This document shows positions 1 to 64,000 of a DNA stretch of 64,000 nt, piece after piece. The stretch covers positions 1,426,001 through 1,490,000 of the forward strand of contig NZ_JACHWY010000001.1 in the NCBI RefSeq assembly GCF_014191715.1, given 5' to 3'. Source of the DNA: Litorivivens lipolytica (GTDB lineage: Bacteria; Pseudomonadota; Gammaproteobacteria; Pseudomonadales; Spongiibacteraceae). The position numbers and the translations under genes were made by a program. Every line of letters begins with the position of its first letter. Position 1 is the first letter of the stretch. Under the pieces are notes generated by a model, which was not told the origin of the DNA, searched no databases, and worked only from the letters and a program-made list of their open reading frames with translations.

Positions 1-13
1 GCTGCCCAATACC

Positions 14-45
14 AAGCCCCGCTGCGAAAGCTGCGGGGCTTTTTT
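14..45 (+). terminator. Intrinsic terminator of an upstream gene
   Basis: A stem AAGCCCCGC / GCGGGGCTT is closed by an inner GC-GAAA-GC tetraloop with one T-T mismatch and runs directly into a T-rich tract. This is a standard Rho-independent terminator on the plus strand. The gene it serves lies to the left of the window. Confidence 0.85.
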
Positions 46-119
46 ATTTTTACCGCTTTCCCCTTGATCAAATCCTGTTCAAATTCTGTGTTTCTGCTAT
101 TGTATGGCTAATCAGCAGT

Positions 120-134
120 GATCACTTTGTGATC
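120..134. repeat. Short inverted repeat in the leader of the AlgP-like gene
   Basis: GATCAC-TTT-GTGATC is a perfect 6-bp inverted repeat about 50 bp before the start codon. A weak sigma70-like pair (TGTTCA at 76-81, TATTGT at 98-103, 16-bp spacer) lies just upstream, so the repeat would fall in the early transcript or act as an operator. The function is inferred only. Confidence 0.35.
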
Positions 135-183
135 CGATGATTCACCGCAACGCTATCACTTAACGTAAATAAGGATGCTTCGG

Positions 184-762
184 ATGGCCACCCGTAAATC
201 TTCAGACCCTATAGCTGCAATCAGAAAAGAAATCGACGCGCTCGAGAGCAAGCTGGAAACAGCTCGCAAAAACCTGGTTAAAGACGCAGAAAAAGCCGTC
301 AACCAGGCCAAATCTCAAGTGGAAAAAGCACGCAAGCGTATCGCTGACGAACAGAAACGGCTGAAAGAACTGCAGGCCAAAGCGAAGAAGGAATTGAATT
401 CGCGACTGGAACAGCAGATCAACCGCGCCAAGGAAGCACTCGATAAGGCGAAGGATCTGGAGCAGGATGCACGTGCCGTTCTGTCACTGACCAAAGAAGA
501 TTTCGATGCGGTAAAAACCGAGTACAACCGCGCTATCGCCGTTGGCAAAGCGCGTCTGGCCGCACGCAAGAAGTCTGCAACGAAAAAAGCTCCAGCTAAG
601 AAGAAGGCCCCAGCCAAAAAAGCGGCTGCTAAAAAAGCGCCCGCCAAGAAAAAGGCTGCACCAAAGAAAAAAGCTCCCGCTAAAAAAGCCGCTGCTAAAA
701 AGGCTCCAGCGAAAAAGAAAGCTCCAGCCAAGAAAAAGGCCGCCGCCAAGGCTAAAGCCTGA
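184..762 (+). CDS. AlgP-like / histone H1-like Lys-Ala-Pro repeat protein
   Basis: This is a 192-residue basic protein. Residues 1 to about 125 are charged and predicted to be helical or coiled coil (many K, E, A, Q and R). The C-terminal third is made almost wholly of KKAPAKK / KKAAAKK repeats, like the tail of eukaryotic histone H1 and of Pseudomonas AlgP (AlgR3), a DNA-binding nucleoid-associated regulator. DNA binding by the tail is expected from the composition. I place the start at the second ATG (184), because AAGG at 171-174 touches the ATG at 175 but stands 8-9 bases before 184. The gene stands alone and faces a convergent epimerase-like gene. The repeat DNA is prone to slippage. Whether it is a true AlgP orthologue cannot be decided without phylogeny. 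Confidence 0.75.
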   Translation: MATRKSSDPIAAIRKEIDALESKLETARKNLVKDAEKAVNQAKSQVEKARKRIADEQKRLKELQAKAKKELNSRLEQQINRAKEALDKAKDLEQDARAVLSLTKEDFDAVKTEYNRAIAVGKARLAARKKSATKKAPAKKKAPAKKAAAKKAPAKKKAAPKKKAPAKKAAAKKAPAKKKAPAKKKAAAKAKA

Positions 763-768
763 TCAATC

Positions 769-792
769 GGGCGCACCCCTTGCGGTGCGCCC
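769..792. terminator. Hairpin between convergent genes
   Basis: GGGCGCACC and GGTGCGCCC form a perfect 9-bp stem with a 6-base loop, centred between the stops of the AlgP-like gene and the convergent epimerase-like gene. There is no T tract on either side. It may be a bidirectional RNA-end stabiliser or a weak terminator. Confidence 0.45.
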
Positions 793-804
793 GAACTAGG
801 GCCT

Positions 805-1731
805 TTAGCTCCGAATCAGCTCAGGTGACAAGGCCTGCACCATAGAACGAATCCCGTCACGCCAATCCACTTTCGTCTCGCCAATCAGCTCGTGCATGCG
901 CGCGGTATCAATCTGCAGGGCACCAAAAGCCTTGGGATTAGGATTAAACACCGGATCATAACCGCTAAGCTCGGAAAGAAACGCACACCACTCTTCAATA
1001 CTCACGGCCTGCGAACCGCCAAAATTGGTGGTCGTGACCTCTTCTGTCGCTGCGGCGAGCAAGTAGGGAATTTTTTCTATGTAGTCATCAGCATGCAGCA
1101 GATTGTAGGTATTGGGCTGCTCCGGATGAACATCGATAGGAATACCTTCCTTCATCATCAACAGATGAAAGTAGGGCCAGCCGCCATTGTCACCATAGGG
1201 CACACTGAGTCGGGCTATCGTGGTTGGAATGCCCTGCTGATGGGCCACAAAGCGACAGACCGTTTCAGCGGCTATCTTGCAGATGCTGTAGGTGGGAAAC
1301 ATAACCCGGTGATTATCACCCAGCGGTGACGATTCGCTGCGCGGCTCATGGCCCGCATATTCGTACACAGCGGTTGAAGAGAAGTGAAGAAAGGCCTTTA
1401 CACCTTTGCAATGCGTCATCAGGTTGCCAACGCCTTCGGCATTGGCCTTCAGGTCGTAGTCAAACTCCCCACTTTTCACCACCGCAAAGTTGAGCACATA
1501 ATCGAAATCAGTCGGGCAGCCGGACAGTGATTCCCGGTCGGCGAGATCGGCTTTCACCGTAGCCACGCCCAGGGCCTCCAACTCGGCCTGTTGCTTGGGA
1601 TCACTGAATCGCGCAAGTGCGGTAACGCGCGAGGTTTTTGCCAGCGCCTCAACAACCGGGCGGGCAACCTGCCCGGTGGGGCCGGTAATCAGGATTTTTG
1701 TATTGGAAAGATCAACAGGGGTGACAGCCAT
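805..1731 (-). CDS. NAD(P)-dependent epimerase/dehydratase (extended SDR)
   Basis: This 308-residue protein has the extended short-chain dehydrogenase fold. The N-terminal Rossmann motif is GPTGQVA (residues 17-23) and the catalytic pair is Y148-x3-K152 in YSICK, with S118/S119 just upstream. Proteins of this family epimerise, dehydrate or reduce nucleotide-sugars or related substrates. The substrate cannot be read from the sequence. The gene lies upstream of, and in the opposite orientation to, the AlgP-like gene, and 78 bp from the carbonic anhydrase gene on the same strand. No sugar-nucleotide or O-antigen genes adjoin it, so context gives no clue to pathway. Confidence 0.8.
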   Translation of the reverse strand: MAVTPVDLSNTKILITGPTGQVARPVVEALAKTSRVTALARFSDPKQQAELEALGVATVKADLADRESLSGCPTDFDYVLNFAVVKSGEFDYDLKANAEGVGNLMTHCKGVKAFLHFSSTAVYEYAGHEPRSESSPLGDNHRVMFPTYSICKIAAETVCRFVAHQQGIPTTIARLSVPYGDNGGWPYFHLLMMKEGIPIDVHPEQPNTYNLLHADDYIEKIPYLLAAATEEVTTTNFGGSQAVSIEEWCAFLSELSGYDPVFNPNPKAFGALQIDTARMHELIGETKVDWRDGIRSMVQALSPELIRS

Positions 1732-1809
1732 AACAACCAGTCTCTGAGTAAAAGACTGATTGTAATGGCGTTATGCTGGAGGGCTCGCCACCCATACGGG
1801 TGAACGGAA

Positions 1810-2451
1810 TCAGCCTGCCGGGCTTCCCACCTGATAGACGTTAGCCAGCTGGGCTGGCTCCGAAATGGTGGAGCGCAGATCGCGAAGCAGACCGTCTTTG
1901 ATGCTGTAGATCCAGCCGTGCACGTGCAGCTCTTGGCCTCGGGCCCAAGCATTCTGGATGGTTGTGGTATTGCAGACGTTTTCCTGCTGCGCCAACACAT
2001 TGTATTCGCACAGGCGGTTAACCCGCTCGGCTTCATCTTCGATCGCGAGCAATTCCTGCTCATGACGATTGTAGACGTCTTTGATATTACGCAGCCAGTT
2101 GTCGATCAGACCAAACTGCGAGCTGCCCATCGCAGCCATCACACCGCCACAGCCGTAGTGGCCGCAAACGATGACATGCTTCACCTTCAGCACTTCAACC
2201 GCATACTGAATAACCGACTGACAGTTCAGATCGGTGTGAATCACCACGTTGGCGATATTGCGGTGTACAAACACCTCGCCGGGCATCTTGCCAAGAATCT
2301 GGTTCGCTGGAACACGACTGTCGGAGCAGCCAATCCAGAGATATTCAGGGGTTTGCTGAGCAGCCAGCTGCTCGAAAAAAGTCGGGTCTTCAGCCTTGAT
2401 GGCCTCAGCCCATTTTTTGTTGTTTTCAAGAAGAGTACGTGAGGAATCCAT
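1810..2451 (-). CDS. can: Beta-class carbonic anhydrase
   Basis: This zinc enzyme interconverts CO2 and bicarbonate in the cytoplasm and supplies bicarbonate to carboxylases. The 213-residue length is close to E. coli Can (about 220). The zinc ligands and the catalytic dyad sit at the same numbers as in E. coli: C42 and D44-R46 in CSDSR, and H98 and C101 in GHYGCGG. Residues 47-70 (the allosteric bicarbonate-site region of this subclass) are well conserved. It is probably transcribed alone. The DUF3014 gene lies 71 bp upstream on the same strand. Confidence 0.93.
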   Translation of the reverse strand: MDSSRTLLENNKKWAEAIKAEDPTFFEQLAAQQTPEYLWIGCSDSRVPANQILGKMPGEVFVHRNIANVVIHTDLNCQSVIQYAVEVLKVKHVIVCGHYGCGGVMAAMGSSQFGLIDNWLRNIKDVYNRHEQELLAIEDEAERVNRLCEYNVLAQQENVCNTTTIQNAWARGQELHVHGWIYSIKDGLLRDLRSTISEPAQLANVYQVGSPAG

Positions 2452-2522
2452 GGGTAGTATTCTCGCTACTTCGTTTGTCAGTGAGAGTCGCAGGGCCTTT
2501 CCGGCCCCGCGCTATTCTACCC

Positions 2523-3386
2523 TTAACGGTATTTCAGTTCAGCACTCAGATTGCGGGCAAAGTCCTGCAGTTCCAGCATATTATCCGGGCCCAGACGCCA
2601 CATCCATTTGGTCAGGGGTGAGGCAGCTTCGAGCTCCGGATCGGCATACTGATAGAAAATGTGCGGACGAATCAGCGTCGCGCCAACCGGCGGCTCACTC
2701 ACCGAGCGCATTTCATCAAGCATCACCATAAAGCGCTCGTGGAAACTGCCCTGCTTACCCAGCTCATCGTAGGCTTTTTCCAGCAACGGAGACCACTCAC
2801 GGTAGTAGCGTGCCGCATCCTGCACCGGAATGTCTGCCACTACACCCACGATATCATTCCAGCGCGAATAGTTGCCGCTGTCGGCGACATAGGTTTCATC
2901 ACCGGTGGGCAACACCAGAAAGGGGTCTTTGTCATACTTGATCGGGCTGTGTTTGTAAGGGATTTTTTCACTGGCCATCAAATCAACGGTCAGCACCCAC
3001 TTACGGATCTGTTCCGGCAGCGTTACCCAGCGCACCAGCCGCTGAGCCAAGTCGGTCACAGCTTGCTGCACTTTGCTGTCACTGCCTGCCAGCTTATCCG
3101 GCGCCTGCACCAATTGCGGTTCGGGCTTTGCAACCGGCTCAGACTCTTCTTCCACCGGCTCTTCTGGCTCAGGCTCAGGTTCTGGCTGAGGTTCGGGCTC
3201 AGGCTCGGGTTCCGGCTTCGGCGGTTCAGGCTCAGGCTCGGGAGCAGCAGGCGCCGCGGGCTCGACAACGGGCTCTGGCTCACTGATCTCATTCCACTCC
3301 GACTGCGACGAGGTGTAGAACACATAGCCCACAGCGCCTGAAATCGCCACCAGTATGGCTAGGATGATTTTTCCGTTCACAAGCAA
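2523..3386 (-). CDS. DUF3014-type single-pass membrane protein with Pro-Glu repeat
   Basis: This is a 287-residue protein. One transmembrane helix (residues 5-24) anchors it in the inner membrane, followed by a rigid EP/EPEPEP segment (about residues 33-95) resembling the periplasm-spanning part of TonB. A globular C-terminal domain (about 100-287) matches what I recall of the DUF3014 family. The low-complexity segment is coded by the GGCTCAGG-like repeats at 3126-3290. The function is unknown. The topology suggests a globular domain held away from the inner membrane in the periplasm. It is divergent from pilB, in the position where pilA often lies in related genomes, but nothing in the sequence ties it to pili. 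Confidence 0.72.
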   Translation of the reverse strand: MLVNGKIILAILVAISGAVGYVFYTSSQSEWNEISEPEPVVEPAAPAAPEPEPEPPKPEPEPEPEPQPEPEPEPEEPVEEESEPVAKPEPQLVQAPDKLAGSDSKVQQAVTDLAQRLVRWVTLPEQIRKWVLTVDLMASEKIPYKHSPIKYDKDPFLVLPTGDETYVADSGNYSRWNDIVGVVADIPVQDAARYYREWSPLLEKAYDELGKQGSFHERFMVMLDEMRSVSEPPVGATLIRPHIFYQYADPELEAASPLTKWMWRLGPDNMLELQDFARNLSAELKYR

Positions 3387-3771
3387 ATCCTTTTATCGCG
3401 TTATGCGTGGCATCATACTGAGCCAGAGCCCCGAATGCCAAGCACTTTACCCCCGCAACACACTGGCCTCACTGGCTTTTCTGCCAAAAACGGGAGGTCG
3501 GCGAAGCAACTCAGTTAGTAAAACCCTCTAGCGGCAATGCTCGCTCGCCCAAGCCGCACTGGCAAAGCGTGGAATCCGGCCTTAATACCACCGCAATCAC
3601 CTTGATTTACAAGGAAAATTGGTTGAAACTTAATAAATCACTTGAGTATTGACCGCGATATTGGGCGGTAAGTTCCGGACGATGCCTGGCGCACCGAGGT
3701 TGCCACAAACAGAACAAACAACCTCTGACTCTGCGCAAAGGCAGCTATACTGACATTCAGCAGGCGCTACC
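3387..3771. other. 385-bp intergenic region between divergent DUF3014 and pilB genes
   Basis: No gene of its own is visible: no prepilin, tRNA or terminator. On the plus strand a -10-like TATACT (3746-3751) lies 20 bp before the pilB ATG, with only a poor -35, and an A/T-rich stretch at 3610-3650 could hold another promoter. I saw no GG-N10-GC sigma54 element. A weak AGG (3762-3764) precedes the pilB start. Confidence 0.5.
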
Positions 3772-5499
3772 ATGGCAGCAACGATGCAGAAAATTTCCCT
3801 GAACAGTCTTGCGCGTCGGCTGGTCGCTGACGGCATTCTCTCAGAGGAGAAGGCGCTCGACGCCACTGCCGCTGCACAGGAAGAAAAAATCAGTCTCGCT
3901 AACTATCTCACCAGCAAAGATCTGGTCGAGAGCGTGCTGATCGCCAAAGCCACCGCCGAGGAATTCGGCTTCCCCTTGCTGGATCTCAATGCTTTCGACC
4001 CGACACTGGCGCCGCGGGATATTGTCGACGTTAAGCTACTGAGCAAGCACAAGGTGCTGCCGCTGATGAAACGCGGCAAACGCCTGTTTGTTGCTATCTC
4101 TGACCCGACCAATCTGCGCGCTTTGGATGAGCTCAAGTTCCACACCAACCTATCGGTTGAGCCCATCATCGTAGAACAGGGCCTGCTGGAAAGCCGCGTC
4201 ACCAGTTTTGTCGAAGCAGAAGAAGAACCGCTGGGCTCGGGCTTTGGGGACCTCGATGACGAGAGCCTGGACGCACTGGAAGTCGAGGCGGTTGACGAGA
4301 GCGGGGACAATGGCGGCGAGGTCACTCAGGAAGGTGATGATGCGCCGGTGGTTCGCTTTGTCAATAAGGTACTGCTCGATGCCATCCGCGGCGGTTCATC
4401 GGATATTCACTTCGAGCCCTACGAAAAATCCTACCGTGTGCGATTTCGTACTGACGGCATCCTGCATGAGGTGGCCAAGCCACCGAAATCCATCTCTGGC
4501 CAACTGGCTGCGCGCCTGAAAATCATGTCGGAGATGGATATCTCCGAGCGCCGCATCCCCCAGGACGGCCGGATCAAGATGAAGCTTTCCAAGAACCGCG
4601 CCATCGACTTCCGGGTAAACACCCTGCCAACGCTCTGGGGTGAAAAAATAGTACTGCGGATTCTCGACCCCTCCTCCGCGCAGATGGGTATCGACGCCCT
4701 CGGCTACGAGTCTGACCAGCGGGAAATGTACCTCAATGCGCTGAACCAGCCGCAGGGTATGATTCTCGTTACCGGCCCAACCGGTTCCGGTAAAACCGTG
4801 TCGCTGTATACGGGTCTCAATATACTGAACACCCCTGAGACCAACATCTCCACCGCGGAAGACCCGGTGGAGATCAACTTGGAGGGGATCAACCAGGTTC
4901 ACGTTAATGCCAAGGTCGGCCTGGACTTCGCCGCAGCGCTGCGCTCGTTTCTGCGTCAGGATCCGGATATCGTGATGGTCGGTGAGATCCGGGATCTGGA
5001 GACCGCCGAAATTGCGATCAAAGCTGCCCAGACTGGTCACCTTGTACTGTCCACCCTGCACACTAACAGCGCCGCTGAGACGCTGACCCGTCTGCGCAAT
5101 ATGGGTGTACCCTCATTCAACATCGCTACGTCGGTAAGTCTGATTATTGCCCAGCGACTGGCCCGTCGACTGTGCTCCGAGTGCACTGAACCGGCAGAAA
5201 TCCCCTCGGAAGCACTGGCCGAAGCCGGTTTCAGCGAAGAACAGATCGCCAACGGCACCTTCAACAAGCCGGTTGGCTGTGCGCGATGTAACAAGGGTTA
5301 TAAGGGGCGTACCGGTATTTATGAAGTAGTTCGCATTACCCCGGAGATCGCACAAATTATCATGGAGGACGGCAACTCCCTGCAGATTGCGGCACAACAG
5401 CAAAAACACGGGTTTAACAGCCTCCGCCAATCTGCTTTGAAGAAATGCGCCGCAGGCATCATCAGTCTGGAAGAAGTCAATCGCGTTACCAAGGACTAA
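3772..5499 (+). CDS. pilB: Type IV pilus assembly ATPase PilB
   Basis: This cytoplasmic hexameric ATPase drives pilus extension. It has 575 residues, the usual PilB length. The order is an N-terminal MshEN/GspE-N domain (about 1-150), an acidic linker (about 150-185), and a secretion ATPase core with Walker A GPTGSGKT (335-342), Asp box and Walker B DPDIVMVGEIRD (from 397). A zinc-binding tetracysteine (CSEC ... CARC, around 467-505) marks extension ATPases and is absent from PilT. The gene heads the pilB-pilC-pilD-coaE-yacG operon, with three bases to pilC. No pilin gene is adjacent. Confidence 0.95.
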   Translation: MAATMQKISLNSLARRLVADGILSEEKALDATAAAQEEKISLANYLTSKDLVESVLIAKATAEEFGFPLLDLNAFDPTLAPRDIVDVKLLSKHKVLPLMKRGKRLFVAISDPTNLRALDELKFHTNLSVEPIIVEQGLLESRVTSFVEAEEEPLGSGFGDLDDESLDALEVEAVDESGDNGGEVTQEGDDAPVVRFVNKVLLDAIRGGSSDIHFEPYEKSYRVRFRTDGILHEVAKPPKSISGQLAARLKIMSEMDISERRIPQDGRIKMKLSKNRAIDFRVNTLPTLWGEKIVLRILDPSSAQMGIDALGYESDQREMYLNALNQPQGMILVTGPTGSGKTVSLYTGLNILNTPETNISTAEDPVEINLEGINQVHVNAKVGLDFAAALRSFLRQDPDIVMVGEIRDLETAEIAIKAAQTGHLVLSTLHTNSAAETLTRLRNMGVPSFNIATSVSLIIAQRLARRLCSECTEPAEIPSEALAEAGFSEEQIANGTFNKPVGCARCNKGYKGRTGIYEVVRITPEIAQIIMEDGNSLQIAAQQQKHGFNSLRQSALKKCAAGIISLEEVNRVTKD

Positions 5500-5502
5500 T
5501 CA

Positions 5503-6726
5503 ATGGCCACTACAGCAGCCTCCAAAAATTCGGTTACCTATGTCTGGCAGGGTGTAGACCGAAAAGGCAATAAAACCAAGGGCGAGGTAACCGCGACCAA
5601 CCCCACCGTCGTCAAGGTTCAGCTTCGCAAGCAGGGCATTACTGCCAAGAGCGTCAAGAAGAAGCCCAAACCCCTGTTTGAAAGCAAAAAGAAAATCACG
5701 CCACAGGACATCGCGATTTTTACCCGACAGATGGCCACCATGATGAAAGCGGGTGTGCCGCTGATTCAGAGTTTCGAAATTGTTGCCGAAGGCGCCGATA
5801 ACCCGACCCTGCGCGAACTAATTAACGAAATCAAAAATGATGTCGCCGCGGGTGGCGGCTTTGCAAAATCCTTGACCAAGCACCCAAAGTACTTCGACGA
5901 CCTGTTCTGCAACCTAGTGGATTCCGGTGAGCAGTCCGGTACGCTTGAGACCATGCTGGACCGGGTAGCAACCTACAAGGAAAAGTCTGAGGCACTGAAA
6001 GCCAAAATCAAAAAAGCCATGAACTACCCCATCGCCGTTGTCTGCGTGGCGGTAATCGTGACCGGCATCCTGTTGGTCAAGGTGGTTCCCCAGTTTGCAT
6101 CGACCTTTGAAAGCTTCGGCTCCGAGCTGCCCGCCTTTACCCAGTTAGTGGTGTCGATGTCGGAATGGATGCAGGCCAACTGGTTTATCTGTCTAGGCAT
6201 CATTGCCGGTTCCGGCTTTGCCTTTAAAGAAGCTCGCCAGCGCTCACAAAAGTTCTCGGATCAGGTAGATGCCTTCGCATTGAAAGCGCCGGTTGTAGGC
6301 GACATTGTCAACAACGCTGTCGTGGCTCGATTCTCGCGCACCCTGGCTACAACTTTTGCCGCGGGTGTTCCGCTCGTGGATGCCTTGCAATCCGTGTCCG
6401 GTGCGGCGGGTAACGCGGTGTACAAGCGAGCCATTGACCGTATCCGAATTGACGTGACCTCTGGCCAGAGCTTGTATATGTCGATCAAAATGACCGGCAT
6501 GTTTCCCAGTATGTTGCTGCAAATGGTCTCCATCGGTGAAGAATCCGGCGCGCTGGACACCATGCTGGACAAGGTGGCGACTTTTTATGAGGCCGAAGTG
6601 GATAATGCTGTTGACGGACTTACCGCTCTGCTTGAACCCATGATCATGTCCGTTCTGGGTGTTCTTGTTGGCGGCCTGATGATCGCTATGTATCTGCCAA
6701 TCTTCGCCATGGGGGCTGCTGTCTAA
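5503..6726 (+). CDS. pilC: Type IV pilus inner-membrane platform protein PilC
   Basis: This is the polytopic GspF-family platform on which PilB acts to extract or insert pilin. It has 407 residues with two homologous GspF domains, each holding the characteristic F(T/S)R-A-T-M/T-x-G-V-P motif (FTRQMATMMKAGVPL and FSRTLATTFAAGVPL). Three hydrophobic segments lie around residues 175-200, 226-243 and 375-400. An AAGGA at 5491-5495 supports this ATG. It is cotranscribed with pilB and pilD. Confidence 0.95.
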   Translation: MATTAASKNSVTYVWQGVDRKGNKTKGEVTATNPTVVKVQLRKQGITAKSVKKKPKPLFESKKKITPQDIAIFTRQMATMMKAGVPLIQSFEIVAEGADNPTLRELINEIKNDVAAGGGFAKSLTKHPKYFDDLFCNLVDSGEQSGTLETMLDRVATYKEKSEALKAKIKKAMNYPIAVVCVAVIVTGILLVKVVPQFASTFESFGSELPAFTQLVVSMSEWMQANWFICLGIIAGSGFAFKEARQRSQKFSDQVDAFALKAPVVGDIVNNAVVARFSRTLATTFAAGVPLVDALQSVSGAAGNAVYKRAIDRIRIDVTSGQSLYMSIKMTGMFPSMLLQMVSIGEESGALDTMLDKVATFYEAEVDNAVDGLTALLEPMIMSVLGVLVGGLMIAMYLPIFAMGAAV

Positions 6727-6728
6727 TA

Positions 6729-7592
6729 ATGCCTGACGATGTGCTGCTGACCTACGTCGTCAGTTTTATGGTCTTTGCCGTGTTCGGCAGTTTTTTTAAC
6801 GTGGTGATCTACCGCTTACCCCAGATGATGGAGTCGAGCTGGCGTCGTGAGTGCGAGCTGCTACTGGAGACTCCAAGCTCCGGAAAGGCCGAGGACACGA
6901 GCTTTAACATCGCCATCCCCAACTCTCACTGCCCGAGCTGCAAAGCGCCGATCAAGGCTTGGCAAAATATCCCCATAATCAGCTACCTGCTGCTTCGGGG
7001 GCGCTGTTCCAACTGCAAAACCTCGATTAGCGTGCGCTATCCAATTGTGGAGTTAAGCACTGCCCTGCTAGGTCTGCTCTGCATCTATCTCTTCGGCCTT
7101 GGCCCCTACGGTTTTGCAACCGCGGCTTTCTGCTGGACCTTACTGATCCTGACCTTTATCGATTTCGATCACCAGCTACTGCCCGATCAACTCACCTTGC
7201 CCCTGATGTGGGCGGGCCTGCTGTGCAGTGCGCTGTCGCTGAGCCCGGTTTCGCTGGAAGACGCTGTGTGGGGCGCAGCCGCCGGCTACCTGACACTCTG
7301 GTCTGTGTACTGGCTGTTCAAGCTGATCACCGGCAAGGAAGGCATGGGCTACGGCGACTTCAAGTTGCTGGCAGCGCTCGGCGCCTGGCTCGGCTGGCAA
7401 CAGCTACCCGTCATTGTGATCCTGTCCTCGCTGGTCGGTGCCATCGTCGGCTCCATTTATCTCGCAGCAACTCGCTCCGAGAGCAACAAAACCATACCCT
7501 TCGGCCCTTATCTAGCGGGCGCCGGCCTGATCACCCTCCTTTGGGGTGAATGGATAGTCGATCGCTATCTGCAATTTGCTGGGCTGGGTTGA
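6729..7592 (+). CDS. pilD: Prepilin peptidase / N-methyltransferase PilD
   Basis: This is an inner-membrane aspartyl protease that cleaves type IV prepilins and type II pseudopilins after the glycine and N-methylates the new N terminus. It has 287 residues. The cytoplasmic loop has the zinc tetracysteine C68-x2-C71 ... C93-x2-C96. Catalytic aspartates are in FIDFDHQLLPD (D145/D147) and GYGD (D210). About eight membrane segments are present. The stop of pilC is followed almost at once by this ATG. Genes for its substrates lie outside the window. Confidence 0.95.
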   Translation: MPDDVLLTYVVSFMVFAVFGSFFNVVIYRLPQMMESSWRRECELLLETPSSGKAEDTSFNIAIPNSHCPSCKAPIKAWQNIPIISYLLLRGRCSNCKTSISVRYPIVELSTALLGLLCIYLFGLGPYGFATAAFCWTLLILTFIDFDHQLLPDQLTLPLMWAGLLCSALSLSPVSLEDAVWGAAAGYLTLWSVYWLFKLITGKEGMGYGDFKLLAALGAWLGWQQLPVIVILSSLVGAIVGSIYLAATRSESNKTIPFGPYLAGAGLITLLWGEWIVDRYLQFAGLG

Positions 7593-7600
7593 GGCATCAG

Positions 7601-8203
7601 ATGTTTGTTATTGGACTGACCGGCGGTATTGGCAGCGGTAAATCTGCCGCATCCCGCCGTTTCGAACAGCACGGCATTGTCGCCGTGGATGCGGATGTTA
7701 TCTCTCGACAGGTTGTCGAGCCCGGCAGCGAAGCACTGACAGCGATTCAGGCACGTCATGGCGACAGCATCCTGCTTAGCGACGGAGGTCTGGATCGCGC
7801 CGCGCTGCGTCAGAAAATTTTCTCAAGCCCCGAGGAAAAGGCCTGGCTCGAAGGGCTGCTGCACCCCCTGATCGCCGATGAAACCCTGCGCCAGTTGGAA
7901 GCAGCAACGAGCCCCTACGTATTGTTCGTATCGCCACTGCTGGTTGAGTCGGGCCAGAAGGTGTTGTGTCATCGCCTACTGGTAATTGACGTACCTGAGA
8001 GCCTGCAGCTGGAACGTACGATGGCTAGGGATAACAACCCGCGCGACCAAGTCGAACGCATCATGGCCTCCCAAGCCTCTCGCGAGCAGCGACTGGCAGT
8101 GGCGGACGATGTCATCTGCAATGACCGCGATCTTGATTTTCTGGAAGGCGAAGTCGATCGCCTCCACACTGAGTACCTGAAGCTGGCGGCCGAACATGCC
8201 TGA
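7601..8203 (+). CDS. coaE: Dephospho-CoA kinase
   Basis: This enzyme performs the last step of coenzyme A synthesis, phosphorylating the 3'-OH of dephospho-CoA with ATP. The 200-residue protein opens with the P-loop GGIGSGKS (8-15). D32-D34 in VDADV and the LID region around residues 135-150 (R-x5-RDNNPRDQ) fit the family. I use the ATG at 7601, 8 bases after the pilD stop. A longer reading frame starting inside pilD adds only non-homologous residues. The placement pilD-coaE-yacG is standard in gammaproteobacteria. Confidence 0.95.
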   Translation: MFVIGLTGGIGSGKSAASRRFEQHGIVAVDADVISRQVVEPGSEALTAIQARHGDSILLSDGGLDRAALRQKIFSSPEEKAWLEGLLHPLIADETLRQLEAATSPYVLFVSPLLVESGQKVLCHRLLVIDVPESLQLERTMARDNNPRDQVERIMASQASREQRLAVADDVICNDRDLDFLEGEVDRLHTEYLKLAAEHA

Positions 8204-8384
8204 GATAAACTGCCCACAATGCGGCGAAAAAACCCACTGGAACAAAGACAATCCATTCCGCCCATTCTGTTCTGAGCAGTGCAAGAATTTGGACTTTATT
8301 GCTTGGGCCCATGAAGAGCGCCAGATACCCGGCGACAGCCAGGTCAGCGATGTTTTTTCAGAGGATCTCGAAAAGTTCGAGTAG
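8196..8384 (+). CDS. yacG: DNA gyrase inhibitor YacG
   Basis: This is a small (62-residue) zinc-finger protein that binds GyrB and inhibits gyrase in E. coli. It has the typical C-P-Q-C (residues 6-9) ... F-C-S-E-Q-C-K (about 24-30) four-cysteine site and the NLDFIAWAHEE motif (DLxxWAxE in the family). The ATG overlaps the end of coaE by 8 bases, so translation is probably coupled. Its 3' end overlaps the convergent mutT gene by 27 bp. Confidence 0.93.
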   Translation: MPEINCPQCGEKTHWNKDNPFRPFCSEQCKNLDFIAWAHEERQIPGDSQVSDVFSEDLEKFE

Positions 8385-8789
8385 ACGATCAACCACCGGC
8401 ACATTCGCTTCCGGAAACTCGCGCTCGCGTAAGTCTTCCAGCTCGCACCACTCCAACGCCTGACCCTCTTTACTTTGGGGCTCCCCACTGAACGCGGATA
8501 CCGTCCAGAAATCCAGCAGTACCTGCTTGTCTGGATAGTCGTGAGCGATCTGCAGCAGCGGCTCTGCATCTTCAATGTCGATACCGATTTCTTCCTGCAG
8601 CTCGCGCTTTAAGGCTGAAATAACGCTCTCTCCGGGCTCAAGTTTGCCACCAGGAAATTCCCAGAGACCGCCCTGGTGCGCATGGGCGTGACGCCGCGCG
8701 ATCAGCACACGCTGTTCCCGCAGAATGACGCCGGCGGCAACGTGAACGCGACGAGGATCAGCTGCGGTAGGAGGCGTTGATAGTGACAT
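8358..8789 (-). CDS. mutT: MutT-type 8-oxo-dGTP pyrophosphatase (Nudix)
   Basis: This enzyme removes oxidised dGTP from the nucleotide pool and prevents A:T to C:G transversions. From the ATG at 8789 the protein is 143 residues. The Nudix box GGKLEPGES-x7-RELQEEIGI is complete (G-x5-E-x7-RE-U-x-EE-x-G-U). A frame open further upstream (to 8834) lies within argJ and is unlikely to be used. The start is inside the end of argJ (32-bp overlap), so it is probably the distal gene of the secA-argJ-mutT unit. Its 3' end overlaps yacG convergently by 27 bp. Confidence 0.88.
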   Translation of the reverse strand: MSLSTPPTAADPRRVHVAAGVILREQRVLIARRHAHAHQGGLWEFPGGKLEPGESVISALKRELQEEIGIDIEDAEPLLQIAHDYPDKQVLLDFWTVSAFSGEPQSKEGQALEWCELEDLREREFPEANVPVVDRLLELFEIL

Positions 8790-9972
8790 AGTCGTGGGAA
8801 AAGTCGGTCGTCCAGACGGTTTCACTCGCATCACCCCGATCCAGATAAATGCAGATCGTCAGCTCTTCCGGCGCCATGGCCGCCTGGCCCGCTGCTTCGG
8901 TATAGGACTCAGCCAAACCACCCGCTTCTGCCACAACCACACCGTTGATGGAAACTGTGACTTTCTCAACGTCGAGATCATCAATGCCGGCGCGACCGAG
9001 CGCCGCCAGAATGCGCCCCCAGTTGGGGTCGCTGGCAAACAGGGCCGTCTTGACCAAAGGTGATTCCGCAACTGTAAAGGCCGCCTTCAGGCACTCGGCG
9101 CGATTCGCTCCGCCTTCAACCTTGACTGCGACAAACTTGGTAGCACCCTCACCATCCCGCACAATGGCCTGTGCCAACACGGTAAACAATTCCAGCAGAG
9201 CCGCCTGCAAGGCTTGATAATGTGGTGCGTCGCTGGAATCAATCAGCTCACCACCGGCTTTACCCGTTGCCACCAGCACACAGGCATCGTTGGTCGAGGT
9301 ATCACCATCTACCGTGATGCGATTAAACGAGCGTTCGGCAATATCACTGAGCAGGGATTGAAGCACGTCTGCGGAAACCGGTGCATCAGTTGCGGCAAAG
9401 CCCAGCATCGTAGCCATATTGGGCTTGATCATACCCGCGCCCTTGGAGATACCGGTCACCGTGTAAGGCGTACCTTCGACTTTCGCAGACCACGCCTTGG
9501 GACGGGTATCCGTCGTCATAATGCCGTGAGCAGCATCCAGCCAGAGGCCTTCATTCAGAGAAGCCGGGAGCGTTGGCAAGGCCGCTTCAATTTTTGCCAG
9601 CGGCAGCGTTTCACCTATTACGCCGGTAGAGAACGGTAGCACTTCGCTGGCTTTGCAGCCGGTCAGCTCAGCCACCGCCTCGCAGCTGCGGCGAGCCGCC
9701 TGCATACCGCGCTGACCGGTGCCCGCATTGGCATTACCGGTATTAATAAGAAGATAGCGTGGAGAGCCCGACTTCAGGTGTTCGCGCGCTACCTGGACAG
9801 GCGCAGCGCAGAATCGGTTCTGGGTAAACACGGCGGCTGTAGTGCTGCCTTCCGCCAACTCAAACAGCACCAGATCTTTTCGGCCGGGCTTTTTGATACC
9901 GGCGCTGCCAATTGCAATTTTAACGCCGGCGACCGGATGCAATTCCGGTAACGCTCCACTTCCTACCGCCAT
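8758..9972 (-). CDS. argJ: Bifunctional ornithine acetyltransferase / N-acetylglutamate synthase
   Basis: ArgJ moves the acetyl group from N-acetylornithine to glutamate, closing the arginine acetyl cycle. It may also make N-acetylglutamate from acetyl-CoA. It has 404 residues. The conserved self-cleavage site KGAGMIKPNMATMLGF is present; the chain breaks before the Thr of ATML, which becomes the nucleophile. The ATG follows the secA stop by three bases. The protein ends with the usual INASYRS tail. Confidence 0.95.
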   Translation of the reverse strand: MAVGSGALPELHPVAGVKIAIGSAGIKKPGRKDLVLFELAEGSTTAAVFTQNRFCAAPVQVAREHLKSGSPRYLLINTGNANAGTGQRGMQAARRSCEAVAELTGCKASEVLPFSTGVIGETLPLAKIEAALPTLPASLNEGLWLDAAHGIMTTDTRPKAWSAKVEGTPYTVTGISKGAGMIKPNMATMLGFAATDAPVSADVLQSLLSDIAERSFNRITVDGDTSTNDACVLVATGKAGGELIDSSDAPHYQALQAALLELFTVLAQAIVRDGEGATKFVAVKVEGGANRAECLKAAFTVAESPLVKTALFASDPNWGRILAALGRAGIDDLDVEKVTVSINGVVVAEAGGLAESYTEAAGQAAMAPEELTICIYLDRGDASETVWTTDFSHDYVTINASYRS

Positions 9973-9975
9973 TGT

Positions 9976-12705
9976 TCAGCTACCCAGTTGTCCGTGACAG
10001 TGTTTGTATTTTTTACCCGAGCCACAGGGGCAGGGCTCATTGCGACCCACTTTGCGCTCGTCGCGGACAAAGGGTGCGGCATTGTCTGCAGCCGGCGCAG
10101 CACCCGCTTCGGCCGCACTTTCTTCGCTCATGGCAGACGTTTCAGCATGCTGAAATTCCATTGCCTGGCGGGCACTGGCTTCGCGACGCTCGCGCTCCAG
10201 CTCTTCAACTTCGTCATTGCGTTGAATCTGGATATGCGACAAAAAGCGGATAACTTCGTGCTTCAATGATTCCAGCATGGACTGGAATAACTCAAAGGCT
10301 TCGCGTTTGTATTCCTGTTTGGGGTTTTTCTGAGCGTAGGAGCGCAGGTGAATACCCGCCCGAAGGTGATCCATCGTCGCCAGGTGTTCTTTCCACAAGG
10401 TATCCAGCACCTGTAGCATAATATGACGCTCAACACGGCGCATATCCGCACCGATAGTCGCACACTTTTCGCGGTAGGCATCTGCTACAGCGGCAACCAA
10501 TTTTTCGCGGAGGCTTTCTTCGTGCAGTGAATTATCTTCGTCCAGCCACTGCTGTATCGGCACGCTGACCGCAAATTCAGCCTCCATGCGCTTCTCGAGG
10601 CTCGGAATATCCCACTGCTCCTCAATACTCTGCGGCGGAATACACTCGTCGATGACACTGTTGACGACATCGTCACGGATCGCGTCCAGCATCGGTGTAA
10701 TATCTTCTTCCTGCAGCAATTCATCGCGCTGCTGGTAGATAATCCGACGCTGGTCATTGGCCACATCATCGTATTCCAGCAACTGCTTGCGAATATCAAA
10801 GTTGCGCCCTTCGACCTTGCGCTGGGCTTTCTCGATCGCATTGGTCACCATGCGGTGCTCAATCGCTTCGCCTTTTTCCAGACCCAGCGCCTGCATAATG
10901 TTGCGCACGCGGTCGGAGGCAAAAATCCGCATAAGGTTGTCTTCGAGCGACAGGTAGAAGCGCGACATACCCGGATCGCCCTGACGCCCGGCCCGGCCGC
11001 GCAGCTGGTTGTCGATACGACGTGACTCATGGCGCTCAGTACCGATAATGTGCAGGCCACCGGCTTCCAGCACCTGGCGATGACGGACTTCCCATTCATT
11101 GCGCATGCGCTCGGCTTCGCCGGGCTGAGGATTTTCCAGCGCTTTGATTTCCGCTTCCACGTTACCGCCCAAAACGATGTCGGTTCCGCGACCCGCCATA
11201 TTGGTGGCGATAGTCACCACGCCCGGCCGACCGGCCTGCATGATGATCTCCGCCTCTTTTTCGTGGAACTTGGCGTTCAGAACATTGTGGGCGATGCCCG
11301 CCGCTTTAAAACGTCGGGACATTTCTTCGGAGGTTTCAATGGAAGCCGTACCCACCAGAACCGGGGCGCCCTGCTCGGTAATTTCTTTTACTTCGTCGAC
11401 AATCGCATCGTACTTCTCGTCTTTTGACAGAAAGACCAGATCGTTGAGGTCGCGACGCTGGCTCGGTTTATTGGTGGGAATGACCACCACGTCCAAACCA
11501 TAGATCTGTTGAAACTCAAAGGCTTCGGTATCAGCGGTACCCGTCATGCCCGCCAGCTTGTCGAACAGGCGGAAGTAGTTCTGGAAGGTGGTCGATGCCA
11601 GAGTCTGGCTCTCGGCCTGAATATCGACATTCTCCTTCGCTTCAATGGCCTGATGCAGACCTTCGGACAAACGGCGACCGGGCATGGTACGGCCGGTATG
11701 CTCGTCAATCAGCACGACCTGCCCGTTCTGGATAATGTATTCCACGTCGCGGTGATACAGCACGTGAGCACGCAGGGCGGAATAAACGTGATGCAGCAGA
11801 TTGAGGTTGCCGGCAGAGTAGAGGCTGTCGCCCTCTTCCAGCAGACCGTCCTTGAGCATCATTTCCTCGACCACTTCGTGGCCAGCCTCGGTCAGCTCCA
11901 CCTGACGGGATTTTTCGTCGATGGTGAAATGGCCTTCACCGGCGCTGTCATCTTCCGACACCGGCTGAAGCTTGGGAATAAACTGATTGATGCGCTTGTA
12001 CAGGCGAGAGCTGTCTTCCGCCTGACCGGAAATGATCAACGGCGTTCGCGCTTCGTCAATCAGGATCGAGTCAACTTCGTCGACAATCGCAAAGTTAAGA
12101 CCACGCTGATAGCGATCGGCCAGCGAGAAGGCCATATTATCGCGCAGATAATCAAAACCGAATTCGTTGTTGGTACCGTAGGTGATATCCGCCTGATAGG
12201 CCACGCGTTTGGCGTCGGAATCCTGACGAGACTCGACAACGCCCACCGTCAGCCCGAGGAATTCATACAGCGGGCGCATCCATTCTGCATCGCGGCGAGC
12301 CAGATAGTCGTTCACGGTAACTACGTAAACGCCCTTGCCGGTCAGAGCATTGAGATACACGGGCAGGGTCGCTACCAGCGTTTTACCCTCACCGGTTTTC
12401 ATCTCGGCGATACGACCTTCATGCAGGGTCATGCCACCAATCAGCTGCACGTCGAAATGGCGCATGCCCATGACCCGGCGGCTAGCCTCACGGGCGGTCG
12501 CAAAAGCCTCCGGCAAAATCGCATCGAGCGATTCGCCCTGCTCCAGACGCTGCTTAAACTCTGTGGTTTTCGCTTTCAGCGCCGCGTCATCGAGCGCCGT
12601 GTATTCGTCTTCCAGCTGGTTGATCTGAGCAACCAGCTTCCCCATCCGCTTAAGTTCACGGTCATTCTTGCTACCAAAAATTTTCTTGAATACACCAGCA
12701 ATCAT
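9976..12705 (-). CDS. secA: Preprotein translocase ATPase SecA
   Basis: SecA is the motor that drives unfolded proteins through SecYEG. It has 909 residues (E. coli 901). Walker A is GEGKT (105-109) in [13 protein letters not shown]. The [15 protein letters not shown] segment carries the DEAD-like Walker B. The C-terminal zinc motif [13 protein letters not shown] (C892, C894, C903, H904) that binds SecB and the ribosome is intact. It lies between lpxC and argJ. A separate arrest peptide gene of the SecM type is not convincingly present in the 202-bp gap upstream. Confidence 0.97.
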
Positions 12706-12763
12706 CGATGAGTTCGCTTGTTACGTCTTCAGGTAATCGTGAAATGGTTGCAGCGGGAGCCCC

Positions 12764-12900
12764 ATCGGGTCTTCGCCCGATTTGCGCGCCCGATCTACAG
12801 AGCTAAGAGTTCATTTGCCTCTCTCGACGCGCAGCGTCGCCTTGGCAAGTGCGCCAATATCGCATAGAAGAGCAGTGATTTCCACGCCTGTTCAGGCATG
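12764..12900. repeat. Three small hairpins in the lpxC-secA intergenic gap
   Basis: The 202-bp gap holds three inverted repeats: ATCGGG-N6-CCCGAT (12764-12781), CGACGC-GCA-GCGTCG (about 12825-12840) and CACGCCT-N4-AGGCATG (12883-12900, one G-T pair). None is followed by a T run on the minus strand, so they look more like leader or end-stabilising structures than intrinsic terminators. Confidence 0.4.
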
Positions 12901-12907
12901 ACGAGTA

Positions 12908-13822
12908 TCAGCCGATGGCAGCTACAGGATTCATATAGGAAATGGGGGCATCCGCAACATCGTCGAAGGTAACCATCTCCCAGGCATCTTCCTGAGCAAT
13001 CAGCTCTCGCAGTGAGGCGTTGTTCAATCCGTGACCGGATTTGTAGGCCCGGAACTCGCCAATCAGGCTGTAACCGAGTAGGTAAAGATCGCCAATGGCA
13101 TCGAGCACCTTGTGTTTGACGAACTCGTCGTCATAGCGCAAACCGTCTTCGTTCAGAATACGGTATTCGTCAACTACGATGGCGTTGTCTACGCTGCCAC
13201 CCTGGGCAAGGCCCTTGGATCGCAGATATTCAATTTCGTGCATGAACCCGAAGGTCCGTGCACGACTGACTTCTTTTACAAAAGAGGTGCTGGAAAAGTC
13301 GAGCTCAGCTTTCGGCTTCCGATTGCGGAAGACCGGATGATCAAAGTTAATGGTAAAGGAGACTTTGAAGCCATCAAAAGGGAGGAAACTGGCGACCTTG
13401 TCACCTTCCTTAACCGTGATCTCTTTCTTGATGCGGATAAACTTCTTCGGCGCGTCCTGCTCTTCAATACCAGCGGACTGGATCAGAAAAACAAAAGGGC
13501 CGGCACTACCATCCATGATAGGTACTTCTGCCGCACTGAGCTCGACATAGGCGTTGTCGATTCCCAATCCGGCCATGGCTGACAAGAGGTGTTCAACGGT
13601 GGAGACCCGCACATCGTCTTTTATAAGAGTAGAAGACAAGGTGGTATCGCCCACGTTTTCTGCGCGCGCAGGAATTTCAACAACGGGATTGAGATCCGTT
13701 CGACGAAACACGATGCCATGATCAACCGGAGCCGGTTTCAGGGTGAGATATACCTTTTCACCCGTGTGCAGACCCACGCCAGTGGCGCGAATCGTGTTTC
13801 TCAGAGTTCGTTGTCTAATCAT
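12908..13822 (-). CDS. lpxC: UDP-3-O-acyl-N-acetylglucosamine deacetylase
   Basis: LpxC carries out the committed zinc-dependent deacetylation of lipid A synthesis. It has 304 residues. Zinc ligands H78 (STVEHLL), H237 and D241 (HKVLDAIGD) and the catalytic base H264 (KSGHGLNN) are all present. It sits directly downstream of ftsZ, as in E. coli and Pseudomonas, with its own likely promoter in the 105-bp gap. The C-terminal tail is the signal for FtsH-dependent turnover in E. coli; here the end is MNPVAAIG, so the same control cannot be assumed. Confidence 0.96.
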
Positions 13823-13861
13823 TATTCCAGCAATAATCTCGCAAAATGCGGCAGCTTGCGC

Positions 13862-13890
13862 ATGTTAACAGAGCAAACGCCATTCACCAA
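13862..13890 (-). promoter_or_regulatory. Sigma70-type promoter of lpxC
   Basis: On the minus strand TTGGTG (13890-13885) and TAACAT (13867-13862) are separated by exactly 17 bp, about 40 bp before the lpxC ATG and inside the ftsZ-lpxC gap. It would let lpxC be transcribed separately from the division cluster. Confidence 0.5.
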
Positions 13891-13927
13891 ACGTCAGTTG
13901 GCCAAATTGTGATCAACGACGCCCTTA

Positions 13928-15082
13928 TCAGTCTGCCTGACGACGCAGGAAAGCCGGGATGTCCAGATACTCCATATCCCGATCTTCCACCGCCGCAGCC
14001 GCTGCCGCCTGCTCTCGGTGTGCGGCATTCTGGCGCATTACCGTGGGGCGATCAAGTTGGCGATAGTCGGTAGCGGTTTTCGGCTCGGCCGGCTTATTTT
14101 CCACTACTTTCAAAGGGATATCGACGCCACCGTCAAGCCCGGTAGCGACTACAGTCACCCGCAGCTCGTCAGTCATCTCAGGATCGATAACCGTACCCAC
14201 AACCACAGTGGCCTGATCAGAGGCAAATTCCTTGACGGTGTCGCCCACATCCGAGAACTCACCCAGAGACAGGTCGAGACCAGCGGTGATGTTGACCAGA
14301 ATGCCGCGGGCACCCTGAATATTGACGTCTTCCAGCAGCGGGCTGCGAATCGCCGCTTCGGCAGCTTCGATCGCGCGGTTCTCACCGCTGGCGATACCGG
14401 AACCCATCATGGCCATGCCCATTTCAGACATCACCGTGCGCACGTCAGCAAAGTCGACGTTGATCATGCCGGGGCGAATGATCAGATCTGCAATGCCCTG
14501 AACCGCATTCAGCAATACATCATTGGCCGCTTTAAAAGCGTCCAGCAGGCTGGTGTTCTTGCCCAACACACTCAACAGTTTCTCGTTTGGAATAGTGATC
14601 AGCGAATCCACGTGCTCACGCAACTCACGCATACCCTGCTCGGCCACTTCCATGCGCTTGCGACCCTCAAAGGGGAAGGGCTTAGTCACCACGGCGACGG
14701 TCAGGATGCCCAACTCGCGAGCCACTTCGGCCACCACTGGCGCACCACCGGTTCCCGTACCACCGCCCATGCCGGCGGTGATGAACACCATATCGGCACC
14801 TTCCAGTGCCTCGTGGATGCGATCGCGATCTTCCATCGCCGCCTTGCGGCCGACTTCCGGATTTGCGCCTGCACCCAGCCCCTTGGTGATGTTGTTACCC
14901 AACTGCAGAACGGTTCGCGAACAGATGTCGGTCAGCGCCTGCGCGTCAGTGTTTGCACAGATAAAATCTACGCCTTCCACCTGACTGGATATCATGTGTT
15001 TAACAGCATTACCGCCGCCACCACCAACACCGACGACTTTAATAACTGCACTTTGCGGTACATTATCAATAAGTTCAAACAT
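13928..15082 (-). CDS. ftsZ: Cell division protein FtsZ
   Basis: This tubulin-like GTPase forms the Z ring. It has 384 residues. The tubulin signature GGGTGTG lies at 106-112, with the T7 loop NVDFADV around 208-214 completing the neighbouring active site. After a short variable linker the conserved C-terminal peptide is [14 protein letters not shown], which binds FtsA and ZipA. The leader holds GGGAGAAAG just before the ATG. It is the last division gene of the dcw cluster. Confidence 0.97.
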
Positions 15083-15137
15083 GGTCTTTCTCCCTTTTTT
15101 AGCGATTGGGTACGGTCACCGCACCCGGTTACTAAAC

Positions 15138-16370
15138 TTAAAAATTACTTTGTATCCACTGCTTCAACCGCTCGACAAAACTCACGGACGAGCGCTTCCG
15201 TTTTCTGCTGACATCACTATTGGTCTGTTTGAAGCCGTACTGCAGCAAACCCACACTGGTTGAGTAGATGGGGTTGCGAACAATGTCGGTCAGACCACTG
15301 ATATCCTGGGGCACACCGAGTCTTACCGGCATATGGAAAATTTCCTCAGCCAGCTCGATAACGCCTTCCATTTTTGAGGTTCCGCCGGTGAGCACAATGC
15401 CCGCCGGAATCAGATCTTCGTAGCCGCTGCGGCGCAGCTCGGCTTGAACAAGAGTGAACAACTCGTCGTAGCGCGGCTCAACAACCGCCGCCAGTTGCTG
15501 ACGAGACAAATCCCGCGGCGGGCGCTCGCCAACGCTTGGCACCTTGATGGTTTCATCTTCGCCGGCAAGCTGGGTCAGCGCGCAGGCGTACTTGATTTTG
15601 ATTTCTTCGGCGTACTGGGTCGGCGTGCGCAGCGCCATTGCAATGTCGTTAGTGACCTGATCACCGGCAATAGGAATAACACCGGTATGTTTGATAGCGC
15701 CTTCGGTAAAGATCGCGATATCGGTGGTGCCTCCCCCGATATCCACCATACAAACGCCCAGCTCTTTCTCGTCTTCAGTCAAAACAGCGTAGCTGGAAGC
15801 GAGCTGCTCCAGAATCACGTCCTCAACTTCCAGACCACAGCGGCGAATGCACTTCTCGATGTTCTGCACAGCGTTTACCGCACAGGTCACCAAATGCACC
15901 TTCGCTTCGAGTCTAACGCCAGACATGCCGAGCGGCTCTCGAATGCCTTCCTGATCATCCACCACATATTCCTGCGGCAGAATGTGGAGCACTTTCTGAT
16001 CCGCCGGAATCGCAACCGCCTGCGCAGCATCAATGACGCGCTCGAGATCCAGCGGATACACTTCGCGATCGCGGATAGCGACAATCCCGTGAGAGTTCAG
16101 GCTGCGGATATGACTGCCGGCAATCCCAACGTAGACGCTGTGAATCTGGCAACCGGCCATCAGCTCGGCTTCTTCAACTGCGCGCTGGATGGATTGCACT
16201 GTGGATTCGATGTTGACCACCACGCCTTTCTTCATGCCGCGCGAGGGATGCGATCCGATACCGACGATTTCCAGCACGCCTTCATCGTTGATTGCGCCCA
16301 CAATCGCGACCACTTTCGATGTGCCGATATCGAGCCCGACAATCATGCGATCTGAATGAGTACTCGCCAT
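15138..16370 (-). CDS. ftsA: Cell division protein FtsA
   Basis: FtsA is an actin-like ATPase that tethers FtsZ to the inner membrane and recruits later division proteins. It has 410 residues with phosphate loops GLDIGTSKV (N-terminal) and DIGGGTTDIA, plus the SHS2 (1C) insertion around 85-165. The C-terminal amphipathic helix VSFVERLKQWIQSNF is the membrane-targeting sequence. It lies between ftsQ and ftsZ in the usual order. Confidence 0.96.
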   Translation of the reverse strand: MASTHSDRMIVGLDIGTSKVVAIVGAINDEGVLEIVGIGSHPSRGMKKGVVVNIESTVQSIQRAVEEAELMAGCQIHSVYVGIAGSHIRSLNSHGIVAIRDREVYPLDLERVIDAAQAVAIPADQKVLHILPQEYVVDDQEGIREPLGMSGVRLEAKVHLVTCAVNAVQNIEKCIRRCGLEVEDVILEQLASSYAVLTEDEKELGVCMVDIGGGTTDIAIFTEGAIKHTGVIPIAGDQVTNDIAMALRTPTQYAEEIKIKYACALTQLAGEDETIKVPSVGERPPRDLSRQQLAAVVEPRYDELFTLVQAELRRSGYEDLIPAGIVLTGGTSKMEGVIELAEEIFHMPVRLGVPQDISGLTDIVRNPIYSTSVGLLQYGFKQTNSDVSRKRKRSSVSFVERLKQWIQSNF

Positions 16371-16422
16371 GCTTAAACCTTCCCCCAGCTCATCGCTTTG
16401 AGTAATGCCATTAGTTTTTTAA

Positions 16423-17196
16423 TCAAGAGCTTTTCCCCCGCCAATCCACTGCAATCCCGTTGATGTAGCGGGTATCAATCTGTTGCACTTCAGCAAAACG
16501 CGTGCTCAGCGTTTCGCGATAAACCAGCAGAAAGCGGCGCATATTCTGAACCGGTTGTTCTCTACCAAGGCGGATAACCACATCGTCAGCCGTTACCGCG
16601 CTCCACTGCCCCTGCTCGTCCAGCGTGAATTGACTGAGCTCTATCCCGGTATCGGCCAGCAGTTGCGCGGTCAGCTGATAAGCACGCATCACGGCAACTG
16701 AGGCTGCGTCGGGTCCATTCAGCATCGGCAGCGTCAGATCCCTCGGCAATTGTTTCGGTTTAAAAATATCGCCGCGATGGTTCAACAAGGCCTTGCGTCC
16801 CCAGTAGGCAATCGCCGACTGCTCTTCGATCGTAACTTTCAGTGAACGCGGCCATACGCGTTCAACGCGCGCGTGCAAAACCCAGGGCTCCTTTTCAACA
16901 CTGGCCTTGATTGCATCCAGATCCAGTCCGAGGTAGCCCGTCTGCAGATGCGGATTCACTCGCTTTACCAGTTGTTCGCGCGGTGCGTATTGAATGTCAC
17001 CCGCAAAGGCCACTCGCTCCACCGACACATCACCGACCGACATAAGTAGTCGGCTGAGCCCAAAACCCAACGCGCCCAATAACAGCACCAGCGTCAAGGG
17101 TTTCAGCACAGTCAGAAAACGCGGTGCAAAAACCCGCTCGCCGCGCTGCGGCTTGCGGCGTTTTCTGACTGCGCCTTTCTGTGGTTTACGTGCCAT
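16423..17196 (-). CDS. ftsQ: Cell division protein FtsQ
   Basis: FtsQ is a bitopic divisome protein that binds FtsB and FtsL. The 257-residue chain has a very basic cytoplasmic N terminus (residues 1-30), one transmembrane helix (about 33-52), a POTRA domain starting at VSVERVAFAGDIQY (about 57-125) and a beta domain to the C terminus. The start abuts the end of ddl (1-base overlap), so the two are probably translationally coupled. Confidence 0.93.
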   Translation of the reverse strand: MARKPQKGAVRKRRKPQRGERVFAPRFLTVLKPLTLVLLLGALGFGLSRLLMSVGDVSVERVAFAGDIQYAPREQLVKRVNPHLQTGYLGLDLDAIKASVEKEPWVLHARVERVWPRSLKVTIEEQSAIAYWGRKALLNHRGDIFKPKQLPRDLTLPMLNGPDAASVAVMRAYQLTAQLLADTGIELSQFTLDEQGQWSAVTADDVVIRLGREQPVQNMRRFLLVYRETLSTRFAEVQQIDTRYINGIAVDWRGKSS

Positions 17197-18125
17197 CAGA
17201 GTGCCTGCTCCAGAATTCTCAACACCAGCTCATCAAAATCCCAACCGCGCGCTTTGGCGGCCATGGGAACAAGGCTGTGATCCGTCATGCCCGGAATCGT
17301 GTTAACTTCAAGCAATTGAAATCTGCCATTCGCGTCGCGCATCACGTCGACTCGACCCCAACCTTCGCAACCGGCAGCCTTAAATGCCGCCAAAGCCAGC
17401 TCGCCCAATTCGGCTTCTTCCTCTGAAGACAGCCCACAGGGACAGTGGTAGCGCGTCGACGATGACTGGTACTTTGCGTCAAAGTCGTAAAAACGATTAT
17501 CGGTTTCCAAACGAATCGCCGGCAGAATTTCGTCGCCGACAATCGAGACGGTGTACTCCGCACCGGTGATCCACTGCTCAGCAAGCGTCACGCCGTAACG
17601 ACGCGCCACATCCCAGGCCTGATGCAATTCAGGTTCGCTGGACACGCGCATCATGCCAATGCTTGAGCCTTCATTCGTCGGCTTGACAATGCATTCACCC
17701 AACTCCGCAAACACGGCGGCAAAATCGCTTTCGGACGTCAGCACCGCAAATTTTGGTGTGGCAAGACCGGCACCCGCCCACAGCTGTTTGGTGCGCAACT
17801 TGTCCATCGCCAGCGCCGACCCGAGCACGCTACTGCCGGTATAACGAAAGCCCCGGGTTTCCAGTGTGCCTTGCACCGTTCCGTCTTCACCGCCGGGCCC
17901 ATGCAATGCGATAAAAGCCATCGAGCAATCATTCAGCTGCTGCAGCCAATCGAACTCGGCGGTATCGACAAAACGGTGCGGCAGATTCAGACGTTCAAAA
18001 GCCTGTTGCACAGCCCGCCCGGAGCGCAGCGAAATAACGCGCTCCGCCGATTGACCACCCGCAAGGATAGCCACCGGGCCGTTCAGGCTTTTTGACAGCT
18101 CTGTCTGCAACTGCGCTTTATTCAT
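17196..18125 (-). CDS. ddl: D-alanine--D-alanine ligase
   Basis: This is the ATP-grasp enzyme that makes the D-Ala-D-Ala dipeptide for MurF. It has 309 residues from the ATG at 18125, which forms an ATGA overlap with the murC stop. A GTG nine bases upstream (18134) is possible. The family signatures [19 protein letters not shown] (N-terminal), [13 protein letters not shown] and the C-terminal [15 protein letters not shown] (metal and substrate binding) are intact. It is the DdlB type placed between murC and ftsQ. Confidence 0.94.
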
Positions 18126-19546
18126 TTGTGCCACTTCATACCTGCTAACTGCTGCGCTATCGCGCCAATATTGCCGGCCCCTTGGGTCAGCACCACATCA
18201 CCGGGCCGCACCACCGAGGTAAGTGTTTCCGGCAAGTTATCCATATCCTCTACAAAGATCGGGTCCAGTTTTCCCAGCTGCCGAATGCTGCCACACAGGC
18301 TGCGCGAATCGGCACCGGGAATACTCGCTTCTCCAGCTGAATACACATTCAGCATTAGCAACATATCGACCTGACCGAGCACTCTGACAAAATCGTCGTA
18401 GAGATCTCGGGTACGCGTAAAACGGTGCGGCTGATTGATCATCAGCAAGCGACGATCTGGCCAGGCCTGACGCACGGCATTAATTGTGGCTTCAACTTCA
18501 GTCGGATGATGCCCGTAGTCATCAACCAGTATTGCGGTACCGCCATCCACGACCTGCTCACCATAAATCTGGAAGCGACGACCCACACCTTGATAGGCCT
18601 CGATGCCCGCACAAATATGCTCGCTGGCAATATCCTCGTCCGTCGTCACCGCAACAGCCGCGGTTGCATTGAGCACGTTGTGTACACCCGGCTGATTAAT
18701 GGTCAGCGACAGCACATCACCTTTCGCAGCGCGCACCACCTCAAAATGAGACTGCAGCCCAGCTTTGCGGACATTGCGAATGCGGAAGTCGGCGCCTTCA
18801 TCAAACCCATAGGTCAACACCTGACGAGAAATGTCAGGCAGTATCGATTGGATGACCGGGTCATCGATGCACACAACAGCGATGCCATAGAACGGCAAGT
18901 TGTGCAGAAACTCGATAAAGGTCTTTTTCAGTTTCTCGAAGTCGCCGCCATAAGTTCCCATGTGATCCGCTTCGATATTGGTGATCACAGACACCATCGG
19001 TTGCAGGTGCAGGAACGAGGCATCGCTTTCATCGGCTTCAGCAATCAGATAACGACTCTCGCCGAGGCGCGCATTGGTGCCCGCACTGTTAACCTTGCCG
19101 CCGATGACAAAGGTCGGGTCGAGCCCGGCCTGAGCAAAAATACTGGCAATGATGCTGGTGGTCGTGGTTTTGCCGTGAGTGCCAGCTACCGCGATACCGT
19201 GGCGATAGCGCATCAACTCCGCCAACATTTCCGCGCGGCGCACAACCGGGATGCGCATGGTAGCTGCGCCAGCTACCTCCGGGTTTTCCCGGTCAACCGC
19301 ACTGGAGACAACAACTACATCCACGCCAGCAATATTGTCTTGGTGATGGCCAATCATCACCGTCATGCCCAGCGAACGCAGGTGCTCAACGGTGGCTGAT
19401 TCGCGGATGTCAGACCCGGAAACCATATACCCCAAGTTGTTGAGTACTTCTGCGATGCCACTCATCCCGGCACCGCCAATACCCACAAAATGAATGCGTT
19501 TTACACGCCGCATTTCCGGGATGACAAAGGAATCTTTCTTAGCCAT
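18122..19546 (-). CDS. murC: UDP-N-acetylmuramate--L-alanine ligase
   Basis: MurC adds L-Ala to UDP-MurNAc, the first amino acid of the stem peptide. It has 474 residues from the ATG at 19546. The Rossmann-like N-terminal motif is [11 protein letters not shown] (about 22-32) and the ATP P-loop is GTHGKTT (122-128). The longer open frame to 19588 overlaps murG further and adds no recognisable sequence. It overlaps the murG stop by 8 bases. Confidence 0.95.
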
Positions 19547-20645
19547 TGGCACACTCCATACACAGTTGTGCAGCTTCTCTGGCTGCATCAGGTTTCGCCA
19601 ATGATCTGGCCGCCGCGGCCATCGACAACAGTTGCGCGCGATTGTTCACGGCATTACGCAATTTCTCTTCCAGCAGCTTCGCATCCAGCGTGGCCTGCTC
19701 GATAATCTCGCCGGCGCCTTCCGCCTCCAGCCAGCGGGCGTTGCCACGCTGATGATCATCTATCGCCTGTGGCAGCGGCACCAGCCAGCCGCCTACTCCG
19801 GCGGCGGTTAACTCCGCTACAGTTAACGCACCGGCTCGACATAGCACCACGTCAGCCCAGGCGTAGGCCTCAGCCATATTTTCAATAAACGCTTCTGCGC
19901 GGACCGACACCGGGCATTCCGCAACCTGATCTGACACGGTATCAATATGGGCTGCCCCCGTCTGATGCCAGACTTCCAGCGGGAAATCAGCCGGCAGCTG
20001 TTTCAGAGTTGCAACCACCGCACGGTTAATTGCCAAGGCCCCCTGACTGCCGCCCAGCACAAGCAGTCGCAGCTTGTCGCCGCGATCGGCGAAACGCTGA
20101 TCCGGTGTCGGTAGGGCGGCAATATCGTCACGCACCGGATTGCCGATGTAGCGATTCTTGTCCCCGCCCAAAGCAATCGGATAACCGGTCAGCGCCAAGG
20201 TCGCAAAACGCACTAACAAACGATTGGTGGTTCCGGCAACTGCATTCTGTTCGTGAATCAGCAACGGCGTGCGGGTCAACCAGGCTGCGAGGCCACCGGG
20301 ACCGGCCACGTAACCACCGAGCCCGATCACACAGACCGGGCGCAATTTCAAAATGAGAAACATCGCCGCAAACACGCTGACACCGGCGCGGGCAATGCCG
20401 ATCAATCGAGACAGCAAGCCTTTTCCGCGAATTCCCTGCACCGGCAGCAGGTTCAGCGGAATATCATTGGCTGGCACCACACGCGCTTCGATGCCGCGTT
20501 CGGTACCAATCCACTGCACCTCTACACCATTTGCCTTCAACGCTTTGGCAACCGCCAAGGCCGGAAAGACATGTCCACCCGTGCCGCCGGCCATCACCAG
20601 AACCCGCTTGCCGTTCGTATTAACGGTGGGCTCAACGCTGCTCAT
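19539..20645 (-). CDS. murG: Lipid II-forming GlcNAc transferase MurG
   Basis: MurG is a peripheral inner-membrane GT-B glycosyltransferase that adds GlcNAc to lipid I to form lipid II. It has 368 residues. The glycine-rich loops [14 protein letters not shown] (about 20-33) and [12 protein letters not shown] (about 196-207) and the UDP-GlcNAc motif [16 protein letters not shown] are present. It overlaps ftsW by 14 bases upstream and murC by 8 bases downstream. Confidence 0.95.
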
Positions 20646-21777
20646 GGCGCCCTCCGTTTTCCTGACTGATGCGCGCGACCATGGCCATCATGATGACGCA
20701 TACCAGCAGACTGCTACCGCCGTAACTCATAAATGGCAGGGTCAAACCCTTGGTGGGCAGCAAGCCTGTGTTCACACCAATATTGATAAACACCTGAGCC
20801 GACAACATGATCGCGATGCCGTAGGCAACAAAGGCGTTAAAGGGTTTTCCGCATCGCTCGGCAAGCCGGGCAATCCGCAAAATGCGGCCAATCAAAGCGG
20901 CGAACAATCCGAGTACAAACATAGCGCCGAGAAATCCAAACTCTTCAGCCCAGATCGCAAAGACAAAATCCGTGTGTGCTTCCGGCAGGTAAAACAGCTT
21001 CTGAATACTGTTTCCTAAACCCAGGCCCGTCCACTCGCCGCGACCAAAGGCAATCAATGACTGGGTCAGCTGATAACCACTGTTAAACTGATCCGCCCAA
21101 GGATCGGTAAACGCTGTTAGTCGCTTCATACGATAGGGCGAAATCATCACGGTAGTCACCAGCACCGCGCCGCACGCGACAATGACCGCGAGAAACTGCG
21201 TCAGTTTTACGCCAGCCAAAAACAGCAGAGCCAGCGCCGTTCCCACCGTCACTACGGTGGCGCCGAAGTCAGGCTCCATCATCAGCAGCAACGTCACTAC
21301 CGATACCACCGCCATCGGTTTTACGAAGCCGGCAAATTTGCTTTTCACTTCTTCGTGACGGCGAACCAGATAGCCGGCTAGGTAAAGCACCACAAACAAC
21401 TTCACAAACTCAGATACCTGTAGCGTTAATGGACCAAAAGCCAACCAACGACGACTGCCGTTCACCTCGCGACCGATACCGGGAATCAAAACCAGCGCCA
21501 GCATGACAAAGCCCACCAGCAGCAACAGCCAGCTGCTGTTACGCCAGGACTCCATGGGTACTTGATACGTCAGCACCGCGAGCACACTGGCTAATAGGAG
21601 GTAAATACCAAAGCGCTTGGCAAAGAAGAAACCATCGCCGTATTGGCGGTTGGCGAATTCGATTGACGCAGATGTCATCGCAATAAAGCCAATTACCAGC
21701 AGTGCGATAACCAAACCTAAAAGCAGGCGATCGAGATGATCCGTTTGCGCGCGATTCAGGCTGAGACTGTCAATCAT
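20632..21777 (-). CDS. ftsW: Septal peptidoglycan polymerase FtsW
   Basis: This SEDS-family glycosyltransferase works with FtsI at the septum. The 381-residue protein has about ten transmembrane segments. The SEDS motifs GINGSRRWLxxGPLTLQVSE-like (here REVNGSRRWLAFGPLTLQ) and the C-terminal GLLPTKGLTLPFMSYGGSSLL are intact. I use the ATG at 21777, which gives an ATGA overlap with murD. The frame open to 21822 lies inside murD. Confidence 0.95.
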   Translation of the reverse strand: MIDSLSLNRAQTDHLDRLLLGLVIALLVIGFIAMTSASIEFANRQYGDGFFFAKRFGIYLLLASVLAVLTYQVPMESWRNSSWLLLLVGFVMLALVLIPGIGREVNGSRRWLAFGPLTLQVSEFVKLFVVLYLAGYLVRRHEEVKSKFAGFVKPMAVVSVVTLLLMMEPDFGATVVTVGTALALLFLAGVKLTQFLAVIVACGAVLVTTVMISPYRMKRLTAFTDPWADQFNSGYQLTQSLIAFGRGEWTGLGLGNSIQKLFYLPEAHTDFVFAIWAEEFGFLGAMFVLGLFAALIGRILRIARLAERCGKPFNAFVAYGIAIMLSAQVFINIGVNTGLLPTKGLTLPFMSYGGSSLLVCVIMMAMVARISQENGGRHEQR

Positions 21778-23129
21778 TGCAGCCTCCCCTGAGCCAGACG
21801 CCCAACCGCATCGACAAAACACTCACCGCGGTGTTCGTAGTTGCGGAACATATCGAAACTTGCACAGGCAGGTGACAGCAGCACCGCATCTCCGCTTTGC
21901 GCAAAGCGACTTGCTGCCAGTACCGCCTCATCCATGCCACTCACACACTGCGATGGTAGGCCTTCACCCAAATATTCCGAAAGCACTGGTGCCGACTCGC
22001 CGAAAAATACGGCCGCGCGGCCCACCTCTTGCAAGGTTTCAACCAGCGGTTCGAGATCCGCGCCCTTGGCCTGACCGCCGGCCAGCAAAACAACCTGAAA
22101 GCGATCACCCAAGCCGCGCAGCGAGGCGACTGCTGCACCGACATTGGTACCCTTGGAATCGTTGTAGTAGGCGACGCCATCGACGTCGGCTACGTGCTGA
22201 CAGCGATGCGGCAAGCCTTTGAATTTGCGCAGAGCGCTCAACATTGACGCCATTTCCAGGCCTGCAGCCTTGCCTAGTGCAAGAGCAGCCAACGCGTTCG
22301 CCAGATTATGGCGGCCCGCCAAATGAATCTCGTCGGCAGCAATCAGCTTTTCATCACCGAAGCACAGCCACACCGCTCCGGCCTCATCTCTCAGTCCAAA
22401 GGCCTCGCGACCCGGCGCTTGCAAACCAAAGCTCCACTGCCGAACACTGTCCGGAACCAGCGGGTGGGTCAGCATATCGTCGCGGTTGATTAAGGCCTGA
22501 CGGCAACCGCGAAAGATGCGGTGTTTAGCCTGATGGTAGGCCAGCAACGAGCCGTGGTGATCCAGATGATCTTCACTAACATTCAAAACAGTCGCGACTT
22601 CCGCGTTCACGCCGGCGCAGCGCTCCAACTGGAAGCTCGATAGCTCCAACACGTAGAGTTCGCTGTCATCACTCAATAGATCGAGCATTGGTGTGCCGAG
22701 GTTGCCGCCAATCGCAACCTTCAAACCCGCTTCTTCGGCCATGGCACCCAACAGTGTGGTCACCGTGCTCTTGCCATTGGACCCGGTAATGGCCACCAGC
22801 GGCGCGCGAGCAGACTGCACAAACAAATCCAGATCGCCGGAAATTTTCACACCCGCCTGAATCGCGCTGGCAATGACCGGTTCACGCAAGGAAATGCCGG
22901 GACTGATATAAAGCTCATCGGCAGCATCAAATTGCCCCGCCTGAAACGGACCTAGCGACAAGGTTACGTCCGGGAACTCCTGCCGAAATTGATCGAGCCC
23001 GGGCGGAATTTCACGATTGTCAGCCACAGAAAAGCTCATGCCGTTTTTCGCCAGAAAACGCGCACACGACAGCCCGGTCACTCCCAGGCCGACGACGATG
23101 CGTTGTGTATCTGATGCGATCAGGCTCAT
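21774..23129 (-). CDS. murD: UDP-MurNAc-L-alanine--D-glutamate ligase
   Basis: MurD adds D-Glu to UDP-MurNAc-L-Ala. It has 451 residues. The N-terminal dinucleotide-like motif is GLGVTGLSCARFL (about 14-26) and the ATP P-loop is GSNGKST (116-122). NVSEDHLDHHG and YNDSKGTN are the usual Mur-ligase signatures. It lies between mraY and ftsW, with 4 bases of overlap to the latter. Confidence 0.95.
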   Translation of the reverse strand: MSLIASDTQRIVVGLGVTGLSCARFLAKNGMSFSVADNREIPPGLDQFRQEFPDVTLSLGPFQAGQFDAADELYISPGISLREPVIASAIQAGVKISGDLDLFVQSARAPLVAITGSNGKSTVTTLLGAMAEEAGLKVAIGGNLGTPMLDLLSDDSELYVLELSSFQLERCAGVNAEVATVLNVSEDHLDHHGSLLAYHQAKHRIFRGCRQALINRDDMLTHPLVPDSVRQWSFGLQAPGREAFGLRDEAGAVWLCFGDEKLIAADEIHLAGRHNLANALAALALGKAAGLEMASMLSALRKFKGLPHRCQHVADVDGVAYYNDSKGTNVGAAVASLRGLGDRFQVVLLAGGQAKGADLEPLVETLQEVGRAAVFFGESAPVLSEYLGEGLPSQCVSGMDEAVLAASRFAQSGDAVLLSPACASFDMFRNYEHRGECFVDAVGRLAQGRLQ

Positions 23130-23150
23130 AAGATTTTCAGCAGCTGCCTC

Positions 23151-24233
23151 TTAACGCAGTTTCAGTGTGGCCAGTCCAAACAGAACCAGCACAACCGTAA
23201 TAATCCAGAAGCGCACGATAACGCGCGGTTCCGGCCAACCTTTCAATTCATAGTGATGATGAATCGGTGCCATTCGGAAAATGCGGCGGCCCGTTAATTT
23301 GAACGAGGCAACCTGCAGGATCACCGATACCGTTTCCAGCACAAAAATTCCGCCCATAATGAAGAACACAATCTCATGGCGGGTTATAACCGCAACGGCA
23401 CCCAGCGCAGCACCGAGCGCCAGCGCACCCACGTCGCCCATAAAAACCTGGGCCGGATACGTGTTAAACCAAAGAAAGCCCAAGCCGGCGCCAGACAGCG
23501 CTCCGCAGAACACAATCAACTCACCTGCGCCTTCGATATAGGGAATATGCAGGTAATCGGCAAAGGTATAGTGACCGGCCAAATAGGCGATGATTGCCAG
23601 CGCGCCGCTGACCATGACCGAGGGCAGAATCGCCAGCCCGTCGAGACCATCCGTGAGATTGACGGCATTGCTCGAGCCAACAATGACGAAGTAGGTCAAC
23701 ACAATGAACAGAACACCCAGCTCAAGCGTTACATCCTTGAAGAAGGGGATAATCAGGTCTGTATGGGCCGGATCAGTCGCGAGCGTATAGAGGTAAACAG
23801 CCGCCACAATACCGCCCACTGATTGCCAGAAGTATTTCCAGCGTGCCGGCAGACCGCGAGGATTGCGCTCAATCACTTTGCGGTAGTCGTCAACCCAACC
23901 CACCGCGCCGAAAATCAGCATCACGCCGAGCACAACCCAGACGTAGTTATTGGAAAGGTCGGACCACAACAGGGTACTGATGGTAATGGCAACCAGAATC
24001 AAAGCACCACCCATTGTGGGCGTACCGGATTTGCTGAAATGACTCTCGGGGCCGTCGTCGCGCACTGCCTGACCAATCTGGTGATAGTTCAGGCGGCGGA
24101 TCATGACCGGACCGACTAAAAGCGAGATCGCCAGTGCCGTTAACACGCCCAATATGCCGCGAAAGGTCAGGTACTGAAACACCGCAAAACCGCTGACATA
24201 TTGCGATAGATACTCGGCCAACAACATTAGCAT
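23151..24233 (-). CDS. mraY: Phospho-MurNAc-pentapeptide transferase
   Basis: This ten-helix integral membrane enzyme transfers phospho-MurNAc-pentapeptide to undecaprenyl phosphate to give lipid I. It has 360 residues. The family motifs [23 protein letters not shown] (catalytic Asp/Asn), [11 protein letters not shown] and [21 protein letters not shown] are all present. The start overlaps the murF stop by 7 bases. Confidence 0.97.
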
Positions 24234-25606
24234 GGTGCTTTCCCCCCAGTTACCCGAGCGTTGGCAACCGCGTCTACAATCGAGTCCATTCCCGCGGAGC
24301 GGGACCCTTTAACCAACACGGTGTCTCCCAAAGTCACTTTTTTTAGCAGGGCCCCAAGCAGGGCCTCTTTATCGTTGTAGTATTCGCCAATTGCGCCCGC
24401 ACCTTCGCAGGTATGGCGTGTCTGTTCGCCACAGCACAGTACTGCATCAATCTGCTTGGTCGACGCGTACTCGCCCACCTCGCGATGCAGAACAGCACTG
24501 TCCGGCCCGAGTTCTGCCATTACGCCCAGCACCAGTAATCGCCGACCAGGGAATTCAGCCAATACATCAATCGCCGCTTTCACAGAAGCCGGGTTGGCGT
24601 TGTAACTGTCATCAATTAACGTGCCCCAGGACTGGACCATGGGATATACCCGACCAGCGACCGGCAACAGGGATTCCAGCCCGGCTTTAATCGCCTCCAG
24701 AGACGCACCTGCCACTTGAGCTGCTGCTGCCGCTAACAGGGCATTGCGTGCCATCGCGCGACCTAGCAGAGGCAAGGTCACCTCCACGCAACCTCCCATG
24801 CAGTGCAATGTGAAGCTCGTTCCGCTTGCCGTTACATTGAGATTGCTGGCGTAAACATCAGCATCGGTGCTATCCAAACTGACGTTAACCACCTTGGCGT
24901 CACCGGCATACTCACGCCACAGCGCTGAGAAAGGATCGTCCGCATTGATCACCGCGAAACCGGTGCCCGTCAGCGCGCGATAAATTTCACCCTTGGTTTC
25001 CGCTACGCCCTGCAAGCTACCGAAGCCTTCCAGGTGCGCCGGGCCGGCGTTGGTAATCAGCGTAATATCCGGCTGGGCGAATTCGCAGAGATAAGCGATA
25101 TCCCCACGTTTCGCAGCGCCCATCTCAATCACCGCTACGTCGTGATGCGCTTCAATTTCCAGCAGAGTGCGCGGTACACCAATCTCATTGTTGAAATTGC
25201 CGCGGGTCGCGTGAACCGAGAATTGCTGCTTGAGAATGGCGGCCAACATTTCCTTGCAGCTGGTTTTGCCGCTGCTGCCAGTCAGGGCAACAATTTTTCC
25301 CCCGGCGTTTACAAAACGGTCCCGATTTAAACGGGCGACCTGCCCATAAGCTTTCAGAGTGTCAGATACGATCAACTGCGGGATGAACTCCGATCCAGCG
25401 GTATCAACCACGGCAGCAACCGCACCGGCATTGGCCGCCGCGCCGAGAAAGGCGTGCCCATCAAAATGCTCGCCGCGCAGCGCAACGAACAAACTGCCCG
25501 TCGCCAGTTCCCGGCTATCGGTGCTCACAGCCGTAACTGACGCCTCAGCCGACGCCCAATTAGCCTCAATCGCGATGGCAATATCTGACAGTGACAAGGC
25601 CCCCAT
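24227..25606 (-). CDS. murF: UDP-MurNAc-tripeptide--D-alanyl-D-alanine ligase
   Basis: MurF adds D-Ala-D-Ala to complete the pentapeptide. It has 459 residues from the ATG at 25606, which shares one base with the murE stop (TGATG). The P-loop is GSSGKT (110-115). The signatures [12 protein letters not shown] and GVMAELG follow. A frame open to 25645 would run into murE and is not needed. Confidence 0.95.
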
Positions 25607-27084
25607 CACGATGGAACCCTCCGTGCCAGCGCTAGTCGCGAACATTGCACATCACTGAATGGCAGGCGTTTACCTGCAGTTTCCTGATAGTCCTCATGTC
25701 CTTTGCCGGCAATAACAACAAGATCACCGGGTGCGGCCGCTGCAATAGCCTGTTCGATAGCCAACTGGCGATCACTGGTCTCGCTATAGGGAGCTTGGCT
25801 TAATCCATTTCGGATATCGGCAATAATCGCTTCGGGAATTTCGCTGCGCGGATTGTCGCTGGTCAGCACGACTCGGTCGGCATACTGCTCGGCGACGCGT
25901 CCCATAAGCGGTCGCTTGCCCTTGTCGCGGTCACCGCCGCAGCCAAACACACACCACAGTTTTCCTTTACAGTGCGGACGCAGACCTTGCAGAACTTTTT
26001 CAAGGGCATCCGGGGTATGCGCGTAGTCGACCACAACCTGCACACCATCGGCACCAGCCAGCTTTTCCAATCGGCCGGGCACGGGTCTCAAACTCGGCAG
26101 CGCGCGCTCAATATCACGCAAGGCAAAACCCTCTGCCCCCAACACTGCAATGCTGGCGAGAATATTCAGCAGATTCACGCTGGCGCAGAGCGAGGTATTG
26201 AGCTCCAGCGATCCCCACGGCGTTTGAATCTCGGCTTTGATACCGGCGGCGCTGTAGTCAACGTCTACGGCACGCACATGAGCCGACTCACCAAAGCCGA
26301 AGCGAATGCAGTGCACTGACGCCGGCAGGGAACACTCTATTGCAGCGGAGTAATCATCGTCTGCATTTAGAATGGCATTGTGCAAGCCGGGCATGGCAAA
26401 TAGGCGAGCCTTGGCGGCGCCGTAGGCCTCCATGGTGCCGTGGTAATCGAGATGATCCTGCGTCAGGTTCGTAAACACAGCCGAGCTAAACTGCAATGCC
26501 GACACTCGCCCCTGAACCAGACCGTGAGAAGACACTTCCATTGCAGCCCAGCGGGCTCCGCCATCGCGCCACTGCGCCAGCGTCTGCTGAACGCTTACCG
26601 CATCCGGCGTGGTATTGACCGCAGAAGCCAACTGTTGGATGCGGCCCGCACCCAAGGTGCCCATCACACCACAGGGATGACCGAGCAATTCCAGAAGCTG
26701 TGCCAGATAATGCGTAACACTCGATTTACCGTTGGTCCCGGTGACACCGATCAAACTCAGATTGCGCGAGGGATGACAGTAAAAGCGCCCGGCGATTTCG
26801 CTGAGGTGCTGAGACAAATTATCGATAGCAATGACCGGAAGGGGCCAGCGTGACTCGTCACAGGGCGCATCTGCAATCACCGCAGCAGCGCCCTTGGCGA
26901 TTGCCTTATCAATAAAATCACGGCCATCCAGCGAGTGGCCGCGCACCGCCAGAAATACATCGCCGGCACGAACCTGACGACTGTCCAGCGCGATTCCAGA
27001 CACGGGCACGGCAGCCTGCGCCGGCGCAACCCCGTCGAGCAGATCGCCAAGTACTGTCGCTGTTAGTCCCATGAGCGCTTCCAT
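25606..27084 (-). CDS. murE: UDP-MurNAc-L-Ala-D-Glu--meso-diaminopimelate ligase
   Basis: MurE adds the third stem residue. It has 492 residues with P-loop GTNGKSS (116-122). The DNPR motif in LTSDNPRSE (around residue 410) selects meso-diaminopimelate rather than lysine, so the organism makes DAP-type peptidoglycan. An ATG at residue 5 is an alternative start. It lies 2 bases from the ftsI stop. Confidence 0.95.
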   Translation of the reverse strand: MEALMGLTATVLGDLLDGVAPAQAAVPVSGIALDSRQVRAGDVFLAVRGHSLDGRDFIDKAIAKGAAAVIADAPCDESRWPLPVIAIDNLSQHLSEIAGRFYCHPSRNLSLIGVTGTNGKSSVTHYLAQLLELLGHPCGVMGTLGAGRIQQLASAVNTTPDAVSVQQTLAQWRDGGARWAAMEVSSHGLVQGRVSALQFSSAVFTNLTQDHLDYHGTMEAYGAAKARLFAMPGLHNAILNADDDYSAAIECSLPASVHCIRFGFGESAHVRAVDVDYSAAGIKAEIQTPWGSLELNTSLCASVNLLNILASIAVLGAEGFALRDIERALPSLRPVPGRLEKLAGADGVQVVVDYAHTPDALEKVLQGLRPHCKGKLWCVFGCGGDRDKGKRPLMGRVAEQYADRVVLTSDNPRSEIPEAIIADIRNGLSQAPYSETSDRQLAIEQAIAAAAPGDLVVIAGKGHEDYQETAGKRLPFSDVQCSRLALARRVPS

Positions 27085-27086
27085 TG

Positions 27087-28820
27087 TTACGCTGAACCCG
27101 GTTTCTTGTTTTTCGCTTTTTCGGCGACCATTTCTTCCACCGCATCCGGTGCGATGTTTAACAAACGCATGGCTTCGCCGGTCACTCGGGAAAATACCGG
27201 GGCGGCGGCTTCACCACCGTAGTATTTGCCGCTGCCCGGCTCGTCGATGGTGACAACCGTCACCACCCGCGGATTCGTGGCCGGTGCCATGCCGACAAAC
27301 AGGGACAGGTAGCGATCATCCGCGTAGCCCCCTTCGCCAATCTTGTGAACGGTTCCGGTTTTACCTGCCACGCGGTAAGCATTGATACGCGCACGAGTTC
27401 CGGTACCACCGGGGCGAACAACCGACTCAAGCATGGCGGACACGCTGCGTGCGACGGGCTCTTCAATAACGCGATATGACTCAGCGGCCTGAGCTCGCTG
27501 AATCAGGCTGACCGGTTGCAGCACACCACCATTGGCAAGCACGCCGTAGGCCTGCGCCAACTGCAACGCGGTGACCGACAACCCGTAACCGAAGGCAAAG
27601 TTGGCACGCTCTATTGGCAGCCACTTGGGTCGATTCGGCAGCAGCCCATTGCTTTCGCCGGGAAAGCCAATTCCCGTTGAGCGACCGAGGCCGATACGCT
27701 GAAACACATCCCACACCCATTGCTCATTCAGTGCGAGTGATAACTTGCTGATTCCGACCTGGCTGGATTTACGCAGCATGCCTTCCATATCCAGCTCGCC
27801 ATAGTTCACCGGATCCACCAGCGTTTTAGCGCCGATGCGCATATGGCCCGGATTGGTATCGATCGTCGATTCCGCCGTGAACTTGCCGCTCTCCAGTGCC
27901 GCCACCACAGTAAACGGCTTCACTGTAGAACCGGGCTCAAAGACATCGGTTACAGCGCGGTTGCGCAGTGCTGCCAAGCGCAGCTCAGAGCGATTGTTAG
28001 GGTTGTAGCCGGGCTGATTAGCCATCGCCAAGACTTCGCCGGTTTTGCTGTCGATCATGACCACAGAGCCGGCCTTGGCCTGGGAGCGCTGCAGGGCAAG
28101 CTTCAATTCTTTGTAGGCCAGATATTGCAAGCGCAGATCTATCGTCAGCTGCAGATCGTTACCGGGACTCGCCGCACGACCATCGTCCAGATCGCGGATT
28201 ATGTTGCCGTACAGATCTTTCAGCACCCGCTTGCTACCGGGCGTGCCGCGCAGCCACTCATCGTAGGCCAGTTCCAACCCTTCCTGACCGCGATCATCGA
28301 TATTGGTGAAACCCACCAGATGGGCTACGACTTCGCCGGCCGGGTAGTAACGCCGGTATTCCCGCTGCATATACACACCGGGAATCCCTGCCGACAGCAC
28401 TTTCTCTGCCTCGGCGGGCGTCAGGTGACGGCGCAGGTAAACAAAACGACGACCGGCCACTCGCTCTATTTTTTCGCGCAGTTCCTGCCGATTTAAGCCA
28501 AGCAACTGCGCCAACTCCGGTACCCGTCCCATGGCGTTAACCAGCTCTTTGGGATCAGCCCAGATCGACGCCACCGGCGTACTCACTGCCAGCGGTTCGC
28601 CATTGCGGTCGGTAATCATGCCGCGGTGAGCGGGAATCTGTTCGGTGCGAATAGTACGAGCGTTGCCCTGCCCCTGCAGAAAATCGCGACCACGATCTGC
28701 ATCCAATACCTGCAGGTGAAGCGTGCGCCAGACCAGCATACAGGCGAGCGCAACCAGCCCCAGCACCATCACTAGGAAGCGCCATACCGGTACCGGTTCA
28801 GTGACCTGTTTGGCCATCAA
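27087..28820 (-). CDS. ftsI: Septal peptidoglycan transpeptidase FtsI (PBP3) with SSQ in place of SSN
   Basis: This class B penicillin-binding protein cross-links septal peptidoglycan together with FtsW. It has 577 residues: short cytoplasmic tail, a transmembrane helix (about 14-35), a PBP dimer/pedestal domain, and the transpeptidase domain. Motif 1 is S298-T-V-K301 and motif 3 is K487-T-G-T490. Motif 2, normally S-x-N (SSN in E. coli PBP3), reads S352-S353-Q354 (codons TCC AGC CAG). The flanking KSS-VGISKLSLAL context is normal, so the alignment is secure. The start overlaps the end of ftsL by about 20 bases. Confidence 0.94.
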   Translation of the reverse strand: MMAKQVTEPVPVWRFLVMVLGLVALACMLVWRTLHLQVLDADRGRDFLQGQGNARTIRTEQIPAHRGMITDRNGEPLAVSTPVASIWADPKELVNAMGRVPELAQLLGLNRQELREKIERVAGRRFVYLRRHLTPAEAEKVLSAGIPGVYMQREYRRYYPAGEVVAHLVGFTNIDDRGQEGLELAYDEWLRGTPGSKRVLKDLYGNIIRDLDDGRAASPGNDLQLTIDLRLQYLAYKELKLALQRSQAKAGSVVMIDSKTGEVLAMANQPGYNPNNRSELRLAALRNRAVTDVFEPGSTVKPFTVVAALESGKFTAESTIDTNPGHMRIGAKTLVDPVNYGELDMEGMLRKSSQVGISKLSLALNEQWVWDVFQRIGLGRSTGIGFPGESNGLLPNRPKWLPIERANFAFGYGLSVTALQLAQAYGVLANGGVLQPVSLIQRAQAAESYRVIEEPVARSVSAMLESVVRPGGTGTRARINAYRVAGKTGTVHKIGEGGYADDRYLSLFVGMAPATNPRVVTVVTIDEPGSGKYYGGEAAAPVFSRVTGEAMRLLNIAPDAVEEMVAEKAKNKKPGSA

Positions 28821-29085
28821 CTCTCACCAATTGCAATGCTTCGTTCTCGGGGACAACCATCATCAGTCGATCGGCTGCCAACTGCTCAACACGGTCGTGA
28901 GCCGCCCAAGTGCTGCGCTCCAGCAACAGACGACCCCAATCTTCATTCAGTCGGTAGGCCTGCTTCTGCAGCCCTTGCCACTCATTAAACAGGCGACGCG
29001 AATCATGGGAGCTGTCGATAACCGCAGCCGCCGAGGCTACGATCGCTCCTACCAATAACGCGATTGTCACTGTTCGCCCTGTCAT
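28798..29085 (-). CDS. ftsL: Cell division protein FtsL
   Basis: This is a small bitopic protein (95 residues) that forms the FtsQLB complex and activates FtsWI. A transmembrane helix (about residues 5-24) is followed by a periplasmic coiled-coil stretch with SRRLFNEWQGLQKQAYRLNEDWGRLLLERSTW. Sequence conservation in the family is low. The call rests on topology, size and the place between rsmH and ftsI. Confidence 0.9.
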   Translation of the reverse strand: MTGRTVTIALLVGAIVASAAAVIDSSHDSRRLFNEWQGLQKQAYRLNEDWGRLLLERSTWAAHDRVEQLAADRLMMVVPENEALQLVRVDGQTGH

Positions 29086-29106
29086 AAGCCGCGCTCTCCA
29101 GCCCGG

Positions 29107-30030
29107 TCAGTGAATTTTTTCGGCAACGCGCATTACGGCACTGCGCGCGCGAGGATTGTTATCAATTTCCTCGCGCCCGGGCTTCTGCGCTTTGCCTATC
29201 AGTTTTAAGCGTCGTGTGACCTCACTTTCCTGCAAGGGGATATAGGCAGGAACATCCTGACCACGACTTTCTTTTTTCATAAACTGTTTAACGATCCGGT
29301 CTTCCAACGAATGAAAACTGATCACTACCAGCCGACCGCCGGGCTTGAGGTGATCCAGCGCTTTCGCCAATGCTGTCTCCAGATCACCCAACTCGTTGTT
29401 CACCTGAATCCGGATGGCCTGGAAGGCGCGGGTTGCCGGATGCTTGTGTTTTTCCCACGCGGGGTTAGCCTCGGCTACCAACTTGGCCAACTGCAGCGTT
29501 CGGGTAATCGGTGTTTCTTCGCGGGCTTTGACAATGGCACTGGCGATTCGCTTGGCAAAGCGCTCTTCACCGTAGACCTTCAGCACCCGAACTAACTCAC
29601 TCTCTTCTACACGCGCCAGCCAGTCAGCGGCGCTTTCACCGGACTCGGGATCCATGCGCATATCGAGTTCGCCGTCACGAGTAAAACTGAATCCGCGTTC
29701 AGCCTCATCTAACTGTGGTGACGACACCCCGAGATCCAGCAAGATGCCATCCACTTCAGCGACGCCCTGCTCCGCAAGCGCCGCATCAAAATCCGCAAAG
29801 GACCCCCGATAAAACAGCAGGCGCTTGTCTTGCGCCTGCATGGAGTGAGCGGTGGCCATGGCCCGGGGGTCTTTATCCACCCCGAGCACCCGGCCGTCAT
29901 CGTCAAGCCGGGATAGCACCTCCCGGCTGTGACCGCCGCGCCCGAATGTGCCATCGATGTAGAAACCCGACCGGTTGATCACCAGTGCCTCCACGGCTTC
30001 TTGCAGCAAAACCGATAAATGCTCGCTCAT
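29107..30030 (-). CDS. rsmH: 16S rRNA (cytosine-1402-N4)-methyltransferase RsmH
   Basis: RsmH (MraW) methylates N4 of C1402 in the ribosomal P site. RsmI, also in this window, adds the 2'-O-methyl to the same base. It has 307 residues. The SAM-binding motif is YIDGTFGRGGHS (about 22-33), followed by GVDKDPRAM and LLDLGVSSPQLD. The C-terminal motif PGGRLVVISFHSLEDRIVKQF is diagnostic. Confidence 0.96.
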   Translation of the reverse strand: MSEHLSVLLQEAVEALVINRSGFYIDGTFGRGGHSREVLSRLDDDGRVLGVDKDPRAMATAHSMQAQDKRLLFYRGSFADFDAALAEQGVAEVDGILLDLGVSSPQLDEAERGFSFTRDGELDMRMDPESGESAADWLARVEESELVRVLKVYGEERFAKRIASAIVKAREETPITRTLQLAKLVAEANPAWEKHKHPATRAFQAIRIQVNNELGDLETALAKALDHLKPGGRLVVISFHSLEDRIVKQFMKKESRGQDVPAYIPLQESEVTRRLKLIGKAQKPGREEIDNNPRARSAVMRVAEKIH

Positions 30031-30039
30031 TCTTATCGC

Positions 30040-30483
30040 CTACAGTGACAGCGCACTGACGGCATCAGGGATATCGCCTTCGGGCTCATCCTCATCTACC
30101 CAGCTGTTCCAGAGCGCTTCGCTCCAGAGCTCCAGTTTGTTGTTCTGCCCCACCAGGATCAGTTTCTTTTCCAGCTGGGCGTAGTCGCGCAGCGTTTGCG
30201 GCAACAGCACCCGGCCGTTCGAATCCAACTCCAGCGGCGTGGCATAGCCCAACACCAGACGCTGAATGCGACGGGCCTTGGGATTCATATTGGGCAGTGC
30301 GGCAATTTTTTCCTGAAGCTCAGCCCACTCCTGCTCGGGGTAGACCAGCAGACAGCGGTCCTCGGTGTGGGCGGTAATCACAATCCGGCCTCCACAGGCA
30401 TCCGCAAGGGCATCGCGAATCTTGGCTGGAATCGCCAAGCGCCCCTTCGAATCCATCGTGACGTTATTGCTACCGGTGAACAC
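30040..30483 (-). CDS. mraZ: Division/cell-wall cluster repressor MraZ
   Basis: MraZ is a ring-forming DNA-binding protein with two AbrB-like SpoVT folds. In E. coli it represses the dcw promoter through TGGGN repeats. It has 147 residues with two copies of the D-x-K/N-G-R-hhhP motif (TMDSKGRLAIPAKIR and ELDSNGRVLLPQTLR). The start codon is GTG (minus strand, 30483), usual for mraZ. Four GTGG repeats and a strong promoter lie just upstream, which fits autoregulation of the whole cluster. Confidence 0.95.
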   Translation of the reverse strand: MFTGSNNVTMDSKGRLAIPAKIRDALADACGGRIVITAHTEDRCLLVYPEQEWAELQEKIAALPNMNPKARRIQRLVLGYATPLELDSNGRVLLPQTLRDYAQLEKKLILVGQNNKLELWSEALWNSWVDEDEPEGDIPDAVSALSL

Positions 30484-30510
30484 TCGTTCCCACCCCTATG
30501 GTTGTGGAGA

Positions 30511-30544
30511 CCACTAAAAACCACTAAAAACCACTTTTTTCCAC
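30511..30544 (-). promoter_or_regulatory. Candidate MraZ operator: four GTGG repeats at 10-bp spacing
   Basis: Read on the minus strand, GTGG occurs four times with the first bases exactly 10 bp apart (plus-strand CCAC at 30511, 30521, 30531, 30541), separated by A/T-only hexamers for most of the array. This matches the TGGGN-N5 direct repeats bound by E. coli MraZ. The array lies between the promoter -10 and the mraZ GTG, so bound MraZ would block early transcription. Confidence 0.8.
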
Positions 30545-30552
30545 TTTCGCAC

Positions 30553-30582
30553 ACTATAGGGAGGCTGGGAGAGGAGTGTCAA
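30553..30582 (-). promoter_or_regulatory. Strong sigma70 promoter of the dcw cluster
   Basis: On the minus strand a perfect -35 TTGACA (30582-30577) and a -10 TATAGT (30558-30553) are separated by 18 bp. The expected start of transcription is around 30546, directly before the GTGG repeats. This is the only strong promoter seen ahead of mraZ and probably drives mraZ-rsmH-ftsL-ftsI and downstream genes. Confidence 0.8.
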
Positions 30583-30798
30583 GGAAAATGCAGGGTAAAT
30601 GCTTTGATTTCTCAGGGTTTTGCGGTAAAAATGCAGGTATCTTCTGGAAAACCTCCAACCCCCAAACACCCATTTCTAAAGCAAATCAATCTAGTGGCGC
30701 ACAAAGTTAAGGTAAACTCTCAAGAGTTTGCCCGCGGCTTGTCGGTTTGAGGGAAATGCCTGACGGGGTTGCCAGACTAAAAGGCTCGCCGAATGGCG

Positions 30799-31157
30799 AA
30801 AAAAATGAGAGTCGGTCTGTAAGCCGGGTTCTGTCTGGGACAGTCATTCATCTAGAACCAGCGTCACCGCTGGTTTCAAGCAGCCTACCCGAATCCACTG
30901 TGGGCCACAGCGCTGGATTCCTATTTGGCCTTGCTCCGAGTGGGGTTTACCATCGCCACGCCTGTTGCCAGCCGCGCGGTGCGCTCTTACCGCACCTTTT
31001 CACCCTTACCGAACAACCGGGAAGCTGTTTGGCGGTATCCTTTCTGTTGCACTTTCCGTAGGCTCACGCCCCCCAGGGGTTACCTGGCACTCTGCCCTAT
31101 GGAGCCCGGACTTTCCTCCCCCTGCAAAATTGCAGGCGGCGACTGCCCGACCGACTC
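30799..31157 (-). ncRNA. rnpB: RNase P RNA (class A) with its terminator
   Basis: The catalytic RNA of RNase P trims the 5' leader of tRNA precursors. The minus strand carries the bacterial type-A core: GGAGGAAAGTCCGGGCTCC, the AGGGTGCCAGGTAACC-type P3/P4 region, GGGTAAGGGTGAAAAGGTGC, GGTAAGAGCGCACCGCG and the 3' segment CTAGATGAATGACTGTCCC-like with AGAACCCGGCTTACAG. The ends pair in P1: GAGTCGGTC (31157-31149) with GACCGACTC (30817-30809). Seven T residues (30805-30799) after P1 serve as the terminator. It lies between rsmI and mraZ, as in Pseudomonas. Ends are placed from the P1 pairing. Confidence 0.95.
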
Positions 31158-31164
31158 ACATGGA

Positions 31165-31193
31165 AGAATATACAGTGTTCTGACTGAATGCAA
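31165..31193 (-). promoter_or_regulatory. Promoter of rnpB
   Basis: On the minus strand TTGCAT (31193-31188) and TATTCT (31170-31165) are 17 bp apart and end about 7 bp before the predicted RNA 5' end at 31157. The element begins a few bases after the rsmI stop codon. Confidence 0.6.
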
Positions 31194-31198
31194 GCGCT

Positions 31199-32041
31199 TC
31201 AATCACCCTCAGAGCGCTTTAGCCCCGCATCATAGAGCAGGTTTTTCTTCAGCCCGGTGATCTTCGCGGCCAACTGCGAGGCTTGCTTAAGCGGCAACTC
31301 ATCCATCAACAGATACAGAATTCGCTCCGCCTCTGCGTCCAGCGCCTGCTGCCGCTGCGGGGCACCCTTGACGAGCAGCACACACTCCCCGCGCTGCTGG
31401 TTGCTATCCGCAGCAATCCACTCGGCCAGCTCACCGAGCGGCGCACGGCGAATCGTTTCATGCATTTTTGTGACTTCGCGGGCGAGCACGGCAATGCGAT
31501 CGCTGCCAAACACCTCTGCCATGCCCTTGACGGTTTCCAGCAAGCGGTGAGGCGCCTCGTAGAAAATCAGCGTTCGGCTTTCCGCGACCAAAGCCTGTAA
31601 CGCGGTAAATCGAGCTTGGGACTTGGCCGGCAGAAAACCCTCAAAACAAAACCTATCAGAAGGCAGGCCTGCGGCACTGAGTGCAGCAATGGCCGCGCAG
31701 GCACCCGGAATCGGAATCACAGGAATACCAGCACTGTGGGCCGCATCGACAATGCGGTAGCCGGGGTCGGAAATCAGCGGGGTTCCGGCATCACTGATCA
31801 ACGCCACGCTGTCGCCGCCCTGTAGCGTCGACAATACCCGCTCTACAACGCGCTCATCACTGTGATCGTGGTAAGCAAGCATTGGGGTTTCAATAGCGAA
31901 ATGCTGCAACAAAGGGCGACTATGCCGCATATCCTCGGCAGCAATCAGACCAACGGATTGTAGGACCTCTACCGCTCGCGGTACCATGTCTGCCCGATTG
32001 CCAATCGGTGTGGGTACAATATAAAGCGCAGACACCGCCAT
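31199..32041 (-). CDS. rsmI: 16S rRNA (cytidine-1402-2'-O)-methyltransferase RsmI
   Basis: RsmI 2'-O-methylates C1402 of 16S rRNA, the same base that RsmH modifies. It has 280 residues of the tetrapyrrole-methylase fold. The motifs LYIVPTPIGNRADM (N-terminal), EDMRHSRPLL, ALISDAGTPLISDPGYR and FEGFLPAK are characteristic. It is divergent from lpoA across a 50-bp gap, the standard arrangement in gammaproteobacteria. Confidence 0.95.
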   Translation of the reverse strand: MAVSALYIVPTPIGNRADMVPRAVEVLQSVGLIAAEDMRHSRPLLQHFAIETPMLAYHDHSDERVVERVLSTLQGGDSVALISDAGTPLISDPGYRIVDAAHSAGIPVIPIPGACAAIAALSAAGLPSDRFCFEGFLPAKSQARFTALQALVAESRTLIFYEAPHRLLETVKGMAEVFGSDRIAVLAREVTKMHETIRRAPLGELAEWIAADSNQQRGECVLLVKGAPQRQQALDAEAERILYLLMDELPLKQASQLAAKITGLKKNLLYDAGLKRSEGD

Positions 32042-32091
32042 TGGCCTCTCCCAGTCAGATTTGCGCGCAGACTAACAGCGACTTGAAAGCA

Positions 32092-34053
32092 ATGACAAGC
32101 ATTTACCGTATTTCCGCCCTCGCACTGGTGGCGCTGCTGGCAGCCTGCTCCGGCACCCCAACAGAACCCGGTCAGAAGGCGAGTTATAAGCGGCAGGAAC
32201 TGCCGATGGATCCGCAATTGAGCCCCCGAGAACAGGTTAACCTCTGGCTCGAGCGAGCGGCGGCGACAGAAGAAATTCCCGATAAACAGCACTACCAGCT
32301 GCGCGCCGCTGAATTGCTGCTGCGAGAACTGCAGCTGCCGCTAGCTGAAGAATTGCTTAGCAACGTCGATGCCTCAGTGCTGCCTGCCGAGCTCCGCGTG
32401 CAGTACGCTTCGCTCTCAGCCCGCATTCTGCGTAATCAGGGCAAGTTTCAGGAAGCATTGGCCCTGCTGAATGAAGAACAATTGCAAGACATGATCCTGA
32501 TGGCTGACCTGCCCCGCCAACTGCAGATCAGCCAGTTACGAGCATCGTTGTACGCACTAGAAGGCCAGCACCTGGAGGCCGCCCAAGAGCGAATTTACAT
32601 TGATCCACTGCTAGCCAGCAGCCAACAGGCGATCAACCGGGAAGGCATCTGGCACTCCCTATCTTACGTGTCCACCCGGCGTCTTATCGAAAGTCACCAC
32701 AGTGCCACCAACCGCGACTTCCTCGGCTGGATCGAGCTGGCGTCAATCTCCAAAGACAATCAGGGCGATATAGATTCCCAGGTGCGCCAGCTCAATGCCT
32801 GGCTCCAGCGCTGGCCCAATCACCCCGCCGCCAACAACTTGCCGGGCGGGCTGACCCAACTGAGCGACATGGCGGCCGAAAAACCCCAGCAGGTCGCCAT
32901 GATTCTGCCCTTCACCGGCAAGCTGGCCCCGCTGGGCAAAGCCATCCGCGATGGCTTTATGGCGACCTACCATCAGACCCGCGGGCGCGGTAACCCGGCG
33001 CCGCAGGTTCGCACTTACGACAGTGCGGACGGACAGCAGATCGGCAGCCTGTATCGGCAGGCCGTTGCCGACGGCGCCCAGCTGGTCATCGGCCCTTTGC
33101 GCAAAGATGTTGTGGAAACCCTGCTCGAGCAGGTGCCCGTGTTTGACGTGCCGGTACTGGCACTGAACCGCGCTAAAGGCGACCAGTTTCCTTTGAATTT
33201 CTACCAGTTTGCGCTGGCGCCGGAAGACGAAGCGAGGCAGATCGCGCGGATAGCCGCCAGTGAAGGCTTTCAACGGGCGATGGTGTTGATACCGGAAGGC
33301 GAATGGGGCATGAATGTCGCCCGCGCTTTTTCCGAAAACTGGAGTCAAGTCGGAGGTCAGGTCGTTGCCCAAGCCACCTTCAGCGGCAAAGCCAATGATT
33401 ACTCCAAAATCATCAAGGACGCCATGCAACTGGATCGCAGCGAAAAGCGCGCCCAGAAACTGACCTGGCTGATCGGCAACAATATCGAATTCCATCCGCG
33501 CCGTCGCAGCGATATTGATTTCATCTTTCTGGTGGCGCGCCCCAGTGAAGCCTACGCCATCAAACCGCTACTAGCCTTCCACTACGCGGGCGACGTACCG
33601 GTCTACGCCACTTCCCACATATACTCTGGCATTCCCGCCCCGGCCAAGAACCGGGATATCGACGGTGTAAAGTTTGTTGATTCACCGTGGGCCTTAACCG
33701 ATCAGGCCCCCGAGAAGTCCCTTATCCTGAAAGAGCTGCCGCAAAGCCGCCACTATCAGCGCATGTATGCTCTCGGAGTCGATGCCTACCGGCTTTACCC
33801 TCGCCTGCAGCAAATGGCACGATTGAACGAAAGCCGGGTTTATGGCGAAAGTGGCAGCCTAAGCCTGAATGAAGTGGGTCAGATCGAACGCCAGCTACTG
33901 CTGGCCGTATTCGAAGATGGTTTAGCCAAAAACATACCGCTGACAGACACAACGTTGGATAAGGACATCCATGACAAAGACATTGCCCCCGCAGAGCGGA
34001 ATGCGCAGGAAGGCTACCGCGGCCAACAGAACACAGTTTGGGAACTTCGTTGA
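32092..34053 (+). CDS. lpoA: Outer-membrane lipoprotein LpoA, activator of PBP1a
   Basis: LpoA reaches from the outer membrane through the peptidoglycan to stimulate the class A synthase PBP1a. It has 653 residues from the ATG at 32092, chosen because it begins a lipoprotein signal peptide ending in the lipobox LAA-C19. Residues 20 to about 280 form the helical TPR-like domain. About 285-650 is a periplasmic-binding-protein-like domain (QQVAMILPFTGKLAPLGKAIRDGFM). The frame open upstream to 32008 would run into rsmI. The end overlaps yraN by 83 bp. Confidence 0.9.
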   Translation: MTSIYRISALALVALLAACSGTPTEPGQKASYKRQELPMDPQLSPREQVNLWLERAAATEEIPDKQHYQLRAAELLLRELQLPLAEELLSNVDASVLPAELRVQYASLSARILRNQGKFQEALALLNEEQLQDMILMADLPRQLQISQLRASLYALEGQHLEAAQERIYIDPLLASSQQAINREGIWHSLSYVSTRRLIESHHSATNRDFLGWIELASISKDNQGDIDSQVRQLNAWLQRWPNHPAANNLPGGLTQLSDMAAEKPQQVAMILPFTGKLAPLGKAIRDGFMATYHQTRGRGNPAPQVRTYDSADGQQIGSLYRQAVADGAQLVIGPLRKDVVETLLEQVPVFDVPVLALNRAKGDQFPLNFYQFALAPEDEARQIARIAASEGFQRAMVLIPEGEWGMNVARAFSENWSQVGGQVVAQATFSGKANDYSKIIKDAMQLDRSEKRAQKLTWLIGNNIEFHPRRRSDIDFIFLVARPSEAYAIKPLLAFHYAGDVPVYATSHIYSGIPAPAKNRDIDGVKFVDSPWALTDQAPEKSLILKELPQSRHYQRMYALGVDAYRLYPRLQQMARLNESRVYGESGSLSLNEVGQIERQLLLAVFEDGLAKNIPLTDTTLDKDIHDKDIAPAERNAQEGYRGQQNTVWELR

Positions 34054-34417
34054 AGAGCAAACCTGCCGCTGGCTGACCCAGCAAGGCGTGCATATTCTGG
34101 AACGAAATTTTCGCTGTCGAAGCGGCGAGATCGATATCATCGGTCGCCACAGGGGATTCCTCGTTTTTATCGAGGTTCGCTTTCGCCGCAGCAATCGCTA
34201 CGGCGGTGCGGCGGCCAGTGTCGACGCCCGCAAACAGCTGAAGCTGGCAAAGGCGGCGCAGTTTTTTTTGCTCCGTCATCGCGCATTGCAAAATGCAGCC
34301 TGTCGCTTTGACGTGATTGCGGTCAGCGGTAAGAATGTCCAACCGGGTAGCGATCAGCTGGAATTCGACTGGCATCGAGCCGCCTTTTCACTAGACGATA
34401 TAAGCCATGCTTTCTGA
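33971..34417 (+). CDS. yraN: YraN family (UPF0102) nuclease-fold protein
   Basis: This is a 148-residue protein of the UPF0102 family, which has a restriction-endonuclease-like fold and an unproven role in DNA processing. The core motif is GEIDIIGRHRGFLVFIEVRFR (about 54-74). It supplies E, D and E-x-K/R-type residues, with R in the last position, as in many homologues. AAGGA at 33961-33965 stands 5 bases before this ATG, which supports an 83-bp overlap with lpoA rather than a later start at residue 11. It overlaps the diaA-like gene by 11 bases. Confidence 0.9.
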   Translation: MTKTLPPQSGMRRKATAANRTQFGNFVEEQTCRWLTQQGVHILERNFRCRSGEIDIIGRHRGFLVFIEVRFRRSNRYGGAAASVDARKQLKLAKAAQFFLLRHRALQNAACRFDVIAVSGKNVQPGSDQLEFDWHRAAFSLDDISHAF

Positions 34418-34997
34418 ATACGTATCCGATATTTTTCACAGCCATATCGACGCCGCTATGCGCTGCATCGATGCCAACAGCGAGTCCATTGCTGCAGCCT
34501 CAGAACTGATGGTCGGCTGCATGCTCAGCGAGGGCAAGATCTTCTGCTGCGGCGATGGCGCCAACAGCCTGATGCCCCATCTGTTAACGGCCAACCTGCA
34601 GAATCGCTATCAGTACGAGCGCCCGTCCTTGCCCGCCATTAACCTCAGCGCCGATACGGTTGTCACGGCAGGCATTACCGCCGACAGCGCCTATGGCGAA
34701 CTCTATTCGCGCCAGCTGCAATCGCTGGGGCAGTCCGGCGATATTGTTGTTATTTATTATCAGGGCAACGTGTCGGCCGCCGTCGTTAAGGCGGTACAGG
34801 CAGCTCATGAGCGAGATATGACCATAATCGCAATTAGCAATGCGGACGGTAGCGAAACCAATGCACTGCTGACCGCCAATGACATCGAGATCGCGATTCC
34901 GCATAATAATCGCGCCCGCGTCAGCGAAATGCAGATGGTCGTTACCAATAGCCTTTGCGAGCTGGTTGAGATGCAACTGTTTGGAGCCAATGAATAA
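34407..34997 (+). CDS. diaA: DiaA-like SIS-domain protein (DnaA-initiator-associating type)
   Basis: It has 196 residues, the length of E. coli DiaA, which is a tetrameric SIS protein that binds DnaA and times initiation. The ERPSLPAINL, VVKAVQAAHERDMTIIAISNADG and DIEIAIPHNNRARVSEMQM segments align with DiaA. The two loops that bind phosphosugar in the GmhA/DiaA family are altered. GNGxSAxxAQH reads GDGANSLMPHL, and the SxSGNS loop reads YYQGNVS, so isomerase activity is unlikely. It lies between yraN and dolP, the normal place for this gene, and overlaps both. Confidence 0.8.
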   Translation: MLSEYVSDIFHSHIDAAMRCIDANSESIAAASELMVGCMLSEGKIFCCGDGANSLMPHLLTANLQNRYQYERPSLPAINLSADTVVTAGITADSAYGELYSRQLQSLGQSGDIVVIYYQGNVSAAVVKAVQAAHERDMTIIAISNADGSETNALLTANDIEIAIPHNNRARVSEMQMVVTNSLCELVEMQLFGANE

Positions 34998-35565
34998 CGT
35001 GCGCGTATACCTGATAGCTTTGTTTTCTACATTGATATGGCTTAGCGGCTGTACGGCCATTGTCAGCGCGACCAGTGAAGGTCCAATCCAGGAAGACCCG
35101 GGTGAACGCACCCTCGGCGCCGCCATCGACGATCAAATCATTGAAACCAAAGCCTTGGTGAATATCCGCGCCGCAGACCCGGCTCTCGACAATGCGAATA
35201 TTGATGCTGTCAGCTACAACGGCATTCTACTGCTCATCGGGCAGGTGCCCTCGGAAACCCTTCGCCAACAGGCTGCGACTATCGCCGCCAATATCAAACG
35301 GGTGCGCCGGGTGCATAATGAACTGATCGTAACCGGCAAAACCTCGCTATTGGTACGCAGCAACGACGCCTGGCTTAGCACCAAAGTGCGCAGCAAACTG
35401 GCCTTCAGCGACAAGCTGGATTCGGGGCGCATCAAGGTGGTAACCGAAAACGGCGTGGTTTATCTGATGGGAATCGTCAGCGGGCAGGAAGCCGACATTG
35501 CAGCGGATCTTGTTAGACAGACCAACGGGGTGCAGCGAGTGGTTCGGGTTTTCGAATATCTGTGA
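34990..35565 (+). CDS. dolP: BON-domain outer-membrane lipoprotein DolP (YraP)
   Basis: DolP is a dual-BON lipoprotein that binds anionic phospholipid at division sites and supports outer-membrane integrity and BAM function in E. coli. It has 191 residues from the ATG at 34990, which starts a signal peptide ending in lipobox LSG-C21. BON1 covers about 50-115 (VSYNGILLLIGQVPSE) and BON2 about 125-190 (VVTENGVVYLMGIVSGQEAD). It overlaps the diaA-like stop by 8 bases and is convergent with sspB, with 3 bases between the stop codons. Confidence 0.92.
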   Translation: MNNVRVYLIALFSTLIWLSGCTAIVSATSEGPIQEDPGERTLGAAIDDQIIETKALVNIRAADPALDNANIDAVSYNGILLLIGQVPSETLRQQAATIAANIKRVRRVHNELIVTGKTSLLVRSNDAWLSTKVRSKLAFSDKLDSGRIKVVTENGVVYLMGIVSGQEADIAADLVRQTNGVQRVVRVFEYL

Positions 35566-35568
35566 GGC

Positions 35569-35970
35569 TTATTTAACGACTTTCAGACTGGGACGCTTCG
35601 GCGCGTCACCGCTCTCTGAACCATCACCATCCGAAGTCGGCGGCGGCACATCGCCATCATCCGGTTCAAACAGCATGCCCTGCCCGTTCTCTCTGGCATA
35701 GATCGCGAGTACGGCACCGACCGGCACCCAGATATCTTGCGACACACCGCCGAAGCGACCACTGAAACTCAAATAGGCGTTGTCGATCGTTAAACCCACT
35801 ACCGCAGTCTCGGAAATATTCAGCACAATCTGACCGTCCTGAACAAAATCCTGCGGCACCACCACGCCCTCGCCCTCGGCGTTCACCAGAAGGTAGGGGG
35901 TGCACTGGTTATCCAGAATCCATTGGTAAATCGCCCGTATCATGTACGGGCGACTGGAACTCATCGACAT
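35569..35970 (-). CDS. sspB: ClpXP protease specificity-enhancing factor SspB
   Basis: SspB tethers ssrA-tagged and other substrates to ClpX. It has 133 residues. The N-terminal substrate-binding domain (RPYMIRAIYQWILDNQCTPYL ... FVQDGQIVLNIS ... FSGRFGG) is followed by an acidic flexible linker. The C-terminal ClpX-binding tail RPSLKVVK matches the XB motif (LRVVK in E. coli). It is the second gene after sspA, 16 bp downstream. Confidence 0.95.
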   Translation of the reverse strand: MSMSSSRPYMIRAIYQWILDNQCTPYLLVNAEGEGVVVPQDFVQDGQIVLNISETAVVGLTIDNAYLSFSGRFGGVSQDIWVPVGAVLAIYARENGQGMLFEPDDGDVPPPTSDGDGSESGDAPKRPSLKVVK

Positions 35971-35986
35971 AACAGAAAAGGAGCGA

Positions 35987-36634
35987 TCAAACCGCTACTT
36001 GAGCCGAAGCCATTTCGCGCTCTTGCTCGGAAAGGCTTTCTTTGAAGGAAGGACGTTCAAACAGACGCTCCATGTAAGCCAGCAAAGGCTTGGTCTGTTT
36101 GGTATTGGGAATCTCGATACCCATCAGCGGCAAGCGCCACAGAATAGACGCCAGGCAGCAATCCACCAGCGTGAACTCATCGCTCATAAAGTATGGCTTT
36201 TCGCTGAACAGCGGGGAGATCGCGAGCAAGGTATCTTTCAGCTCTTTGCGCGCCTTATCCACGGTCTTGGCAGCACCACCGGCCAGAATCTGATCTACCA
36301 GCGCACACCAGTCGCGCTCAATGCGATAGATATACTGACGGCTCTCGCCACGAGCAACCGGATACACCGGCAACAGCGGCGGGTGCGGGAAGCGCTCGTC
36401 CAGATACTCCATCATGACCTTGGACTCGTACAAAGCCAGATCACGATCAACCAGCGTAGGCAGGCTGTTGTAGGGATTGATGTCAGCGATTTCCTGCGGC
36501 AGGTTATTCGGGTCTACATGAATAACATCGACCGTTACGCCCTTTTCGCAGAGAACAATACGAACCCGATGGCTATAGTGGCTGTTCGGGTCGGAAAAAA
36601 ATGTCATGGTTGATCGCTTGGCGACAATCCCCAT
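35987..36634 (-). CDS. sspA: Stringent starvation protein A
   Basis: SspA is a glutathione-S-transferase-fold RNA polymerase-associated protein that acts in stationary phase and acid tolerance. It has 215 residues. The N-terminal thioredoxin-like domain ([23 protein letters not shown]) lacks a catalytic Cys/Ser, as in the family. The surface [17 protein letters not shown] segment, conserved for RNAP binding, is intact. It is downstream of the petABC genes, with an 8-bp perfect stem-loop in between. Confidence 0.95.
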
Positions 36635-36663
36635 CGAGCTTTCCTCACAAAAATCTAAACGGA

Positions 36664-36683
36664 GCGGCCGCGGATGCGGCCGC
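36664..36683. terminator. GC-rich stem-loop between petBC and sspA
   Basis: GCGGCCGC-GGAT-GCGGCCGC forms an 8-bp perfect G/C-only stem with a 4-base loop, 8 bp after the petBC stop. On the minus strand it is followed by a T-rich stretch only about 13 bases later (GATTTTTG). It is therefore either an inefficient terminator that lets some transcription into sspA or an RNA-stability hairpin. Confidence 0.5.
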
Positions 36684-36691
36684 CGGTTCTG

Positions 36692-38752
36692 TTAGTGTAC
36701 GTCTTTCCAGTACTCGCGATTCAGCAAGAACGCAAAAACGAAAAACAGAGCAATAAAGAGTAACACATAAATGCCCAGCTGCTTGCGCTCAGCCTGCATG
36801 GGCTCACCGATGTACTCCAGGAAGTTCACCAGGTTGTACATAGCGGTATCGAATTCAGCGGGGCTCATGGAACCTTCCTGAACCAGCGTGAAGCTGCCAC
36901 AGGGGTTCAAGGCCTTACCGGATTCATCAAACAGAATATTCTCACCAGTCAGCTTGTCGCGCAAAATGCCACCGTTCTCGTCGCGAACCGGGCCGGGGGC
37001 GCAAGCCTGCAAACCCTGCAGCTCTTCCAGTACATGGGGCATACCCACATCAGGAAATACCCGGTTGTTCACACCGTAGGGGCGAGACTCATCCTGATAG
37101 AAGTTGCGCAGGTAAGTGTACAGCCACTGGGGGTTGCGAGAACGAGCGATCAGCGTCAGGTCAGGTGGTGCAGCACCGAAGAACTGCTTGCCGTCTTTAA
37201 ACGACATAGACCCTTCCATAAGGTCACCGATCAGATGGCTTGAGCTGAATTTCAGGTTCTCTTCAAACAGATCAACCGGAATGCCCAGATCGTCAGCGGT
37301 GCGCTTGTAGCGAGCGTACTGCAGACCGTGACAGCCCATGCAGTAGTTCATATAAAGCTGGGCACCGCTTTGCAGCGATGCCTTGTCAGTAACATCAAAC
37401 TCAACTTCATCACAGGGAATGGTGCCACAGGCGTAGGCGCTTTCCGCACCGACCGCCTTGATCGGGATGATGGCCAGACCCATGATCAGGATAAAGGCAC
37501 CGACACTGCGCCAGAAACCCATACCGCCATTCATGGTCACACGCTCAGGTACCGGCTTGGTCTTCTCAAGGCTGGTCCAGATCGGCATGGCCAGGAAGAA
37601 CAGGAAGTAAATCACTGAACAGATCTGAGCCAGAATGGTACGACCTTCGGTCGGCGCCTTCACACCCAGATAACCCAGGATGATAAAGGAGGAGGCAAAC
37701 AGCACCAGCGCAACCTTACTGAACATCCCTTTATAACGGATGGAGTTCACCGGGCTGCGATCCAGCCAGGGCAGTACAAACAAGATGGCTACCGAGGCAG
37801 CAAAGGCGATGAAGCCCAGCAGTTTATCGGGAACCGCACGCAGTACCGAATAGAACGGCGTGAAGTACCAGACAGGCGCGATGTGCTCAGGGGTCTTCAG
37901 GCTGTTGGCAATTTCAAAGTTGGCATACTCGATAAAGAAGCCACCCATTTCCGGCAGGAAGAAGATCACCGCACAGAAGATAAACAGGAATACCGCTACC
38001 GCCTGCAGGTCATGCACGGTGTAGTACGGGTGGAAAGCAACGCCATCCAGGGGCTTGCCGGTCTCATCCTTGTTCTTCTTGATATCAACGCCATCGGGGT
38101 TGTTGGAACCCACTTCGTGCAGCGCCAGCAGGTGAAGCACAACCAGCGCCAGCAAGACGATGGGCAGCGCCACCACGTGCAGGGCAAAGAAGCGGTTCAG
38201 GGTAATACCGGAAATCAGGTAGTCACCACGCACCCACTGTACGATGTCTTCACCCACCACCGGGATCGCCCCAAACAGCGAGATGATAACCTGGGCACCC
38301 CAGTAGGACATTTGCCCCCAGGGCAGTACATAACCGACGAAAGCCTCTGCCATCAGAATGACAAAGATCAGCATGCCGAACACCCACACCAGCTCGCGCG
38401 GCTTTTTGTAGGAGCCGTAGAGCAGACCGCGGAACATGTGGAGATACACGACCACAAAGAAGGCCGAGGCGCCGGTGGAGTGCATGTAACGGATGATCCA
38501 GCCGAAGTCCACATCACGCATGATGTATTCAACGGAGCGGAAGGCTTCTTCTGAAGACGGGGTGTAGCTCATGGTGAGCCAGATACCGGTCAGCAGCTGA
38601 TTAACCAGAACCAGCAGCGACAGGACACCGAAGAAATACCAGAAGTTGAAGTTCTTGGGCGCGTAGTATTTACCCATGTGGGTATTCCACGCACGCATGA
38701 TCGGCAGGCGATCATCAACCCAGTCACGCAGACCAATAAGCATGTTAATCAT
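36692..38752 (-). CDS. Fused cytochrome b / cytochrome c1 of the bc1 complex
   Basis: One uninterrupted 686-residue frame encodes two subunits of ubiquinol-cytochrome c reductase that are separate in most gammaproteobacteria. Residues 1 to about 405 are cytochrome b: eight hydrophobic helices, heme ligands H91/H105 and H192/H207, and the Qo motif PVWY (variant of PEWY). Residues 407-436 (MNGGMGFWRS then a hydrophobic run ending IKAVGA) look like a signal peptide with cleavage before E437. Residues 437-686 are cytochrome c1: heme site C471-M-G-C-H475, GMPHVLEE with the likely axial Met, and a C-terminal anchor (about 660-680). The arrangement resembles FbcH of Bradyrhizobium, a precursor cut into two proteins. 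It starts directly after the Rieske stop codon. Confidence 0.93.
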   Translation of the reverse strand: MINMLIGLRDWVDDRLPIMRAWNTHMGKYYAPKNFNFWYFFGVLSLLVLVNQLLTGIWLTMSYTPSSEEAFRSVEYIMRDVDFGWIIRYMHSTGASAFFVVVYLHMFRGLLYGSYKKPRELVWVFGMLIFVILMAEAFVGYVLPWGQMSYWGAQVIISLFGAIPVVGEDIVQWVRGDYLISGITLNRFFALHVVALPIVLLALVVLHLLALHEVGSNNPDGVDIKKNKDETGKPLDGVAFHPYYTVHDLQAVAVFLFIFCAVIFFLPEMGGFFIEYANFEIANSLKTPEHIAPVWYFTPFYSVLRAVPDKLLGFIAFAASVAILFVLPWLDRSPVNSIRYKGMFSKVALVLFASSFIILGYLGVKAPTEGRTILAQICSVIYFLFFLAMPIWTSLEKTKPVPERVTMNGGMGFWRSVGAFILIMGLAIIPIKAVGAESAYACGTIPCDEVEFDVTDKASLQSGAQLYMNYCMGCHGLQYARYKRTADDLGIPVDLFEENLKFSSSHLIGDLMEGSMSFKDGKQFFGAAPPDLTLIARSRNPQWLYTYLRNFYQDESRPYGVNNRVFPDVGMPHVLEELQGLQACAPGPVRDENGGILRDKLTGENILFDESGKALNPCGSFTLVQEGSMSPAEFDTAMYNLVNFLEYIGEPMQAERKQLGIYVLLFIALFFVFAFLLNREYWKDVH

Positions 38753-39352
38753 TTACGCCGCCTCCTGATCTACGCCGATAACCAATACGTTGTCGCTTTC
38801 ATAGCTATAGGGCGGCACCACCAGATTGTCAGAGGCGGGAACACCCTTATAGACGCGACCAGCGAGGTCAAACTTGGAACCGTGACAGGGGCAGAAAAAG
38901 CCGCCTTGCCAGGTATCGCCACCGAGGTCGGCCGCGCCAACTTCGAAGCGTTTTTTCGGCGCACAGCCGAGGTGGGTACACAGACCAACCAGCACCAGAA
39001 TTTCGGGCTTGATCGAACGGGCCTGAGGATCAACATAGGCCGGTTGCTGGGCCGCATTGCCTGACTGCGGGTCTTTCAGGAAGTCGTCGACCTTGTCGAG
39101 ACCGGCAACCTGCTCGTCGGTGCGACGCATCACGTACACCGGCTTGCCACGCCATTCCTTGACGACCATCTGGCCCGGCTCAAGCTTGCTGATATCAACC
39201 TTAACGGGCGCACCGGCCGCTTCGGCCTTGGCGCTGGGGTTCCAGGAACCCACAAACGGCACTGCGACACCAACAGCCCCTGCCGCGCCCACTACCGATG
39301 TAGCGGCGGTCAGGAAGCGTCGACGCCCCGTATTTACTCCGTCATTGCTCAT
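38753..39352 (-). CDS. petA: Rieske iron-sulfur subunit of the bc1 complex
   Basis: This subunit carries electrons from ubiquinol to cytochrome c1. It has 199 residues. The twin-arginine signal/anchor GRRRFLTAATS (residues 9-19) precedes a hydrophobic segment (about 16-34). Cluster ligands are C125/H127 in CTHLGC and C154/H157 in CPCHGS; C130 and C156 form the disulfide. It is first in the petA-petBC operon, with a likely promoter 85-115 bp upstream. Confidence 0.96.
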   Translation of the reverse strand: MSNDGVNTGRRRFLTAATSVVGAAGAVGVAVPFVGSWNPSAKAEAAGAPVKVDISKLEPGQMVVKEWRGKPVYVMRRTDEQVAGLDKVDDFLKDPQSGNAAQQPAYVDPQARSIKPEILVLVGLCTHLGCAPKKRFEVGAADLGGDTWQGGFFCPCHGSKFDLAGRVYKGVPASDNLVVPPYSYESDNVLVIGVDQEAA

Positions 39353-39429
39353 GACGTTTCCCCCATTACTCAGAAAAGTCCAGGATGATTCAGGGATGGG
39401 AAAGGCAAACCTGAGTCAGAATTCAAATG

Positions 39430-39465
39430 GGGGCAAATAGTAAAGAAATTGCCCCTGTGTGACAA
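39430..39465 (-). promoter_or_regulatory. petA promoter with inverted repeat over the -10
   Basis: On the minus strand TTGTCA (39465-39460) and TACTAT (39442-39437) are 17 bp apart. A perfect 7-bp inverted repeat GGGGCAA-N12-TTGCCCC (39430-39436 and 39449-39455) brackets the -10 element. The promoter call is well supported by spacing. The repeat could be an operator for an unknown regulator of the bc1 genes. Confidence 0.55.
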
Positions 39466-39508
39466 GGCGAATCTCCCTCTACACGGCGCTTCCAGCGCGG
39501 TAAGGCGC

Positions 39509-39546
39509 AAAAAAAACGCCCTGCGAAATAACTCCACAGGGCGTTT
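39509..39546 (-). terminator. Intrinsic terminator of the rplM-rpsI operon
   Basis: On the minus strand AAACGCCCTG pairs with CAGGGCGTTT across a 13-base loop and is followed by eight T residues. It lies 47 bp after the rpsI stop and separates the ribosomal operon from petA. Confidence 0.9.
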
Positions 39547-39592
39547 GAAAGACACCGGAGAGAAGACCTCTCCCAGCAACTCTGCCGTGCGA

Positions 39593-39985
39593 TTAACGCT
39601 TGGAGAATTGCGGCTTCTTACGTGCTTTGCGCAGACCCACTTTCTTACGCTCAACTTCACGAGCGTCGCGGGTAACGTAGCCAGCCTTACGCAGCGAACC
39701 GCGCAGACCTTCGTCGTACTCCATCAGAGCACGCGTGATGCCGTGACGAATCGCGCCCGCTTGACCAAAGCTGCCACCACCGGCAACGGTCACGTTGACG
39801 TCAAACTTCTCGGTCAGCTCAACCAGTTCCAGCGGCTGACGCACGATCATGCGCGCTACTTCGCGACCAAAGTACTGGTCCAGCGGACGCTTGTTGATGG
39901 TGATTGCACCGGTCCCCTGCTTCAGAAACACACGAGCAGTTGAGGTTTTGCGGCGACCGGTTCCGTAGTATTGGCTAGCTGACAT
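39593..39985 (-). CDS. rpsI: 30S ribosomal protein S9
   Basis: This 130-residue protein has the family motifs [16 protein letters not shown] (N-terminal), [19 protein letters not shown] and the basic C terminus RKKPQFSKR, whose last residues reach the P-site tRNA. It follows rplM by 15 bp. Confidence 0.98.
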
Positions 39986-40000
39986 AAATTTGGCGTCCGA

Positions 40001-40429
40001 TTAGATCTTGAGTTCTTGCGGCTGTTGCGCAGCGTGAGGGTGAGCTTCACCTGCGTACACTTTCAGTTTCTTGAACATGGCGCGACCCAGCGGGTTACGC
40101 GGCAGCATGCCCTTTACAGCGCGCTGCAGAACACGCTCAGGCGCGCGCTCGATCAGCTTCTCGAAGCTGAACGACTTCAGACCACCCGGGTAACCGGTGT
40201 GGTGGTGATACATTTTGTCAGTGGCTTTTTTACCGGTGACCGCAACCTTCTCGCAGTTGACCACAACGATGTAATCGCCAGTATCAACGTGCGGAGTGTA
40301 TTCCGGCTTGTGTTTGCCACGCAGGCGATGTGCGATCTCGCTGGCCAGACGCCCCAAGGTTTTTCCTTCGGCATCAACCACATACCAGTCACGCTTCACA
40401 GCGTCAGGGTTTGCACTATAGGTTTTCAT
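40001..40429 (-). CDS. rplM: 50S ribosomal protein L13
   Basis: L13 has 142 residues, the E. coli length. It begins [20 protein letters not shown] and contains the signature [18 protein letters not shown] and [13 protein letters not shown]. An open frame to 40621 overlaps zapE and has no homology. The ATG at 40429 is the true start. It is transcribed with rpsI from the promoter at 40470-40498. Confidence 0.98.
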
Positions 40430-40469
40430 CAATCCTGCCCCAAAGGCTCGTACATAAGAAAGAGCGCGA

Positions 40470-40498
40470 ATACTACAGAACCGGCCCTGCCATTTCAA
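40470..40498 (-). promoter_or_regulatory. Promoter of rplM-rpsI
   Basis: On the minus strand TTGAAA (40498-40493) and TAGTAT (40475-40470) are separated by exactly 17 bp. The bases after the -10 (TCGCGC) form a GC-rich discriminator, typical of promoters repressed by ppGpp. It lies 40 bp before the rplM ATG. Confidence 0.7.
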
Positions 40499-40526
40499 GC
40501 GTTTAATAGCCGCTGGCCAGGGATTT

Positions 40527-41633
40527 TTATGGCCTGTGCTCGCGCGCCAGATAGTCGTGCGACTGCATCTCCAGCAGCCGACTGACCGTGCGCTGGAATT
40601 CGAATTCCAGGCGCCCGCCACTATACAGGGATTCGAGCGGCACCGCCGCTGACATCACCAGTTTTACATGCCGATCATAGAATTCGTCGACCATATTAAT
40701 AAACCGCCGCGCCTGATCGTCGTTTTTACTGCCCATTTGGGGCACATTACTGACCAATACCGCGTGGTAAATGCGCGCCAGCTCGATATAGTCATTCTGG
40801 CTACGCGGCCCGTCACAGAGCACCTTGAAGTCAAACCAGACGACATCATCGGCCACGAAGCGCGCCTTGATCTGACGCCCCTCAATATCCAGCTCGACAT
40901 CGGCCTGCCCCGGCTCCGGCGACAACTTCTCGAAAGAATCTGCCAGACTTTCATCCGCCTCGGGGTCCAGCGGGCTGTGGTAAAGCTCAGCCTGCTCCAG
41001 CGTGCGCAGACGGTAGTCGATACCGCCATCCACGTTAACCACCTTGGTGCGCGCCTTGATCAAATCGATCGCCGGCAGAAAACGGGCCCGCTGCAAGCCG
41101 TCTTTGTAAAGCTCTTCCGGCACAATATTCGAGGTCGCCACCAGCACCACCCCCCGGGCAAACAGCTCCTGGAACAGGCCCGCCAGAATCATGGCGTCAG
41201 TGATATCGGAAACGAAAAACTCATCAAAACAGATGACCCGCGCCTCCCGGGAAATCCGGTCCGCAATCACGGTCAGCGGGTTCTTTTCGCCCGCCAGCAT
41301 TTTCAGATCGCCGTGCACCCGGCGCATAAAGCGGTGGAAGTGCGCGCGCATCTTGCGCTCAAAGGGCAGACACTCGTAGAAGGTGTCCATCAGGTAGGTC
41401 TTGCCGCGTCCGACACCACCCCAGAAATAGAGCCCTTTCACCGGCTCGCGCTCTTCACCAATAAAACGCCCGAGCAGCCGCTGCACCACACTGGCCGCCT
41501 TTTGAGTCTGCTCCAGCTCAACCAGCTCGTCATAGAGGCGCTGCAGACACTCGACCGCATGCATCTGCGCCGGATCCGGCGTGAAATCGGGCCGCTGAAG
41601 GTCAGCGTTATAGCGCTCCAGAGGGGTTGCCAT
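40527..41633 (-). CDS. zapE: Cell division ATPase ZapE (AFG1 family)
   Basis: ZapE is an AAA+ ATPase that associates with the Z ring in E. coli under stress and resembles mitochondrial AFG1/LACE1. It has 368 residues from the ATG at 41633. Walker A is GGVGRGKT (72-79), and the Walker B region is [11 protein letters not shown]. The [17 protein letters not shown] sensor region is conserved. A frame open to 41672 adds no known sequence. It is next to rplM and divergent from zapG, as in E. coli yhcM/yhcB. Confidence 0.92.
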
Positions 41634-41783
41634 GGTCAGTGTTTGCGTGCGCGATAGCCAAAGAGGGCGCAACTTTAACGATAGCGGAGACTTTTCGCAA
41701 TTTTTGCAAGCGATTCGCTTTCGCCGGGGCCGGCAGCCGTTATACTAAAGCCCTCTCTTATGCACTGCCCTCTGGAGTGATTT

Positions 41784-42260
41784 GTGTACGAAACTTCAAC
41801 CGTTGCCCTGATCGCCTTTGTCGCCCTGATCGTCGGCCTCGCTGCCGGCGCCTGGCTGATCAACAAACTGTCACCCTCCCAGCAGAACCGCAAGGCCCTG
41901 GAAAAACACATCCAGAAGCTGCAGCGCCAGCAGCAGGATTATCAGGACCAGGTAAACCAGCACTTCAGCAAAACCGCTGACCTGCTGAACCAGATGACTG
42001 AAAGCTACCGCGACGTGCACAACCACCTCGCGAAAAGCGCCAGCGAGCTGACCAGCCACGGCATCAGCCCACTGCAAGCACTGCCCGAGGATCGCCCCTT
42101 TATTCAGGGCGAGCCACTCAAAGTCGCTGCCGAGCAGCCTCTCGATTACGCCCCGCGCAAACCCGGCGGTAAAGGCGCTCTCGATGAAGACTACGGCCTG
42201 GACAAGGCCGAGAAAGAAAAGAAAGAAGCAGAGCGCGTAGCCGCCCCAACCGGCCTGTAA
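41784..42260 (+). CDS. zapG: ZapG/YhcB-type inner-membrane coiled-coil protein (DUF1043)
   Basis: This is a 158-residue protein. One N-terminal transmembrane helix (about residues 6-26) is followed by a coiled coil (about 30-85) rich in Gln and Lys, then a disordered, charged tail. E. coli YhcB/ZapG links envelope synthesis and division. The start codon is GTG, with GGAG at 41773-41776 upstream. It is divergent from zapE and convergent with the Nif3-family gene. Confidence 0.88.
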   Translation: MYETSTVALIAFVALIVGLAAGAWLINKLSPSQQNRKALEKHIQKLQRQQQDYQDQVNQHFSKTADLLNQMTESYRDVHNHLAKSASELTSHGISPLQALPEDRPFIQGEPLKVAAEQPLDYAPRKPGGKGALDEDYGLDKAEKEKKEAERVAAPTGL

Positions 42261-42270
42261 ATCAGGCCGG
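42250..42270. terminator. Bidirectional hairpin holding both stop codons of zapG and the Nif3 gene
   Basis: CCGGCCTG-TAAAT-CAGGCCGG is a perfect 8-bp stem with a 5-base loop. The loop contains the zapG stop TAA and overlaps the stop of the convergent gene. Short A/T-rich runs follow on the plus strand (ATTAT). It probably terminates or stabilises both transcripts. Confidence 0.6.
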
Positions 42271-43023
42271 ATTATCGATATCGATAAATTCGTGCTCTAT
42301 TCCTAGGCAGGCCGCGAGATGGTCTGCCACGGCCGGCGCACCATAGCGCTCGGTAGCATGATGCCCAGCCGCAATAAAATGCAGACCCAGCTCACGGGCC
42401 TCGTGAATCGTCTGCTCTGAAACCTCTCCAGTCAGATAACAATCCACCCCCAGCGCAGCCGCCTGCGCCAGATAGCCCTGAGCGCCGCCAGTACACCAGG
42501 CCACGCGCTGTATGGGGCGATCACCCACCGCCTCCAACAGGACCTTGCGGTCCAGACTGCGCGAAACCAGAGCCGCAACATCCTGCGCCTGCATAGGCTG
42601 TGGAAAGCGGCCATAGTTGCCGATAGGAAATTCAGCCTCCGGCTGCAGGCCACCATCCACAATCAAACCCAGCCGCTTGGCCAACTGGGCATTGTTGCCA
42701 AGTTCCGGGTGCGCATCCAGCGGCAGGTGGTAGGCCAGCAGACTGACCTCATTTTGCAGCAGGCGCCGAATTCTCCGCCCCTTCATGCCACTGATACAGG
42801 GATCTTCACCGCGCCAGAAATATCCGTGGTGCACCAGAATGGCATCGGCACCTCGTTCGATGGCCGCATCAATCAAGGCCAACGACGCCGTTACACCACT
42901 GACCAGCTTTTTCACCTCCGGTTTGCCCTCAACCTGCAGACCATTCGGACAGTAGTCCTGAAACTTCTCTGGCTGCAGCAGACGATTGGCCTGGCCCAGG
43001 AGTGAAGAAAGCGCAACGCTCAT
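42262..43023 (-). CDS. Nif3-like dinuclear metal center protein
   Basis: This 253-residue protein belongs to the NIF3/YbgI (DUF34) family, hexameric proteins with a two-metal centre. A GTP cyclohydrolase I type 2-like or metal-chaperone role has been proposed, but the function is not settled. Family motifs are DYCPNGLQVEG (N-terminal), ADAILVHHGYFWRGE (metal ligands) and FIAAGHHATERYG. The ATG at 43023 is used; upstream frame sequence is not conserved. It lies beside the degS/algW-like gene, as in Pseudomonas. Confidence 0.9.
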   Translation of the reverse strand: MSVALSSLLGQANRLLQPEKFQDYCPNGLQVEGKPEVKKLVSGVTASLALIDAAIERGADAILVHHGYFWRGEDPCISGMKGRRIRRLLQNEVSLLAYHLPLDAHPELGNNAQLAKRLGLIVDGGLQPEAEFPIGNYGRFPQPMQAQDVAALVSRSLDRKVLLEAVGDRPIQRVAWCTGGAQGYLAQAAALGVDCYLTGEVSEQTIHEARELGLHFIAAGHHATERYGAPAVADHLAACLGIEHEFIDIDNPA

Positions 43024-43111
43024 ATCGATCAATCCCCTCGAGTGTGTAGAATGCGAGTTTACGCGAATTGACGATAATTTTCGGTCATTCGAGCTCTGAC
43101 AAGGATTGTAT

Positions 43112-44203
43112 ATGCCCAACTCACTGCGCTGGCTGCTGTGGCCGGTTATCGCCGGACTTGTCGCCGGCCTCGCCATTGTCGCCCTGCGCCAACCGGCCGT
43201 CCCCGCGCCTCTGCCCGCCAGCAGCAGTGCCGCGCCGGGCTACGCCAGTGCGTTTAATCGGGCCGCTCCCGCGGTGGTGAACATTTACACCTCCAAGGTT
43301 GTGCAGACGCCTCGCTCCTCCGTTTTTGAAGACCCGATCCTTCGTCATTTTTTTCGCCGCGGTAATCCCGCTGAGCGCGAAAAGGTAGAACGTAGTCTGG
43401 GTTCGGGTGTGATTGTCTCTGACCAAGGCTACCTGCTCACCAACCTTCACGTGATTCAGGGCGCCGACGAAATTCTGGTCTTACTGCAGGACGGGCGCCA
43501 ATCCATCGCCCGCCTGATTGGCAGCGACCCGGAAACAGACCTCGCCGTGCTCAAGATCAACCTGCCCGAATTGCAACCGATCGCTCTCGGCAATACCCCG
43601 CAGGTGCAGGTAGGCGATATCGTACTGGCGATCGGCAACCCCTATGGATTCGGGCAATCCATGTCTCAGGGCATCGTCAGCGCGAAGGGGCGCTATGGTT
43701 TGGGGCTGACCAACTACGAAAACTTTATTCAGACCGACGCCGCCATCAACCCGGGCAATTCCGGCGGCGCACTGGTTGACCACGAAGGTCGCCTGATCGG
43801 CATCAATACCGCCATTTACACTCAATCCGGCGGCTCTACCGGCATTGGCCTGGCGATTCCTGCGGATTTAGCCCTGCGCACCATGAAGGATATTATTGAA
43901 TACGGCCGCCCGGTGCGTGGCTGGCTCGGACTGGAAGTGAAATCGGTCGCGCCGCAGAGCAACGGCGTCGTGATCAGCGCCATTATGCCCGGCGGGCCAG
44001 CAGCCAAGGCGGGATTGAAAATCGGTGACGTTATTTTCGCGATCAACGAAACCCCGGTAGGCGATGGTCATGCGGGCATGAATGAGATTGCCGCCACGCG
44101 CCCCGGCTCAACCGTCAGTTTGGATTTCGCGCGCGCTGGCGAACGCCAGCGGCTGGATATTGTGGTGGGCATTCGCCCGGCACCGGTCGCTGCCAGCGGC
44201 TGA
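43112..44203 (+). CDS. algW: DegS/AlgW-type periplasmic serine protease
   Basis: This membrane-anchored trypsin-like protease cuts the anti-sigma factor RseA/MucA when its PDZ domain binds misfolded porin C termini, so starting the sigmaE/AlgU envelope response. It has 363 residues with an N-terminal signal anchor (about 8-26). The catalytic triad is H113 (TNLHVI), D143 (ETDLAVL) and S217 (NPGNSGGAL). A single PDZ domain (about 260-350) places it in the DegS/AlgW group rather than the two-PDZ DegP group. The ATG at 43112 has AAGGA 6 bases upstream (43101-43105). Confidence 0.93.
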   Translation: MPNSLRWLLWPVIAGLVAGLAIVALRQPAVPAPLPASSSAAPGYASAFNRAAPAVVNIYTSKVVQTPRSSVFEDPILRHFFRRGNPAEREKVERSLGSGVIVSDQGYLLTNLHVIQGADEILVLLQDGRQSIARLIGSDPETDLAVLKINLPELQPIALGNTPQVQVGDIVLAIGNPYGFGQSMSQGIVSAKGRYGLGLTNYENFIQTDAAINPGNSGGALVDHEGRLIGINTAIYTQSGGSTGIGLAIPADLALRTMKDIIEYGRPVRGWLGLEVKSVAPQSNGVVISAIMPGGPAAKAGLKIGDVIFAINETPVGDGHAGMNEIAATRPGSTVSLDFARAGERQRLDIVVGIRPAPVAASG

Positions 44204-44205
44204 AC

Positions 44206-45285
44206 TCAGGCCGCCAGCGCGGCCTTAAAGGCGTCGAGCATGCGCGCATTTTCATCCGGCGTGCCCACGGTAAAGCGCAGGCAATCGGCAAGCGCCGGGT
44301 GTGCGCCATCCAGGCATTTCACCAGCACGCCCGCGGCTTTCATCGTTGCGTGCACCTCGCGCGCTGCAGCGCAGCGCAGCAGGATAAAGTTGGCTTCACT
44401 GGGCCAACACGTCACGCCATCCATAGCCGCAAGGGCTGAAAACAGGGCTTCGCGTTCCCGGCGAATGGTCTGGGTCTGATCGGTCAATACCGCAAAATGA
44501 TCCAGCGCAAATTCTGCGCTAACCTGCGTCAATACATTGATGTTGTAGGGCAAGCGCAGCTTGTCCAGCTCATGCAGCCATGCCGGCGCACCAATCAGAA
44601 TACCCAGCCGCAGACCGGCCAGCCCCACCTTACTGAGGGTCCGCATTACCAGCACATTGGGATGCTGCAAGCTTGGCAGGTGATCCGCATCGGTAAAGGC
44701 GGTATAAGCCTCATCAATCACGACCAGCCCGGGACAAGCCTTGATCACGGCTTCAACCTTGTCCGCCGAGAACAGGTTCCCGGTCGGATTATTGGGCATA
44801 GCCAGAAATACCAGCGCGGGCTGGGTACGCTCAATTGCCGCCAGCATGGCCGGCAGATCGAGATCAAAGTTTTCGTCCAGCGGCACACCGCAGTAACCCA
44901 TACCGACAAAACTGGCAATCATGCGATACATGACAAAACCCGGCTCGGGCGCCAGCAAGGTGCGACCGGAACCTGCAACCGCCATCGCCAGCAGCTGAAT
45001 AATTTCGTCAGAGCCATTGCCGAGCAGAATGTCGTGCTCGTCGGCAATGCCCATCACCTTCCGCAGACCTTCTTTTACCTTGACCGCCGTCGCATCAGGA
45101 TAGCGATTCAGCGCCGCGCCTTCGAGGCGTTGCTGCCAGTCCGCCACCATCTCCGGCGGCCAGGAGTAGGGATTTTCCATGGCATCGAGCTTGACCATGC
45201 CATCGGCGGGCGGCACATGATAGGCATCAATCGCACGGATTTCGGGGCGCACCCAGCGCTCAATCAGCGCAGTGGTATCAGTCAT
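44206..45285 (-). CDS. hisC: Histidinol-phosphate aminotransferase
   Basis: HisC is a PLP enzyme that converts imidazole acetol phosphate and glutamate to histidinol phosphate. It has 359 residues from the ATG at 45285. The Schiff-base lysine is K219 in TLSKVGLAGLRLG. PNNPTGN (165-170), DEAYTAF and the C-terminal RFTVGTPDEN phosphate-binding Arg are conserved. It is last in a hisG-hisD-hisC run behind murA. Its stop faces the algW stop, 2 bases away. Confidence 0.95.
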   Translation of the reverse strand: MTDTTALIERWVRPEIRAIDAYHVPPADGMVKLDAMENPYSWPPEMVADWQQRLEGAALNRYPDATAVKVKEGLRKVMGIADEHDILLGNGSDEIIQLLAMAVAGSGRTLLAPEPGFVMYRMIASFVGMGYCGVPLDENFDLDLPAMLAAIERTQPALVFLAMPNNPTGNLFSADKVEAVIKACPGLVVIDEAYTAFTDADHLPSLQHPNVLVMRTLSKVGLAGLRLGILIGAPAWLHELDKLRLPYNINVLTQVSAEFALDHFAVLTDQTQTIRREREALFSALAAMDGVTCWPSEANFILLRCAAAREVHATMKAAGVLVKCLDGAHPALADCLRFTVGTPDENARMLDAFKAALAA

Positions 45286-45298
45286 TGTGGGCTTCCGG

Positions 45299-46606
45299 TT
45301 ATTTACGCGGCCAGCGCAGCTCAGCGGAGCGGGCATGCGCAGTCAGGGATTCGCTGCGCGCTAGCACAGAGGCGGTATGCCCCAACGCCGAGGCTTCTGC
45401 AGAACACTGAATCAGTGAACTGCGCTTCTGAAAATCGTAGACGCCTAGCGGCGAAGAAAAGCGCGAGGTCCCCGAGGTGGGCAGTACGTGGTTGGGGCCA
45501 GCACAGTAATCGCCAAGCGCCTCCGGGGTATATCGCCCCATGAAGATTGCGCCGGCGTGACGAATATTTGGCAACAAGGCTTGTGGCGATTCCACCGACA
45601 ATTCTAGGTGCTCCGGCGCGATACGATTAACCAGCTCAACGGCTGCATCCATATCTGCAACCTGCACCAGTGCGCCGCGCTCGCGCAGCGAAACACCCGC
45701 TATAGCGGCGCGTTCGAGGGTCGGCAGCAGACGCTCAAGGCTCTGCTCAACCGCATCGAGGAAGGCAGGATCGGGGCTGATCAGAATGGACTGGGCATCT
45801 TCATCGTGCTCGGCCTGAGAAAACAGGTCCATCGCAATCCAGTCCGGATCGGTTTTGCCATCGCAGACCACCAGGATTTCCGACGGACCGGCAATCATAT
45901 CCAAGCCAACCTGGCCAAATACCTGACGTTTGGCCGTGGCAACGTAGATATTGCCCGGGCCGACAATCTTGTCGACACGCGGAATGGTTTCCGTGCCATA
46001 AGCCAGCGCCGCAACGGCCTGCGCGCCACCGATGGCAAAAAACCGGTCGACGCCGGCGATAGCCGCCGCAGCCAACACTACTTCATTTAATTTGCCGCCC
46101 GGCGTCGGCGACACCATGATCAGCTCGGGTACGCCAGCAACCTTGGCCGGAATGGCATTCATCAGCACCGACGAGGGATATGCCGCCTTGCCGCCCGGCA
46201 CATAGAGCCCCGCCCGATCCAGCGGCCGAATCTGCTGCCCAAGCACCGTGCCATCGGCCTCGGCATAGGACCAGGACTCTTGTTTCTGATGGGCGTGATA
46301 CTGGCGAATACGCTCGGCAGCGTGTTCCAGCGCCGCTTTCAACTCGGAATCAATCGCATCCAGCGCCTGCTGCAACCGGGCTGTTGGCAGCTCAAGTTCA
46401 GACAAGGAGGAAGCCGTCGAGCCATCAAACTGGCGGGTGTAGTCCAGCACCGCGTCATCACCGCGGGTTTTCACTGCCTCGACGATGCTCTCAACCGCGT
46501 TAGCGACTGCCGCATCTGACACAGCCTCCCACGCAAGCAGCGCGTCTAGCTCCGCATCAAAGCCCTCAGCATCAGCATTTAAGCGGTGAATGATGGACTC
46601 AGCCAT
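45299..46606 (-). CDS. hisD: Histidinol dehydrogenase
   Basis: This zinc enzyme oxidises histidinol twice to histidine with NAD. It has 435 residues. Motifs include [47 protein letters not shown] and APEHLEL, and the C-terminal [23 protein letters not shown] carries further zinc and substrate residues. It overlaps hisG by 8 bases and precedes hisC by 13 bp. Confidence 0.97.
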
Positions 46607-47243
46607 TGGCTGCCCTCACTGCGACGGCCTTGCGCAGACGCTCGGTCACGTCGGTTACCGCTTCGTGTTTGCGCTTCAGAGAGCTGGTATTGACCACCAG
46701 CCGCGAACTGATATCGGCGATGGTTTCGGCAGGCTCCATACCATTGGCGCGCAGGGTATTGCCGGTATCAACAATATCTACAATCACATCGGCCAGATTC
46801 ATCATCGGCGCCAATTCCATCGCGCCGTAAAGTTTGATCAACTCGACCTGAGTTCCCTGAGCTGCAAAATAGCGTCGGGCCACGTTCACGAACTTGGTCG
46901 CCACCTTGATACGCCCAGCAGGCAGCTCACGATCGACCATCACTGCGGTCATCAGCTTGCAGCGAGCAATGCCGAGATCCAGCGGCTCGTACATGCCGGC
47001 GGCGCCATGCTCCAGCAGCATATCCTTGCCAGCCACCCCCATATCGGCGGCCCCTAGCTGCACGTAAGTGGGCACATCAGTACCGCGAATTACGACAAAC
47101 TGTACATGCGGCAAGGTTGTATCGAAAATCAGCTTGCGGCTTTCCGCAATATTTTCCAGAGGCTCGATGCCCGCCTCTGCGAACAGCGGCAGGGTATCCT
47201 TGAGTATGCGGCCCTTGGTCAGGGCAATGGTCAGCTTTTCCAC
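46599..47243 (-). CDS. hisG: ATP phosphoribosyltransferase, short form
   Basis: HisG catalyses the first committed step of histidine synthesis. It has 214 residues, lacking the C-terminal regulatory domain of the 299-residue E. coli form. Short HisG enzymes need the regulatory subunit HisZ, which is not in this window. The PRPP-binding motif is [14 protein letters not shown]. The start codon is GTG at 47243, with AAGG upstream. It lies 24 bp behind murA. Confidence 0.95.
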
Positions 47244-47267
47244 GACACGCCTTTGTTCTAAATCCGA

Positions 47268-48793
<1,526 letters not shown>

Positions 48794-48906
48794 GGGACAA
48801 TTCTCGTAAAAATCAGGCCGCGAATTGTACGCAATTGGCGGGGTAATGGCTATCGACGCCACCAGCCACTACCCCATGGTGTTCACAGAACAAAAAATCG
48901 TGAGGA

Positions 48907-49599
48907 TCAGGCGTCGTCGCTGCCGTCATCACCCACAGCGCCCTCGGGGGCCACTTCCCAGTTCTCAATGACCTTGTCGATATCGCCATTGTGACGGCGC
49001 ACCGCCGAACTGAACTGGCTCTGGTAGGTACGCCCCAGATTCACACCTTCGATACTGACATTACGCAGCTTCCACTCACCATCGCGGCCCTGCTTGAGCT
49101 TGTAATAGACCACATAGGGCTGCGGCGCATTGCCGTAGATGTGTTGCTCCACATTGACACTACCGCCCTTGTCGGCGTCTTCGGCCAGGGGAAGAACCTC
49201 AATCCGGTTGCCGTCAAAGGCCAGCAAACCCTTGGCGTAGGTCTGAATCAGGCGGTCCTGAAAGGTCTCCGTAAAACGCTCGACCCGCTCACGGAATTTC
49301 TGCTTCTCCGCGTCAGACAGGGTGTCGTAGTAGCGCTTGCTACCATATTTGCCCATCACACCCCGGGCGAAGCTGGGGAAATCGACCACATCCGACAGAA
49401 TTTTTTCAACCTCATCGTAGAAGCGCTGAGGATCTTCATCCACATAGCTGCGCGCTTCCTCAATAACCTTGGTCACACGACTGGTGGTATCAGCGACCAC
49501 CTCGTATGGCCCCTTGGGCTCGGCGGCCCACGCCGACACCGATGTCAGCATTAGTACCACCACGCTAACCAGAGAAATCAGTTTTTGATACATCGTCAT
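48907..49599 (-). CDS. mlaC: Periplasmic phospholipid-binding protein MlaC (Ttg2D)
   Basis: MlaC shuttles phospholipid between the outer-membrane MlaA complex and the inner-membrane MlaFEDB transporter. It has 230 residues. A signal peptide (MTMYQK..SAWA, cleavage about residue 25) is followed by the MlaC domain: FYDEVEKILSDVVDFPSFARGVMGKYG, RFTETFQDRLIQTYAKGL and WKLRNVSIEGVNLGRTYQSQF. GGAG lies 5 bases before the ATG. Its normal partners mlaF, mlaE and mlaD should be upstream and mlaB downstream, but kdsD lies upstream in the divergent direction and ibaG downstream. Confidence 0.93.
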   Translation of the reverse strand: MTMYQKLISLVSVVVLMLTSVSAWAAEPKGPYEVVADTTSRVTKVIEEARSYVDEDPQRFYDEVEKILSDVVDFPSFARGVMGKYGSKRYYDTLSDAEKQKFRERVERFTETFQDRLIQTYAKGLLAFDGNRIEVLPLAEDADKGGSVNVEQHIYGNAPQPYVVYYKLKQGRDGEWKLRNVSIEGVNLGRTYQSQFSSAVRRHNGDIDKVIENWEVAPEGAVGDDGSDDA

Positions 49600-49624
49600 T
49601 GCAACTCCACTTGGTTGTCTTGTG

Positions 49625-49740
49625 CGCCGTTTTCAACGGCGTCTGAAGCACTTTGACCTCAGGGATGGGAAATCGCTCCCCGCTCTACGCTAGGAATTTG
49701 TGCCCCGCCCTCTTATCATATCGGCCTATTGCCTGCCGAT
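49625..49740. promoter_or_regulatory. mlaC-kdsD divergent control region with two inverted repeats
   Basis: CGCCGTT-TTC-AACGGCG (49625-49641) is a perfect 7-bp hairpin in the mlaC leader, 26 bp before its ATG. ATCGGC-N9-GCCGAT (49720-49740) is a second inverted repeat that shares a base with a -10-like TATGAT on the minus strand (49720-49715). A matching -35 was not convincing. Role as an operator is a guess. Confidence 0.35.
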
Positions 49741-49765
49741 GGTAGCCAATTCCCGATAAATTCTT

Positions 49766-50752
49766 GTGAGTAAAGCAAAAAGCATGTCCGCCGACTACCT
49801 GACATCCGCTCGCCGCACCATCGCCATGGAAAGCGCCGCTGTGGCTGCGCTGTCAGAGCGCATAGACGATCAGTTCAGCACCGCCTGCGAGCTCCTGCTT
49901 AATTGCAGCGGCCGGGTCGTAGTGACAGGGATGGGCAAATCCGGGCATATCGCCCGCAAGATTGCCGCCACCCTCGCCAGCACCGGCACACCCGCCATGT
50001 TCGTCCACCCCGGCGAAGCCAGTCACGGCGATATGGGCATGATCACCTCTCAGGATGCGGTACTGGCCCTGTCCAATTCAGGCTCAACGGCGGAAGTGAT
50101 TACCATGCTGCCGCTGCTGAAACGCCTCAGCGTGCCACTGGTTTCCATGACCGGCAACCCGCAATCCGAATTGGCCACTGCCGCACAAGCCCACCTCGAC
50201 GCCAGCGTTACGGAAGAAGCCTGCCCGCTGGGTCTCGCGCCGACTTCCAGCACGACGGTCGCACTGGTACTGGGCGATGCGCTGGCGATTGCCCTGCTTG
50301 AAGCCCGCGGCTTCACCGCTGAAGACTTTGCCTTCTCACACCCTGGCGGAGCACTTGGCCGCAAATTGCTGCTGAAAATTGATGACATCATGCACACGGG
50401 CAGCGAAATCCCGACCGTGCAGAGTGGTACTCCGCTGACCAGCGCCCTGCTGGAAATGAGCAGCAAGGCGCTGGGTATGACCACGGTGCAAAATAAGGAA
50501 GGCACCTTGCTCGGACTGTTTACCGACGGCGACCTGCGCCGCGCCATTGATCAGGGCATTAATATTCAGACTGCCACCATTGACGATGCCATGACTCGCA
50601 ACCCGCAGCGTGTGCACCCCGGGATGCTCGCGGCCGAGGCCCTCTACATTATGGAAACCCGCAAGATCACGGCCTTGATCGTCGTCGACGCGGACGACCA
50701 TCCGGTGGGCGTGGTACACCTGCACGATATACTGCGCGCCGGCGTGGCCTGA
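49766..50752 (+). CDS. kdsD: D-arabinose 5-phosphate isomerase
   Basis: KdsD makes arabinose 5-phosphate from ribulose 5-phosphate for KDO synthesis. An N-terminal SIS domain (GMGKSGHIARKIAATLASTG and ALSNSGSTAEV) is followed by two CBS domains (DDIMHTGSEIPTV... and DDAMTRNPQRV...). The total is 328 residues from GTG 49766; an ATG at 49784 gives 322 residues. Neither has a clean Shine-Dalgarno. It begins the kdsD-kdsC-lptC-lptA-lptB-rpoN run. Confidence 0.94.
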   Translation: MSKAKSMSADYLTSARRTIAMESAAVAALSERIDDQFSTACELLLNCSGRVVVTGMGKSGHIARKIAATLASTGTPAMFVHPGEASHGDMGMITSQDAVLALSNSGSTAEVITMLPLLKRLSVPLVSMTGNPQSELATAAQAHLDASVTEEACPLGLAPTSSTTVALVLGDALAIALLEARGFTAEDFAFSHPGGALGRKLLLKIDDIMHTGSEIPTVQSGTPLTSALLEMSSKALGMTTVQNKEGTLLGLFTDGDLRRAIDQGINIQTATIDDAMTRNPQRVHPGMLAAEALYIMETRKITALIVVDADDHPVGVVHLHDILRAGVA

Positions 50753-50761
50753 GGAAAGTCG

Positions 50762-51283
50762 ATGCAAGACATAATGGATAAAGCCAAAGCCGTGCGCCTG
50801 CTGGTTACCGACGTAGACGGTGTGCTGACAGACGGCAGTCTGTACTTTGGCAACAGCGGCGAAGAGATCAAGGCCTTCAGCATTCTCGACGGGCTGGGCA
50901 TCAAACTGCTGCGCGATACCGGCATCGATACGGCCATCATTACTGGCCGGGTATCCGACCTGGTCGCGCGCCGCGCAAAGGAACTCAAGATCACCACCAT
51001 CTATCAGGGCCGTGAAGACAAACTGACTGCCTTGCAGGAATTGTGTCGTGATCTGGAACTCCCCCTGTCCGCCATTGCCTATATTGGCGATGACCTGCCG
51101 GATCTGGCGGCGATTCGCGCCGCGGGCCTGGGCATCACCGTTGCTAACGGCCACGCCTATGTCGCGCAGCATGCAGACTGGCAAACCAGCGCCGCCGGCG
51201 GCAAGGGCGCGGTACGTGAGGTCTGCGAGCTGATCATGAAAGCCCAGGACACGCTGATCGAGACGTGGGAGCAATACCTCTAG
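50762..51283 (+). CDS. kdsC: 3-deoxy-D-manno-octulosonate 8-phosphate phosphatase
   Basis: KdsC is a HAD-family (C0, no cap) tetrameric phosphatase that releases KDO from KDO-8-phosphate. It has 173 residues. The nucleophile motif is D17-V-D19-G-V-L-T-D. The later motifs ITGR, K81-type GREDKLTAL and YIGDDLPDL (metal binding) are in order. It lies 9 bp behind kdsD. Confidence 0.95.
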   Translation: MQDIMDKAKAVRLLVTDVDGVLTDGSLYFGNSGEEIKAFSILDGLGIKLLRDTGIDTAIITGRVSDLVARRAKELKITTIYQGREDKLTALQELCRDLELPLSAIAYIGDDLPDLAAIRAAGLGITVANGHAYVAQHADWQTSAAGGKGAVREVCELIMKAQDTLIETWEQYL

Positions 51284-51285
51284 TC

Positions 51286-51867
51286 ATGGCAAAAGACCGA
51301 CGTCGCAAGAAACTCCGCAATCTGTCATTGTTTGCCGGCCTTATCGGTCTCGGCGCGCTGATCCTGTCATTTATTGAATACGGTGAAAGCGGCAAGATTG
51401 TCATGGGTGGCAGCGAAGATCTGCAGGCCCTGCGCCGATTTGACTCCTACCTGCTGGAACCCGAGGGCACCACTTTTCGCAGCGACGGCAGCATCGCCTA
51501 TCGCTGGCAGGCAGAACGGGCCAATCGCCAGCACAACGGCGCCATTTTGCTGCACTCCCCAATCTACCGGGGCATCAAAGACAACACGCAGGCCTGGACC
51601 GCGACCGCCCGCCGCGGCATGCTCGCCGCCGACGGCCAACAACTGGATCTGGAGCAGGACGTCTTGCTGAAAGATTTCATCCACAACGCACGGATTGTCA
51701 CCACCGCACTAACGCTGGATGTGCGCAACAGCGTCATCGAAACGCGCGCCCCGGTGCGATTTACCAGCCCAAACGCCGTCACCACCGCCACCGGTATGCA
51801 CGCGGCGATGGAGTCGGAGAAGCTTGTCTTTCTGGCCGACGTAAGGGGTGTCTATGAGAAGCCCTGA
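51286..51867 (+). CDS. lptC: LPS export protein LptC
   Basis: LptC is a bitopic protein that passes LPS from the LptB2FG transporter to LptA. It has 193 residues from the ATG at 51286. A basic N terminus precedes a transmembrane helix (about 14-33), then a beta-jellyroll (SYLLEPEGTTFRSDGSIAYRWQAERA, LKDFIHNARIVTTALTLDV). It follows the kdsC stop by 2 bases and overlaps lptA by 14. Confidence 0.9.
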   Translation: MAKDRRRKKLRNLSLFAGLIGLGALILSFIEYGESGKIVMGGSEDLQALRRFDSYLLEPEGTTFRSDGSIAYRWQAERANRQHNGAILLHSPIYRGIKDNTQAWTATARRGMLAADGQQLDLEQDVLLKDFIHNARIVTTALTLDVRNSVIETRAPVRFTSPNAVTTATGMHAAMESEKLVFLADVRGVYEKP

Positions 51868-52414
51868 TCGCGGTTGGGTATTCGCCCTGCTGTTGGTCGC
51901 CGGCCTCAGCTATGGTCAGGACGGCCCCTCATTCAAACCGGATAACCGGGCGCCAATCAACGTCAGCGCCGATCGCGCCAGCTACGAGAATGGGCGCGGC
52001 GTCTATGAAGGCCGGGTGGAGCTACGCCAGGGCTTATTGTCAATCAAGGCGGACAGCCTGACCATTGACGAGCAGAACCGCCAGGTAAACCGCATTCTGG
52101 CGATCGGTAAACCGGCGCAGTTGGAACAGAACGATGGCAGCGTTCGCGCGGAAGCAAAATCCATCGAGTACTTTGTCGCCAACAGCAAGGTCATCCTCAC
52201 CGGCAAGGCCCTGATTCGACAGCAGGGGTCGGAAATACGCGGCAACCGCATTACCTACGACAGCCAGCAGCAAACCGTTGTAGCCGAGGGCGACAAGGGC
52301 CGCAATCCGGAGCGAGTCAATCTGACCCTGCAACCACGGACCTCCCCCCAGACAGCGGAGCCCGAGGACGATAAGGCCCCGGCTGACCAATCAAAAGAGA
52401 GTAGTGAGCGCTAA
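51854..52414 (+). CDS. lptA: Periplasmic LPS-bridge protein LptA
   Basis: LptA forms the periplasmic bridge that carries LPS from LptC to LptD. It has 186 residues from the ATG at 51854, preceded by AAGGGG (51841-51846). A GTG 6 bases upstream is an alternative. A signal peptide ends near residue 22 (LSYGQDG), and the OstA-like beta-jellyroll follows ([26 protein letters not shown]-type repeats). A charged, Pro/Glu/Asp-rich tail (about 160-186) is probably disordered. Confidence 0.93.
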
Positions 52415-52416
52415 CC

Positions 52417-53142
52417 ATGGCGGAACTTCGAGCCGACAACCTCGCCAAAGCCTACAAGGGCCGCCAGATTATCCGCGATGTTTCGCTGAGCATTCGCAGC
52501 GGTGAAATTGTCGGACTACTGGGCCCGAACGGCGCCGGCAAGACCACCTGTTTTTACATGATTGTCGGCATCGTAAACGCCGACAAGGGCCGTATAACCC
52601 TCGACGGACAGGATGTAACCGGCGAGAGTATTCACGGGCGCGCCCGGGTTGGCCTGGGCTACCTACCCCAGGAAGCCTCCATCTTCCGCAAGCTGTCAGT
52701 GGCCGACAACATCATGGCCATTCTGGAAACCCGCAAGGAGCTGACCCGCAAGCAGCGCAAGAGCATGATGGAAAGCCTGTTGCAGGAATTCCATATCACC
52801 CATATCCGCGATTCTGCCGGCATGGCCCTGTCCGGCGGCGAGCGGCGCCGGGTAGAGATCGCCCGCGCGCTAGCCACCGAGCCCAAATTCATTCTGCTGG
52901 ACGAACCCTTTGCCGGGGTAGACCCCATTTCCGTTAACGATATCAAGGACATAATTCGCCACCTGCAAAGGCGCGATATCGGCGTGCTTATTACCGACCA
53001 CAACGTACGGGAAACACTCGACATCTGTGAAAAGGCCTATATTGTCGGCGAAGGCAAAATTGTGGCCGAGGGCAATGCCCAACAGGTACTGAATGACCCG
53101 GTCGTCAAGGATATCTACCTCGGGCATCAGTTCACCCTTTGA
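52417..53142 (+). CDS. lptB: LPS export ABC ATPase LptB
   Basis: LptB is the nucleotide-binding subunit of the LptB2FG extractor. It has 241 residues. Walker A is GPNGAGKT (36-43), the ABC signature is LSGGERRR, and Walker B is [13 protein letters not shown]. It lies 2 bases behind lptA and 154 bp before rpoN. Confidence 0.97.
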
Positions 53143-53192
53143 CCCCTCGAAAGCTTCTATTGCCGGGCAATTCTGCTCACAAATTACACAAT

Positions 53193-53209
53193 TCGGCACG
53201 GGTATTGCA
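53193..53209 (+). promoter_or_regulatory. Candidate sigma54 (-24/-12) promoter upstream of rpoN
   Basis: TCGGCACGGGTATTGCA has GG (53195-53196) and GC (53207-53208) separated by exactly 10 bases, and matches the TGGCACG-N4-TTGCA consensus at all but the first base. Its predicted start near 53220 is about 75 bp before the rpoN ATG. Sigma54 control of rpoN itself would be autoregulation. Confidence 0.6.
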
Positions 53210-53241
53210 GGGTCCCGAAGGGCGGACTACACTGCAATGAC

Positions 53242-53259
53242 AGGTGCCTAAAAACACCT
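53242..53259 (+). repeat. Small stem-loop in the rpoN leader
   Basis: AGGTG-N8-CACCT lies downstream of the candidate sigma54 start and 38 bp before the rpoN ATG. The stem is only 5 bp with an A-rich loop and no T run. It is noted as possible leader structure. Confidence 0.25.
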
Positions 53260-53296
53260 CTCGTCACTCAGTGGTATCGGTGGTAGTCAAACGCTT

Positions 53297-54778
53297 ATGA
53301 AACAATCGCTACAGCTCAAAGTCAGCCAGCAGCTGACCATGACACCCCAGCTGCAGCAAGCGATTAAACTCCTCCAACTTTCCACACTCGATCTGCAACA
53401 GGAAATTCAGGCCGCCATCGACTCCAACCCCATGCTGGAAGTGAGCGAGGACGACAGCCCCGACGCCGATAGTGCCCAAGCCGACAACAACAGCAAAGAC
53501 ACCGAGCCCACCGCCAACAGCGCCGATCGGGACAGCGTCAGTGTCGATGAGACCTGGAACGAAGGCATTCCCGATGACCTGCCCGTCGATAGCCGCTGGG
53601 AGGATATTTACCAGCCCGCCACGACCCCTAGCCGTCAGAGCAGCAGCGATAACCCGGACTTTGACGTAGTCTCGCGCAGCAGCTCGGACGAGTCCCTGCA
53701 GGACCACCTGCGCTGGCAGCTGAATCTAAGCCGCATGTCAGACGTAGACCGGGTGATCGCGATGGCCATTATTGATGCCATCGCCCCTGACGGCCGCCTG
53801 ACCTGCGATATTGAAGACATTCTCGACAGCGTGGCGGACAACCCGGAGCTGGATATCGAGGAAGATGAAGTACTCGCAGTGCTGCACCGGATCCAGCAGT
53901 TTGATCCGCCGGGAGTGGCAGCCCGGGATCTGCGCGAATGCCTGCTGATTCAACTGCAGCAACTGCCCGACGATACCGAATGGCTGAAGCCTGCCAAGGA
54001 TATTGTCACCCACCACCTCGACCTGCTTGGCTCGCGCGACTACAACCAGCTTATGCGCCGTTCGCGGGTGAACGAGGAACAGCTGAAACAGGTACTGAAA
54101 CTGATTCAGACCCTGAACCCCACGCCAGGCGTGATGATCTCTCCGTCCGACACCGAATATGTGGTGCCGGACGTGTTTGTCACCAAGCATCAGGACACCT
54201 GGGTCGTCGAGCTGAACCCGGATATTGCCCCCAAGCTGCGTATCAATGATCACTATGCCTCACTGACCAAGCAGTGCAGCAGCGCCGACAGTTCCTACAT
54301 CCGGGATAACCTGCAGGAGGCGCGCTGGTTTCTCAAGAGCCTACAGAGCCGCAACGAGACCCTGATGAAAGTGGCCAGTAAAATTGTTGAATACCAGCGC
54401 GGCTTTCTGGAATATGGTGAAGAAGCCATGAAACCCATGATTCTTCACGACATCGCCGAAGCGGTCGAAATGCATGAATCCACCATTTCCCGGGTGACGA
54501 CACAAAAGTACATGCATACGCCGCGCGGCATATACGAACTCAAGTATTTCTTCTCCAGCCACGTATCCACCGATGCGGGCGGAGAATGCTCATCCACGGC
54601 AATACGGGCCCTGATCAAAAAACTGATTGCAGCGGAAAATCCGAGGAAACCGCTCAGCGACAGCAAGATCACGGCACTGCTTGCCGAGCAGGGAATTCAG
54701 GTCGCCAGACGAACCATTGCCAAATACCGCGAAGCAATGGTGATTCCGCCCTCAAACGAGCGGAAACGGCTGGTCTGA
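53297..54778 (+). CDS. rpoN: RNA polymerase sigma54 factor
   Basis: RpoN recognises -24/-12 promoters and needs AAA+ activators. It has 493 residues. The Gln- and Leu-rich region I (residues 1-50) binds activators. An acidic, poorly conserved region II follows (about 50-125). The core-binding domain and helix-turn-helix come next, ending with the RpoN box [10 protein letters not shown] near the C terminus. It lies in the lptB-rpoN-hpf-ptsN-rapZ-ptsH order found widely in gammaproteobacteria, linking sigma54 to the nitrogen phosphotransferase system. Confidence 0.97.
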
Positions 54779-54859
54779 TAGCGCCGGCGCGGTCCGGCAA
54801 ACTCCGAAACCGTGGCGGCGCCCGGTTCCGGTTGGCATTGATACGAAAAGGAGCGATTT

Positions 54860-55147
54860 ATGCAAATCACTGTAAGCGGTCATCATGTCGACGTTACACC
54901 TGCATTGAGAGAGTACGTAAACAACAAGCTCACCCGGCTCCAGCGCCACTTCGACAATATCACCAATACCGATGTCACCCTCACCGTTGAAAAGCTGCGT
55001 CAAAAAGCCGAAGGTACCGTCCACGTAGCTGGAGCGGATCTATTCGCTGCCTGCGAATCAGAAGACATGTACGCCGCCATCGATCAGCTGGCTGATAAAC
55101 TCGACCGTCAGCTCATCAAACACAAAGAAAAGAAACGCGGACACTGA
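54860..55147 (+). CDS. hpf: Short ribosome hibernation promoting factor
   Basis: HPF binds the 30S A/P-site region and helps form 100S dimers in stationary phase. It has 95 residues, the short form without the C-terminal dimerisation domain. It begins MQITVSGHHVDVTPALREYV and has the beta-alpha-beta fold motifs of the family. AAGGAG at 54847-54852 supports the start. Confidence 0.95.
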   Translation: MQITVSGHHVDVTPALREYVNNKLTRLQRHFDNITNTDVTLTVEKLRQKAEGTVHVAGADLFAACESEDMYAAIDQLADKLDRQLIKHKEKKRGH

Positions 55148-55160
55148 CCGTCCGCGCGAA

Positions 55161-55182
55161 CGCGAAGCCTTCGGGCTTCGCG
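55161..55182. repeat. UUCG-capped hairpin between hpf and ptsN
   Basis: CGCGAAGCC and GGCTTCGCG form a perfect 9-bp stem capped by TTCG. The C(UUCG)G tetraloop makes an extremely stable RNA hairpin. No T run follows, so it is more likely an RNA-end barrier or a partial terminator that lowers ptsN-rapZ-ptsH expression relative to hpf. Confidence 0.6.
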
Positions 55183-55212
55183 CTTCGTCACTGCTCAGGA
55201 ACCCCAGGAGCC

Positions 55213-55668
55213 ATGCTGTTAGAGCACTTTCTCACACGCGAGCGAACCTACTGCGGTGCAGCAAGCACCAGCAAAAAACGCCTGCTTGAAGATCTTTCCC
55301 AGTTCATCAGCGAAGATGTCCCAGCGCTGAATGCTCAGGAAATTTACACCCACCTGCTCAACCGTGAGCGCCTCGGTAGCACCGGTATTGGTTTCGGGGT
55401 CGCCATCCCGCATTGCAGGGTATCGAATTGCTCCAGCATTGTTGGCGCCCTGATCACGCTGAATGAGCCGGTGAATTTCGAATCCGTCGACGATCAGCCG
55501 GTCGACATACTGTTCGCTCTGGTCGCGCCGGAAGAAGGCCACGATGAACACCTCAAAGCGCTCTCCAGTATTGCCGAGCGGCTGAACAACCCGGAATTTA
55601 GAGAGCGGCTGCGCAGCGCCTCTGACGCTGACCAACTGTTCCGCAACGCCATCGATTACATTCCATGA
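55213..55668 (+). CDS. ptsN: Nitrogen-regulatory PTS enzyme IIA
   Basis: EIIA-Ntr receives phosphate from NPr and regulates potassium uptake, KdpD and other targets rather than carrying sugars. It has 151 residues. The phosphorylated histidine is H67 in GVAIPHCRV. It overlaps rapZ by 4 bases (ATGA). An AGGAG lies only 2 bases before the ATG, an unusually short spacing; the AGGA at 55197-55200 is 12 bases away. Confidence 0.94.
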   Translation: MLLEHFLTRERTYCGAASTSKKRLLEDLSQFISEDVPALNAQEIYTHLLNRERLGSTGIGFGVAIPHCRVSNCSSIVGALITLNEPVNFESVDDQPVDILFALVAPEEGHDEHLKALSSIAERLNNPEFRERLRSASDADQLFRNAIDYIP

Positions 55669-56534
55669 AACTGGTCATCATCAGCGGCCGTTCCGGCTCC
55701 GGCAAGAGTTCTGCCCTCAACCAGCTTGAGGATGAGGGCTATTTCTGCATCGACAATCTGCCCCTGTCGCTACTCGGCGATCTGGTCAGGGAGTTATCCG
55801 CCAGCGAGCAAAGCGAGTACCACCATGCGGCGGTGTGTATCGATGCCCGCAACACGCCATCTGAACTGGCCCACTTCGATCGCATTATCGGTGAAATCAA
55901 ACCTCACGTAGATCTGCAGATCGTGGTGCTGGATGCCGACGACCAAACGCTGGTCAAACGTTTCAGCGAAACCCGACGTCGCCACCCCCTGAGTAATAAG
56001 CAGGTGGCCCTCGCCGAAGCACTGCACACCGAGCGCCAGCGTCTGGAACCAATTCTGTCGGCAGCTGATCTCACCATCGATACTAGCGGCCTGACAATTC
56101 ACGAACTGCGTAGTGCCATTCGCGAACGCCTGATCGAAGGCGAAGCTATCGGCATGGCGGTGCAGATTTTATCCTTTGGTTTCAAGCGTGGGCTGCCCGT
56201 GGACGCTGATTTTGTGTTCGACCTGCGCATGCTGCCCAACCCGCACTGGGACGACAGCCTACGAGCCCAGACTGGCCGCGATGAAGGCGTACAGAATTTT
56301 CTTGAAGAAAAGCCGGATGTGGCTCAGATGTTTGTCATGATCCGCGATTTTCTCACCACCTGGTTGCCGGAGCTGGCCAAGGGCAATCGAAGCTATGTGA
56401 CCGTAGCGCTGGGATGCACCGGCGGCCAACACCGTTCCGTCTACATGGCGGAAAAACTGGCCAAGGCGCTGGCGGACCAGCCTTTCAATCTGCAGATTCG
56501 GCATCGCGAACTGCAGGATAAACATCCGGGTTGA
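55665..56534 (+). CDS. rapZ: RNase adapter protein RapZ
   Basis: RapZ is a P-loop protein. In E. coli it delivers the sRNA GlmZ to RNase E and senses glucosamine 6-phosphate. It has 289 residues. Walker A is GRSGSGKS (8-15). The Walker B-like VVLDADDQTL and the C-terminal GCTGGQHRSVYMAEKLAKAL motif (RNA-binding domain) are conserved. The rapZ stop is followed by ptsH 23 bp later. Confidence 0.95.
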   Translation: MKLVIISGRSGSGKSSALNQLEDEGYFCIDNLPLSLLGDLVRELSASEQSEYHHAAVCIDARNTPSELAHFDRIIGEIKPHVDLQIVVLDADDQTLVKRFSETRRRHPLSNKQVALAEALHTERQRLEPILSAADLTIDTSGLTIHELRSAIRERLIEGEAIGMAVQILSFGFKRGLPVDADFVFDLRMLPNPHWDDSLRAQTGRDEGVQNFLEEKPDVAQMFVMIRDFLTTWLPELAKGNRSYVTVALGCTGGQHRSVYMAEKLAKALADQPFNLQIRHRELQDKHPG

Positions 56535-56557
56535 CCCTCCCGACAACAGGATTGCCC

Positions 56558-56827
56558 ATGGCGAAAACCCGCATCACCATCATCAACAAACTGGGTCTGC
56601 ACGCACGTGCTGCCGCCAAGTTTGTGTCGACTGCCGCCGCTTACGGCTGCACCGTTACCGTGACCGCCAATGGTCAGTCTGTCGATGGCAAAAGTATTAT
56701 GTCAGTGATGATGCTGGCCGCCGCTAAAGGCACGGAAATAGATTTGGAGTGCACGGGCGACGACGAACAAGAAGCCCTGGACGCCATCTGTGATCTCATC
56801 AATCGCCGCTTTGATGAAGGTGAATAA
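56558..56827 (+). CDS. ptsH: HPr-like phosphocarrier of the nitrogen PTS (NPr)
   Basis: NPr passes phosphate from EI-Ntr (PtsP) to EIIA-Ntr. It has 89 residues from the ATG at 56558. The active histidine is H15 in NKLGLHARAA, and S46 lies in GKSIMSVMML. The next gene along is mgtE. Position after rapZ indicates the nitrogen PTS protein, often called ptsO or npr. Confidence 0.92.
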   Translation: MAKTRITIINKLGLHARAAAKFVSTAAAYGCTVTVTANGQSVDGKSIMSVMMLAAAKGTEIDLECTGDDEQEALDAICDLINRRFDEGE

Positions 56828-56870
56828 GCCCGAAAAAAGCTGATACAGCGACTCAAGCGCCGCCTGCAAG

Positions 56871-56899
56871 TTGTTGAAAGATAATCTTTCAAGGATAAT
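56871..56899 (+). promoter_or_regulatory. mgtE promoter with palindromic operator in the spacer
   Basis: TTGTTG (56871-56876) and GATAAT (56894-56899) are 17 bp apart. The spacer and part of the -35 form the perfect palindrome TTGAAAGATAATCTTTCAA (56874-56892, one central base). A repressor bound here would block the polymerase. Promoter plausible, operator inferred. Confidence 0.5.
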
Positions 56900-56902
56900 C
56901 AC

Positions 56903-56957
56903 ACCCTGAACCGTACCGACCGATTCCGGTGTACTGCCGGCGTTGTAACTTCAGGGT
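56903..56957 (+). promoter_or_regulatory. Structured leader that could mask the mgtE ribosome binding site
   Basis: ACCCTGAA (56903-56910) and TTCAGGGT (56950-56957) are perfect 8-bp complements. The second arm contains the likely Shine-Dalgarno AGGG (56953-56956), seven bases before the mgtE ATG. Smaller stems such as ACCG-ATTC-CGGT lie inside. If transcription begins near 56906 the first arm would be shortened; from read-through transcripts it would be complete. Confidence 0.4.
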
Positions 56958-56963
56958 AGAACC

Positions 56964-58322
56964 ATGGCGCAGAGCGGCGACAACAAGCATACGCAAAGCC
57001 ATCTGGAAGAGCTGAATGCGGCCCTGAGCAGTGGCGAATTTCTGCCGATCCGGCGTATGCTCAACAGCCTGCCACCTGCCGATGTGGCCCACCTGCTGGA
57101 ATCCACCCCGCCGAAAATCCGCGCCTTTCTCTGGCAACTGATCGACCTGGAAACCGAAGGCGACATCATTCAGTACTTGAACGATGAAGTTCAGGCGCAA
57201 TTTCTGCGTGAAATGGATGCGGAAGAAGTCGCGGCCATCGCCGAGAATCTGGAAGCGGATGACCTAGTAGACATCCTCCAGCAACTGCCTGACCGTGTGA
57301 TTCAGGAAGTGCTGTCGTCGATGGACCATCAGGACCGGCAGCGCGTAGAACACATTCTGGCCTACGACGAGGACACCGCCGGCGGTCTGATGAATACGGA
57401 CACCATCACGGTGCGTCCGAACATCACCCTCGACGTCGCCCTGCGTTATTTGCGTCGTCACGAAAATCTGCCGGAAATGACCGACCACCTAATTGTGGTC
57501 AGCCGTTCCGACGAATACATCGGCGTACTGCCACTGCGCCGGATTCTGGTATCGGACCCCAGCGTCACCATCCGTGAAGTGATGAGCACAGATCTGGAAG
57601 CCATCCCCGCCTCCATGCCCGACACGGAAGTGGCCAAACTGTTCGAGCGCCACGACTGGGTATCGGCACCGGTAGTCGACGATGAAGGCCGGCTGGTGGG
57701 TCGGATCACCATCGATGACGTGGTCGACGTCATCCGTGAAAACGCCGACCACTCCCTGCTCAGCATGGCTGGTCTGGATGAAGATGAAGACACCTTCGCG
57801 CCAGTGATCAAAGCGGCACCTCGCCGCGCCATGTGGCTGGGCATCAACCTGATTACCGCCTTTATCGCCTCGGCGGTAATCAACATTTTTGAGGGCACCA
57901 TCGACAAGGTGGTAGCGCTAGCCGTGCTGATGCCGATTGTAGCCAGTATGGGCGGCGTCGCCGGCACCCAGACCCTGACCGTCGTGATCCGCGGCATGGC
58001 GCTGGGTCATATCAGCAAGGACAACAGTCGCTGGTTGATCAATCGTGAAGTGATGGTCGGTGCCATCAATGGCCTGATCTGGGCAGCCGTGGTCGCTGTT
58101 GCCGCCACCCTCTGGTTTGATGACCGCACCATCGGCGTGATTATCGCCGCCGCCATGGTGATCAACCTGATAACCGCCGCCCTTGCCGGCGCCCTGCTGC
58201 CGATGATTATGGACAAACTGAAAATTGATCCGGCGCTGGCTGGCGGGGTTGCACTGACCACCGTCACCGACGTGATCGGCTTTATGTCCTTTCTCGGACT
58301 TGCCACTTACTTCTACGCCTAA
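56964..58322 (+). CDS. mgtE: Magnesium transporter MgtE
   Basis: MgtE is a dimeric Mg2+-selective channel whose cytoplasmic domains close it when Mg2+ is high. It has 452 residues. The N-terminal superhelical domain (about 20-130) is followed by two CBS domains (about 137-260, with LMNTDTITV and EVMSTDLEAI). A connecting helix leads to five transmembrane helices (about 285-452). The pore motif region PIVASMGGVAGTQTLTV is intact. Confidence 0.95.
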   Translation: MAQSGDNKHTQSHLEELNAALSSGEFLPIRRMLNSLPPADVAHLLESTPPKIRAFLWQLIDLETEGDIIQYLNDEVQAQFLREMDAEEVAAIAENLEADDLVDILQQLPDRVIQEVLSSMDHQDRQRVEHILAYDEDTAGGLMNTDTITVRPNITLDVALRYLRRHENLPEMTDHLIVVSRSDEYIGVLPLRRILVSDPSVTIREVMSTDLEAIPASMPDTEVAKLFERHDWVSAPVVDDEGRLVGRITIDDVVDVIRENADHSLLSMAGLDEDEDTFAPVIKAAPRRAMWLGINLITAFIASAVINIFEGTIDKVVALAVLMPIVASMGGVAGTQTLTVVIRGMALGHISKDNSRWLINREVMVGAINGLIWAAVVAVAATLWFDDRTIGVIIAAAMVINLITAALAGALLPMIMDKLKIDPALAGGVALTTVTDVIGFMSFLGLATYFYA

Positions 58323-58330
58323 GAGATCTC

Positions 58331-58861
58331 ATGACCGACGACTTTTACGATGAGCAGGAGCGCGACGAGCGCCCAAGCAAGTCCGAGAAAAAACGCCAGA
58401 GTGCGGCCCTGCAAGCGCTCGGTGAAGAAGTGGCCAGCCTGCCCAAGGGTGAACTGGCGCAGATGCCGGTGCCCGAAGAACTGAAAGAAGCCATTGCCAC
58501 GGCGCGGCGCATCAAAAGCCGCGAAGCCCTGCGCCGCCAGTATCAATACATCGGTAAACTGATGCGCAAGCTGGACACGGATGATCTGGAAAAGGCGATG
58601 GAAGAGCGTCGGGAAAAGGTTCAGCAGCTGGATCGCAGCTTTCATGAATTGGAGGCTTGGCGCGATCGCTTGATTGCCGAGGGCATGCCCGCCATCGACG
58701 CCGTGAAATCCGAAATGCCCGGCGCCGACCGCCAGAAACTGCGCCAGCTGGTAACCCGCGCCAAGCAGGAAGCCGAACGCAAGCAACCCCCGAAAAGTGC
58801 CCGCGAGCTGTTTCGCTACTTGCGTGACTTAAAGGAAGACAGCCTGAATCAAGGCTGGTGA
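58331..58861 (+). CDS. darP: Ribosome biogenesis factor DarP (YjgA)
   Basis: DarP is an all-helical protein that associates with late 50S precursors. It has 176 residues. The acidic N terminus and the motifs ALQALGEEVASLP, RREALRRQYQYIGKLMR-like (here KSREALRRQYQYIGKLMR) and AGADRQKLRQLVRNA-like (here PGADRQKLRQLVTRA) are typical, as is the C-terminal RELFRYLRDL. It lies 8 bp behind mgtE. Its 3' end overlaps the convergent nitrilase-family gene by 13 bp. In many relatives pmbA and tldD flank it, but neither is here. Confidence 0.93.
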   Translation: MTDDFYDEQERDERPSKSEKKRQSAALQALGEEVASLPKGELAQMPVPEELKEAIATARRIKSREALRRQYQYIGKLMRKLDTDDLEKAMEERREKVQQLDRSFHELEAWRDRLIAEGMPAIDAVKSEMPGADRQKLRQLVTRAKQEAERKQPPKSARELFRYLRDLKEDSLNQGW

Positions 58862-59712
58862 GTCTCTCCGGCGCAGTCAGCAAGCTCACCGTCAAACGAC
58901 ACGGAAAAACGGCTGTTACGCCGCAGCGGAATCTGCCGGCGTATGGCGTTCTGACGCTCGCAATCCCAATCCGCTAACACTACCGCCTCACCAAATCCGG
59001 CTTCAGCAAGCACATTCCCCCAGGCATCGACCAGCACAGAGCCGCCCGACGTTTTTCGGGTTGGACTGTGCTCACCGCCCTGATTCGCCCCCACCAGCAA
59101 GCACTGGGTTTCGATAGCCCGCGCTCTGAGCAGAGGCAGCCAATGGGCCAAGCCGGTCGTGCGGGTAAACGCTGATGGCACTGCAATCAACTCCGCACCC
59201 TGATCCCGCAGCCACTGAAACTGCGCCGGAAAGCGCAGGTCGAAACAGACTGCCAAACCCAAACGGCCCAGTGAGGTATCGACAAACAGCGGCCGTTCGC
59301 CGGGGCGGTAATCGCGAGATTCCCTATAACTGCCGGTTTCATCGCCAACGTCGGCATCAAATAGATGCAGCTTGTGATAACAGCCCAAACAATCACCGTC
59401 ACGTTCATATACGTAACAGGCGGCCCAGGCTCGGCCATCGTCACTGGCAAGCGGAATCGTCCCACCCACCAGCACGACCCGGTTTTCTTTCGCCTGCGCT
59501 GACAACCACTGGCGGAGCATCGCCTCTCTGGCTTCGCGCTCAGCCAGCGCATGGAGAGCCTCGCGATCACCAAAAACGGCAAAGGCTTCCGGCAACACAA
59601 CAAGTTCTGCTCCAGAGGTAGCAGCCTCGCGAATCAGACGCTCGGCACGCTGCAGGTTGAGCTCAACATCTGACCCACTGACCATTTGCAGTGCGGCCAG
59701 TCGCCTGCTCAT
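58849..59712 (-). CDS. Nitrilase-family amidase (Nit1/NitFhit type)
   Basis: This 287-residue carbon-nitrogen hydrolase has the complete catalytic triad: E42 (VLPEAF), K114 (CYHKLHLFD) and C156 (AVCFDLRFP). Close relatives hydrolyse deaminated glutathione (dGSH amidase, metabolite repair), which is a likely but unproven role here. The gene overlaps yhdP by 4 bases, so the two are probably translated together, in the rng-yhdP-nit order seen in Pseudomonas. Confidence 0.88.
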   Translation of the reverse strand: MSRRLAALQMVSGSDVELNLQRAERLIREAATSGAELVVLPEAFAVFGDREALHALAEREAREAMLRQWLSAQAKENRVVLVGGTIPLASDDGRAWAACYVYERDGDCLGCYHKLHLFDADVGDETGSYRESRDYRPGERPLFVDTSLGRLGLAVCFDLRFPAQFQWLRDQGAELIAVPSAFTRTTGLAHWLPLLRARAIETQCLLVGANQGGEHSPTRKTSGGSVLVDAWGNVLAEAGFGEAVVLADWDCERQNAIRRQIPLRRNSRFSVSFDGELADCAGETHQP

Positions 59713-62700
59713 CGGCCACCCGCCCCGCGCATTTTCTTGCGCTCGGCATCACCTTTCTCTGCCTCCTCGCCGAACATGCGCACGAATTCCAGTTCCGGGT
59801 TTTGCCACGGACCTTTAACGGAATAGACCAGTGTCGATGCTTTATCGACCTGCTCTTCAAACACCTTACTGGCAATGTAGACCCCGGCCGCCGCCGGCAA
59901 GCCGGCAACAAAAGCTGCCACCCAAGGCAGGTTACTGCCGAGAGGCAAAGTCGCCAGCAGCTCCATATCGGTGAGGTCGGTATTGAAATCCAGTGAACCG
60001 GAAATCTTGAAGGTCGACGATGGCCCCTCTATTTCCATTCCGCCGGGCAAGCGCATCAAACCGTCATCAAACTGCATTCGACCGCGAATGCGATCGTAGT
60101 GAATGCCTTTTTCAAAGATATCCTTGAAATCAAATTGCAGGCGCCGAATCACATTGGCGAAGTTCAACAGCCCCACCATGCGCAGCGTACCTGACGCCGC
60201 GTCTGAGCCGCGCAGGAAACGGCCATTATTGAAGCTGAGGCTGGTGCTGCCCGAGACTATATTGGGCGAAAACAGATCCGGTGTATCAGGCCAACTGAGC
60301 GCCAGCTCGGCCTCGCCACTGCGACTCTCCATGACTCGCTCGAAATCCCAGCTTTGCAGCACACTGCCGATATCGGCAACGGCCAACCGACCGTTCAGGC
60401 GTGTGCTGTCGCCCGCCTCTGTGCGAAGCCACTCCAGTTCCATGGGCCTGCCCTCACCGAGGCGCAGACCCCGAATATTGCCACGCAGATCTTGCAGCAA
60501 AACACCCTGCTCACGCCGGCGCATGGCAAACGCCAAACTGCCCCAGTGTGCGTCCCCTACCGTTAATTGCTGTACTGAAAAATCCAGTTCCGGCAGCAAT
60601 GAAGGCTGAACGTTCGCCAGCAGTGACACCTTTTCTCCCTCAGCGGGCGATGGCGCGGACGGCAATTGCAGGCGTACGAGGTCAATTTGCAAGGGGCCAT
60701 CGGCGGGCACAATCACCTTACCTTCAAGCCTTGGCGCGGCAATCAGAAACTGCCAGGGTGAGCGCCCCTCAATGCCATTGTGAGCATTCAGCAGGACGGA
60801 CTCCCACACATTGCCCAGCGCATCAAAAGCCTCGACCTTAACGTTTTCCACCACAATCGGCAGGGGCTGCCCCCCCTCCTTGCTCCCCATCCGCTGAAAG
60901 CGATCCATCACCGCCAGCCAGGCATTGAGATCAGCCGAAGGCAGCTCCCCAACCACCATAAACAGCCCACGCGGCGGTGGCGGAATAGAGTGATTGCCAA
61001 TCGCAAAACTGCCACCTGAAAAGGCCTGCGAATCATCAAAACCCAACAACAGGCGCCCCAAGCGATCAATCGTCACATCAATCTCTAAAGGTTGGCGATT
61101 GAGCGGTATATCCAATTCCAACAACCGGGATTCCTGCATAGGCTTGCCAAGCGGGTGTGGCAGATCAATGGCCACACCAAAGAGATCAGAAGATGCTTTG
61201 AGGTGAGCGCGATCTTCGCCCACCGAAATATCCACGTTGTAAGCAGCTTCGCCCTGGGCAAAACCGATCAGCGGTTGCTGCAGCCAATCGCGCACACTGG
61301 TTACATCAGCCCGCCCTTTAGCGTTGACCAATACCGGTTTACCCGGATTTTGAATCACATTAATTTGCGCCGCTTTGCCGAACACCGTGGCCTGTATATC
61401 ACGACCATTCAGACCGGTTGACGAGTCAAAGACCAGCGGCCCGCGCAGATCCTCGAGTTTGAGACGCAGGTTCTGCAACTCCACCTGCTTGGCATCAATA
61501 TTGGCGTGAACTCTCGCCACCGGCTCTCGATTGGGAGTAAGGGGAATATTCAGATCGAGAACGGCCTCAACGCTACCCCTCCCGGCCCACTCATCAAACG
61601 TCGATCCAACCTGATTGCGCAGGGCGGATTCACGCACCACTCGCAATGCTGACGGCAATGGGGCTGCCGCTTTGGCCTTCACCGCCAGCCACACATCGTC
61701 AGTTTTGTCGAGACCAATCGCTACATCAATATCCGACAGTACTATGTCTTTGTAAATCTGCGCACTCTCGGCACGCACGGTCACCTCGTCACCGTCTAGC
61801 AGCAGGTCGACATCCGCTTTGGCAAGGCCCGGCCAGTCGGGATGATACTCCAAAGCAAACCCGCGACCGTCAAGTGCCAGCTGTATCCGACGCTCGTCGG
61901 GATTTTTCAGAGAACCACTAAAAAGAAAACCAGCCGATTCGATGCGCCCGCGAACAATGCTCTCATCCATCCACTGCTTTAGTCCGTCGCCCAAGGCCGA
62001 CGGCAGATATTGCTCTCGCTGACTGACATCCGCATCGCTTAAGCCCACCAGCAGAGCCATTTCCGGCTCAATGGCACTGTTCGCTTTGAGCGGTAGTGTC
62101 AGCGAAATCTTTCCACCCACACGACTGTCACCATCGCGTGCCTGTATCAAACCACTGCGAATACGCAGCACGTCTTCAGTAATCTGCCACTGCAGACGCG
62201 TCGCGAGAGAAGCAAGTTCGAGGGGATTTTCGTAAACACTGGGCAGCCCTAGAAGGAAACGATTGCTGTCGATGGTGAGCTCACCGCCACTTGCATTGGC
62301 CTCGATGTAGCCGCTCAGACCACGCACTGATGGCGCGTTGCGCCAGGACTCCAGCACGACCGCCGACAATTCACCGCTCAATCGGGCCGTCTTGGGGTCC
62401 GCCAGTGGAATATCCACCTGCAAATTTTTGATTCGCCCCTGCGGCGCCAGGTCTGCCAGCACCTCCGCCAGATTAACGGGAATCGCGCCTGAATTAATCA
62501 GCCGCTTTTGAGTCAAAGCAAAATCGAGAGAGGGCAGCACAATCCGCAGACGATCTGCCGCCTCAGGCGCGAAGCTAAGCTGCAGCCCACTCCAGTCGAC
62601 ATACTGTTCTTCCCAGTAAAAATCGAGCTGCGAGAACCAGGTACGAGCCTGCCCGTCTATCACACGCCCGGCAAAGTTCAGACCTGCACTGGTCACATCC

Positions 62701-63563
62701 TGATGGCTTTCCCAAAGTTTCCCCAGCGACAGTTTGGGCACCTCGAGCCTACCCTGCCAGCGCGCCTGACGGTCGCCGTTAAGCGCAAACCAAAGTTCGC
62801 CGTTACCTTCCAGTTCAGCCAAAGGTTGGTAATAACCGAGCAGTGGCGCCAGAGTGGAAAAAGAACTGTTCTCTAGTTTTAAGTAAGCATCGAGCTGAAA
62901 ATCGGTATCGCGCGGATCGCCGTTTAACTCGACAATTAGTCGGGTCGGGCGCGACCCCTCAATACCGAGGCCAGCCTTCAGGCGACGAAAACCGCTGTCT
63001 CCGGCCAGTCGCAGTCGCTGCCCCCAGAGATGGGCGTCGTCCCCACTGGCGTAGTGCAAGACCACAGACACCGCTTTAACTTCCGCTTCACGAATGCCCA
63101 TCAAAATGGAGGTCAAATCCAGATTGGCAGGCTCGCTGCCCACCAAGGGCTGACCGGCAAAAGTCCATTTCCCGGCATCATCTTCGTGTAGATGAAGATC
63201 TACCTGGTCCGCGCGCAGTTCCAACACATCCACACTGCCGCGGGTTATCAGACCGGAAATCAATCCCAGCTTCACATGAGCGCCCGTCAGGGTAACCGCC
63301 GGCAAACCATCGCGACTTAAATCCAATGATTGCACGTCCAGAATCGGCGATAGCCCTGTCCAACCAGCGATCGGGCGCTCTAGCGACAGGTCTGCACCGG
63401 CTCGTTCCTTAACCAGCGTGACCAGCTCATCGGAATAATCAGGTAGAAATTCAATGAAGTAACGGCCGGCGCTGGCATACAGAGCCAGCAACACCAACAC
63501 ACTTACCGCCAGCGCCCAGCAGCTTCGGTACAGGATGCGAAACAATCGCGAGATCAGCGTCAT
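59709..63563 (-). CDS. yhdP: Giant AsmA-like envelope protein YhdP
   Basis: YhdP is one of the bridge-like AsmA-superfamily proteins that, with TamB and YdbH, carries phospholipid across the periplasm to the outer membrane in E. coli. It has 1284 residues (E. coli 1266). One transmembrane helix (about 13-33) anchors it in the inner membrane. The rest is a long repetitive beta-rich chain (DUF3971/AsmA-type), ending with a hydrophobic VAGLPAAAGVYIASKVF segment (about 1220-1240). It lies directly behind rng and overlaps the nitrilase-family gene by 4 bases. Confidence 0.93.
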   Translation of the reverse strand: MTLISRLFRILYRSCWALAVSVLVLLALYASAGRYFIEFLPDYSDELVTLVKERAGADLSLERPIAGWTGLSPILDVQSLDLSRDGLPAVTLTGAHVKLGLISGLITRGSVDVLELRADQVDLHLHEDDAGKWTFAGQPLVGSEPANLDLTSILMGIREAEVKAVSVVLHYASGDDAHLWGQRLRLAGDSGFRRLKAGLGIEGSRPTRLIVELNGDPRDTDFQLDAYLKLENSSFSTLAPLLGYYQPLAELEGNGELWFALNGDRQARWQGRLEVPKLSLGKLWESHQDVTSAGLNFAGRVIDGQARTWFSQLDFYWEEQYVDWSGLQLSFAPEAADRLRIVLPSLDFALTQKRLINSGAIPVNLAEVLADLAPQGRIKNLQVDIPLADPKTARLSGELSAVVLESWRNAPSVRGLSGYIEANASGGELTIDSNRFLLGLPSVYENPLELASLATRLQWQITEDVLRIRSGLIQARDGDSRVGGKISLTLPLKANSAIEPEMALLVGLSDADVSQREQYLPSALGDGLKQWMDESIVRGRIESAGFLFSGSLKNPDERRIQLALDGRGFALEYHPDWPGLAKADVDLLLDGDEVTVRAESAQIYKDIVLSDIDVAIGLDKTDDVWLAVKAKAAAPLPSALRVVRESALRNQVGSTFDEWAGRGSVEAVLDLNIPLTPNREPVARVHANIDAKQVELQNLRLKLEDLRGPLVFDSSTGLNGRDIQATVFGKAAQINVIQNPGKPVLVNAKGRADVTSVRDWLQQPLIGFAQGEAAYNVDISVGEDRAHLKASSDLFGVAIDLPHPLGKPMQESRLLELDIPLNRQPLEIDVTIDRLGRLLLGFDDSQAFSGGSFAIGNHSIPPPPRGLFMVVGELPSADLNAWLAVMDRFQRMGSKEGGQPLPIVVENVKVEAFDALGNVWESVLLNAHNGIEGRSPWQFLIAAPRLEGKVIVPADGPLQIDLVRLQLPSAPSPAEGEKVSLLANVQPSLLPELDFSVQQLTVGDAHWGSLAFAMRRREQGVLLQDLRGNIRGLRLGEGRPMELEWLRTEAGDSTRLNGRLAVADIGSVLQSWDFERVMESRSGEAELALSWPDTPDLFSPNIVSGSTSLSFNNGRFLRGSDAASGTLRMVGLLNFANVIRRLQFDFKDIFEKGIHYDRIRGRMQFDDGLMRLPGGMEIEGPSSTFKISGSLDFNTDLTDMELLATLPLGSNLPWVAAFVAGLPAAAGVYIASKVFEEQVDKASTLVYSVKGPWQNPELEFVRMFGEEAEKGDAERKKMRGAGGR

Positions 63564-63587
63564 TGCGCGCGCCAGCTCCCACTCACT

Positions 63588-64000
63588 CTAGAGTAGAACC
63601 ACATCGAACTGTTCCTGGGTGTAGATCGCTTCAACCTGAAACTGGATGGCTTTGCCGATAAATTCCTCTAAGTCAGCCACGTTGGCGGATTCTTCATCAA
63701 GCAAGCGGTCGACGACTTCCTGCGAGGCCAGCACCATTAGGCGATCACTTTCATAAGCTCGGGCCTCCCGCAGGATCTCGCGGAAAATTTCATAACAGAC
63801 CGTTTCAGGCGACTTGAGTGAACCCCGCCCCGAACAATATTTGCAGGGCTCACACAACACATGCTCCAGACTTTCGCGAGTTCGTTTGCGCGTCATCTCT
63901 ACCAGCCCCAGCTCTGACACTCCTGTAATGCTGGTTTTGGCGTAGTCCCGGTCCATCGCCTTTTCGAGCGCGCGCAACACCTGACGGCGATGCTCCGGAT
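63588..64000 (-). CDS. rng: Ribonuclease G, C-terminal part (continues beyond the window)
   Basis: RNase G is an RNase E-family endonuclease that matures 16S rRNA and cuts some mRNAs. Only the last 137 residues are in the window; the frame is open to the right edge. The family segment LGLVEMTRKRTRESLEHVLCEPCKYCSGRGSLKSPETVCYEIFREI includes the CxxC zinc link (C-E-P-C, then Y-C). The chain ends EQFDVVLL, as in RNase G, without the long C-terminal scaffold of RNase E. yhdP starts 24 bp downstream. Confidence 0.94.
   Translation of the reverse strand, partial: PEHRRQVLRALEKAMDRDYAKTSITGVSELGLVEMTRKRTRESLEHVLCEPCKYCSGRGSLKSPETVCYEIFREILREARAYESDRLMVLASQEVVDRLLDEESANVADLEEFIGKAIQFQVEAIYTQEQFDVVLL

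Follow-up and report, generated by a model that had tools for sequence, protein, structure and literature searches.

In the respiratory bc1 enzyme, cytochrome b and cytochrome c1 normally come from two neighbouring genes. The window analysed here (the whole stretch of 64,000 nucleotides from Litorivivens lipolytica) contains instead a single frame of 686 amino acids (positions 38752–36692, minus strand), whose translation runs without an internal stop from one subunit into the other. Is this frame a genuine precursor, how would it be turned into two proteins, and where does the fusion come from? Precursors of this type are known from Bradyrhizobium. The following parts can be recognized at the locus:

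38753..39352, minus strand: Rieske iron-sulfur subunit, directly upstream and on the same strand (TIGR01416, E 2.1e-67)
37535..38752, minus strand: cytochrome b domain, residues 1-406 (Pfam Cytochrome_B and Cytochrom_B_C)
37535..37549, minus strand: PERVT, residues 402-406, the former C-terminus of cytochrome b, with CGT as the Arg codon in the window
37445..37534, minus strand: joint segment, residues 407-436, a signal-peptide-like helix ('TM9') ending in AVGA (AlphaFold and site pattern)
37444..37445, minus strand: putative signal peptidase I cut between AVGA and ESAY, after residue 436 (small residues at -3 and -1)
36692..37444, minus strand: cytochrome c1 domain, residues 437-686, and stop codon (Pfam Cytochrom_C1; 8smr_J, E 1.1e-68)
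37328..37342, minus strand: CMGCH, haem c attachment motif, residues 471-475 (sequence motif)
35987..36634, minus strand: sspA, coding for stringent starvation protein A, the gene following downstream (NF007016 at 318.5 bits, cut-off 314)
35569..35970, minus strand: SspB, ClpXP specificity factor, next after sspA downstream (PF04386, E 5.9e-34)

The Pfam domains Cytochrome_B (residues 28-215), Cytochrom_B_C (282-383) and Cytochrom_C1 (best stretch 452-556, E 6e-16 for the whole protein) all lie on the one frame. These three domains, the CxxCH motif and the Rieske gene directly upstream identify the protein as subunits b and c1 of a bc1 complex. The first-pass annotation, which had proposed a b-c1 polyprotein, was right in this respect, and also in placing the end of the PVPERVT stretch at residue 406 and that of AVGA at 436. 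In a fold search, the cytochrome b part was 77% identical over 400 columns to chain 8smr_D of the P. aeruginosa bc1-cbb3 supercomplex, and C471, C474 and H475 of the CMGCH motif are invariant in all 51 aligned fused proteins. No second cytochrome c1 gene was found in the genome of the window; a search of this genome with the fused protein gave no second match better than E 0.146 (over 32 residues). The locus thus has the properties of the FbcH type, i.e., b and c1 share an unbroken frame in a genome without another c1, and an internal signal sequence with a signal peptidase site, as judged from sequence pattern and predicted helix alone, appears to lie between them. The GC content stays within 0.53-0.57 over window positions 34000-41000, with no break in composition at the locus. 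Near the predicted N-terminus of mature c1 there is a CGxIxCD segment (CGTIPCD, residues 442-448, window 37409-37429), which is the majority form among the 51 aligned fused proteins and is found in the split loci L206-L208 as well; its two cysteines might form a disulfide.

One objection to a fused gene is a sequencing or assembly error that joined two separate genes, and the first-pass annotation had considered a missed frameshift. Nothing speaks for it beyond the general possibility of such errors. The frame is unbroken in all three genomes of the genus and in 21 of 21 genomes of the family (the window's own genome being counted in both), as well as in many other families of the order, which excludes a frameshift in the assembly on the evidence of relatives, without recourse to raw reads. 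Furthermore, c1 is encoded in another frame in most split relatives of the order (frame 2 in all compared Pseudomonas and Halomonas loci), so an identical error would have had to arise in every case. We therefore regard the chance of an artefact as negligible.

How widespread the fusion is can be seen from the order as a whole. Out of 390 sampled genomes, 366 had a match, and at least 110 of these carry the fused frame (95 as one-piece matches across the joint without a stop, and 15 as long forms that were read individually); among the other 256 matching genomes, many have split genes. The fused loci belong to 14 family codes (f1, which is the window's own family, f186, f191, f192, f193, f195, f198, f205, f219, f220, f221, f223, f225 and f226), and the named records include Zhongshania, Halioglobus, Haliea, Seongchinamella, Gilvimarinus, Cellvibrio, Endobugula and Pseudohongiella, several of these being MAGs. 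Within f1, the core sequences of b and c1 in L127 are the same as those of L033, a record named Zhongshania antarctica, which suggests that the window belongs to Spongiibacteraceae or a near relative. In a sample of 369 genomes of the class, no unbroken b-c1 frame was present in any of the 290 matching genomes from outside the order; 142 of these were judged by frame lengths and stops and 148 were searched again with c1, giving a c1 match in 144 and none in four. Four candidates from the class with c1 frames of at least 540 amino acids (G147, G015, G311, G266) were discarded, as each has a stop after cytochrome b. In the phylum sample, several long c1 frames among the matches listed also turned out to be unfused, and of nine individually read loci from other classes (L226-L230, L235-L238), the two belonging to family f249 are the only ones with a fusion. 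To judge by these sequences, the fusion is an old trait shared by many families of the order, not a one-off of this genome.

What has happened to the border between the two genes? Split cytochrome b ends with KTKPVPERVTG* in Pseudomonas, Halomonas and Marinobacterium (alignment) and with RV(T/V)M(K/R)* in nine of 12 further split loci. There, c1 mostly starts in another frame; among 44 split loci of the order, its ATG overlaps the stop of cytochrome b in 31. The fused proteins retain the cytochrome b end as far as PxRVT(M) and continue into a new stretch, which in the wider group of the window mostly consists of GG(M/I)GFW, a hydrophobic core and LPLKAVGA. From the match to the split endings, the former end of cytochrome b reaches as far as residue 407; M407 is therefore best read as part of this end, not as a start of c1.

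The first-pass annotation had left room for an internal start at M407. According to this explanation, c1 would be made also or only from M407 (or M411), the fused frame being an accident of an overlapping operon. Indeed, the window has an ATG at 407, the product made from it would carry a signal-like N-terminus, and 67 of 89 fused proteins possess some Met within 14 residues after PxRV. However, a Met at the position of 407 itself occurs in only 37 of the 89 and is missing in L114, a member of the same genus, and in the nearer split relatives it is the last residue but one of cytochrome b that is aligned with M407. Of the 69 direct fusions, i.e., the fused loci without the long form described below, 15 have no ATG at all in the zone 40-75 residues upstream of CxxCH.

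The translation signals point in the same direction. Most split genes of the order have the c1 Shine-Dalgarno sequence within the PERVT codons (e.g., CCAGAGAGGGTGACA), which requires AGG, a rare codon for Arg. The Arg of this motif is encoded by AGR in 51 of 68 split genes (the split gene L202, which lacks the motif, is not among the 68) but in only 10 of 89 fused ones (8/69 direct, 2/20 long; Fisher p 1.1e-16, a value that ignores kinship, 21 of the 51 split AGR cases being Pseudomonadaceae). Elsewhere in the same frames, AGR makes up 7.0-7.4% in all three groups (65/880 split, 128/1831 direct, 39/528 long). The 17 split genes without AGR comprise all five readable loci of family f196, discussed below, and several families with a longer gap. 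Scored against what we take to be the anti-Shine-Dalgarno sequence, the best energy has a median of -6.95 for 44 split genes from the order versus -3.8 for the 54 direct fusions with any ATG in the zone named above; the window reaches -3.1, and internal ATGs of cytochrome b about -2.1. A few fused loci do keep AGR (two of three in f223, both long ones in f205 and a few others, including L114) or a Shine-Dalgarno score as good as in split genes (-6.4 in L116 and L140, -6.2 in L114 and L141), which speaks for an internal start. In most, the motif has been rewritten by synonymous codons. The loss of AGR together with the weaker Shine-Dalgarno sequences implies that the start signal of c1 mostly disappeared after the fusion. 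M407 was accordingly rejected as the main route to c1, and we consider an internal start very unlikely. The fused loci are thus a readable record of how the fusion took place, with the stop lost and the start signals erased.

A c1 made as part of the precursor would most likely be cut free from it, and the joint segment looks suited for this. AlphaFold predicts a helix of 22 residues here (412-433), with a mean pLDDT of 93 in 421-430 (73 for the whole model). Behind the hydrophobic core, all 89 fused proteins have a signal-peptidase-type site, [AVSG]x[AS], whereas 500 shuffles gave a mean of 56.4 and a maximum of 68; this pattern is permissive and also fits about 63% of shuffled stretches. The stricter pattern [AV]xA is found in 79 of 89 (shuffled mean 50.8, maximum 63), and the commonest site is VGA (51/89). 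The earlier description of residues 407-436 as signal-peptide-like is therefore well founded, and the cut before E437 suggested with it fits the conserved site. The solved P. aeruginosa c1 chain 8smr_J has 233 amino acids, of which residues 3-233 align with 447-683 here; without being proof, this fits a mature c1 starting somewhat before 447, as it would with E437.

The precursor might also never be cut, so that b and c1 would form one permanent protein held together by the joint helix. This helix is long enough to span the membrane and is fairly conserved. When pairs of equal c1 identity are compared, the joints are more alike than the signal peptides of split c1 in three of four bins (0.47 vs 0.42, 0.59 vs 0.44 and 0.83 vs 0.62), while in the bin of 0.7-0.8 c1 identity the values are 0.67 and 0.69, with only nine split pairs; the fused segments are longer, and the pairs share members and are hence not independent. 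On the other hand, the signal-peptidase-type site stands directly after the helix in every fused protein, and the FbcH precursor is reported to be cut. An uncut protein is in our opinion improbable.

We propose the following sequence of events. The gene would give rise to a single precursor that contains both cytochromes, b and c1. Cytochrome b has eight helices and a cytoplasmic C-terminus; the eight helices would be inserted accordingly, the joint segment would serve as an internal signal sequence for the export of c1 to the periplasm, and haem would be attached there at CMGCH. A cut by signal peptidase I after A436 would most likely free E437 as the N-terminus of c1. The segment itself may well be kept on cytochrome b as a ninth helix, for which the argument is given below. 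The fusion would have come about within the gammaproteobacterial lineage, when the stop of cytochrome b and the signals for starting c1 were lost, with no transfer from bearers of FbcH. Taken together, a single b/c1 precursor, a signal peptidase cut and an independent origin are very probable, cleavage and topology being deduced from the features described above. A 1:1 ratio could be seen as a benefit of the fusion; the bc1 subunits stand 1:1 in any case.

For the fate of the joint segment after the cut, family f196 (L198-L201, L223) offers the strongest clue. In this family b and c1 are separate genes, and c1 has an ordinary signal peptide (e.g., MKKLIASLFLSC...). The split cytochrome b is 445-446 amino acids long, and that of L198 ends with PDRITMNGG, a helix and LWLVEWLHSVNQAAAH. 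With a profile of the fused joints, four of the five readable tails were recognized at E 5.9e-8 to 1.1e-6 and the fifth at 0.048. The 798 controls consisted of signal peptides of c1, pieces and tails of cytochrome b, and shuffled tails; none of them did better than 0.11. Joints of the Pseudohongiella type gave weak matches to the main profile (E 0.0005 to 0.7). For the f196 cytochrome b, AlphaFold predicts one long helix, 412-445, with a pLDDT of about 89 in 421-440, in a model that is weak as a whole (63). The family falls inside the fused group in both quick-method trees, in a clade with SH-aLRT of 99 and 98, and a position outside the fused core is not rejected by the AU test (p 0.42). It shares a short YSVLRAVP-DK loop with the fused proteins; the loop of Pseudomonas is short, too. 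Family f196 may represent either a fusion that was split again and kept the helix, or a stage in which the helix was on cytochrome b before c1 joined. Either order of events implies that cytochrome b can carry the joint segment as a ninth helix.

As f196 keeps the segment on a split cytochrome b, we lean slightly towards its staying on cytochrome b as a ninth helix in the organism of the window too. A secretion signal would then have turned into a permanent part of a subunit, the former c1 signal peptide being useful enough as a ninth helix for f196 to keep both this helix and a separate c1 signal; we give this idea, too, a small preference. Signal peptides are usually degraded, and the segment could likewise be degraded or trimmed from cytochrome b, leaving a mature protein of eight helices, which would be compatible with a precursor and its cut. 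The excess of conservation of the joint is moderate and fails in one bin, as it might if the segment were lost. Against such a loss, the split f196 genes hold the segment at the end of cytochrome b with no c1 attached, and the TMxGG stretch and the helix recur through the main fused clade. We hold degradation or trimming to be somewhat less likely than retention. If the segment stays, f196 predicts a cytochrome b of nine helices as opposed to the eight-helix textbook form, and this family makes the fate of an internal signal peptide directly testable.

Where did the fusion come from? The annotation had called it independent or transferred, and the first of these fits the data, while the second does not. 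The b and c1 parts of the window are 72-78% and 46-51% identical, respectively, to the split genes of Pseudomonas, Halomonas and Marinobacterium, but only about 45% and 26% identical to the two fused f249 loci of another class, which we take to be of the Bradyrhizobium kind and use as a stand-in for FbcH, not being named Bradyrhizobium sequences. Common descent with the Bradyrhizobium fusion is thus not what these identities show, and this, together with the even base composition, indicates a fusion independent of that in f249 and led us to reject a transfer from bearers of FbcH. FbcH, reportedly described by Thony-Meyer in 1989 and 1991 as a cytochrome b/c1 precursor of Bradyrhizobium japonicum that is cut into its parts, is said to have the same order of cytochrome b, internal signal sequence, cut site and c1 in one frame; it differs in its origin, and the f249 joint lacks the TMxGG stretch. 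Judging from this likeness, the precursor of the window would work like FbcH and yet have arisen independently. The split petABC type (Pseudomonas, Halomonas, Marinobacterium; solved as 8smr) has the same, closely related subunits but differs in having two genes, a c1 Shine-Dalgarno sequence that in most cases lies in the last codons of b, and a cytochrome b ending in PERVTG.

Within the order, the fusion may have had either one origin or several. A tree of 137 rows, among them the two of f249, requires six switches between the fused and the split state; the f249 rows were set as the outgroup, and the tree is therefore no independent test of shared descent of the fusions. In AU tests on a tree of 65 rows, one clade of all gammaproteobacterial fusions with f196 was not rejected (p 0.26), nor was the same clade without the Pseudohongiella type (p 0.29), whose joint (...VTGRWIS...) looks different from the main one. 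A lineage-wide b/c1 precursor is of a known kind; what is new here is the claim on the fate of the signal peptide. The second, older and wide occurrence in marine Gammaproteobacteria makes the b-c1 fusion a repeatable evolutionary step. Among the matches listed for the open-licence literature, we found no description of a gammaproteobacterial b/c1 fusion. An entry in PMC12456017 gives fbcH as 'cytochrome b/c1 subunit', and a term search of the main text of the Cellvibrionales framework paper of 2015 (PMC4391266) found none of the words fusion, fused, bc1 or petB.

A long form of the fused protein, mostly 720-750 amino acids in total, is present in Cellvibrio, Endobugula and further members of the order. 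It resembles that of the window in having b, a similar joint and c1 in one frame, but between b and the joint there are about 50-70 additional residues, which include two further hydrophobic stretches. This form was observed at L041, L043-L046, L149, L152, L153, L157, L160, L165, L167, L196, L197, L203, L204, L221, L222, L224 and L225. Long and short forms occur together within the single genus codes g324 and g347, so the long form must have been gained or lost repeatedly. When the extra stretches were compared with the last helix pair of cytochrome b as a possible copy, z was at least 3 in three of 20. An unfused cytochrome b from outside the order (L234, genome G015) also has two extra hydrophobic stretches before its terminal PDRVTG, and such a pair is therefore not tied to the fusion. 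In L032 and L060, unfused cytochrome b carries a longer, mostly polar tail beyond KTKPVP.
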